Positions 1 to 29,087 of a stretch of DNA of 29,087 nucleotides are shown one piece after another. Source of the stretch: a virus. Each line of letters starts with the position of its first letter. Positions within the stretch are counted from its first letter, which is position 1. The notes under the pieces are model-generated. The model searched no databases. It saw only the letters and a list, made by a program, of their open reading frames with translations, and was not told the origin of the DNA. Made by a program: the position numbers and the translations under genes. The stretch is taken from IMG/VR virus record IMGVR_UViG_3300020205_000009, positions 1-29,087 of that record; one strand, written 5' to 3'.

Positions 1-1073
1 ACAAAAGTTCTAAACTCTTCAAGATGATCTAGTTTATCTATAACCATTTGCTTGACTGCTTGTAGTTCTTTGTATAAGGCAAGCATTGTTTTAAATTTAT
101 AGACATTATTAAGTAAATAGTTTTCGCTCATGTAAACAAGATTGCGTTTCTTAGTTAAGTTATCTGCTGTCTTGATCTTGGCGAGTTCTTTACTCATTTT
201 TTCGTGATAGAAATTAATTAGTTCGCTGATTGTTTCATCAATGTTGCTGACACTTCTAGCATTTTTAATTTGACTATTAAAGAATTGCTTTAGATAAGAT
301 GAGATATGAAATTTTGAATCTCCAGTCGTACCAAAATTACTCACAAGATCATCCAAAAAATCTCCACATAGTTGACACATGCGTTCAATCTTCTGAATAT
401 ATTGATCAAACTTTCTCATTTCTGTTGCCGAAAATCCAACACGATCCATAGGTGTATCATTCTCAACTATTAATACTTCAGGAACTTTTGCGTAAGATTT
501 TACTGGTGCTCCTGCCATCGCTTGCATAGTTGGCAAATCATTACCAACATAATGAGTATGAAACACCACACCAATTTTTGCTCTTCCAGATTTTCTACCA
601 ATATCGTGATCAATAGGTATACCATAAGTAATGGTGTTTGGTCTAAATGTGTATAGTTGTTCTCCGTCTATTGTCTCTCTCTTAATGGTATCGTTTGTAA
701 ATAAAAGATCTCCCTGAATAACTCCATTAATACCAAGAAGACTAAAATATTTTAAAGAGTATTTGAGTTTTTTAGCAAGGTCGCCATCATACCATTCATC
801 AATCTGTTCGTCTACGAAGCAGAGTTTAGGTTGAGTCTTTGCGAATACAGATTTTGTGCCAACAAAAAACATTCCACTGGCAGGATCTGTGCCACAAATA
901 ACAGACGGAGCACCATCCCATTTTGTCTGCATAAACCCTGCGCTCTCTTGATGTCCCAACATCTTACGAAGTTCTTTTAAAAAGGACACCGCTGCGTTAC
1001 AACCCTCAATTCCGTAATTGAGCATCTCATCTTCTAAATGTTCTAAGTGTTTGAGTTGAGTTACATTTGCCAT
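1..1073 (-). CDS. Conserved phage protein with a KWDG nucleotidyltransferase-like motif (3' end outside window)
   Basis: Reading the minus strand from the ATG at 1073 gives 357 codons without a stop, running off the left edge, so the C-terminus is missing. The start overlaps the stop of the upstream nuclease-like gene as TAATG, which indicates translational coupling. The N-terminal domain holds K51-W-D-G54, followed by VGTKSVFAK at 71-79, QGDLLF at 120-125 and KIGVVFHTHY at 166-175. This order resembles motifs I, Ia, III and IV of covalent nucleotidyltransferases (ATP-dependent DNA/RNA ligases, capping enzymes), where the Lys of KxDG takes AMP. I see no clear motif V. Residues about 210-357 are charged and look helical. 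I recall similar proteins in cyanophages annotated only as domains of unknown function. Coding status is near certain; the ligase-like reading is inference. Confidence 0.85.
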   Translation of the reverse strand, partial: MANVTQLKHLEHLEDEMLNYGIEGCNAAVSFLKELRKMLGHQESAGFMQTKWDGAPSVICGTDPASGMFFVGTKSVFAKTQPKLCFVDEQIDEWYDGDLAKKLKYSLKYFSLLGINGVIQGDLLFTNDTIKRETIDGEQLYTFRPNTITYGIPIDHDIGRKSGRAKIGVVFHTHYVGNDLPTMQAMAGAPVKSYAKVPEVLIVENDTPMDRVGFSATEMRKFDQYIQKIERMCQLCGDFLDDLVSNFGTTGDSKFHISSYLKQFFNSQIKNARSVSNIDETISELINFYHEKMSKELAKIKTADNLTKKRNLVYMSENYLLNNVYKFKTMLALYKELQAVKQMVIDKLDHLEEFRTF

Positions 1074-2512
1074 TAGGACACCTTAATGAAAGGGGCAGAG
1101 TCATCAGAAGCTGATGTCGCATACAAATAAAGTTTTGTTGTGAATTCATTTCTTTTCTGTGGAGTTCCACTCATTAAAACATCACACAACTTCAACCCAA
1201 TATATTTTGAAAACTTCCACTGAGTTGACATACTCTTAATTAAATTTACATCAACTACTTCTCCTTGTTTCAAAACATTACTAGATCTTTTGGTGGCAAG
1301 TTGAAATAATTTTTGATCTAATCCACCATTTTTTGAAGCTGTGGCAATACTCTTCACATCGGAATACTCATCAAATATTCCATTTCCCGTTCCATAAATT
1401 GATTCCAATAGATAGTTAACAACGCCTCCACCAACTTTACCATGCTTCGCAGTTACTCCAACAATTTCTCCTTGCCAAGTGCTACCATCCCCAGCGGTGT
1501 CTCTAAATTGGGTTTTATATCCTTCGCCTGTTAGGTAAATATCAATTGATCCATATAAACTTTTGGATTGAATACTTTGAAATTTCTTTTGTTCTTCCAA
1601 TCTTGAAGAATGTCTAGTAAAATTATATGCTTTTATAGATGCTTCCCCAGAAACTTTTTTCAAAGAAACGCCAATCAATCTTTTTTCTTTAAGTAGATCC
1701 AATAACACTTTATTGTATCCACCTTGAAATGTCATTTCATTTGTTAAAATTTTCATATCAGTAATAGAACCATCATACATCCATATATCAGCTGGAGACC
1801 ATTTATTAATATCACTAAATGGTCTACCATTTGCTTTATTTACTTTTCTGAAATGATTTGAAACTGGGTCTACAATGCCAGTTCCACGATAAAATTTAAA
1901 ATTATCATTTGTGTAAGATTGATATGAAAGTAATTTATTTGCTGTCTTAATGCTAGATTTCATCCAATCAGAATTATCTACTAGGTATTGATGTATCGCT
2001 TCCATTGATTTATTTGTAGATACCTTTGCCTTTACTTTTTCAAAATCAGCAAGTGTTATTTGATATTCTTCATCTATTGCTTTATTTAAAGAATATCTAT
2101 AAGCAAGAACCCAACATGCTGCTCCCTCAAATAAAGCAGTATTATCAGCACCTCCTCCCGATCCTTTATTACTTCCAAATGCTATAGTCTTCTTAATATT
2201 TGTTAGAAGAATGTCAGTTGATACATTTTTCTTTCCTTGTTTTTTAATTTGTTTTAATATTTTTTTACCAGTATATTTTGCGGCAAAATTATTTTTATTT
2301 GTCTTGTCTGGAGAAGCAAATAACATTTTTCCATCAATTACATTCTTCATATCTTCCAGAACATCAGCAGATGTTTGTATGAGGGCACTACCACCACTCA
2401 CAACTTCCAACATATCTCTGTTGACAATAGCATCATAAAGAACACGCAAGCGAATACCGCCCCCTGAATCGGTGGCTGGTTTGCCATAATCGCCCATCGT
2501 CATTCCTGCCAT
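1073..2512 (-). CDS. Putative PD-(D/E)XK-type nuclease, conserved phage protein
   Basis: A 479-residue protein I do not recognise by name. It carries an arrangement like type II restriction-endonuclease folds: an acidic residue in a hydrophobic helix (LFEGAACWVLAY, E130), then KWSPADIWMYD with D242, then LIGVSLKK with S283-L-K285. This fits the E...PD...(E/S)xK pattern in which D and K bind metal and activate water. The N-terminus is Gly-rich (residues 17-19) and has several Met codons (1, 4, 6). The ATG at 2497 has an AGGA about six bases upstream, so the protein may be five residues shorter. A late-promoter-like AATAAATA lies just upstream and a tRNA-Ser precedes it. The stop overlaps the next start (TAATG). 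An alternative is a virion-associated protein with no nuclease role. Confidence 0.8.
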   Translation of the reverse strand: MAGMTMGDYGKPATDSGGGIRLRVLYDAIVNRDMLEVVSGGSALIQTSADVLEDMKNVIDGKMLFASPDKTNKNNFAAKYTGKKILKQIKKQGKKNVSTDILLTNIKKTIAFGSNKGSGGGADNTALFEGAACWVLAYRYSLNKAIDEEYQITLADFEKVKAKVSTNKSMEAIHQYLVDNSDWMKSSIKTANKLLSYQSYTNDNFKFYRGTGIVDPVSNHFRKVNKANGRPFSDINKWSPADIWMYDGSITDMKILTNEMTFQGGYNKVLLDLLKEKRLIGVSLKKVSGEASIKAYNFTRHSSRLEEQKKFQSIQSKSLYGSIDIYLTGEGYKTQFRDTAGDGSTWQGEIVGVTAKHGKVGGGVVNYLLESIYGTGNGIFDEYSDVKSIATASKNGGLDQKLFQLATKRSSNVLKQGEVVDVNLIKSMSTQWKFSKYIGLKLCDVLMSGTPQKRNEFTTKLYLYATSASDDSAPFIKVS

Positions 2513-2533
2513 GGTTTATACCCCCCATAGGAG

Positions 2534-2541
2534 TATTTATT
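2534..2541 (-). promoter_or_regulatory. Candidate T4-type late promoter (AATAAATA)
   Basis: The minus strand reads AATAAATA, close to the T4 late consensus TATAAATA and to the NATAAATA form proposed for cyanophages. It lies between the tRNA-Ser 3' end (2545) and the ATG at 2512, giving an expected transcription start near 2527 and a leader of about 15 bases that contains a GGGGGG run. The position in a true intergenic gap supports it, but an eight-base AT-rich word can occur by chance. Confidence 0.5.
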
Positions 2542-2544
2542 AAA

Positions 2545-2627
2545 CGGAGAGAACAGGAATCGAACCTGCGAAGCTTTTACACCCAGCCGCTTTCAAGGCG
2601 GTGTCCTCGACCAACCGGACTCTCTCC
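2545..2627 (-). tRNA. tRNA-Ser (anticodon UGA)
   Basis: An 83-base class II tRNA. The 5' acceptor strand GGAGAGA (2627-2621) pairs perfectly with TCTCTCC (2552-2546), followed by discriminator G at 2545. The anticodon loop CTTGAAA (2597-2591) gives anticodon TGA at 2595-2593 in a CCGC/GCGG stem. A long variable arm of about 16 bases and a T arm GCAGG-TTCGATT-CCTGT follow. The 3' CCA is not encoded and must be added by the host enzyme. It would read UCA (and probably other UCN) codons. Phage tRNAs of this kind usually supplement host decoding. Confidence 0.93.
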
Positions 2628-2633
2628 AATAAA

Positions 2634-2810
2634 TCACCAGTGTCTGATGACACCAGCAATGATGTAACAATTAGTTATAAAGTATGTAGTGAGGATAAAT
2701 GTCCTCAACCAAGCAACGGCATCAGATTCACGATCACAATCACTTGCCTTCTGACCTAATGCCTTTGCCCACACACGCCATAAGCGTCTACGATATTTCC
2801 TAAAGATCAT
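2634..2810 (-). CDS. Small conserved membrane protein
   Basis: A 58-residue protein starting at the ATG at 2810, eleven bases inside the end of the MazG-like gene; an upstream in-frame start exists but would lengthen the overlap. The N-terminus is strongly basic (RKYRRRLWRVW), followed by an acidic patch (SDCDRESD) and a hydrophobic segment at about 33-54 (AWLRTFILTTYF onwards), ending RHW. This predicts one transmembrane helix with a basic cytoplasmic N-terminus. Its place at the end of the gp43-UvsX-gp41-MazG series suggests co-expression with the replication genes. No function can be assigned. Confidence 0.65.
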   Translation of the reverse strand: MIFRKYRRRLWRVWAKALGQKASDCDRESDAVAWLRTFILTTYFITNCYIIAGVIRHW

Positions 2811-3204
2811 CTTCAGCACGATGCTCTGAGTAGTAGATATCAAACTGACCACCTGGATAACGCTTCTCCAGTTTCTTTACATTACGAGCAAGAACTTCAT
2901 CAAACGTAACACCAAGAGCCAGAGTTGCCTGTGCCACATACCACATAACATCTCCAAGTTCAATAATCATATGCTCCCGATTATCTTCATTGAATGGTTT
3001 GCCTTGAAAGATCATCTTCTTAATGATCTCAAGGAACTCACCACCCTCAGCATTAATGCCGACACCAGCAGTAAGCAATCGTTCAATATTGGCACCCTTA
3101 GAATCCAACTCAACGAGGCGATCAGAAAGGGCAAGAAAATCTGTTGAAGCATCACTAGTAACGGCATCAACAAATTTTTGGTAGCGTTTAAAATCAATAG
3201 TCAT
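2800..3204 (-). CDS. mazG: MazG-like nucleotide pyrophosphohydrolase
   Basis: A 134-residue protein of the all-alpha NTP pyrophosphohydrolase group, which hydrolyses (d)NTPs to monophosphates plus pyrophosphate. Visible metal-binding helices are AEGGEFLEIIKK (ExxE pattern, about residues 52-63) and IIELGDVMWYVAQ (ExxD pattern, about 80-92), the paired signature of MazG/MazG-like enzymes. The single-domain length suits phage MazG. Its ATG overlaps the gp41 stop as ATGA (3201-3204), so it is translationally coupled to the helicase. Cyanophage MazG has been proposed to alter nucleotide or ppGpp pools during infection; the substrate cannot be read from sequence. Confidence 0.88.
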   Translation of the reverse strand: MTIDFKRYQKFVDAVTSDASTDFLALSDRLVELDSKGANIERLLTAGVGINAEGGEFLEIIKKMIFQGKPFNEDNREHMIIELGDVMWYVAQATLALGVTFDEVLARNVKKLEKRYPGGQFDIYYSEHRAEDDL

Positions 3205-4583
3205 AGGAATTTTTCAAATTTACTTATACGATTTTTGTTATCAAAGATTCCAACATTGGCATCCTCTTCAAGGAAATCAAGATCGGTTGACAGGTCACTG
3301 CCGTCTCCAACATTATAGAGCTTCATCTTTGCCCTGTCAATACCCACCTTGAACTTTCTTCTGTCAGTGGGATCGTTGTATCTGTTCTTCAACTGCTTCA
3401 CCATAATGGTTCCTTCTTGCTCAAGTTCCTCCGTGGAGATAAGCGCAAACATAAAGTCAGCAGTAGCAGGTAGACCAAACGATTCGGAAGTATCAGTCAG
3501 TTCTAGATCAGTGTTACCAAATCCAGATCGTGTTGTCTGTGTGGCAGACATAATAGGCACCTCATACTTCACAGCAAGACCACGAAGTTCCTCAGCAATA
3601 GACTTCACGAATGTGTAAGAGTTCACGATTGAACCTTTGAGTCTTGCTGAGTTACAGATGTTCAGATAATCAATGAAGATGATGTCTGGTTTGAATTCTT
3701 TCTTGAGAGAAAGTTCATTCAGAAGTGATTGGAAGTGACCAGCATGTGCTGAAGCAGTTGGATATTCTTTAATGATTAACCTACCGCGAGTCTTCTTTGC
3801 TAGTTCTTCTACAGCACCCTTGAATCTAAACTCAGGAATGTTAGGAAGATCTTTGATGTTAGTGTCTAGAAGGTGTGCGTCAATGCGCTCAGCAATCTTT
3901 TCCTCTGCCATCTCTAGAGTGATGTATAGGACATTGTATCCATCCATCAGGCAGGATCCAGCAAGGTGACACATGAACAGAGACTTACCTACACCAGTGC
4001 CAGCAAGACAGATGTTCAGGGTCTTCTTGGGCAGACCACCCTTAGTGATGTAGTTGAAGTTATCAAGATCAAAAGCAATCTTTTGTTCTTCTTGATGCAT
4101 GAACCGCCAACGCTGTTCAATACATTCTAAGTAATCGTGTCCGATGTGTTCATCGAACGATACTGCCAGGGCCTCTTGTAAGATACTTGGGATCGCATCC
4201 TTTGATAGTTTCTTATCACTTCCTTCCGCGATCTTGACTGAGGATAGAAGCGCATTGTAGATGGCACGTTCCTGACACCAACGCTCTGTCGCATCAACGA
4301 GCCAGGGATAATCAATCTCATCAGACGAAAACGCCCCGACCATCTCAACAGAGCGTTTAAGATCCTCTTCAAAGATATCTTTGCGAGAGTTAAGTTGAAG
4401 AATGATAACTTCTTTCGTGGGGATCTTTTCATATTTAACAGAAAAATCATAGATCTCTTCATAAATTAATTTGTCAACTTGTTCACCAAAGTAATCTGGT
4501 TTGATATGTGGAATAACCTTGCGGTAATACACAGGATCATTCAATAGACTGCGAAGAATAGTATTCTCAAGTCTTTCACTCAT
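3201..4583 (-). CDS. 41: gp41 replicative DNA helicase (DnaB family)
   Basis: A 460-residue hexameric 5'-3' helicase of the T4 gp41/DnaB type, close to the T4 length of 475. The N-terminal domain (about 1-150) is helical. The RecA-like motor domain has Walker A GTGVGKS near 195-201, a conserved Glu in YITLEMAEE, Walker B DIIFIDYLN and an arginine-rich C-terminal stretch (KQLKNRYNDPTDRR). I chose the ATG at 4583, which has GGAG about ten bases upstream; a TTG two codons earlier (4589) is possible. The start lies inside the UvsX stop region. It unwinds the fork ahead of gp43, with loading and primase functions expected elsewhere in the genome. Confidence 0.93.
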   Translation of the reverse strand: MSERLENTILRSLLNDPVYYRKVIPHIKPDYFGEQVDKLIYEEIYDFSVKYEKIPTKEVIILQLNSRKDIFEEDLKRSVEMVGAFSSDEIDYPWLVDATERWCQERAIYNALLSSVKIAEGSDKKLSKDAIPSILQEALAVSFDEHIGHDYLECIEQRWRFMHQEEQKIAFDLDNFNYITKGGLPKKTLNICLAGTGVGKSLFMCHLAGSCLMDGYNVLYITLEMAEEKIAERIDAHLLDTNIKDLPNIPEFRFKGAVEELAKKTRGRLIIKEYPTASAHAGHFQSLLNELSLKKEFKPDIIFIDYLNICNSARLKGSIVNSYTFVKSIAEELRGLAVKYEVPIMSATQTTRSGFGNTDLELTDTSESFGLPATADFMFALISTEELEQEGTIMVKQLKNRYNDPTDRRKFKVGIDRAKMKLYNVGDGSDLSTDLDFLEEDANVGIFDNKNRISKFEKFL

Positions 4584-5586
4584 CTTCAATCACTCCGTAT
4601 TTGAATTTCTTTGCCAGTTCAGAATCGATCTGTTCTAAAATTTCTGGTGTGAAGAATTTTTCAGGGTCTTTCATAATCTCTTTACCCCAATGCTTCTTAC
4701 CATCAATCTCATAACGACCGGCACTACTGGGCCAGGGAGTCCAGTCTAGCAGACCATGATACCTTTGTAAACCCCTAGCGTCAAAGAAGAGTTGAACCTC
4801 TGCCTTAGATCCTTCCTTGGTCAGACGGGACTTTTTCGCCTCGCATTTAATAATGTTTCCGACATGTTCTGTTCCATCCTTTTCTTTCTTCTTTGATAGA
4901 AAGACAATAGAAGAAGCGGCGTACTTAAGACCGCTACCGCCGCCCATCTCTTTAGTAGGTACATAAGATCCAATTACATCGTAGGTATGGTTTGTCATTA
5001 ACATGGGGATTCCTGCCTTACCGAGTTTCATAGTAAGCACTCGGAAAGTAGATTTCACAATCTGAGACTTGGTAAAATCTCTAGCTTCGCTGCCTTTCAC
5101 AGCATCATCAACTTCTTTTTGTGTAGGTAGATTACCTAGACTATCCAAGATAAACATCATTGGTTTTTTATTATCTTGACTCAAATAGTTGTCAGCAATC
5201 TTGACAGATATTTCACGGAAGTGTTGAATGGTATCCACTGGATAAAGTAGGACACGAGAGGTATCGATACCTCTTGACTCAAACATATCTGATGAGATAG
5301 CAGATTCACTTTCAAAGTAAACCACCATAGCATCAGGATCACCATCAAGAAAATGCTTAACGATGCTTAGACAAAAGTAAGTTTTGCCAACTCCACTTTC
5401 TCCTGCTAGAGCAGTGATTTTATTGGCAGGGATACCGCCATAGATTGAACCGCTAAGAATAGCATTGAGCATATAAGATCCGGTGTCAATATAACCGCTG
5501 ATATCTCCAGCAGCAACTCCATCAGATACAAATCCGACGTATTCGTTTTTACTTTCTTTGATTATATCGTCTAGAAATGTTTTCAT
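4576..5586 (-). CDS. uvsX: UvsX RecA-like recombinase
   Basis: A 336-residue strand-exchange protein, shorter than T4 UvsX (391). Walker A GESGVGKT is at 62-69, Walker B MMFILD at 143-148, and MLMTNHTYD plus a Gly-rich KEMGGGSGLKYAASS loop (DNA-binding L2 region) follow. It forms filaments on ssDNA, assisted by UvsY, for recombination-dependent replication and repair. It lies two bases after the gp43 stop and its end overlaps the gp41 start, placing polymerase, recombinase and helicase in one transcript. The acidic C-terminal tail (VIEDE) is typical of RecA-family proteins. Confidence 0.95.
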   Translation of the reverse strand: MKTFLDDIIKESKNEYVGFVSDGVAAGDISGYIDTGSYMLNAILSGSIYGGIPANKITALAGESGVGKTYFCLSIVKHFLDGDPDAMVVYFESESAISSDMFESRGIDTSRVLLYPVDTIQHFREISVKIADNYLSQDNKKPMMFILDSLGNLPTQKEVDDAVKGSEARDFTKSQIVKSTFRVLTMKLGKAGIPMLMTNHTYDVIGSYVPTKEMGGGSGLKYAASSIVFLSKKKEKDGTEHVGNIIKCEAKKSRLTKEGSKAEVQLFFDARGLQRYHGLLDWTPWPSSAGRYEIDGKKHWGKEIMKDPEKFFTPEILEQIDSELAKKFKYGVIEDE

Positions 5587-5588
5587 AT

Positions 5589-8090
5589 TTAAAAGAAGCT
5601 AAGGACTGATATGGTTTTTTCGGACTTCCATCCGATAGAGTCTAACACATTTTTAATTGGTTTGAAGAATTTCTTTTCGAATTGTAAGGAATAGTCAACA
5701 TAACCATCAAGATTAAACTCCTTTGGAATCTCACCAAAGAATGCGATTACCTTTTCGCCAATTGGATTTGGATTCTTTAGGTATAGATATTTAATTTTTT
5801 CTCCCTCCTGAATAGTTTGATACTTATATTCAATTTTATTTTTCTTGATCAAGTGATTGTAAATCAATGCACCCTTCACAGCAATTGGTGTTCCTGACGA
5901 CTCTCCCTGTTTATAAATGGTGTAGGGACTACGATACTTTGCGAGATTGTTTACGCCACTGGGGGTAGCAATAGAAGCATAATTTTGTTTCTTGCTATCC
6001 TTACGAACTGTATCAATGTATTCAATCAAATCTTCATTTGTTTTGTTAATGATAATCGTGTAGGCAGCAAACAATTTATCTCGGAAGTATTGCGGGGTAG
6101 ATGATCGTGCTGTCTCAAGGCCACATATCTTGAGTTTAGGTTGCTTGTATCTAACACCTTCACTATCCCATACGTTAAGGGCATAGCGTTTCTTGGCGGT
6201 CCAGAATCCACGACTAGCGATATTCTCTCGCTTCATCTTCATCTTCTGTTCGTATGCGTTCACATAGTCCGCCAACGTTTGGTAAGAACTTTCAATAAAA
6301 GGTTCAAGTTCCACCGCACACACCTTGTCAAGGAAATTAACAATTTGCTCATCAGTTTTCTCTCTTCCTTTGAGTACAGTTTCAACAAAAGGACCCAGAT
6401 TAAGATACATGCTATCGGTATCCATAGCAATAACATAGTCAACATTATCAGTCTTCAGAATTTTATTTAAGTTGTCGTTCATACATCCAGCAATCCATCG
6501 GATAGATAGCTGACCGGATAGGGTAATTGCTTCAGCAATCTCCAGCATATAATAACGGAAGTGCTGGTTACCAATCGCACCATAGGCAGAGTTGAGGGAG
6601 ATCTTCTTTGCCATCTGAATGTTATTGTAACGAGAAATATCTTTCATCAACTGAATCGTTGGTGTCTTCTCGTATTGCTGCTTTGCCGCAAGCATCTTAT
6701 CCTTGTAGATCACACGCTCATCATACATCTTCTTCATCATCTTAGGAAGAAATCCCTGCTTGGTAGTATCGTAATACGTGCCATTAGCACAGAGAGTTTC
6801 ATTCTTAAGATGAGAAAGATCAAGATCTCTATTCAGAAGACGATCTACATTCACGGAGGAATGACGATGATCCAGCAGAGTCTCTGGGGAGAGATTATAC
6901 TGCATGATCAAGTGAGGATACAGAGAGTTAAGGTCAAAAGAAACCACCCAGTCATAGATGCCTGGGATAGGTTCTTTAACATATGCGCCAGCATACTTTC
7001 TATTTTTCTCAGATTGAGACTTTGGCGGAATAACAATATTGTTCTTCATCAGTTCAATGTAGATGTAGTTATCCCACATACGAACTTGAGAGAACACATC
7101 CTCAAAGTTTACTTTAGCATCGTATGCCATAGTAAACGCCAGATCAAGAAGCTTCATCTTATCATCAAGTTGATCCACAAGGCGAACGTCACGAATGTTG
7201 TATTCGATAAACTTCTGCCAATTGTTTGTATAGAACTCTTTGAATGTATCATATTCAGAGTGATCCAGTTTCTGGGCACCGAGTTCTATAAAACATATGT
7301 GGTTCAGGGCATAGGATTCTTGGTTGGTATAGGTAAACTTTTTGTAAAGTTGAATGTAGTCTAAGATAGACATACCTAGAATATCACAAGCAGTTTGCTC
7401 TTTGTTATTGATTTCAATCTTACGAGTTGATACCAACCGCCATGGTGAAAGCATCCGAAGATACTTATCACCAAGAATCCGAACAATACGATTGGCGATA
7501 TACGGCATATCGAAGAACTCTACGTTCCAACCTGTGATCACATCAGGATAGTTTTCTACCCACCAGTGAACAAAGTTAGTAAGCATTGCTTGTTCATCTT
7601 TGAAGTGTAGATAGTCCACATCTTCAAAGTTGTTATCGAATGCTTGTGCTCCCCAGCAAGTAATCCTACCGCTGTAGGAATCTTTCAAACTGATCGCAAG
7701 AATTGCTTGGTCAGCAGTTTCAATATCAGGGAATCCATTCTCAGCTGCCGTCTCGATGTCAATATTAAATACACGAATCATAGAGGCGTCGTATTTAATT
7801 TCTTCTTCAGGGTGTTCCTCAGCAATGTATTGATAGAGGTATCGTGTGTTTCCATAAACAGGAACATCTGTTTTAGAACATCTCTTTACGAAATCTTTTG
7901 CCTCTTCAATTGATGCTTGAGGAACAGGAGCAACTAGTTCTCCCTGAAGTGTTCTCCACTCGGAATAGTTACGAGTTTTGATGTAAAGGGTTGGGGCGAA
8001 GGGGACACGTTCAGTAATCCTCTTCCCCCCCTGATACCCCACCGCCAGCAGGCGATTCCCCGCTTGTTCTATCTTCGTGTAAAACTTCAT
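5589..8090 (-). CDS. 43: gp43 family B DNA polymerase with 3'-5' exonuclease
   Basis: An 833-residue replicative polymerase (T4: 898). Exonuclease motifs are complete: D111-I-E113 (Exo I), NVEFFD with D194 (Exo II) and YNIRD with D301 (Exo III), so proofreading should be active. Polymerase motif A is DLNSLYP (386-392), motif B runs KKISLNSAYGA (495-505) and motif C is DTDS (557-560). The final residues SVLSFF resemble the clamp-binding tail of T4 gp43, matching the gp45 clamp in this window. The first 80 bases overlap the upstream LSm-like gene. The start at 8090 is supported by family-like N-terminal sequence (KFYTKIEQAGNRLL), although no strong Shine-Dalgarno sequence is visible. Confidence 0.97.
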   Translation of the reverse strand: MKFYTKIEQAGNRLLAVGYQGGKRITERVPFAPTLYIKTRNYSEWRTLQGELVAPVPQASIEEAKDFVKRCSKTDVPVYGNTRYLYQYIAEEHPEEEIKYDASMIRVFNIDIETAAENGFPDIETADQAILAISLKDSYSGRITCWGAQAFDNNFEDVDYLHFKDEQAMLTNFVHWWVENYPDVITGWNVEFFDMPYIANRIVRILGDKYLRMLSPWRLVSTRKIEINNKEQTACDILGMSILDYIQLYKKFTYTNQESYALNHICFIELGAQKLDHSEYDTFKEFYTNNWQKFIEYNIRDVRLVDQLDDKMKLLDLAFTMAYDAKVNFEDVFSQVRMWDNYIYIELMKNNIVIPPKSQSEKNRKYAGAYVKEPIPGIYDWVVSFDLNSLYPHLIMQYNLSPETLLDHRHSSVNVDRLLNRDLDLSHLKNETLCANGTYYDTTKQGFLPKMMKKMYDERVIYKDKMLAAKQQYEKTPTIQLMKDISRYNNIQMAKKISLNSAYGAIGNQHFRYYMLEIAEAITLSGQLSIRWIAGCMNDNLNKILKTDNVDYVIAMDTDSMYLNLGPFVETVLKGREKTDEQIVNFLDKVCAVELEPFIESSYQTLADYVNAYEQKMKMKRENIASRGFWTAKKRYALNVWDSEGVRYKQPKLKICGLETARSSTPQYFRDKLFAAYTIIINKTNEDLIEYIDTVRKDSKKQNYASIATPSGVNNLAKYRSPYTIYKQGESSGTPIAVKGALIYNHLIKKNKIEYKYQTIQEGEKIKYLYLKNPNPIGEKVIAFFGEIPKEFNLDGYVDYSLQFEKKFFKPIKNVLDSIGWKSEKTISVLSFF

Positions 8091-8334
8091 AGTATGTCAG
8101 ATACGATGCCTTGAGTTCTGGTCCTGGTTCCATCATAGTGTCACAATCCATGAAACGGACCACGCATTGTGACACTTGATAATCTGGTATGTATCTAATC
8201 AATTCATTTTCTTTCACAATCATTGGAGACTTGAGCAGAAGATCTGGATTACCTAATTCGATATCTTCCAGTTCTTCTGTCTCAGCTATAATCCAATCAC
8301 TCCTCAGTTTCAATAGCAGTATCATTTGGTTCAT
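8011..8334 (-). CDS. LSm-like small protein (copy C)
   Basis: A protein of up to 107 residues; ATGs at 8334 and 8325 are both possible and neither has a good ribosome-binding site. The N-terminal half (LLLKLRSDWIIAETEEL, later LLLKSPMIV) matches the pattern of the neighbouring gene at 8297-8668 and of the gene at 21144-21581: a KL-x(S/T)G-like strand, then a strand ending in (N/D/S)P-[MF]-I. That layout suggests an Sm-like beta barrel. The last ~27 codons overlap the gp43 start in another frame and encode a Gly/Ser/Glu-rich tail, probably unstructured. A run of seven C on the plus strand (8015-8021) falls in this overlap, so a length error there would change the tail. Confidence 0.65.
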   Translation of the reverse strand: MNQMILLLKLRSDWIIAETEELEDIELGNPDLLLKSPMIVKENELIRYIPDYQVSQCVVRFMDCDTMMEPGPELKASYLTYYEVLHEDRTSGESPAGGGVSGGEEDY

Positions 8335-8668
8335 TTACGGGGATATCATCAACGATGTCTATAGAATTAAAGTATTCAACCTTATCAGCAAAGGCACTAT
8401 CCAGATTAGGGTCAGGAGCAGATACCGCAACGACCGCATCATATGAAACACGGAAAACTCGTTCCAATGTAAATGGATTCCATCGAGCAAATTTCACTCG
8501 ATTACGATCATCTGGATTCTCAGCTTCTGGATTTTCATGTAGTTCCAGAATAAATGGATCTTTCAACTGAAGACCAACTCCTCTCTTATCTTCTTGTTCC
8601 CCTTGGAATATTTCATTGACTTCACAAATAATGTTCTGTCCTGTTTTTAACGTAACGATGGATGCCAT
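8297..8668 (-). CDS. LSm-like small protein (copy B)
   Basis: A 123-residue protein. I chose the ATG at 8668, which follows GAGG about ten bases upstream, over an earlier in-frame codon lying in the promoter region. It begins MASIVTLKTGQNIICEV and continues to LQLKDPFILEL, the same pattern as copies A (21144-21581) and C (8011-8334). Its second half (VSYDAVVAVSAP, then FADKVEYFNS) aligns with copy A (MDKIITLSELEDNIKEFYIN). The tail is acidic. It is the first gene after a near-consensus sigma70 promoter and leads the gp43 operon. The fold suggests RNA binding, but this is inferred only from the barrel-like pattern. Confidence 0.78.
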   Translation of the reverse strand: MASIVTLKTGQNIICEVNEIFQGEQEDKRGVGLQLKDPFILELHENPEAENPDDRNRVKFARWNPFTLERVFRVSYDAVVAVSAPDPNLDSAFADKVEYFNSIDIVDDIPVNEPNDTAIETEE

Positions 8669-8691
8669 AATAGTATTCAAACCTCTTAGAT

Positions 8692-8720
8692 AGTATAGCA
8701 AAAAAAGATGGGGGCGTCAA
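8692..8720 (-). promoter_or_regulatory. Sigma70-type promoter (TTGACG-N17-TATACT)
   Basis: On the minus strand TTGACG (8720-8715) and TATACT (8697-8692) are separated by exactly 17 bases, five of six and five of six matches to consensus. The expected start is near 8685, a few bases before the GAGG of the gene at 8668. The -35 hexamer sits in the loop and first base of the hsp20 terminator hairpin. This is probably the host-polymerase (early) promoter of the LSm-gp43-UvsX-gp41-MazG operon. Confidence 0.75.
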
Positions 8721-8726
8721 GCCCCC
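8700..8726 (-). terminator. Intrinsic terminator after hsp20
   Basis: The minus strand reads GGGGGC-TTGAC-GCCCCC (8726-8710), a perfect 6-bp GC stem with a five-base loop, then ATC and seven T (8706-8700). It lies ten bases beyond the hsp20 stop codon and separates hsp20 from the polymerase operon. Confidence 0.92.
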
Positions 8727-8735
8727 TTGTGATAT

Positions 8736-9173
8736 TTAGAACCAGTCTTTACGCTTGTGAGATTCTGGAACTACTTTTCCTATGATAATAGTTAAGAGCC
8801 CATCCTCAAATTCAACTGATCTAATTTCCGTTTCATCTGATAGGGTCCAAGATCTGTTGAAAGATCGTTGAGCCACTCCTCTGTAGATATATTCGGTTCC
8901 GGTTTCTCTATCTTCTTTTTGTCCTTCGACAAATAGTTTCCCGTCCTGTGTGTAAACATAAACTTCTTTTTTCTTGAAACCGGACAACGCAATTTCAAGT
9001 TTAGATTCTACATTACTAACTTGAATTAGATTATACGGCGGATAGTTTGTTGTTGTTTCATGTAAAGTAAATAGTCGATCAAAGTATTCTTCTAGTCCGA
9101 TACTATTTTTTGTGATCTTTTCCATCAGAGTGGAAATATCAGCTGCGTTATAGCGTGTCATTCGATTAGTCAT
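8736..9173 (-). CDS. hsp20: Hsp20 small heat shock protein
   Basis: A 145-residue alpha-crystallin-type chaperone that would hold unfolding proteins in the cytoplasm during infection. The alpha-crystallin domain covers about 43-135 and ends with the family signature VEFEDGLLTI (A-x-x-x-n-G-x-L type). The C-terminus is KRKDWF, with no clear IxI/V oligomerisation motif. The start at 9173 is fixed by AAGGAGA four to five bases upstream. It is a single-gene transcript: a 160-base leader region precedes it and a strong terminator follows. T4-like cyanophages commonly carry such a gene next to the replication genes. The leader can fold over the ribosome-binding site (see the separate entry). Confidence 0.93.
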   Translation of the reverse strand: MTNRMTRYNAADISTLMEKITKNSIGLEEYFDRLFTLHETTTNYPPYNLIQVSNVESKLEIALSGFKKKEVYVYTQDGKLFVEGQKEDRETGTEYIYRGVAQRSFNRSWTLSDETEIRSVEFEDGLLTIIIGKVVPESHKRKDWF

Positions 9174-9179
9174 TTTGTC

Positions 9180-9256
9180 TCCTTAATAAGCGAGTGTGTG
9201 AAATTAGGATCCATAAGGCATCCGTAGTGTATGGGAGGCATGAGCCACTTACCCAT
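9180..9256 (-). promoter_or_regulatory. Foldable hsp20 leader, possible RNA thermometer
   Basis: Two hairpins are visible in the minus-strand leader. The first (9256-9231) pairs ATGGG with CCCAT and GGC with GCC across a TCAT loop, with an asymmetric internal loop. The second (9209-9180) pairs TCCTAAT with ATTAAGGA, with one bulged A and a 15-base loop, and so covers most of the AAGGAGA ribosome-binding site (9184-9178). A weak AU-rich stem with a bulge masking the SD is the layout of heat-shock RNA thermometers. The stem is short (7 pairs), so chance complementarity cannot be excluded. Confidence 0.35.
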
Positions 9257-9263
9257 CACTATT

Positions 9264-9292
9264 AATTTAGCACACTTTTCAAATTTTCACAA
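9264..9292 (-). promoter_or_regulatory. Candidate sigma70-type promoter for hsp20
   Basis: TTGTGA (9292-9287) and TAAATT (9269-9264) are 17 bases apart in the gap between regA and hsp20. The match is moderate (about four of six in each box). The predicted start near 9257 would place both leader hairpins in the transcript. No better candidate is visible in this 160-base gap. Confidence 0.35.
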
Positions 9293-9333
9293 TCACCAGA
9301 AATTACGGATTACTGAAAAAGTCAGTTCGGTTC

Positions 9334-9756
9334 TCACTTCTTGCGTCCAATATTATATTTACTTTCCAAAGTCCATTCATCTTTCTCCTTAAAGGCAAGG
9401 ACTTTAATTTGATTGAGTGGAGCAAGATCTTCGATAGACTCTTCCTTAACCACACTAATCAAACCCCAGTCAGATAAGAGTTTAGCAATACGATTTCTAC
9501 GTTGAACATCATTGAGAGAAAGATTTGTTTTCTTTCCATCAAGAGCAAAGAGTTCTTTGAAATGAACAATGTAGTATCTTCCTTGCTTATGTAGAATATG
9601 ACAAGATTGATATAGTTTCCTTTCCTTACGGGAGGCTACGCCAATTCGCGTAAGTGTTTCCCTCACTTTAAGAAAATCATCTGGTTCGGTAAGAATAACT
9701 TCTACCATATCAGATGGTTCCCATTTCACTTCAATTTCAGTAACTTCAGTAGTCAT
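9334..9756 (-). CDS. regA: RegA translational repressor
   Basis: A 140-residue protein (T4 RegA: 122) that binds initiation regions of early mRNAs and blocks ribosome loading. The family core GRYYIVHFKELFALDGK (from about residue 59) is clearly present, with the basic patch ASRKERKLYQ before it and QRRNRIAKLLSDWGLI after it. It overlaps gp62 by ATGA (9753-9756), as in the T4 44-62-regA order. In T4, RegA also represses clamp-loader genes and its own synthesis; the same may hold here, but its target sites cannot be recognised by eye. It is the last gene of the long operon that starts upstream of the clamp. Confidence 0.95.
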   Translation of the reverse strand: MTTEVTEIEVKWEPSDMVEVILTEPDDFLKVRETLTRIGVASRKERKLYQSCHILHKQGRYYIVHFKELFALDGKKTNLSLNDVQRRNRIAKLLSDWGLISVVKEESIEDLAPLNQIKVLAFKEKDEWTLESKYNIGRKK

Positions 9757-10139
9757 TTCATTCCACCTTTATACAATGTTTTTCTTATCTTATCTAGTTG
9801 ATCTACTGTGAGAATTTTTAGTGCGTCAATTGCCTTATCGTCATTATAACCATAATACTCTTTGACTAACTCAAGATGCTCAAGAGATTGTTTTTTTAAC
9901 CATGGAGAAAATCTTTTCCTTGGTTTCAAAGTATTTATAAGAAAGTCGTATTGTAATTTCTTGGGGAGTTGATGATTCCTATTCATTTCATTCGCATACA
10001 TCACTGCGTCCATATGCCCAGACAAACATTTATTAATAATATAAGGAGGATAGGCACTGATAGCTTCAGTGTCACCCTCCAGTATATCCTTTTTAGATTG
10101 GTTGATTGAATAGAGATAATCTTTTAATTCAGGTTTCAT
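9753..10139 (-). CDS. 62: gp62 clamp loader small subunit
   Basis: A 128-residue protein, shorter than T4 gp62 (187), recognised mainly by position directly upstream of regA and by the typical cyanophage gp62 features: an N-terminal MKPELKDYLYSINQSK, YPPYIINKCLSGHMDAVMYANEMN and a basic PRKRFSPWLKK segment. It forms the 4:1 clamp loader with gp44, which opens the gp45 ring. It overlaps its neighbours on both sides by ATGA (10136-10139 and 9753-9756). In T4 it follows gene 44 directly; here four genes separate the two subunits. Confidence 0.9.
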   Translation of the reverse strand: MKPELKDYLYSINQSKKDILEGDTEAISAYPPYIINKCLSGHMDAVMYANEMNRNHQLPKKLQYDFLINTLKPRKRFSPWLKKQSLEHLELVKEYYGYNDDKAIDALKILTVDQLDKIRKTLYKGGMK

Positions 10140-10279
10140 TTCATAAGTCCAGTTACACCAACAACTTTGGCAGTAGGATTACGGGCGAGTGCCGTCTGCC
10201 GAGCATCCTGATAGTTTGCCGCTTCAACAATCTCGTCAAAGACTTTACCGGCAACATAGAGTTGAACTTTAATTTTCAT
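10136..10279 (-). CDS. Small conserved hypothetical protein (47 aa)
   Basis: Starting at the ATG at 10279 gives 47 residues beginning MKIKVQLYVAGKVFDEIV and ending KVVGVTGLMK. The upstream in-frame extension overlaps the methylase more deeply and looks non-coding. It starts just before the Dam stop (10269) and ends in an ATGA overlap with gp62. The alternating pattern with a central helix (NYQDARQTALARNP) suggests a compact alpha/beta fold. I recall similar small proteins next to gp62 in other T4-like cyanophages; no function is known to me. Confidence 0.75.
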   Translation of the reverse strand: MKIKVQLYVAGKVFDEIVEAANYQDARQTALARNPTAKVVGVTGLMK

Positions 10280-11117
10280 AATTAATAAGGACGAGTTCCT
10301 TTCGTTGTGCTTGATCCATTGTATACGATCCAGTGGACCGCATGGTGTAGGTGTGTGCAAATTCAGCATCTGTCCACCCCTGGTCCAGAAAGCGTCCCTT
10401 GACCTCGTTTGACGAATTGTAACTAATACACATTGGCATATTCATGTTCTGCTTACAATCTACACAGAACTTTTCGTGATCAAATCCTTTATGCATTGAT
10501 CCTTTTTTGCCATAAAGATTATCTTTGATGTCGTAGGGTGGATCCAGATACATAAACGCTTTACTATCACAATCCATAAGAAACTCGTATGGACTATTGG
10601 TAATACGCCATTTCTGTATCAACTTGCTGTATTCAGGAAGTCTTTGAATGCCAGTCAAAGAGAAATTACTTACACTTGCCTGCTCAGAGAAAGAAGAAGA
10701 TTCCGTGAGTCCAGAGAAAGAACATTTGTTCACGATATAGAAACGAACAGCTCTCTCAAACTGACCTGTGTTGGGTTCATTCAAAATTTGCCGAGAGATC
10801 TTAAACAACTCTCTAGCAGATTCTGGATTGGGAGCATTGTTTTTAAAGTGCTCAAGGTGGATCGCTAGGTCATCGCCAAACTGCTGGAGGATCACCCAGA
10901 AGTCATAGAGAGGACCATAAAGGTCATTAACCCACACAGGCAGGTCAGGGTATCGCTTAGAGACCTCTAGGGCAACGCTACCGCCGCCTAGGAAGGGTTC
11001 CCGATACTCGCGATACCCACTTAGGTCAGGGAAGAAACGAAAGAGACTAGGGAGCGCCCTAGACTTCCCTCCAGGATATCGAAGCGGGGTCTTCAATGAT
11101 TTAGTAGTCTTGAGCAT
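10269..11117 (-). CDS. dam: DNA adenine N6-methyltransferase (Dam, D12 class)
   Basis: A 282-residue enzyme transferring methyl groups from S-adenosylmethionine to adenine N6 in DNA. The N-terminal LRYPGGKS (12-19) and PFLGGGSVALE (41-51, SAM-binding FxGxG) plus LDPPYD (DPPY 192-195, catalytic) are in the order of the D12/Dam class. T4 Dam recognises GATC, but the target here is unknown. There is no restriction partner in the window, so protection from host nucleases or marking of phage DNA is more likely than a restriction system. It is embedded between clamp-loader genes gp44 and gp62 and overlaps its neighbours on both sides. The start at 11117 lacks a strong ribosome-binding site. Confidence 0.93.
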   Translation of the reverse strand: MLKTTKSLKTPLRYPGGKSRALPSLFRFFPDLSGYREYREPFLGGGSVALEVSKRYPDLPVWVNDLYGPLYDFWVILQQFGDDLAIHLEHFKNNAPNPESARELFKISRQILNEPNTGQFERAVRFYIVNKCSFSGLTESSSFSEQASVSNFSLTGIQRLPEYSKLIQKWRITNSPYEFLMDCDSKAFMYLDPPYDIKDNLYGKKGSMHKGFDHEKFCVDCKQNMNMPMCISYNSSNEVKGRFLDQGWTDAEFAHTYTMRSTGSYTMDQAQRKELVLINYEN

Positions 11118-11259
11118 GGTACTTTAAGTATTCACGAAAGGTCATTTTCATTTCTTTCTGCGTCATGCCACAATGGGCGGCGGCAGCAGGTAGGTTCATT
11201 GTAGCACGAAAGAGTGCTTCATTTGCTGTTTCAACATTTTCTGGTGTAGTTTTATTCAT
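11101..11259 (-). CDS. Small hypothetical protein (52 aa)
   Basis: The ATG at 11259 gives 52 residues starting MNKTTPENVETANEAL; an earlier in-frame codon at 11283 would overlap the preceding gene more. The sequence is largely helical, with NLPAAAAHCGMTQKEMKMTFREYLK looking like a helix-turn-helix-type arrangement, which would suit DNA binding but is not proof. It overlaps the upstream small gene by eight bases and the methylase start by 17 bases, so the whole series is probably translated by coupled re-initiation. Confidence 0.6.
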   Translation of the reverse strand: MNKTTPENVETANEALFRATMNLPAAAAHCGMTQKEMKMTFREYLKYHAQDY

Positions 11260-11440
11260 CGTCAACCATTTCAAAGGATTCAAATTGATCTGAACTTACT
11301 TCGTGTTTTCCATCAATGAGATACCAATGATGTCCAGCACGTACACCTAAGTATTTCATTTGTCCATCACCAAATTCATTCTCTCGCATTGCTGCTTGAA
11401 TTTGTAAATGGATTAGATGTTCTTTACTAGGGACTTTCAT
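11252..11440 (-). CDS. Small hypothetical protein (62 aa)
   Basis: A 62-residue protein whose ATG overlaps the gp44 stop as ATGA (11437-11440). It has a helical first half (PSKEHLIHLQIQAAMREN) and a beta-type second half (YLGVRAGHHWYLIDGKHEV), ending in an acidic FEMVDDE. It is not a family I recognise. The tight coupling to the clamp loader and the intact frame support coding. Confidence 0.65.
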   Translation of the reverse strand: MKVPSKEHLIHLQIQAAMRENEFGDGQMKYLGVRAGHHWYLIDGKHEVSSDQFESFEMVDDE

Positions 11441-12378
11441 TTGAATTCACAACTCATCATAATTTCAGTAAGGAATGCTAATGTATTAATCTCTTGATCA
11501 GCAACCTGTGGAACATAAGTCTGATACTTAGCACAGATAAGAACAAGTTCAGGAATATATTTTTTCACAATATAGCCATCAGAACAATTGTAAATCTTAC
11601 TGATCAATGTAGTGGGATCATTGTTGAGATTATCCACTACCCACTTTCGCACAGAAGAATATTCTTTATTCTTCATAGAAGCAAAGAGAGATTCTGTGCG
11701 TAGTTCTGGTGATAGAGCAAGGGCATCAGGACCGATAGATCCATTAGAAGAAAGTGCTTGAATCTCATTGATCAATCTACGCCAGTCAGGATAATACTTC
11801 TGAAGTAGTTTAGCAATGACACGATCATCATGTTCAATCTGTTCATGAACAAGAATTGTCTTGAGTCGCTTCAAGAATTGAAGTTGAATATCTTTTTTGT
11901 CTTCCTCAGCAACTTTAAATTGAATTACTGAACATCGCGAGTGGAGGGGTTCAATAATTTTGTTGATGAAGTTACAAGTAAAGATGAATCTACAATTACT
12001 ATGAAACTCTTCCACAGCATTGCGAAGAGACAATTGGACATCATTGGTGGTGTTGTCTGCCTCGTCAATAATGACGACTTTATGCTTAGCTCCCGAGGTT
12101 AAGGAGACAGTTGTGGCGAATTGCCTTACCTTGTTTCGGATGGTGTCTAGGAACCTACCCTCATCAGAACCATTGATCACAATGTAGGAAGCACCAAGTT
12201 GTTCACACAATGCTTTCGCAATTGTGGTCTTTCCTACACCAGCAGTGCCAGACAAAAGAAGATTGGGAATCTCACCCTGATCGAGAAGTCCATTGAAGAC
12301 ACTCTTAATACTTCCTGGAAGAATACAATCTTCCACAGTATTGGGACGATATTTCTCAACCCATAAAAAATCACTCAT
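11437..12378 (-). CDS. 44: gp44 clamp loader ATPase (RFC-like)
   Basis: A 313-residue AAA+ ATPase (T4: 319) that with gp62 loads the gp45 clamp onto DNA. The RFC-family N-terminus FLWVEKYRP is at 4-12, Walker A GTAGVGKTT at 44-52, Walker B/DEAD box IIDEAD at 103-108, sensor 1 in FIFTCNF (131-137) and the arginine finger SRC at 147-149. The C-terminal third is the helical collar. It starts two bases after the stop of the conserved phage protein downstream of gp45 and its end overlaps the next small gene. Confidence 0.96.
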   Translation of the reverse strand: MSDFLWVEKYRPNTVEDCILPGSIKSVFNGLLDQGEIPNLLLSGTAGVGKTTIAKALCEQLGASYIVINGSDEGRFLDTIRNKVRQFATTVSLTSGAKHKVVIIDEADNTTNDVQLSLRNAVEEFHSNCRFIFTCNFINKIIEPLHSRCSVIQFKVAEEDKKDIQLQFLKRLKTILVHEQIEHDDRVIAKLLQKYYPDWRRLINEIQALSSNGSIGPDALALSPELRTESLFASMKNKEYSSVRKWVVDNLNNDPTTLISKIYNCSDGYIVKKYIPELVLICAKYQTYVPQVADQEINTLAFLTEIMMSCEFK

Positions 12379-12380
12379 AA

Positions 12381-12890
12381 TTAAATCCAGTCAGGTTTAC
12401 GTTGCGGCATACGCAGATAATTAGATGTAACCCAAGGTTTGGATGCGATATAGATCTTGTAAGCAGTAAAAGTGTCAATGCTTTCGTCAAACTTATACTC
12501 ATCAGGCATTGCCCTCGCAAATGGCGTTACGTTATTTAACTTACCTTTAGGAAACAAATAATATGCTTGTAGCAGTGTATTGTAGCAGCTATGCGTTTTG
12601 CCATAGCGTACAGAATATTCGTCACACAGATTCATCCCCCACTTGATTAACCAATAGGCATTGTCCACTGATTCTGCTGTCCATTTTGTACATGGATGAT
12701 TGCGGAAAGCACCTTTCGCTGTCTTATAGGGCGTCCCGTCTGTTTTATCCAGAGTTCCGTAAGAATGATACCAAGAAGAAGCAACGATGCTGAGCATCTG
12801 ACAGCATTCCAATGGCATCTTGACAATATGCTTATCGGGAAGACAGATGGCACTTTCAGCAGGAAATGGATGTGTAACGAAGATGTTCAT
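12381..12890 (-). CDS. Conserved phage protein of unknown function between clamp and clamp loader
   Basis: A 169-residue protein starting MNIFVTHPFPAESAICLPDKHIVKM in part, with LECCQMLSIVASSWYH following. The DKH-V-KM...QML pattern recurs in a family of uncharacterised phage proteins that I have seen loosely annotated as pyrimidine-dimer glycosylase-like. The DKH could parallel the ADQH of T4 endonuclease V (DenV), but overall similarity is not visible to me. It is rich in Trp, Tyr, His and Cys (CCQML, CTKW, CDEY, HSCYN), so metal binding is conceivable. Its ATG overlaps the gp45 stop (12887-12890), and it is co-transcribed with gp45 and gp44, suggesting a DNA-related job. Confidence 0.8.
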   Translation of the reverse strand: MNIFVTHPFPAESAICLPDKHIVKMPLECCQMLSIVASSWYHSYGTLDKTDGTPYKTAKGAFRNHPCTKWTAESVDNAYWLIKWGMNLCDEYSVRYGKTHSCYNTLLQAYYLFPKGKLNNVTPFARAMPDEYKFDESIDTFTAYKIYIASKPWVTSNYLRMPQRKPDWI

Positions 12891-13552
12891 TGTTCAAGAG
12901 CTATGTAGTAAACGAGATCTAGATTCTTACTCTTCCATTCAGAAATGCCGACAGAGGCAACACTTGTGGAATAGTCGCCAGGAAGCAGAACGAGATTATC
13001 GACCTTCATATTAACAGAGAACTCTCCGGTAAAGTCACCTTGAAATGATTGTTCATAGGTGTTGCTTGTATCATCTTCAAGGTCACAGACTGTAGCAACA
13101 ACCTTACCTTCTTGAATCGCAATCGTCATGTCTTCAAGACTGAAGATGTTTGCTGCTTTCTTGAGTGACTTGATATCATTCTCAGCAACATCAAATTGGA
13201 TATCGAATCCAGGAATCTTAACATCACGATTAGGTGCTGCCTTTAAAGTGATCTCAGGATTGCTGAAGTAATACTTAGAATACTTAGAACCACTACGAAT
13301 AGTTACATAGTTGTCATTAGCAAAATCCAAAGTAGGATCTTCAAATAGAGAAATCACATTCAAAAAATTACTCAAATCATAGATAGCAAAGTCCTTAGGA
13401 AACTCTTCAGCACAAACATACTTAGAAAGAATGTGTTCAGCATTACTGATAGTCCTAAGTTGACTACCGGCGGATACAACAATAGATGGATTGATTGCCG
13501 AATAGTTTGCGAGAATATCTAGTGTATCTTTACTCAGTTTTACTTTACTCAT
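12887..13552 (-). CDS. 45: gp45 DNA polymerase sliding clamp
   Basis: A 221-residue clamp subunit (T4: 228) that forms a trimeric ring tethering gp43, and in T4 also activates late transcription together with gp55 and gp33. It starts MSKVKLSKDTLDILANYS at the ATG at 13552, with GGGG just upstream; an earlier in-frame codon would overlap the previous gene too deeply. It has the two-domain PCNA-like beta pattern, with AIYDLSNFLNVISLFEDP and ITLKAAPNRDVKIPGFD characteristic of gp45. It overlaps the stop of the DUF3310-like gene by eight bases, and its own stop overlaps the next start. Confidence 0.95.
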   Translation of the reverse strand: MSKVKLSKDTLDILANYSAINPSIVVSAGSQLRTISNAEHILSKYVCAEEFPKDFAIYDLSNFLNVISLFEDPTLDFANDNYVTIRSGSKYSKYYFSNPEITLKAAPNRDVKIPGFDIQFDVAENDIKSLKKAANIFSLEDMTIAIQEGKVVATVCDLEDDTSNTYEQSFQGDFTGEFSVNMKVDNLVLLPGDYSTSVASVGISEWKSKNLDLVYYIALEQ

Positions 13553-13859
13553 ATACCCCGTTACGAAGATCTGACATGGTAGCAATTTTATGCTCGTTTA
13601 ACTTTAGTTCTTTCTGATCTAACCAATAGATCAACAGGAAAGCATAATGAATGACTTTGAACAAATCCCTGCGCCACTGACCTTTGCTAGGGCGATCAAT
13701 ATACTTTTGAATATTACCAGCAATGAATCCTTCGCGCCATGATGGGCGAATCTTCTCAATGGTCTGAAGACCATCTTCATCACTATAATGTTGTTGGTAT
13801 GTGGAAGTCACATATGCTTCATACTCCCTCAGGAGTTCATCTTCATTAAACTTAAACAT
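13545..13859 (-). CDS. DUF3310-like protein
   Basis: A 104-residue protein. The ATG at 13859 is preferred because it has a strong GGGAGAA ribosome-binding site five to six bases upstream and overlaps the previous stop as TGATG. The segment WREGFIAGNIQKYIDRPSKG followed by DLFKVIHYAFLLI matches the DUF3310 pattern (G-x-x-x-GN-x-x-KY-x-x-R...K...DL-x-K), a small helical family common in phages and sometimes annotated as a nucleotide kinase without proof. The N-terminus is acidic and aromatic. Its place directly ahead of the sliding clamp suggests early expression. Enzymatic function is unknown. Confidence 0.75.
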   Translation of the reverse strand: MFKFNEDELLREYEAYVTSTYQQHYSDEDGLQTIEKIRPSWREGFIAGNIQKYIDRPSKGQWRRDLFKVIHYAFLLIYWLDQKELKLNEHKIATMSDLRNGVYE

Positions 13860-14017
13860 CAATTCTCCCATAAAAATCTCACATCTGTATAATAGCACTC
13901 TTTGATCTGTCCGTCAAGGTTTTGAACTTTGATGCGAGTGCCGACATCAATAATCTTAACAGCATGGCCGTCCAGAAGGACGGCAACTTTCCCAATTAAA
14001 TCTTTAGTAAGAAGCAT
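13859..14017 (-). CDS. Small hypothetical protein (52 aa)
   Basis: From the ATG at 14017 the product has 52 residues, overlapping the AAA+ ATPase stop by 14 bases and the DUF3310-like start by one base. It begins MLLTKDLIGKVAVLLDGHAV, followed by KIIDVGTRIKVQNLDG, an alternating strand pattern with Gly/Asp turns that suggests a small SH3- or KOW-like barrel. I do not recognise a family. The earlier in-frame codon at 14056 would give an N-terminus made of unlikely hydrophobic sequence inside the ATPase gene. Confidence 0.6.
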   Translation of the reverse strand: MLLTKDLIGKVAVLLDGHAVKIIDVGTRIKVQNLDGQIKECYYTDVRFLWEN

Positions 14018-15155
14018 CTTCAACTTCAATACGAATAGGTTCAAGAGTAGATCCATTGCTAGGCATATCTACGGAAGCATCCATCTTATCATAGAGTTCG
14101 ATAAACATCTGCTTAGTCTCGTCGTCAAAACGATTGACGCAAACATTGATAGACTTCATACGATCACCAAAAATAGTAAAGGCACGAACAATGTGAGTCA
14201 AACGACGGGTAGAAATAATCTCATCGACACCACCATCTTTGAATGTTTTACGAATCACATCTGCCCAGTCAGCAAGTCTAGCACAGAAGTCATCATCAGA
14301 ACCACCAAGAGATTGAAGTAGTTTAACTAGAATCTTAGTCTCAGTAGCTGTATTCGGATACTCTTGTTCGAAGGTGAGAGCAAATCGCTCAAGGAATGCT
14401 TCATTCAAAACATTGGTGCCAATGAAACGACCATCCTCGGAACCTTTACCTTTGGTGTTGGCAGTTGCAATGATATTGAAACCAGGAGCTGGTTTGACAT
14501 AACGACCAATCTTCTTCAGGAAGACACCATTGCCCTCAAGAATAGATTGAAGACAAAGGATTTTATTAGACGCTAGGTCAACCTCGTCTAGAAGCAGCAC
14601 AGCACCACGCTCAAGCGCCTCTACGACTGGTCCGTTGTGCCAGGCAGTGCTACCATCCTGTAGACGGAAACCGCCTAGCAGGTCATCCTCGTCGGTCTCA
14701 ATAGTGATGTTAACACGAATGAGATCACGCTTCAAAGTAGCACATGCTTGTTCCACAGAATAGGTTTTACCATTACCAGACATACCAGTAATGAACAGAG
14801 GAAAGAATTTTTTAGATTGAATGATCTTCTTTACATCACTAAAGTTACCAAACGGAACATAATTAGCATCCTTCTCAGGAATCAAACTCTGCTGTTCTCG
14901 TTCAGTAACTACAGCAGGAGCAGCAGCAGGTGCTTGATATGCTTGTTCGATTTGATTCACAACACAAGGAGTTACTTCAAGATTCCACTTGCCGTGACCA
15001 GACTTATAAGATTCCAGACGCTTCTTCACGGTAGGAAGAGAGACATTAAAGTGATCTGAAGCAGCAAGAAGTTGTCGAGTAGAAACTTCAGAACCATAAG
15101 AATTAGTAAGAAAATTGACCAGTTGATCGATAGTCATAGCGGAAAGGCGGGGCAT
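14004..15155 (-). CDS. cobS: MoxR/CobS-like AAA+ ATPase
   Basis: A 383-residue AAA+ protein. Residues 1-55 form a helical domain with a helix-turn-helix-like stretch (STRQLLAASDHFNVSLPTVK), then an Ala/Pro-rich linker (70-83). The ATPase core has Walker A GMSGNGKT (124-131), the MoxR-type DLLGGFR (158-164), Walker B VLLLDE (186-191), sensor 1 with ATANTKGKGS (N233) and NEAFLERF (251-258, arginine finger). Cyanophage homologues are annotated CobS (cobaltochelatase subunit), but the same fold serves as a general MoxR chaperone. The neighbouring HExxH + VWA protein is the expected partner. It is preceded by a hairpin and a TATACT box, so it may have its own promoter. Confidence 0.9.
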   Translation of the reverse strand: MPRLSAMTIDQLVNFLTNSYGSEVSTRQLLAASDHFNVSLPTVKKRLESYKSGHGKWNLEVTPCVVNQIEQAYQAPAAAPAVVTEREQQSLIPEKDANYVPFGNFSDVKKIIQSKKFFPLFITGMSGNGKTYSVEQACATLKRDLIRVNITIETDEDDLLGGFRLQDGSTAWHNGPVVEALERGAVLLLDEVDLASNKILCLQSILEGNGVFLKKIGRYVKPAPGFNIIATANTKGKGSEDGRFIGTNVLNEAFLERFALTFEQEYPNTATETKILVKLLQSLGGSDDDFCARLADWADVIRKTFKDGGVDEIISTRRLTHIVRAFTIFGDRMKSINVCVNRFDDETKQMFIELYDKMDASVDMPSNGSTLEPIRIEVEDASY

Positions 15156-15178
15156 TGGTTTCTTTTGTTGATAAAATT

Positions 15179-15184
15179 AGTATA
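15179..15184 (-). promoter_or_regulatory. Candidate -10 box upstream of the AAA+ ATPase gene
   Basis: TATACT on the minus strand lies 24 bases before the ATG at 15155, the only gap in this part of the window. No good -35 is found 16-18 bases upstream, where the hairpin at 15194-15211 sits. Support comes mainly from the same hairpin-then-TATACT layout seen at 8692-8726. Confidence 0.35.
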
Positions 15185-15193
15185 GAGCATTTT

Positions 15194-15211
15194 CCCCTCC
15201 AGTGGGAGGGG
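15194..15211 (-). other. GC-rich hairpin between the VWA and ATPase genes
   Basis: CCCCTCC-CACT-GGAGGGG is a perfect 7-bp stem with a four-base loop, 24 bases beyond the VWA gene stop. On the minus strand it is followed by AAAATG rather than a U run, so it is not a standard intrinsic terminator; it may protect the 3' end of the upstream mRNA or act as an imperfect terminator. Confidence 0.6.
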
Positions 15212-15235
15212 AGTGGTCAGTTTAGTAAGTGTCCC

Positions 15236-17416
15236 TCAAGCAATGTGCTCAATGAATGAGGATAAAATTTTCTTGTTATTCTGTTTTGTCTTAGTCATAG
15301 ATTTAAATGCTTTGGTGATAGTCGCCTTAGTAGCACCAGCAGAGAACGTCAGCTGGGGATCTAGACTCACTGAATTATTAGAGATAGCGTAGAGAGAAGT
15401 AAACGCGATAGGATTTTTGATAACTACCGAGTGATCTTTCTTCCAATCTTTCATCAACTTTTCAAAGTCATCACGCCATCCACCATACTGACGAATGAAG
15501 TTAGGGAGGTTGCTGGGAAGAATACGGAATCCTAAAATGTTTACTCCAGGATTGCGATCACGAACTTGTTGAATAAGATTGTTAGTTAGGCACTCATTAC
15601 CATTCTTAAGTTGAGGGTAGATTCTACCAGTTTGGCGATCCCGCAGGCAATAATCAGTGTTGATTTGAGTTGGAGAAACTCTACGAATCTCGCCATCCGG
15701 ATCATTAGAATATGCTCTGCCAACACTAGAAGCACATCCTTCTCCATCAGTAAGCACACAAACATTCACTTTCTGAAGATCATTATCTTTCCTGAATTTA
15801 GGAATGATGTGATTAAGAGAAACAATCGCTTCATTCAATGGGGTGCCGGATAGTCCCATGCCAGGAGTATTCGAATACCCACCATAACGATCAAAAGCAT
15901 AAGCTTCCCGCCAAATGTTTAGACATTGACGTTCGTAATCACGGGAATTAGAACGAGAAGAAATAATATTCATCATAGTGAAGTATTGACTTACAAAGAA
16001 TTCTTTCTCTTTGATACCTTTGAGAACTGATCGCGAATTGGAATACATATAATCCAAACTGCCCTGTGGTGAGCGGGTGCCATTATTGGCAGCAGCGCGA
16101 CGAGCAATTTCCCATTCATTAGTAAAGGCATACACCTCAAATGGAATCTGACCTTTCTTACAAAAGTTAGTAAGAGACAGAAGTTGCTTCAATGTATTAA
16201 CCAACACATTAGACATAGAACCGGACCAATCGAGAACAAAAATCAAACCATGATTTTTACCATCAGGAACGATAGTTACTTTCTTAAAGATATCTTCACG
16301 AAACATATAAGTGTGAAGTTTAGAAGTATCCAAAACACCAGTCTTAGAAACAGCAGCACGAGCATAAGCATCTGCTGATTTACGCATCTCGAATTCTTTA
16401 ATCAGATAGTTCACTTCTTTTTGTGATTGCTTACGGAATGCGCGATAGCTATTATCAGCAATATCATAACCGTTCTTACGATATCCATCGCTGTCAATAT
16501 TGTCAAAATCATTCTTGGTTTTGTCGATCCAATTATGAATTTCAGTCCAGTCAGCAACAAGATGATTGAGATCAACTTGTGCAGGAATCTCAAAATACTT
16601 GAGGTTGTTCCTAGTATTGTTGTTTAGGGATTCGATTTTCTCGTCAAAATTATCCTGTGTCTTTACATCATCGGCATTGTGAGTGCCACCATGACCACTA
16701 CTATCATCGGCACCACCATCTTCCATGGCATTATCGTTCATAGAACCACCCTGATCAGAATCAGATTCCTCAGAATTATCATTATCAAATTGCTGAGATT
16801 CCATCTGATCAGATGCTTCTCCAGAATCATTGGGATTAAACTGAGTCTCATTTTCTTCCACTTCTTCCTGCTCCTCTTGCTCCTTAGAGAAGGCATAGAT
16901 TTCACGCGCAAGATTAACTGCATCATCGAAGCTTTCAATCTCGTATGCGCGATCTACATACTGCCTCTCATTCTCATCAAAAGGAACACAAGCAAACGGA
17001 CCAATCTTATAGTGAAGATTAATACGATCAATCAAAATGTAATTGGATATATCATCGCCTTCAATGCCGAAGAAATTACTCTCAGTCAATTCAGAATAAC
17101 CCTTAGCAAAAGTTTTAGGAAGACCCTGATACCTACGCTTCATCAGTTTCTCAACGCGAACATCTTCAACGACATTCAGATAAGATTTAGGAAAATCTAC
17201 TTTACCGAACCACTCGGTAGGTGTGAACAATGCGTGACCAACTTCGTGTGCCACTAGCATATCATAAACATCTCCAGATGCTTTCTCCCACATAGGTAGC
17301 GTGAGAATACGATTATCAATATCAAACGATGCGGTGGGGCAACGCTTGTGCTCTACGATCAGGTTTTCTGTGGCGAGCAGACGGGCAAGACCGCCTTTGA
17401 TTTCGTTGTTGATCAT
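15236..17416 (-). CDS. HExxH and VWA domain protein (CobT-like partner of the AAA+ ATPase)
   Basis: A 726-residue protein with two domains. The N-terminal part has a zincin motif HEVGH (57-61) followed by NVVEDVRVE (81-89), where E84 could be the third zinc ligand. A low-complexity acidic linker (about 178-250) follows, like the acidic region of CobT. The C-terminal part is a von Willebrand A domain: FVLDWSGS gives the MIDAS D396-x-S-x-S400, with GTPLNEAI and VLTDGEG further on. CobT-type VWA proteins work with MoxR/CobS AAA+ ATPases, and the adjacent gene encodes one. Cobalt chelation, protein remodelling and proteolysis are all possible; proteolysis is favoured only by HEVGH. It has its own candidate promoter. 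Confidence 0.88.
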   Translation of the reverse strand: MINNEIKGGLARLLATENLIVEHKRCPTASFDIDNRILTLPMWEKASGDVYDMLVAHEVGHALFTPTEWFGKVDFPKSYLNVVEDVRVEKLMKRRYQGLPKTFAKGYSELTESNFFGIEGDDISNYILIDRINLHYKIGPFACVPFDENERQYVDRAYEIESFDDAVNLAREIYAFSKEQEEQEEVEENETQFNPNDSGEASDQMESQQFDNDNSEESDSDQGGSMNDNAMEDGGADDSSGHGGTHNADDVKTQDNFDEKIESLNNNTRNNLKYFEIPAQVDLNHLVADWTEIHNWIDKTKNDFDNIDSDGYRKNGYDIADNSYRAFRKQSQKEVNYLIKEFEMRKSADAYARAAVSKTGVLDTSKLHTYMFREDIFKKVTIVPDGKNHGLIFVLDWSGSMSNVLVNTLKQLLSLTNFCKKGQIPFEVYAFTNEWEIARRAAANNGTRSPQGSLDYMYSNSRSVLKGIKEKEFFVSQYFTMMNIISSRSNSRDYERQCLNIWREAYAFDRYGGYSNTPGMGLSGTPLNEAIVSLNHIIPKFRKDNDLQKVNVCVLTDGEGCASSVGRAYSNDPDGEIRRVSPTQINTDYCLRDRQTGRIYPQLKNGNECLTNNLIQQVRDRNPGVNILGFRILPSNLPNFIRQYGGWRDDFEKLMKDWKKDHSVVIKNPIAFTSLYAISNNSVSLDPQLTFSAGATKATITKAFKSMTKTKQNNKKILSSFIEHIA

Positions 17417-17439
17417 CTCGGTTTCTTTCGTATGAACCT

Positions 17440-17467
17440 AATATACACGAAAAAAGGAGGGCCGTAA
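17440..17467 (-). promoter_or_regulatory. Candidate promoter for the HExxH/VWA gene
   Basis: TATATT (17445-17440) lies 16 bases after TTACGG (17467-17462), the latter in the loop of the gp46 terminator. The -10 is good; the -35 is poor. The layout copies the better promoter at 8692-8720, in which the -35 also falls in a terminator loop. Predicted leader: about 17 bases to the ATG at 17416. Confidence 0.4.
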
Positions 17468-17473
17468 CCCCCC
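17450..17473 (-). terminator. Intrinsic terminator after gp46
   Basis: The minus strand has a G run (17473-17468) pairing with CCCTCC (17461-17456), one G-U pair, around a six-base loop, then six T (17455-17450). The stem begins directly at the gp46 stop codon TAG (17476-17474), so the terminator touches the reading frame. Confidence 0.85.
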
Positions 17474-19204
17474 CTAGTCCAGTTCATTAAGTGTCTCCTT
17501 GAGCACTGAGAAATTTTTGACCTTCTCAGCAGTGAGAGTTCTGTCGAACTTATCGTTTAATTGTTCTTTATGACTGATGACAAATACGTTTGTGCCATCA
17601 TCAAACTTCTTCAGAATCCATCCAAGTTCACTAGAACCATTTTGATCCAAAGATCCATCAAAGATTTCGTCTAGGATAAGTAAGTTAGTATCCACACTAT
17701 TCTTAAGTTTAGCAATAGAACGCCAAGTAAGCAACAGAGCGATATCAATCCTAGCTTTCTCTCCTTCACTGAAAGACTCATATGAGAAAGTATCTCGGTA
17801 TCTTGATTTAATAGTTTCTTCAAAGTTTTCATCCAACGTAAAGTTTACATAAAAATCCATTGATTGGAGATACTGATTAATTAGTTTGTTCATCGTGGGC
17901 AAATACCTTTTGATGATTCTAGTTTTAATTCCATTATCCTTAAGGAGCATGGAAGCAGCACTCATACAATCTCGTTCTATTTTAACCTCAGTTAGATGTC
18001 TTTTTAAGTTTTCGTAATCTTTCTTTAAAGAGTCTAACTTCTCATATGCCTCACCCTTCTTTACTTTCTGCCCCTTAAGTTTTTCAATGTCTACAGAAAT
18101 AGACTCTAGTGACTTTTCAATATATTGTATTTCTTTCTTTGTAGCAAAGCTATCAGTGTTGATTTGCTGTAGATATGAATTGAGTGTAATGAGTTCTCTC
18201 TCACGCTCCTCTTCCAATTGAAGTTGATCTTTCAACTCAGAGAGTCCAATCAACATTTTACTTACACTGACATTCAGTTTGGAAACCTCATTTACTTTGA
18301 TCGCTTCTTCTATGCTTTGAGTGCATGTGGGGCAGGTATCATTACCATTAAAGAAAGAAATATTCTTATTGGCATGTTCAATCTTACCTTCAAATTTACC
18401 ACGAAGACTATTCAGTTGTTTAACTTTTTGTTTATCAAAGGCAACTTCACTAATCTTTTCAGCAACATGACCCATATCTTCTGCTAATGAAAAGTATTGA
18501 ATACTCAAAGAGTCTTTCTTTTCGAGTTGTGTCTTGAGTTCTTTCTGCTTTTCTTTGATCCGATTATCAGTTTCTTCCTCAACACTCTTGAGAAAGCTTT
18601 CTTGAAGACTGATCTTTTCATTTACGATATCAGTCTTGTAATCAATGTCCCGCACTTCGTCAGATACAATCTTAAATTTTTCCTTGAGTTTAACATTCAT
18701 TACAGAGAAGATTTGAATGTCAAGAATGTCTTCAATGATTTCCCTGCGTTGTGCGAGAGGAAGACGCATAAAAGGAACAAAAGTAGAAGATCCAAGCACT
18801 ACAATTTGAGTGAATGATTTGTAATTCATCTTCAGGATGTTTTGTTCCAGTTGCTTTTGGTAATCAATCGTAGTGGAAGATTGATCTAGCATCTGACCAT
18901 TCTGATAGATCTCAAAAATGTTTGGTTTAATACCACGAACAATTTTGTAATCACTCTTACCGATTTTAAATACGATCTCCGTCTTGCAATCTGCACCATT
19001 AATGCTGTTCACCAACAATGGTTTATTGATCTTACGAAATGGTTTGCCGAAGAGAGCAAAGGTTAACGCATCTAAAATAGTTGACTTGCCAGCTCCGTTC
19101 TGTCCTACGATTAGATTAGTTTTACTACCAGTAATATTTACTTCAGTCCATTGGTTTCCAGTGGAAAGAAAGTTTTTCCAACGAATATTCTCAAAACAAA
19201 TCAT
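17474..19204 (-). CDS. 46: gp46 recombination nuclease subunit (Rad50/SbcC-like)
   Basis: A 576-residue SMC-like ATPase (T4: 560). Walker A GQNGAGKST is at 34-42, the Q-loop in SFTQIVVLGSSTF at about 130-142, the zinc hook C291-P-T-C294 lies between two coiled-coil arms (about 165-285 and 300-430), and the C-terminal lobe has the signature FSEGEKARI and Walker B LLILDEIFDG. With gp47 it forms the complex that resects DNA ends for recombination and degrades host DNA. It starts two bases beyond the DUF3110-like gene and ends in a terminator. Confidence 0.96.
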   Translation of the reverse strand: MICFENIRWKNFLSTGNQWTEVNITGSKTNLIVGQNGAGKSTILDALTFALFGKPFRKINKPLLVNSINGADCKTEIVFKIGKSDYKIVRGIKPNIFEIYQNGQMLDQSSTTIDYQKQLEQNILKMNYKSFTQIVVLGSSTFVPFMRLPLAQRREIIEDILDIQIFSVMNVKLKEKFKIVSDEVRDIDYKTDIVNEKISLQESFLKSVEEETDNRIKEKQKELKTQLEKKDSLSIQYFSLAEDMGHVAEKISEVAFDKQKVKQLNSLRGKFEGKIEHANKNISFFNGNDTCPTCTQSIEEAIKVNEVSKLNVSVSKMLIGLSELKDQLQLEEERERELITLNSYLQQINTDSFATKKEIQYIEKSLESISVDIEKLKGQKVKKGEAYEKLDSLKKDYENLKRHLTEVKIERDCMSAASMLLKDNGIKTRIIKRYLPTMNKLINQYLQSMDFYVNFTLDENFEETIKSRYRDTFSYESFSEGEKARIDIALLLTWRSIAKLKNSVDTNLLILDEIFDGSLDQNGSSELGWILKKFDDGTNVFVISHKEQLNDKFDRTLTAEKVKNFSVLKETLNELD

Positions 19205-19206
19205 AA

Positions 19207-19473
19207 TTAATCTTCTGTGGTTGGCGGAACTATCAGGTCATCCTGTGTGATTATAACATACTTTTGGTCTCGCTGCTCGCAGACCTTAACAAAATGGTCA
19301 TCATCTATTCGAAAGATCTGAAGTGGTGGGTAGGTTTGTGATCCTGCTTCTAACATAAAGTAGTAACGCTCGGCATCGTCTTCCTCCTCAAATACAGGTA
19401 TAATATATTCTCCCTCCTCATCAACGATGGAGTAGACACCTTCTTCTTTGTCCTCCAGCGTAATGATAAACAT
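19207..19473 (-). CDS. DUF3110-like protein between gp47 and gp46
   Basis: An 88-residue acidic protein. The segments EGVYSIVDEEGEYIIPVFEE, EDDAERYYFMLEA, QIFRIDDDHFVKVCEQ and DDLIVPP follow the pattern I know for DUF3110, a small family of cyanobacteria and plastids (eGi..., FE-x-x-DDA-x-RY...LEA, ...vPP). If correct it links the phage to cyanobacterial hosts. The ATG overlaps the gp47 stop as TAATG (19473), and gp46 starts two bases after its stop, so it sits inside the nuclease operon. Its role is unknown. The family call is from memory. Confidence 0.75.
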   Translation of the reverse strand: MFIITLEDKEEGVYSIVDEEGEYIIPVFEEEDDAERYYFMLEAGSQTYPPLQIFRIDDDHFVKVCEQRDQKYVIITQDDLIVPPTTED

Positions 19474-20516
19474 TAGACTACTTCCAGACTTTCAATATAT
19501 AGGTTTCTCATCAGATTTTTTAAAGTGGATTTGTCTACGGACATCTCTACCTCATCAATATATTCGTTAAGTAGTGAAACTGTATCCTTGATTTCTAAAT
19601 TGGGATCATCATTTAAATCATCCTCAACTAAAGTTTCTAGAATCTTGATATCATGTGCTCCAGCTTTGTAGAGATTATCAATCATCTTTTCAAAGGCAAA
19701 GTAATCTTGTTTTTGTTCTACAATTACTTTTACATAATTCTTGGAATACTCTTCAGCATTGTATTGAAATTCTCCAGCAGAATCATTGAAGTAGATCTTC
19801 TTAAAGATGCTAAATGGATTCTTATGGAACTTTAACTTCTGATCAGTGGGTTCAAAGGTATGAAATCCTCTAGTATCATCGCAGTCATTCCAGAACATCT
19901 GATAGGGATTACCGAGATATGTGATGTTGCCTTTGGAACTTTTGTGGTGAAAGTGTCCTGAGAATACTCTCTCAAACTTAGAGAACATTTTTGGATCCAT
20001 CCCGTGCTCCATTTTGAGTCCAGGAGTAACTTCAAATCCACTGAGTTCCAGATGAGCCATGACAATTTTGGCAGGAGTCTCATCAATAAATTGAGCAACT
20101 TCTTCCTGGTTGCCACTATTGATCCAGGGAATCATGGCAATATCAATACCTTCAAACTTAGCGGTTGTGGGTTTATTGTAAACAAAGATGTTGTCGTATG
20201 TACTGAGAAGTAAATCTGGTGAGTTAATATCATTTGTATTCTTGAAATAGGTATCATGATTACCTACAATCATATGAAGTTCGATATCCATCTTTTGAAG
20301 AACATCAAAATAGTTTTCTCGAATACGTTGCCATACATTAAAGTCAATTGATTTACGATTATCAAATGTATCTCCAAGATCAATAATAGTTTTGATCTTG
20401 TTTTTCTTTAAGTAAGGAAAGAATACTTCATCATAAAATTTATGAAAGTAATCCCAAAAGATACCAGAACCTTTACGTCCGTCAAGATGCTGATCAGTAA
20501 TGAGAGCAATAGTCAT
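19473..20516 (-). CDS. 47: gp47 recombination nuclease subunit (Mre11/SbcD-like)
   Basis: A 347-residue metallophosphoesterase (T4: 339). All metal-binding motifs are visible in order: ITDQHLD (D7, H9), IDLGDTFDNR (GDxxD), VGNHDTY (GNHD), a His in MAHLELSG, and FSGHFHHK (GHxH). It is the nuclease partner of gp46 in end resection and recombination-dependent replication. The ATG overlaps the gp55 stop as ATGA (20513-20516), so late sigma factor and recombination nuclease are co-translated. Confidence 0.96.
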   Translation of the reverse strand: MTIALITDQHLDGRKGSGIFWDYFHKFYDEVFFPYLKKNKIKTIIDLGDTFDNRKSIDFNVWQRIRENYFDVLQKMDIELHMIVGNHDTYFKNTNDINSPDLLLSTYDNIFVYNKPTTAKFEGIDIAMIPWINSGNQEEVAQFIDETPAKIVMAHLELSGFEVTPGLKMEHGMDPKMFSKFERVFSGHFHHKSSKGNITYLGNPYQMFWNDCDDTRGFHTFEPTDQKLKFHKNPFSIFKKIYFNDSAGEFQYNAEEYSKNYVKVIVEQKQDYFAFEKMIDNLYKAGAHDIKILETLVEDDLNDDPNLEIKDTVSLLNEYIDEVEMSVDKSTLKNLMRNLYIESLEVV

Positions 20517-21010
20517 CGGTTTTCCATTCTAACTTCAATGTTTTCTTTAATGGATGACATATCGGAATAGCTATGATTCATTCCGGACATATCCCCTTCA
20601 AATTTATCAGTATACATCAGGTGATCGAATCCTGTCTTCTCAACGATCTTTGCCTTAATGTCTAATTGCTTTTTCTCCTTTTGGATACGCCTCAGGAAAG
20701 CATACCATATGATCTGCGTAAAATACGCAAAAGGATTCTTGGATTTTTCTGGATTAAAATTATGAATGTATTGAACACAATTTTCTATACCATCGGAAAT
20801 CATTTCCTCACGGAACATATAATTTACGAAGTTTGGTTTGTATGAAAGATGTGTAGCAATTTTTAAAAAGCATTCACCAATGTAATTAGGAATCCTGGGT
20901 TTTGTTTTTCCAGTCTCCTCTGCGATTTTAACTTTACTCTTGTAAACAATAAGTGCTTCTAAAAAGTCTTTATTGTTAACGTAATACTCTTTGGTTTTTG
21001 CTTTGGACAT
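20513..21010 (-). CDS. 55: gp55 late-transcription sigma factor
   Basis: A 165-residue minimal sigma (T4: 185). The segment MISDGIENCVQYIHNFNPEK followed by NPFAYFTQIIWYAFLRRIQKEKKQ resembles sigma70 region 2, which binds core polymerase and melts the -10. It directs host RNA polymerase to late promoters of the TATAAATA type, with the gp45 clamp as activator. Candidate late boxes occur upstream of capsid genes in this window. It is the first gene of an operon with a near-consensus sigma70 promoter, so it would be made early to open the late programme. The ribosome-binding site (AATGGGAT) is weak. Confidence 0.93.
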   Translation of the reverse strand: MSKAKTKEYYVNNKDFLEALIVYKSKVKIAEETGKTKPRIPNYIGECFLKIATHLSYKPNFVNYMFREEMISDGIENCVQYIHNFNPEKSKNPFAYFTQIIWYAFLRRIQKEKKQLDIKAKIVEKTGFDHLMYTDKFEGDMSGMNHSYSDMSSIKENIEVRMENR

Positions 21011-21040
21011 ATCCCATTACATTTTTTCTGGTGTCACCAC

Positions 21041-21069
21041 ATCATAACAGATCAAATGGATCCTGTCAA
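21041..21069 (-). promoter_or_regulatory. Strong sigma70-type promoter for gp55-gp47-gp46
   Basis: TTGACA (21069-21064, perfect) and TATGAT (21046-21041, five of six) are separated by exactly 17 bases on the minus strand. The predicted start is near 21034, 24 bases before the gp55 ATG. It is the best promoter match in the window and is overlapped by an inverted repeat. Confidence 0.85.
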
Positions 21070-21080
21070 GGGGCTTGACA
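21064..21080. repeat. Perfect inverted repeat over the gp55 promoter -35
   Basis: TGTCAAG-CCC-CTTGACA: perfect 7-base arms with a three-base spacer, whose second arm contains the whole TTGACA -35 hexamer. The geometry suits an operator for a dimeric regulator. A transcribed hairpin is also possible for RNA arriving from upstream genes, but no U run follows. Confidence 0.6.
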
Positions 21081-21126
21081 AACCTCAGAAACTACCCTAG
21101 AATAAGCTTGTTCGGTTAAGATAAGA

Positions 21127-21140
21127 CTATAAGCTTATAG
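21127..21140. repeat. Perfect 14-base palindrome CTATAAGCTTATAG
   Basis: A self-complementary sequence three bases after the stop codon of the LSm-like gene. The inner ATAAGCTT recurs about 29 bases away (near 21101-21108). No loop or U run is present, so it is not an intrinsic terminator. It may be a protein-binding site. Confidence 0.5.
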
Positions 21141-21143
21141 CTA

Positions 21144-21581
21144 CTAAGACTTCTTATAAATCTCTTCAAGAATTTTTTTATGAGTTTCTACTGATCCTAT
21201 GTAACCTTTATCAGATAGATCCATAAGATATTGTCTCGCACCATTATATTTCCCAAAGTCTAAACTTTGACCTCTAGGTTCGGATGGTTCCGAATTCTTC
21301 TTCTCTAAACAATTAATATAAAACTCTTTGATATTATCTTCAAGTTCAGATAGGGTTATAATTTTATCCATACGAATAATAAAAATATCATCGTATGAAG
21401 ATGAGATCCATTCTTTAAGAATAAATCCTTCAACTTTTTGCTTTCCTTTTTTTTGCGTAATCGACTCCACTATCATTGGATTTTCCAACATTAAAGAATC
21501 CTCATCTGTTATGTAACAGACCTTTGCAACTAATTCTTCACCGGAAACTAACTTGACTGATGAGTAAAATTCTTCTTCCAT
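21144..21581 (-). CDS. LSm-like small protein (copy A)
   Basis: A 145-residue protein starting MEEEFYSSVKLVSGEELVAKV, then SLMLENPMIVESI, the fullest version of the pattern shared with copies B (8297-8668) and C (8011-8334). The second half has MDKIITLSELEDNIKEFYINCLE, matching copy B, and a C-terminal helical tail (HKKILEEIYKKS). The layout of two short strand pairs before a conserved NP-x-I resembles Sm/LSm barrels, which bind RNA; this is inference. The ATG shares one base with the UvsW stop region (21581). It ends the recombination operon, followed by a palindrome and the gp55 promoter. Confidence 0.82.
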   Translation of the reverse strand: MEEEFYSSVKLVSGEELVAKVCYITDEDSLMLENPMIVESITQKKGKQKVEGFILKEWISSSYDDIFIIRMDKIITLSELEDNIKEFYINCLEKKNSEPSEPRGQSLDFGKYNGARQYLMDLSDKGYIGSVETHKKILEEIYKKS

Positions 21582-23047
21582 TATGTTAAATTGACTTTAA
21601 TGATTTCATAGTTAAAATTTTCCTCTTGATAGATGTTTAATCTTTCACGAAGATGACGAAGAGTATAATTTTCTCTCCCACTCTCGGAAGAGATATTATC
21701 AGCAATGTCATATAGAGTCGCTATTTCTTTGCCCTCTCCCTTTCTAAGAACTCTTCCAATGCTCTGGAGATTCCTAACTCTTGATTTAGAAGGGCTAGCA
21801 AATATAATATTATGCAGACGCTTGATATTGATACCAGTAGAGAAGGTTCCATATGAAGCAATGATGACGGCATTGTTTTCCTCTTCAGTGATTTGTCTTA
21901 CTAATTCGCGATCTTCAGTATCAGTAGAACCATGAACAAAGAATACCTTGCGGTTCTCATCTACACTACTATTTATGAGTTCGTATAATGGCTCACCATG
22001 CTTCTCCACATAGTTGAACAGCACTAACGTATTGCCATCTATATCCTTAACTAAATTCTTAATGAGATTATTTCTCTTGCTATTACCAACAATGAAATCC
22101 ATCTCCTCATGATAATCCTCAAAGTGTTGATACTCATGCTTACACAACAATACTTTGATTCTTAAATTTGATAGGTATCCTCTTTTAATTAAATCATCAG
22201 TTCTAGTTACCTTTTCGCAGCACCCAAACAATCCTTCAAGAACCCACTTATGAGTCTTGCTTCCATCTAATGTTCCTGTGAATCCAAATCTATACTTGGC
22301 ATTATGTAACTTAGTCATCAATCCAGTTAATGACTTTGCCTTGAATAGATGTGCTTCATCCCCAATGATACAATCAATATCATCAAAGTATAATTTCGGA
22401 AATTTGTAAAGTGATTGCCAGGTAGAAATAATGATTTGCTTGTCAGTATTTTTATCTTTACCCGAATAAATCTTATGCATATAATGATCTGCCTTCCAAC
22501 CATACTCATTAAAGTCCTTCACCATTTGCTCCACAAGTGAAGTGGTTGGAACGATAATTAAAATTTTGTTATTCCTTGCGTGATAGTATCTCACCAAAGA
22601 ATAAATCATTAAAGACTTTCCTGATCCAGTGGGAGATAGAAACAAACCACGATTGTTTTTAATTGCCTTATATACAGTGTCATACTGATAATCCCTAGGC
22701 GGAACTTTAGAGATTTTATTCATGAATCCTTCAACACCAAGATGTGTCACGAAGTCGTTATCTTCAATGACATCACCATAATATTTGTTTGGAAGATATT
22801 CAATTTTGTATGATTTTTGTTGTGCCCACTCTTGTAACTGATTTAACAGACCACAATATATCTCTCCAGTTCCTGGAGAGTATAAACGGATAGTTCCATC
22901 CCAATATTTGTAACGAGGATTTCTTTTTAGAAACTTTGCTTCAGGAACCTCAAACGTAAAGTAGTCTGAAAGTTCCTGATGAATATGGAGATCACCTTTG
23001 ATTTGAAAATAAACTTCGTTCTTCTTTTGAATGGTGATGATTGTCAT
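21581..23047 (-). CDS. uvsW: UvsW RNA-DNA/DNA helicase
   Basis: A 488-residue superfamily 2 helicase (T4: 503). The chosen ATG at 23047 overlaps the UvsY stop as TAATG; an in-frame codon nine residues earlier is less likely. The N-terminal DNA-binding domain (about 1-90) precedes motif I LSPTGSGKS, motif II GDEAH, motif III FTGT, motif V ASYGTFSTGINI and motif VI QSIGRVLRKGEGK. It unwinds R-loops and branched DNA, which in T4 switches replication from origins to recombination intermediates. Its position after UvsY groups the recombination genes. Confidence 0.96.
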   Translation of the reverse strand: MTIITIQKKNEVYFQIKGDLHIHQELSDYFTFEVPEAKFLKRNPRYKYWDGTIRLYSPGTGEIYCGLLNQLQEWAQQKSYKIEYLPNKYYGDVIEDNDFVTHLGVEGFMNKISKVPPRDYQYDTVYKAIKNNRGLFLSPTGSGKSLMIYSLVRYYHARNNKILIIVPTTSLVEQMVKDFNEYGWKADHYMHKIYSGKDKNTDKQIIISTWQSLYKFPKLYFDDIDCIIGDEAHLFKAKSLTGLMTKLHNAKYRFGFTGTLDGSKTHKWVLEGLFGCCEKVTRTDDLIKRGYLSNLRIKVLLCKHEYQHFEDYHEEMDFIVGNSKRNNLIKNLVKDIDGNTLVLFNYVEKHGEPLYELINSSVDENRKVFFVHGSTDTEDRELVRQITEEENNAVIIASYGTFSTGINIKRLHNIIFASPSKSRVRNLQSIGRVLRKGEGKEIATLYDIADNISSESGRENYTLRHLRERLNIYQEENFNYEIIKVNLT

Positions 23048-23520
23048 TATAATCCATTGGTAAATTTCTCCCATTCAATAGCGTTCTTAATAAGATAATT
23101 TCTCTGGTTGATCATCTTCATGACACTATCCAGATAATTGAGCATGACTTCAATAAGCTTTATCTTACCTTCTAAATTTAAAATATCTTCGTCTGAATCC
23201 AAATAAACTCTCATCTTTTCGGAAGTTTTAATGCTGGAACCAAATGGTTTCTCAGCATATATTTTTGCGTCTGCTTCACCGCCGTAGTATTCTCTTTTTT
23301 CCTTGATAAGTTTTCTGATTTCAAATTCGAGCGATACCTTTAATAGAGAAAGATCACTATGGTGGTTTAAGTATTTATTGTGCTGGAAAGGAGTCTCTAG
23401 TGAAAGTTTGCTTAGATTCTCTGTGTATTCTTTCCCTTTAATATCAAAATCTATTTGGCTGTCTTTATGCCATTCTTCTTTAATTTTATCAAATAATTTA
23501 ATTAATTTATCCAGGGTCAT
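23047..23520 (-). CDS. uvsY: UvsY recombination mediator
   Basis: A 157-residue protein (T4: 137) that helps UvsX displace gp32 from ssDNA. The ATG at 23520, fourteen bases before the end of the upstream gene, is preferred over one seven codons earlier. Family features include LNHHSDLSLLKVSLE, REYYGGEADAKIYAEKPFGS (compare KARLDYYSGRGDG in T4) and YLDSDEDILNLEGKI followed by a long helix ending NYLIKNAIEWEKF. Identification rests on these matches and on the position beside uvsW, as in other cyanophages. Confidence 0.88.
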   Translation of the reverse strand: MTLDKLIKLFDKIKEEWHKDSQIDFDIKGKEYTENLSKLSLETPFQHNKYLNHHSDLSLLKVSLEFEIRKLIKEKREYYGGEADAKIYAEKPFGSSIKTSEKMRVYLDSDEDILNLEGKIKLIEVMLNYLDSVMKMINQRNYLIKNAIEWEKFTNGL

Positions 23521-24019
23521 AGCGTTTAAATGTCTTATCACGGAAACTCATTATGGCATATTTGAATGATGCCTGTGCTGTAACGACTTCATTCTCTCCC
23601 ACTGTAGCATCAAATTGAATCTGAGACAAACTATATGGAAATAAGTATTGGAAGTCTGCGATTAAATTTGGGTTAAGATTTGATGAATGAATGATTAATC
23701 TTGCTGATGATAAATTCAGGGGAGCAGTATCTTCCGACTGACCATTGGTGCGAATCCAATTAAAAATGCTGGCATAGTTTTCCATGTCCTCATCTATAAT
23801 AAAATTAACTGACAAGTCTCCATAAGAAACGCCGCCACCACCAATGATTGGAAATGATCTCCACATTGTTGGAACTTCAGTTATTGGAACACTGATGTCC
23901 GGAAAGTTTACTGATTGACAAAAGAAATCTACGTTCGGAAATAATTCCAACTCCAGTTGAAATCCGATAGGTGTCAAGTAGTTTCTATTTGTTGGTTGAT
24001 CTCTATACCAGTTGTTCAT
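23507..24019 (-). CDS. gp19-fold tail protein, probably gp3 tail completion protein
   Basis: A 170-residue structural protein. PNVDFFCQSVNFPDISVPITEVPT, then GDLSVNFIIDEDMENYASIFNW and a final ATVGENEVVTAQASFKYAIM match the pattern shared by gp19-like tail tube and tube-related proteins (PN-x-x-F-x-x-x-V-x-x-P-x-i, L-x-V-x-F-x-x-DE-x-x-NY, ...v-x-F-x-Y). In T4-like cyanophages the gene after gp23 is usually gp3, the tail completion and sheath stabiliser, of similar length (T4: 176), so gp3 is most likely. A tube-initiator paralogue (gp48/gp54-type) is an alternative. A late-box candidate lies about 90 bases upstream. Confidence 0.75.
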   Translation of the reverse strand: MNNWYRDQPTNRNYLTPIGFQLELELFPNVDFFCQSVNFPDISVPITEVPTMWRSFPIIGGGGVSYGDLSVNFIIDEDMENYASIFNWIRTNGQSEDTAPLNLSSARLIIHSSNLNPNLIADFQYLFPYSLSQIQFDATVGENEVVTAQASFKYAIMSFRDKTFKRYDPG

Positions 24020-24160
24020 TTAATTTTCCAAAGAATTGTAATCATCCCACAAGTAATCTTCAATCTCATATAAAGGACAAGGTTCTTCAAACAAGATGTC
24101 TCTCTTGTATTTATTTACTCTGTCTAGGAGGTCTAATAGATCCTTATCTTGAATACTCAT
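24020..24160 (-). CDS. Small hypothetical protein (46 aa)
   Basis: A 46-codon frame from the ATG at 24160 to TAA at 24022-24020, ending directly against the start of the tail gene. The product begins MSIQDKDLLDLLDRVNKYKR and is strongly acidic towards the end (YEIEDYLWDDYNSLEN). It overlaps the upstream small gene by 17 bases and abuts the next gene exactly, which supports coding despite its size. No family is recognised. Confidence 0.65.
   Translation of the reverse strand: MSIQDKDLLDLLDRVNKYKRDILFEEPCPLYEIEDYLWDDYNSLEN
24108..24115 (-). promoter_or_regulatory. Weak candidate late box (AATAAATA) upstream of the tail gene
   Basis: AATAAATA on the minus strand, 89 bases before the ATG at 24019 and inside the 46-codon gene. 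It would give late expression of the structural gene within an otherwise recombination-related operon. Being inside a coding region, it may be chance. Confidence 0.25.
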
Positions 24161-24308
24161 CTAATTTATCTAATGCCTTATTTAAATACTTATGCGCTAA
24201 TTCTTTTGGACTGATATTCCAATTGGGTATATTTTCCAAATAAAGTTCATTTTTTAACGTCATTAAAATATAACGCATCTCTTCTTTTGTTAAAGTTCCC
24301 CTTGGCAT
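24144..24308 (-). CDS. Small hypothetical protein (54 aa)
   Basis: A 54-codon frame from the ATG at 24308 to TAA at 24146-24144. The product begins MPRGTLTKEEMRYILMTLKN and ends KALDKLDEYSR; it looks helical throughout. It is the first gene after the gp23 terminator and overlaps the next small gene by 17 bases, a packing seen throughout this genome. No family is recognised. Confidence 0.65.
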   Translation of the reverse strand: MPRGTLTKEEMRYILMTLKNELYLENIPNWNISPKELAHKYLNKALDKLDEYSR

Positions 24309-24335
24309 TGTTCTTAAGTAAGTATGATTATGTAT

Positions 24336-24362
24336 AAAAAAAGACCCCCCTTGCGGGAGGTC
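24336..24362 (-). terminator. Intrinsic terminator after gp23
   Basis: The minus strand reads GACCTCCC-GCAA-GGGGGGTC (24362-24343), an 8-bp stem with one U-G pair capped by a GCAA tetraloop of the stable GNRA type, followed by seven T (24342-24336). It lies 21 bases beyond the gp23 stop and closes the head operon. Confidence 0.93.
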
Positions 24363-24383
24363 AGTGTCCTTTTGTGAATAGAC

Positions 24384-25871
24384 TCACATAAGGTTTTCAA
24401 TACGTACTCTTCTGTAGTACTGGTTAACGCCAGCGGTGAGATCATCTTGATCTGGAACACCAGCAGCTCTTTCAACGAATGGGTTTGATACCATGCCGTA
24501 GCGAGTCTTGAAGGCAATCTTAGGCTGGAAAGTATTAGGATCAATACTTCTCAGTTGCTGGAGTGGGATATATGGGCAATAGAATAGACCAGCATCATAA
24601 GGTGAGGTTCCCTTATAACCCATTACATAGTAATGACTGTTCGAAACGTTTGCCGAATATGGGTCAATAAAGACCTTGATTCTGCCGTTCATGGTTCCTA
24701 CCATGAGGTTGCCAGTGTCATCTACTTCACCGATGGAAGGACCACCAGCACCAGTGATTCCGCTAGAGTAATCAAGAACACCAGCCATTGCCATTGCGGA
24801 AGCAATGTCAGCTGAGGTGATCATGAAGTTACCTTTGCCTCTACGTGTTAGTTGAGCAATGGCGTTAGCATCACGCTCCATTTGGAACATGAGACCTTTC
24901 CACTTCTCGACTGCCCAACGTCCGTTGGAGTCAACGTCTAGGTCGAATACACCGCGTTGTGCAACGTTGTTCTGAGCACCAGGCTTAGCAACTGTATACA
25001 CGGTTCTTACGATTTCGCGGTTGATCTCGGCAAGAATCTCCGATGAAAGAAGATTAGCGAGTTCGCCCTCTGCGTCAAGACCATGGATTGCTCTAAGGTC
25101 TTGTGCTAGTTCTAAAGTATACTCAGCCTTGAGTGCTCTAGTCTTAGCGAATACGCTGGTCTTCTCAATGCTGAAGCTCATCTCGTTGAAGAGAGTAGTT
25201 CCAGAACCGAGTTGCTCAGCAGCATCTCTGGCAATACCACGAATACCTGTTCCAGGATCCGAAGCACCTTCGTAGTTAGCGTAGGTTACGCCACCGCCAG
25301 TGATATCGTTAAGAAGACCTGGGTTTGCGTCAGCATTAGGTGGGTTAACAGTTCCGAGAGGATGAATGTTATCGCCAGTGTTTGCTGCATAGTTGATATC
25401 ATAATCACCAGCACCCTTAGTTGATGCCGAGAAGTTGGCATCAGGCTCGTTGTAGAGTGCCTCTGGACCACCACGAAGGGTCGAACCTTCTTCTTGGTAG
25501 TGTGACTTCATTGCGAAGATAAGTCCCGTAGGACCGCTCATTGGTTGAACTCCGCAGATGTCATATGCCATTAGATTAGGCATTGCTCTACGAACGAGAC
25601 CAATAAGAATTGGGTCGAATCCAGCTAGACCACCAGTTTCTGGTGTGCCTGCTAGTCCGCCACCTGATAGTGCTCCACCACTGCCACTAAGACCACCAAC
25701 GATGTTTGGTCCTTCTGACAGCATACCGCGCTCTTCGCGGATCATTCTTTCTGTGTTCTCTAGTAATTGAGCGGTTACTGCTTTCTTATGCTTGTCCTGG
25801 ATAGATCCAGCGGCTTCGCTATTAAGAACAGGGGACCACTTCTCTACTAGAGCTCTTGGTGTCGAATCCAT
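24384..25871 (-). CDS. 23: gp23 major capsid protein precursor
   Basis: A 495-residue HK97-fold capsid protein (T4: 521). The N-terminal propeptide (about 1-53) is helical and charged and ends LSE (51-53), matching the gp21 cleavage rule (L/I)-x-E, as in T4 FLTE. A Gly-rich stretch with repeated GGLxG-like units (59-83) follows, then the hallmark RRAMPNLMAYDICGVQPM. The ribosome-binding site AAGGAG lies seven bases before the ATG, as expected for a very highly expressed protein. No late box is visible in the 39-base gap after gp22, so transcription may come from upstream. Confidence 0.97.
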   Translation of the reverse strand: MDSTPRALVEKWSPVLNSEAAGSIQDKHKKAVTAQLLENTERMIREERGMLSEGPNIVGGLSGSGGALSGGGLAGTPETGGLAGFDPILIGLVRRAMPNLMAYDICGVQPMSGPTGLIFAMKSHYQEEGSTLRGGPEALYNEPDANFSASTKGAGDYDINYAANTGDNIHPLGTVNPPNADANPGLLNDITGGGVTYANYEGASDPGTGIRGIARDAAEQLGSGTTLFNEMSFSIEKTSVFAKTRALKAEYTLELAQDLRAIHGLDAEGELANLLSSEILAEINREIVRTVYTVAKPGAQNNVAQRGVFDLDVDSNGRWAVEKWKGLMFQMERDANAIAQLTRRGKGNFMITSADIASAMAMAGVLDYSSGITGAGGPSIGEVDDTGNLMVGTMNGRIKVFIDPYSANVSNSHYYVMGYKGTSPYDAGLFYCPYIPLQQLRSIDPNTFQPKIAFKTRYGMVSNPFVERAAGVPDQDDLTAGVNQYYRRVRIENLM

Positions 25872-25910
25872 TTTTAGCTCCTTGTGTTTTTAGAAAAGTT
25901 TGAACAAAAA

Positions 25911-27077
25911 TTATACATTCCAATTTGAAAGTGCCTTAGCATATGCCGCCATTGCTGGTGACAAATCTTCGGAAATTTCAATTGGGTTTTCATCAACTGT
26001 ACTCCTTACAGAATCAGACTTAAAGTATGACTCTCTGATAGTGGTTAGTTTTTTCAGATAATCCGCATCGGATTTAAACTCCACACCTTCAGCAAGAGCA
26101 GCCAGTTTTTCTTTCTGAGTATCAGCTAGACCTTCTGAAACTTGGTTCAGAATTACAATGCCTTTAACTTCAGATAGTTGCTTACTAATTTCAATATTGC
26201 TCTTAACCTGTTCGTTAAGGCGATCTTCCATTTCACGAATAGTTTCAGCCATTCCTTCGACAACATCAATTTTGTCGTCTGGAATATTGACGTGGTTTGA
26301 ACTGAGTACGTTTAAGAACCCATTAATGAGTTCTTCATTTAGTTCATTTTTGATACCACGATCAATCGCCACTTGGTTTTCTTCTAACCAGCGGGTAATT
26401 GCGTAGTTCACTGTGCCTTCAACTTCTTCGCTGATCTCTGCTTTAGCAGATGATACTTGCTTGTTAAGTTCTGTGGCAAAGTGCTCTACAAGTCTGTCGT
26501 ACTCTTCAGAGATCTTTGCTTTAACTGCGGCTTCAAAGATGGTTGCTACTTTTTCTTTGAATTCGTCAGAAAGATCTAGACCTTCTGTGAGTGCTTTTAC
26601 GTCGTCAGAAATATCAAACGATTCGAACGATGGTTTGATAGGATATGTAACTGCTGGTCCCATTGACAATCCGTAGGCAACCTGAACACCAACTGTTGGT
26701 GCTGGATCAGGATGATGATTTGGATGACGTTGCTGCGGATCACCAGTAATAGGTGAAACAGGAGCAGCTGCTTTAGCACCAGGATTCTCTTCGCCATCTT
26801 CATTATTGGAATGAAGTGGAGCAGATGTACTACCACCTAAATCTGTAGGTGCTTTCGCGCCATATGCTTTATCAGCAGAGACTGTTGGAGCAGGTTCTTT
26901 TGCTGGTGTATTGCGCTGCTGGGGATCACCCGAAACAGCTGTGGGGTCTGAACCAGAACCTGGAATGACATCTGCCTTAACTGTAGGAGCGGGTTCCGCT
27001 GTCATTGTTGGCATACTTTCCATCAAATTGTTCTGAGCAACAAACTCACCAAACTTTTCGTTTAACATATCTGACAT
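25911..27077 (-). CDS. 22: gp22 prohead core scaffold protein
   Basis: A 388-residue internal scaffold (T4: 269) around which gp23 assembles; in T4 it is later degraded by gp21. Residues 150-388 are acidic and predicted helical or coiled coil, as in the family. Residues 28-136 are an insertion of Pro/Ala-rich repeats: PAPTV at about 29-33, 62-66 and 125-129, GDPQQR at 50-55 and 112-117, AYG at 71-73 and 134-136. The start at 27077 has AGAGGAAA upstream, with a late-type AATAAATA box 39 bases upstream. Several (I/L)-x-E sites (for example LAE near the C-terminal third) could be gp21 cleavage points. Confidence 0.92.
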   Translation of the reverse strand: MSDMLNEKFGEFVAQNNLMESMPTMTAEPAPTVKADVIPGSGSDPTAVSGDPQQRNTPAKEPAPTVSADKAYGAKAPTDLGGSTSAPLHSNNEDGEENPGAKAAAPVSPITGDPQQRHPNHHPDPAPTVGVQVAYGLSMGPAVTYPIKPSFESFDISDDVKALTEGLDLSDEFKEKVATIFEAAVKAKISEEYDRLVEHFATELNKQVSSAKAEISEEVEGTVNYAITRWLEENQVAIDRGIKNELNEELINGFLNVLSSNHVNIPDDKIDVVEGMAETIREMEDRLNEQVKSNIEISKQLSEVKGIVILNQVSEGLADTQKEKLAALAEGVEFKSDADYLKKLTTIRESYFKSDSVRSTVDENPIEISEDLSPAMAAYAKALSNWNV

Positions 27078-27115
27078 CTGAGTTTTCCTCTTAACTTGAT
27101 ATTTAGTGCTAATGT

Positions 27116-27123
27116 TATTTATT
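27116..27123 (-). promoter_or_regulatory. Candidate late promoter for gp22-gp23
   Basis: AATAAATA on the minus strand, in the gap between gp21 (stop at 27128) and gp22 (ATG at 27077). Expected start near 27110, leaving a leader of about 33 bases with a good ribosome-binding site. Position and downstream structural genes both fit a gp55-dependent promoter. Confidence 0.6.
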
Positions 27124-27127
27124 AAAT

Positions 27128-27775
27128 TTATAGATTCGAGATAAATCTCTCGAAAGCATTGATAACAGATTCTTCTAATGCTCTCTTTGGAGCGTTATCG
27201 ATACTGCGCTTTATAGCGGAAATTTGGCGTTCTCTTAAGATTCCTCCTTCCCACACCCACTCCTTTCCTTCCATAATTCCATTTACAAATGCGTCTGGCG
27301 CAGATGGATCTGATACAATGTCGGCAGCTGTGGCAAGCATGAAATCATCACGGACATAGTTGGATCCATTTTTTTCTTCCAGAGATCCCATACCTCTTGA
27401 TGATACACCAAGTTTAACTCCTTCCCCAAGAAGTGCCTTGGCGATTAGTCCCATTGGGGTATCTAAGATTCTTGCTTTCCCAATAAAATTATTTCCTTCT
27501 TTTTGAAGAGAAACGATTTTATGCGAAACTCTATCTAAGTTTACGGTTGGTCCATCTGGATGTCCTAACTCACCAAGAGCACGGCCAGTAGCAATATACT
27601 CCTCGTTGTAGCGACCAACTTCTCTTTCAAGAACCTCCCTCGGATAAATTCTTCCGTTGCGATTCTTGATTTCGGATTGAAGAAATACTCCTTCGATGTA
27701 AAGATTCTTTTTATCGCCAGATTCTTCTGTAAGAACCTGAACGCCTTCAAAGTTTCCTTCTGTGATTAGTTTCAT
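27128..27775 (-). CDS. 21: gp21 prohead core protease
   Basis: A 215-residue serine protease (T4: 212) that matures the prohead by cutting scaffold and capsid proteins after (I/L)-x-E. The herpesvirus-assemblin-like catalytic set is visible: H72 in GELGHPDGP, S125 or S126 in LGVSSRGMGS, and D153 in AADIVSDPSAPD as a possible third member. The N-terminus MKLITEGNFEGVQVL is typical. Its ATG overlaps the preceding 65-residue gene as ATGA (27772-27775). Confidence 0.95.
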   Translation of the reverse strand: MKLITEGNFEGVQVLTEESGDKKNLYIEGVFLQSEIKNRNGRIYPREVLEREVGRYNEEYIATGRALGELGHPDGPTVNLDRVSHKIVSLQKEGNNFIGKARILDTPMGLIAKALLGEGVKLGVSSRGMGSLEEKNGSNYVRDDFMLATAADIVSDPSAPDAFVNGIMEGKEWVWEGGILRERQISAIKRSIDNAPKRALEESVINAFERFISNL

Positions 27776-27969
27776 TCTTCCGTTTCCTGTGTGGATATGT
27801 TATCCATAATTTCATCATATATTGTATTGGCGACTACTTGCTTGTAGGCATCAATAACTTCAGATGATTTTGCTAGCATTACATCATTGATGAGATCGAT
27901 AGCATTAGATCTATCTCCGTCAGCAACGGAATCAACCGCCTTTAAAATGGATTGTAATGTTTCCGACAT
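27772..27969 (-). CDS. Small prohead-core-like protein between gp20 and gp21
   Basis: A 65-residue, mostly helical protein with a DGDRSNAIDLINDVMLAKSSE segment, which resembles the short N-terminal repeat found in T4-like prohead core proteins (gp67/gp68 region). T4 has gp67 and gp68 at this position, so a core role is likely by synteny, but similarity is too slight to name it. No clear ribosome-binding site precedes the ATG, and the leader from the AATAAATA box at 27989 would be only about 14 bases. It is coupled to gp21 by ATGA. Confidence 0.75.
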   Translation of the reverse strand: MSETLQSILKAVDSVADGDRSNAIDLINDVMLAKSSEVIDAYKQVVANTIYDEIMDNISTQETEE

Positions 27970-27988
27970 AATTATTCAATTATAATAT

Positions 27989-27996
27989 TATTTATT
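27989..27996 (-). promoter_or_regulatory. Candidate late promoter overlapping the gp20 stop codon
   Basis: AATAAATA on the minus strand, with the gp20 TAA stop (27994-27992) inside the box. The start would fall near 27983, just before the ATG at 27969. A second AT-rich box (TATAAT, about 27978-27983) follows. Together with 27116-27123 it suggests separate late promoters within the head module. Confidence 0.45.
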
Positions 27997-29087
27997 TAGA
28001 CGAGGAGGAAGGTTTAGGTTTAGGCACAGCCTTCATTTTCTCAAGTTCCCTCTCCAAATTATCGTCAGCAGCTTGTGATTCCCTCTCGACAGAATCTTGT
28101 GCTTGAATATTTTGGAGTTCTGGTTGTAGGGAAGTATTCTGACGATCCATAGTATCGAACATATTTACATCCTTCGGATCCATTACGAGTCCGAGACTGA
28201 TCTCCGCGCTTATCTGCTTATCAATTTCTTTATATTCCCTCTCGCTTTGCTGAAGAATCTTCTTACGAATCCACTCGACAGAAACATACTTACCAGCAAA
28301 TACATCAAACTGGGTAGCAATTTGTATTCTCTGAAGATTTAATTCCGCTCCCTTGAGTTCATTAAAGTGATTATCAAATAAGAAGTCATATTGAATATGC
28401 TCCTTCATATCTTCCCAATCTTCAGGAGTAATAACTCTTTTTAAAATCAGCTGAGTCTTAAGAACATCATTGAAAATTTGTGTAAAACGCTTACGAAGAC
28501 GACCTATAAATTTTGTGAACTTAAGTTCGTCTCTGAGGACTTCAGTGGTCTTACCAAGATTAAACCCTTTGTTGTCATCAGTAAGACGGGAAGGTGGTAG
28601 ATTGAGGGAGTTGAATAATTTTTTCTTGAAGTATTCCAGATCTTTAAGTTCTCCAAGATTCTGTCCTCCTGGTAAAACAGAGATCTCAGTTCCTCTACCG
28701 CCTTCACGGCGAGGGAGCCAGAAGTCCTCAAGCATTGACATATGCTTTTTATCATCACGAATTTCTCCGGTGTTTGCGTCATAAACTAACTTGTTGCGAT
28801 AGCGAGCCATTACATCACGGAGATACTGCTCTGCCTTTACCTTCGGAAGATTGCCAACATCAATGTAAAAAATTCTTCTTTCCGGAGCGCGTGATAAACG
28901 ATAGATAACAATAGCATCCTCAATCATTCTTAATTGATTGTGAACTTTAATTGCTTTGTGTAGAAAACTAAGAGTCATTTTCTTAGTCATATCCTGCAAA
29001 CCAGAACCACAATATGTAATTGAATCTGCAGCAATTCTTACACCCTGAGTAATTCCGTAATCTGATATCCCACTAACTGCTGGGAGA
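27992..29087 (-). CDS. 20: gp20 portal protein (5' part outside window)
   Basis: The frame is open from the window edge: codons upstream of any possible start read GISDYGITQGVRIAADSITY (just inside the edge), so about 365 C-terminal residues are present and the N-terminus is missing. Hallmarks of T4-like portals follow: HNQLRMIEDAIVIYRLSRAP, RIFYIDVGNLPK, YRNKLVYDANTGEI and MLEDFWLPRREGGRGTEI. The dodecameric portal sits at one capsid vertex, nucleates the prohead and passes DNA. The C-terminus is Lys/Pro/Ser-rich (PKPKPSSSSK). This gene is a widely used diversity marker of cyanomyoviruses. Confidence 0.96.
   Translation of the reverse strand, partial: LPAVSGISDYGITQGVRIAADSITYCGSGLQDMTKKMTLSFLHKAIKVHNQLRMIEDAIVIYRLSRAPERRIFYIDVGNLPKVKAEQYLRDVMARYRNKLVYDANTGEIRDDKKHMSMLEDFWLPRREGGRGTEISVLPGGQNLGELKDLEYFKKKLFNSLNLPPSRLTDDNKGFNLGKTTEVLRDELKFTKFIGRLRKRFTQIFNDVLKTQLILKRVITPEDWEDMKEHIQYDFLFDNHFNELKGAELNLQRIQIATQFDVFAGKYVSVEWIRKKILQQSEREYKEIDKQISAEISLGLVMDPKDVNMFDTMDRQNTSLQPELQNIQAQDSVERESQAADDNLERELEKMKAVPKPKPSSSSK

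What the first reader, a model, noticed from the sequence alone, without database searches (positions are those of the whole stretch)
1..1073. Overlooked edge gene with a KWDG nucleotidyltransferase-like motif
An open frame of 357 codons fills the left edge. It carries K51-W-D-G54 plus QGDLLF and IGVVF elements in the order of ATP-dependent ligase and capping-enzyme motifs I, III and IV. A ligase-like fold in a family otherwise described as unknown would give it a testable DNA or RNA end-joining or adenylation activity.
Basis: partly seen in the sequence, partly recalled or inferred. Interest (0 to 1): 0.62.

Follow-up and report, generated by a model that had tools for sequence, protein, structure and literature searches.

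The report
Ligase-like enzyme hidden in cyanophage DUF6267
The gene at the left edge of this ocean cyanophage fragment belongs to a large protein family of unknown function (DUF6267) that looks like a highly diverged enzyme of the DNA/RNA-ligase superfamily, in viruses for which a ligase had been looked for and not found.

Summary
The window is a fragment of a T4-like cyanophage. The edge gene lies on the MINUS strand (1073→3), 357 codons, cut at its 3' end about 44 codons short. It is not overlooked: it is Pfam DUF6267 / phrog_455, present in about 470 phage records but without assigned function. The reading as a ligase-like nucleotidyltransferase survives both of its own refutation tests. 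The KxDG lysine is invariant in 290/290 distinct complete homologues, and AlphaFold models (pLDDT 93-94) have the right element order. For a short member the top 20 PDB Foldseek hits are all DNA/RNA ligases, though each alone is weak (E 0.02-0.35). One motif was misassigned: IGVVF is not motif IV. The real motifs IV (E370-G-x-V) and V (K382) lie in the missing C-terminus. No OB domain follows, no known ligase profile matches, and most DUF6267 phages searched carry no recognised ligase. New: DUF6267 is fused to, or next to, a HIGH-superfamily nucleotidylyltransferase, often with P-loop kinases; many relatives (not the window's clade) carry N-terminal leaders like T4 capsid-targeting sequences. 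Most likely it is an active lysine-adenylate enzyme acting on nucleic-acid ends; substrate and cofactor are untested.

The parts
3..1073 (-). DUF6267 gene, 3'-truncated (357 of about 401 codons): predicted divergent covalent nucleotidyltransferase
1029..1049 (-). N-terminal H9-L-E-H12-L-E14-D15 signature, family-wide (H9 289/290, H12 and E14 290/290), function unknown
912..923 (-). motif I K51-W-D-G54; K51 predicted nucleophile (Lys-AMP)
   Evidence: DSSP puts K51 at the end of strand 47-51
843..860 (-). G72TKSVF77; K74 290/290, candidate for the basic residue that follows motif I in ligases
   Evidence: functional role inferred
699..716 (-). motif III-like Q120-G-D122-L-L-F; D122 289/290 (E in the remaining one)
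   Evidence: strand 118-126
624..641 (-). P145-N-T-I-T-Y150, Y150 290/290; candidate motif IIIa
   Evidence: assignment inferred from order only
549..575 (-). I167GVVFHTHY175 strand; the H172-T173-x-Y175 end is conserved, IGVVF is not; not motif IV
1073..2512 (-). upstream neighbour P0002 (479 aa, phrog_1462, unknown), overlaps the DUF6267 start codon by one base; possible PD-(D/E)xK-type protein (PADIW ... GVSLKK)
   Evidence: nuclease idea is pattern only
2545..2629 (-). tRNA-Ser(UGA)
2800..3204 (-). MazG-like pyrophosphatase
3201..4589 (-). gp41-like replicative helicase
4576..5586 (-). UvsX-like recombinase
5589..8090 (-). gp43 DNA polymerase

Best explanation
The edge gene encodes a divergent covalent nucleotidyltransferase of the ligase/capping superfamily. 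Proposed mechanism: K51 of K-x-D-G attacks the alpha-phosphate of ATP (or the AMP of NAD+) to form a lysine-AMP. D122 (III), E370 (IV) and K382 (V) hold nucleotide and metal, and the AMP is passed to an acceptor, most likely the 5'-phosphate of a nucleic-acid end, which a 3'-OH can then attack. Shown: the gene, invariance of the catalytic-type residues, predicted secondary-structure order, collective fold match to ligases, location next to gp43-uvsX-gp41, linkage to a HIGH nucleotidylyltransferase and kinases. Inferred: Lys-AMP formation (about 0.8), nucleic-acid ends as acceptor (about 0.6), complete ligation (about 0.5). Lack of an OB domain after motif V makes it closer in layout to RNA ligases than to DNA ligases or capping enzymes.
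For: K51, D53, G54, K74, Y150, K341, E370, G371 and K382 identical in 290/290 distinct complete homologues, D122 in 289/290; full-length relatives end in EGxV and K-[LF]-V-x-R, as motifs IV and V should. AF2 models pLDDT 93.2/pTM 0.89 and 94.4/0.88. Foldseek PDB, short form: ranks 1-20 and 34 of the 50 listed are DNA/RNA ligases: LigIV, Thermococcus and Sulfolobus DNA ligases, Naegleria RNA ligase (prob 0.72), archaeal RNA ligase, fungal tRNA ligase, LigA adenylation domains, T4 Rnl2, TbREL1. Replication-cluster context in cyanophages, pelagiphage HTVC008M and Methylophilales phage Melnitz. No PF01068, PF09414 or PF01653 ligase in 13 of 16 DUF6267 phage genomes.
Against: No single structural hit reaches E 0.001, TM-scores are low (0.2-0.3), and model coordinates could not be inspected. 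Profile-profile comparison with T4 Rnl1, Rnl2 and gp30 is null, with controls scoring alike. Motif I lacks the Arg of KxDGxR, motif III has Asp where ligases have Glu. DUF6267 coexists with recognised ligases in three phages (XG4, Vibrio 2.275, S-CREM1). No activity data.
Confidence: 0.65

Rival explanations
1. It is the missing cyanophage DNA ligase: it seals Okazaki and recombination nicks in place of T4 gp30, at the replication fork.
For: Gene sits behind gp43-uvsX-gp41-mazG; g30 homologues are reported absent from cyanomyoviruses, with distant unidentified homologues named as one possibility (PMC2984593); 13 of 16 DUF6267 genomes lack recognised ligases; near-universal among cyanomyovirus records (371 Synechococcus + 61 'Cyanophage' records, against 376 + 61 with a gp43 match).
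Against: No OB domain or motif VI; coexists with an ATP-dependent DNA ligase in Pseudoalteromonas phage XG4 and Vibrio phage 2.275; the host NAD+ ligase could do the job (the explanation preferred in PMC2984593).
Confidence: 0.22
2. It is an RNA ligase that repairs tRNAs or other RNA cut by host defence nucleases, working with the neighbouring kinases.
For: Best Foldseek probabilities are to Naegleria RNA ligase, with archaeal RNA ligase, tRNA ligase, Rnl2 and TbREL1 also listed; no OB domain; relatives carry a zeta/PNK-like P-loop kinase directly downstream; tRNA-Ser gene nearby.
Against: The kinase resembles zeta toxin and AAA_33 more than T4 Pnkp; the window's clade has no such kinase adjacent; S-CREM1 and XG4 have DUF6267 beside a PF09414 RNA ligase; DNA ligases rank equally high.
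Confidence: 0.25
3. It nucleotidylates something other than a nucleic-acid end (a small molecule or protein), in one pathway with the HIGH nucleotidylyltransferase.
For: Fusion with, or adjacency to, the HIGH domain in many genomes is unusual for a polynucleotide ligase; the HIGH domain carries SxTxxR-type motifs seen in NMN adenylyltransferases (assignment from general knowledge).
Against: Replication-gene context; all leading structural neighbours are polynucleotide ligases.
Confidence: 0.25
4. A structural or regulatory protein that keeps the fold but not the chemistry.
For: The neighbouring HIGH protein is found in virions (PMC3037559, PMC9146016, PMC10665884), so the module may be virion-associated.
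Against: Invariant lysines and acidic residues across members down to about 25% identity.
Confidence: 0.05

Closest known systems
Covalent nucleotidyltransferase superfamily (DNA ligases, RNA ligases, capping enzymes)
   Same: KxDG at the end of a strand, then acidic motif III, EGxV motif IV and Lys motif V in order; collective Foldseek match
   Different: no detectable sequence similarity; KxDGxP, QGD instead of xGE; helical insert of about 150 residues between IIIa and IV in long forms; no C-terminal OB domain
Naegleria gruberi RNA ligase / T4 Rnl2 / archaeal RNA ligase
   Same: among the highest Foldseek probabilities (6vt1 0.72, 6vt0 0.69; 2hvr and 5d1o also listed); no OB domain required in the T4 Rnl2-like layout
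   Different: hhalign to T4 Rnl2 null; PF09414 does not match any member scanned; different accessory domains
NAD+-dependent DNA ligase (LigA) adenylation domain
   Same: listed in both PDB searches (3jsn, 3baa); DUF6267 also has an N-terminal helical segment before motif I and is linked to a HIGH nucleotidylyltransferase
   Different: PF01653 absent from all 17 genomes searched; no recognised Ia domain, OB, Zn-finger, HhH or BRCT
T4 gp30 ATP-dependent DNA ligase
   Same: replication context; candidate functional replacement
   Different: PF01068 does not match; no OB; gp30 has an N-terminal DNA-binding domain
Pfam DUF6267 (PF19782) / phrog_455 / cyanophage cluster T4-GC 71
   Same: full member
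   Different: family had no assigned function in the libraries used; PubMed Central search for DUF6267 returned no paper

Membership tests
DUF6267 (PF19782) | profile score above curated cut-off | tested here: met
   357 bits against cut-off 27
Covalent nucleotidyltransferase superfamily | motif I KxDG with invariant Lys | tested here: met
   290/290; 114/114 in the KxDG-independent set
Covalent nucleotidyltransferase superfamily | acidic motif III, motif IV EGxV, motif V Lys in order | tested here: met
   D122 289/290, E370 and G371 290/290, V373 288/290, K382 290/290; IV and V are outside the window, read from homologues
Covalent nucleotidyltransferase superfamily | ligase-type nucleotidyltransferase fold | tested here: met
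   AF2 pLDDT 94; Foldseek top 20 all ligases, each individually weak
Covalent nucleotidyltransferase superfamily | covalent Lys-NMP intermediate | not testable with these tools
   needs biochemistry
ATP-dependent DNA ligase (PF01068) | profile match | tested here: not met
   no match in any of 14 family members scanned
ATP-dependent DNA ligase / capping enzyme | C-terminal OB domain with motif VI | tested here: not met
   only 19 residues after K382 (one helix) in the 401-aa model
T4 Rnl2-type RNA ligase (PF09414) | profile match | tested here: not met
T4 Rnl1-type RNA ligase | profile-profile match | tested here: not met
   hhalign probability 1.4%, controls 0.1-1.2%; only the motif IV-V patch aligns
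NAD+-dependent DNA ligase (PF01653) | profile match | tested here: not met
   no match in family members or in the 17 genomes
NAD+-dependent DNA ligase (PF01653) | use of NAD+ as AMP donor | not testable with these tools
   needs assay
T4-type packaged internal protein (capsid targeting sequence) | N-terminal leader of about 10 aa, M..F..(F/Y)(L/I).E | tested here: not met
   0/80 in the window's clade; met in 79 of 184 loci of other long-form clades and MAG-derived contigs

The most novel reading that the evidence does not exclude
DUF6267, the P-loop kinases and the HIGH nucleotidylyltransferase form one repair kit that in many marine T4-like phages is packaged in the capsid and injected with the genome. 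The ligase-like enzyme uses NAD+ (or another dinucleotide) as AMP donor, and the fused or adjacent HIGH enzyme remakes that donor from the released NMN and ATP, so that the phage carries a self-supplied end-sealing machine.
Probability: 0.12. Interest if true: 0.85.

Novelty: new variant of a known kind. Interest (0 to 1): 0.62.

Why it matters
T4-like cyanophages and pelagiphages are very abundant marine viruses, and a review of their genomes notes that no DNA ligase (gp30) homologue is known in cyanomyoviruses. A near-universal gene of unknown function in the replication cluster that is a hidden ligase-superfamily enzyme makes that question directly testable with one labelling assay and one lysine mutant. 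The fusion with a HIGH nucleotidylyltransferase, and the virion-leader sequences in relatives, point to a module not found described in the papers read here.

Tried and rejected
Sequence routes to known ligases: Pfam, PHROGs, NCBIfam, PDB sequence profiles (A1, A5) and hhalign against T4 Rnl1, Rnl2 and gp30 gave nothing above controls. Motif IV = IGVVF rejected (not conserved, wrong place). Foldseek with the long form alone would have been inconclusive, because the helical insert draws coiled-coil hits; the short form resolved it. Strict replacement of known ligases rejected: three phages have both. Own-genome retrieval of the missing 3' end impossible: the record ends at the window edge. A universal restriction-nuclease slot upstream of DUF6267 was not upheld: one neighbour (S-CAM9) matches a type II restriction enzyme profile at 8e-10, but others are a DnaB helicase or a desaturase, and the motif regex has a 26% background. 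Plasmid relatives: none for the syn9 protein.

Full report
Observation. The open frame is real: 3..1073 on the minus strand, 357 codons from the ATG at 1071-1073, running off the window at its 3' end. The window is itself the whole record of a 29,087-base virus contig, so the missing C-terminus had to be read from relatives: the 90%-identical L002 protein has 401 residues and S-RSM4 protein 064 has 400. The contig is a T4-like cyanophage (Kyanoviridae-type) with gp43, uvsX, gp41, mazG and a tRNA-Ser in the usual order.

The gene is known but unexplained. It matches Pfam DUF6267 at E 1.9e-106 and phrog_455, unknown function. tblastn finds relatives in about 470 phage records, nearly all cyanophages, plus Methylophilales, Pelagibacter, Vibrio and Pseudoalteromonas phages. 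The counts for Synechococcus and 'Cyanophage' records (371 and 61) are close to those with a gp43 match (376 and 61). A paper search for DUF6267 returned nothing.

Conservation. I gathered 290 distinct complete homologues and aligned them to the full-length relative. K51, D53, G54, K74, Y150, K341, E370, G371, K382, F389 and N393 are identical in all 290; D122 and Q120 in 289. Of these, 114 came from scans whose search patterns did not include KxDG, and K51 is identical in all of them. By contrast G168 and F171 of IGVVF vary. The order K-x-D-G, Q-G-D, (P-N-x-x-x-Y), E-G-x-V, K-x-V-x-R is the ligase order I, III, (IIIa), IV, V, with IV and V lying beyond the window edge, a little before the C-terminus.

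Fold. Two AlphaFold2 models were made from family alignments: the long form L002 (pLDDT 93.2, pTM 0.89) and the short form L275, which lacks most of the helical insert (pLDDT 94.4, pTM 0.88). The long form gave no clear PDB match because of its helices, but LigA adenylation domains and vaccinia capping enzyme appear at ranks 10-44. The short form gave a clear collective answer: the first 20 hits, and 34 of the 50 listed, out of 350,542 chains are DNA or RNA ligases of many lineages. Each hit alone is weak (E 0.02 and above, TM about 0.25), so the claim rests on this consistency together with the motifs. I could not inspect coordinates. Sequence methods do not see the link.

What sort of enzyme. 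After K382 there are only 19 residues and one helix, so no OB domain with motif VI: canonical DNA ligases and capping enzymes are excluded by layout. The long form inserts a helical bundle (about residues 216-351) between the IIIa region and motif IV. An invariant H-x-x-H-x-E-[DE] stands before motif I; its role is unknown.

Context. In S-RSM4, syn9, S-CAM9, S-H9-1, S-PM2 and others the order is gp43 - uvsX - gp41 - mazG - variable gene - DUF6267 - HIGH nucleotidylyltransferase. The HIGH domain (PF01467) is fused to DUF6267 in L198, L336 and S-PM2, and a HIGH-like domain that no profile scan confirmed follows it in L185, L203, L219 and L228. In the AJ630128 record of S-PM2 the fusion is split by a frame change. 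phrog_455 itself spans both domains. Of 286 loci with enough downstream sequence, 172 show a HIGH motif and 61 a P-loop kinase: one adenylate-kinase-like (E 7e-33), one zeta-toxin/AAA_33-like, the latter also fused to HIGH in L175 and L354.

Known ligases in the same genomes. PF01068, PF09414 and PF01653 were searched in 16 DUF6267 phage records with T4 as positive control for the first two: 13 have none; XG4 and Vibrio 2.275 have DNA- and RNA-ligase matches, S-CREM1 an RNA-ligase match. PMC2984593 states that g30 homologues are not found in cyanomyoviruses and offers unidentified distant homologues as one possibility, preferring host substitution. DUF6267 is therefore a candidate for that gap, but coexistence in three phages argues against a strict replacement.

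Virion link. In 77 of 352 DUF6267 ORFs, 49 of 183 HIGH ORFs and 33 of 90 kinase ORFs the N-terminus reads like M-x-S-F-K-Q-Y-L-N-E, against 76 of 1291 other ORFs (Fisher p 7e-17, 7e-16, 4e-16; loci overlap, so these p-values are optimistic). T4 ipIII begins MKTYQEFIAEA and ipI MKTFKEF; the first ten residues of IPIII suffice for capsid targeting (PMC9026906). None of the 80 closest relatives of the window gene has the leader. HIGH proteins were found in virions of S-SM1, S-SZBM1 and S-CREM2 (PMC3037559, PMC9146016, PMC10665884). No report of DUF6267 in a virion was found in the texts read.

Mechanism. Best reading: K51 takes AMP from a nucleotide donor, with D122, E370 and K382 forming the pocket, and passes it to an acceptor, most likely a nucleic-acid 5' end. 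Fold and residue conservation are computed results; Lys-AMP chemistry, donor and acceptor are inferences. The HIGH partner raises the testable possibility that the donor is NAD+ regenerated locally, but this is speculation: the HIGH subfamily was not resolved and only weakly matches a nicotinamide-nucleotide adenylyltransferase family.

Verdict. A new family within a known superfamily, with an unusual architecture and a direct experimental test.

Noticed in passing
L198, L185, L203, L228, L219, L336; S-PM2 (L085:4989-6768): DUF6267 is followed in the same reading frame by a HIGH-type nucleotidylyltransferase domain, in several versions (GAFKPPHRGH, GKFKPPHGGH, GRFQPMGQHH, GRMNPPTIGH).
   Followed up: partly
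L109:2951-4211, L148, L155, L175:4364-5683, L354:5194-6474: P-loop kinases (adenylate-kinase-like and zeta/AAA_33-like) stand between DUF6267 and the HIGH gene, or are fused to HIGH.
   Followed up: partly
L113, L105, L122, L170, L336 and other DUF6267 starts; downstream ORFs: N-terminal leaders resembling T4 capsid-targeting sequences on DUF6267, HIGH and kinase ORFs in clades other than the window's.
   Followed up: partly
L085:4989-6768 (S-PM2, AJ630128): S-PM2p138 and S-PM2p139 look like two pieces of one DUF6267-HIGH protein split by a frame change; BFVD holds a continuous 591-aa S-PM2 protein and tblastn covers the full length in record LN828717.
   Followed up: partly
window 1073-2512; L084:4246-4983: The gene upstream of DUF6267 is highly variable; S-CAM9's matches a type II restriction enzyme profile (8e-10), and several clusters, the window's P0002 included, show PD-(D/E)xK-like D...SLKK patterns.
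   Followed up: partly
window 10269-11117: DNA methyltransferase (phrog_56) in the same replication region.
   Followed up: no
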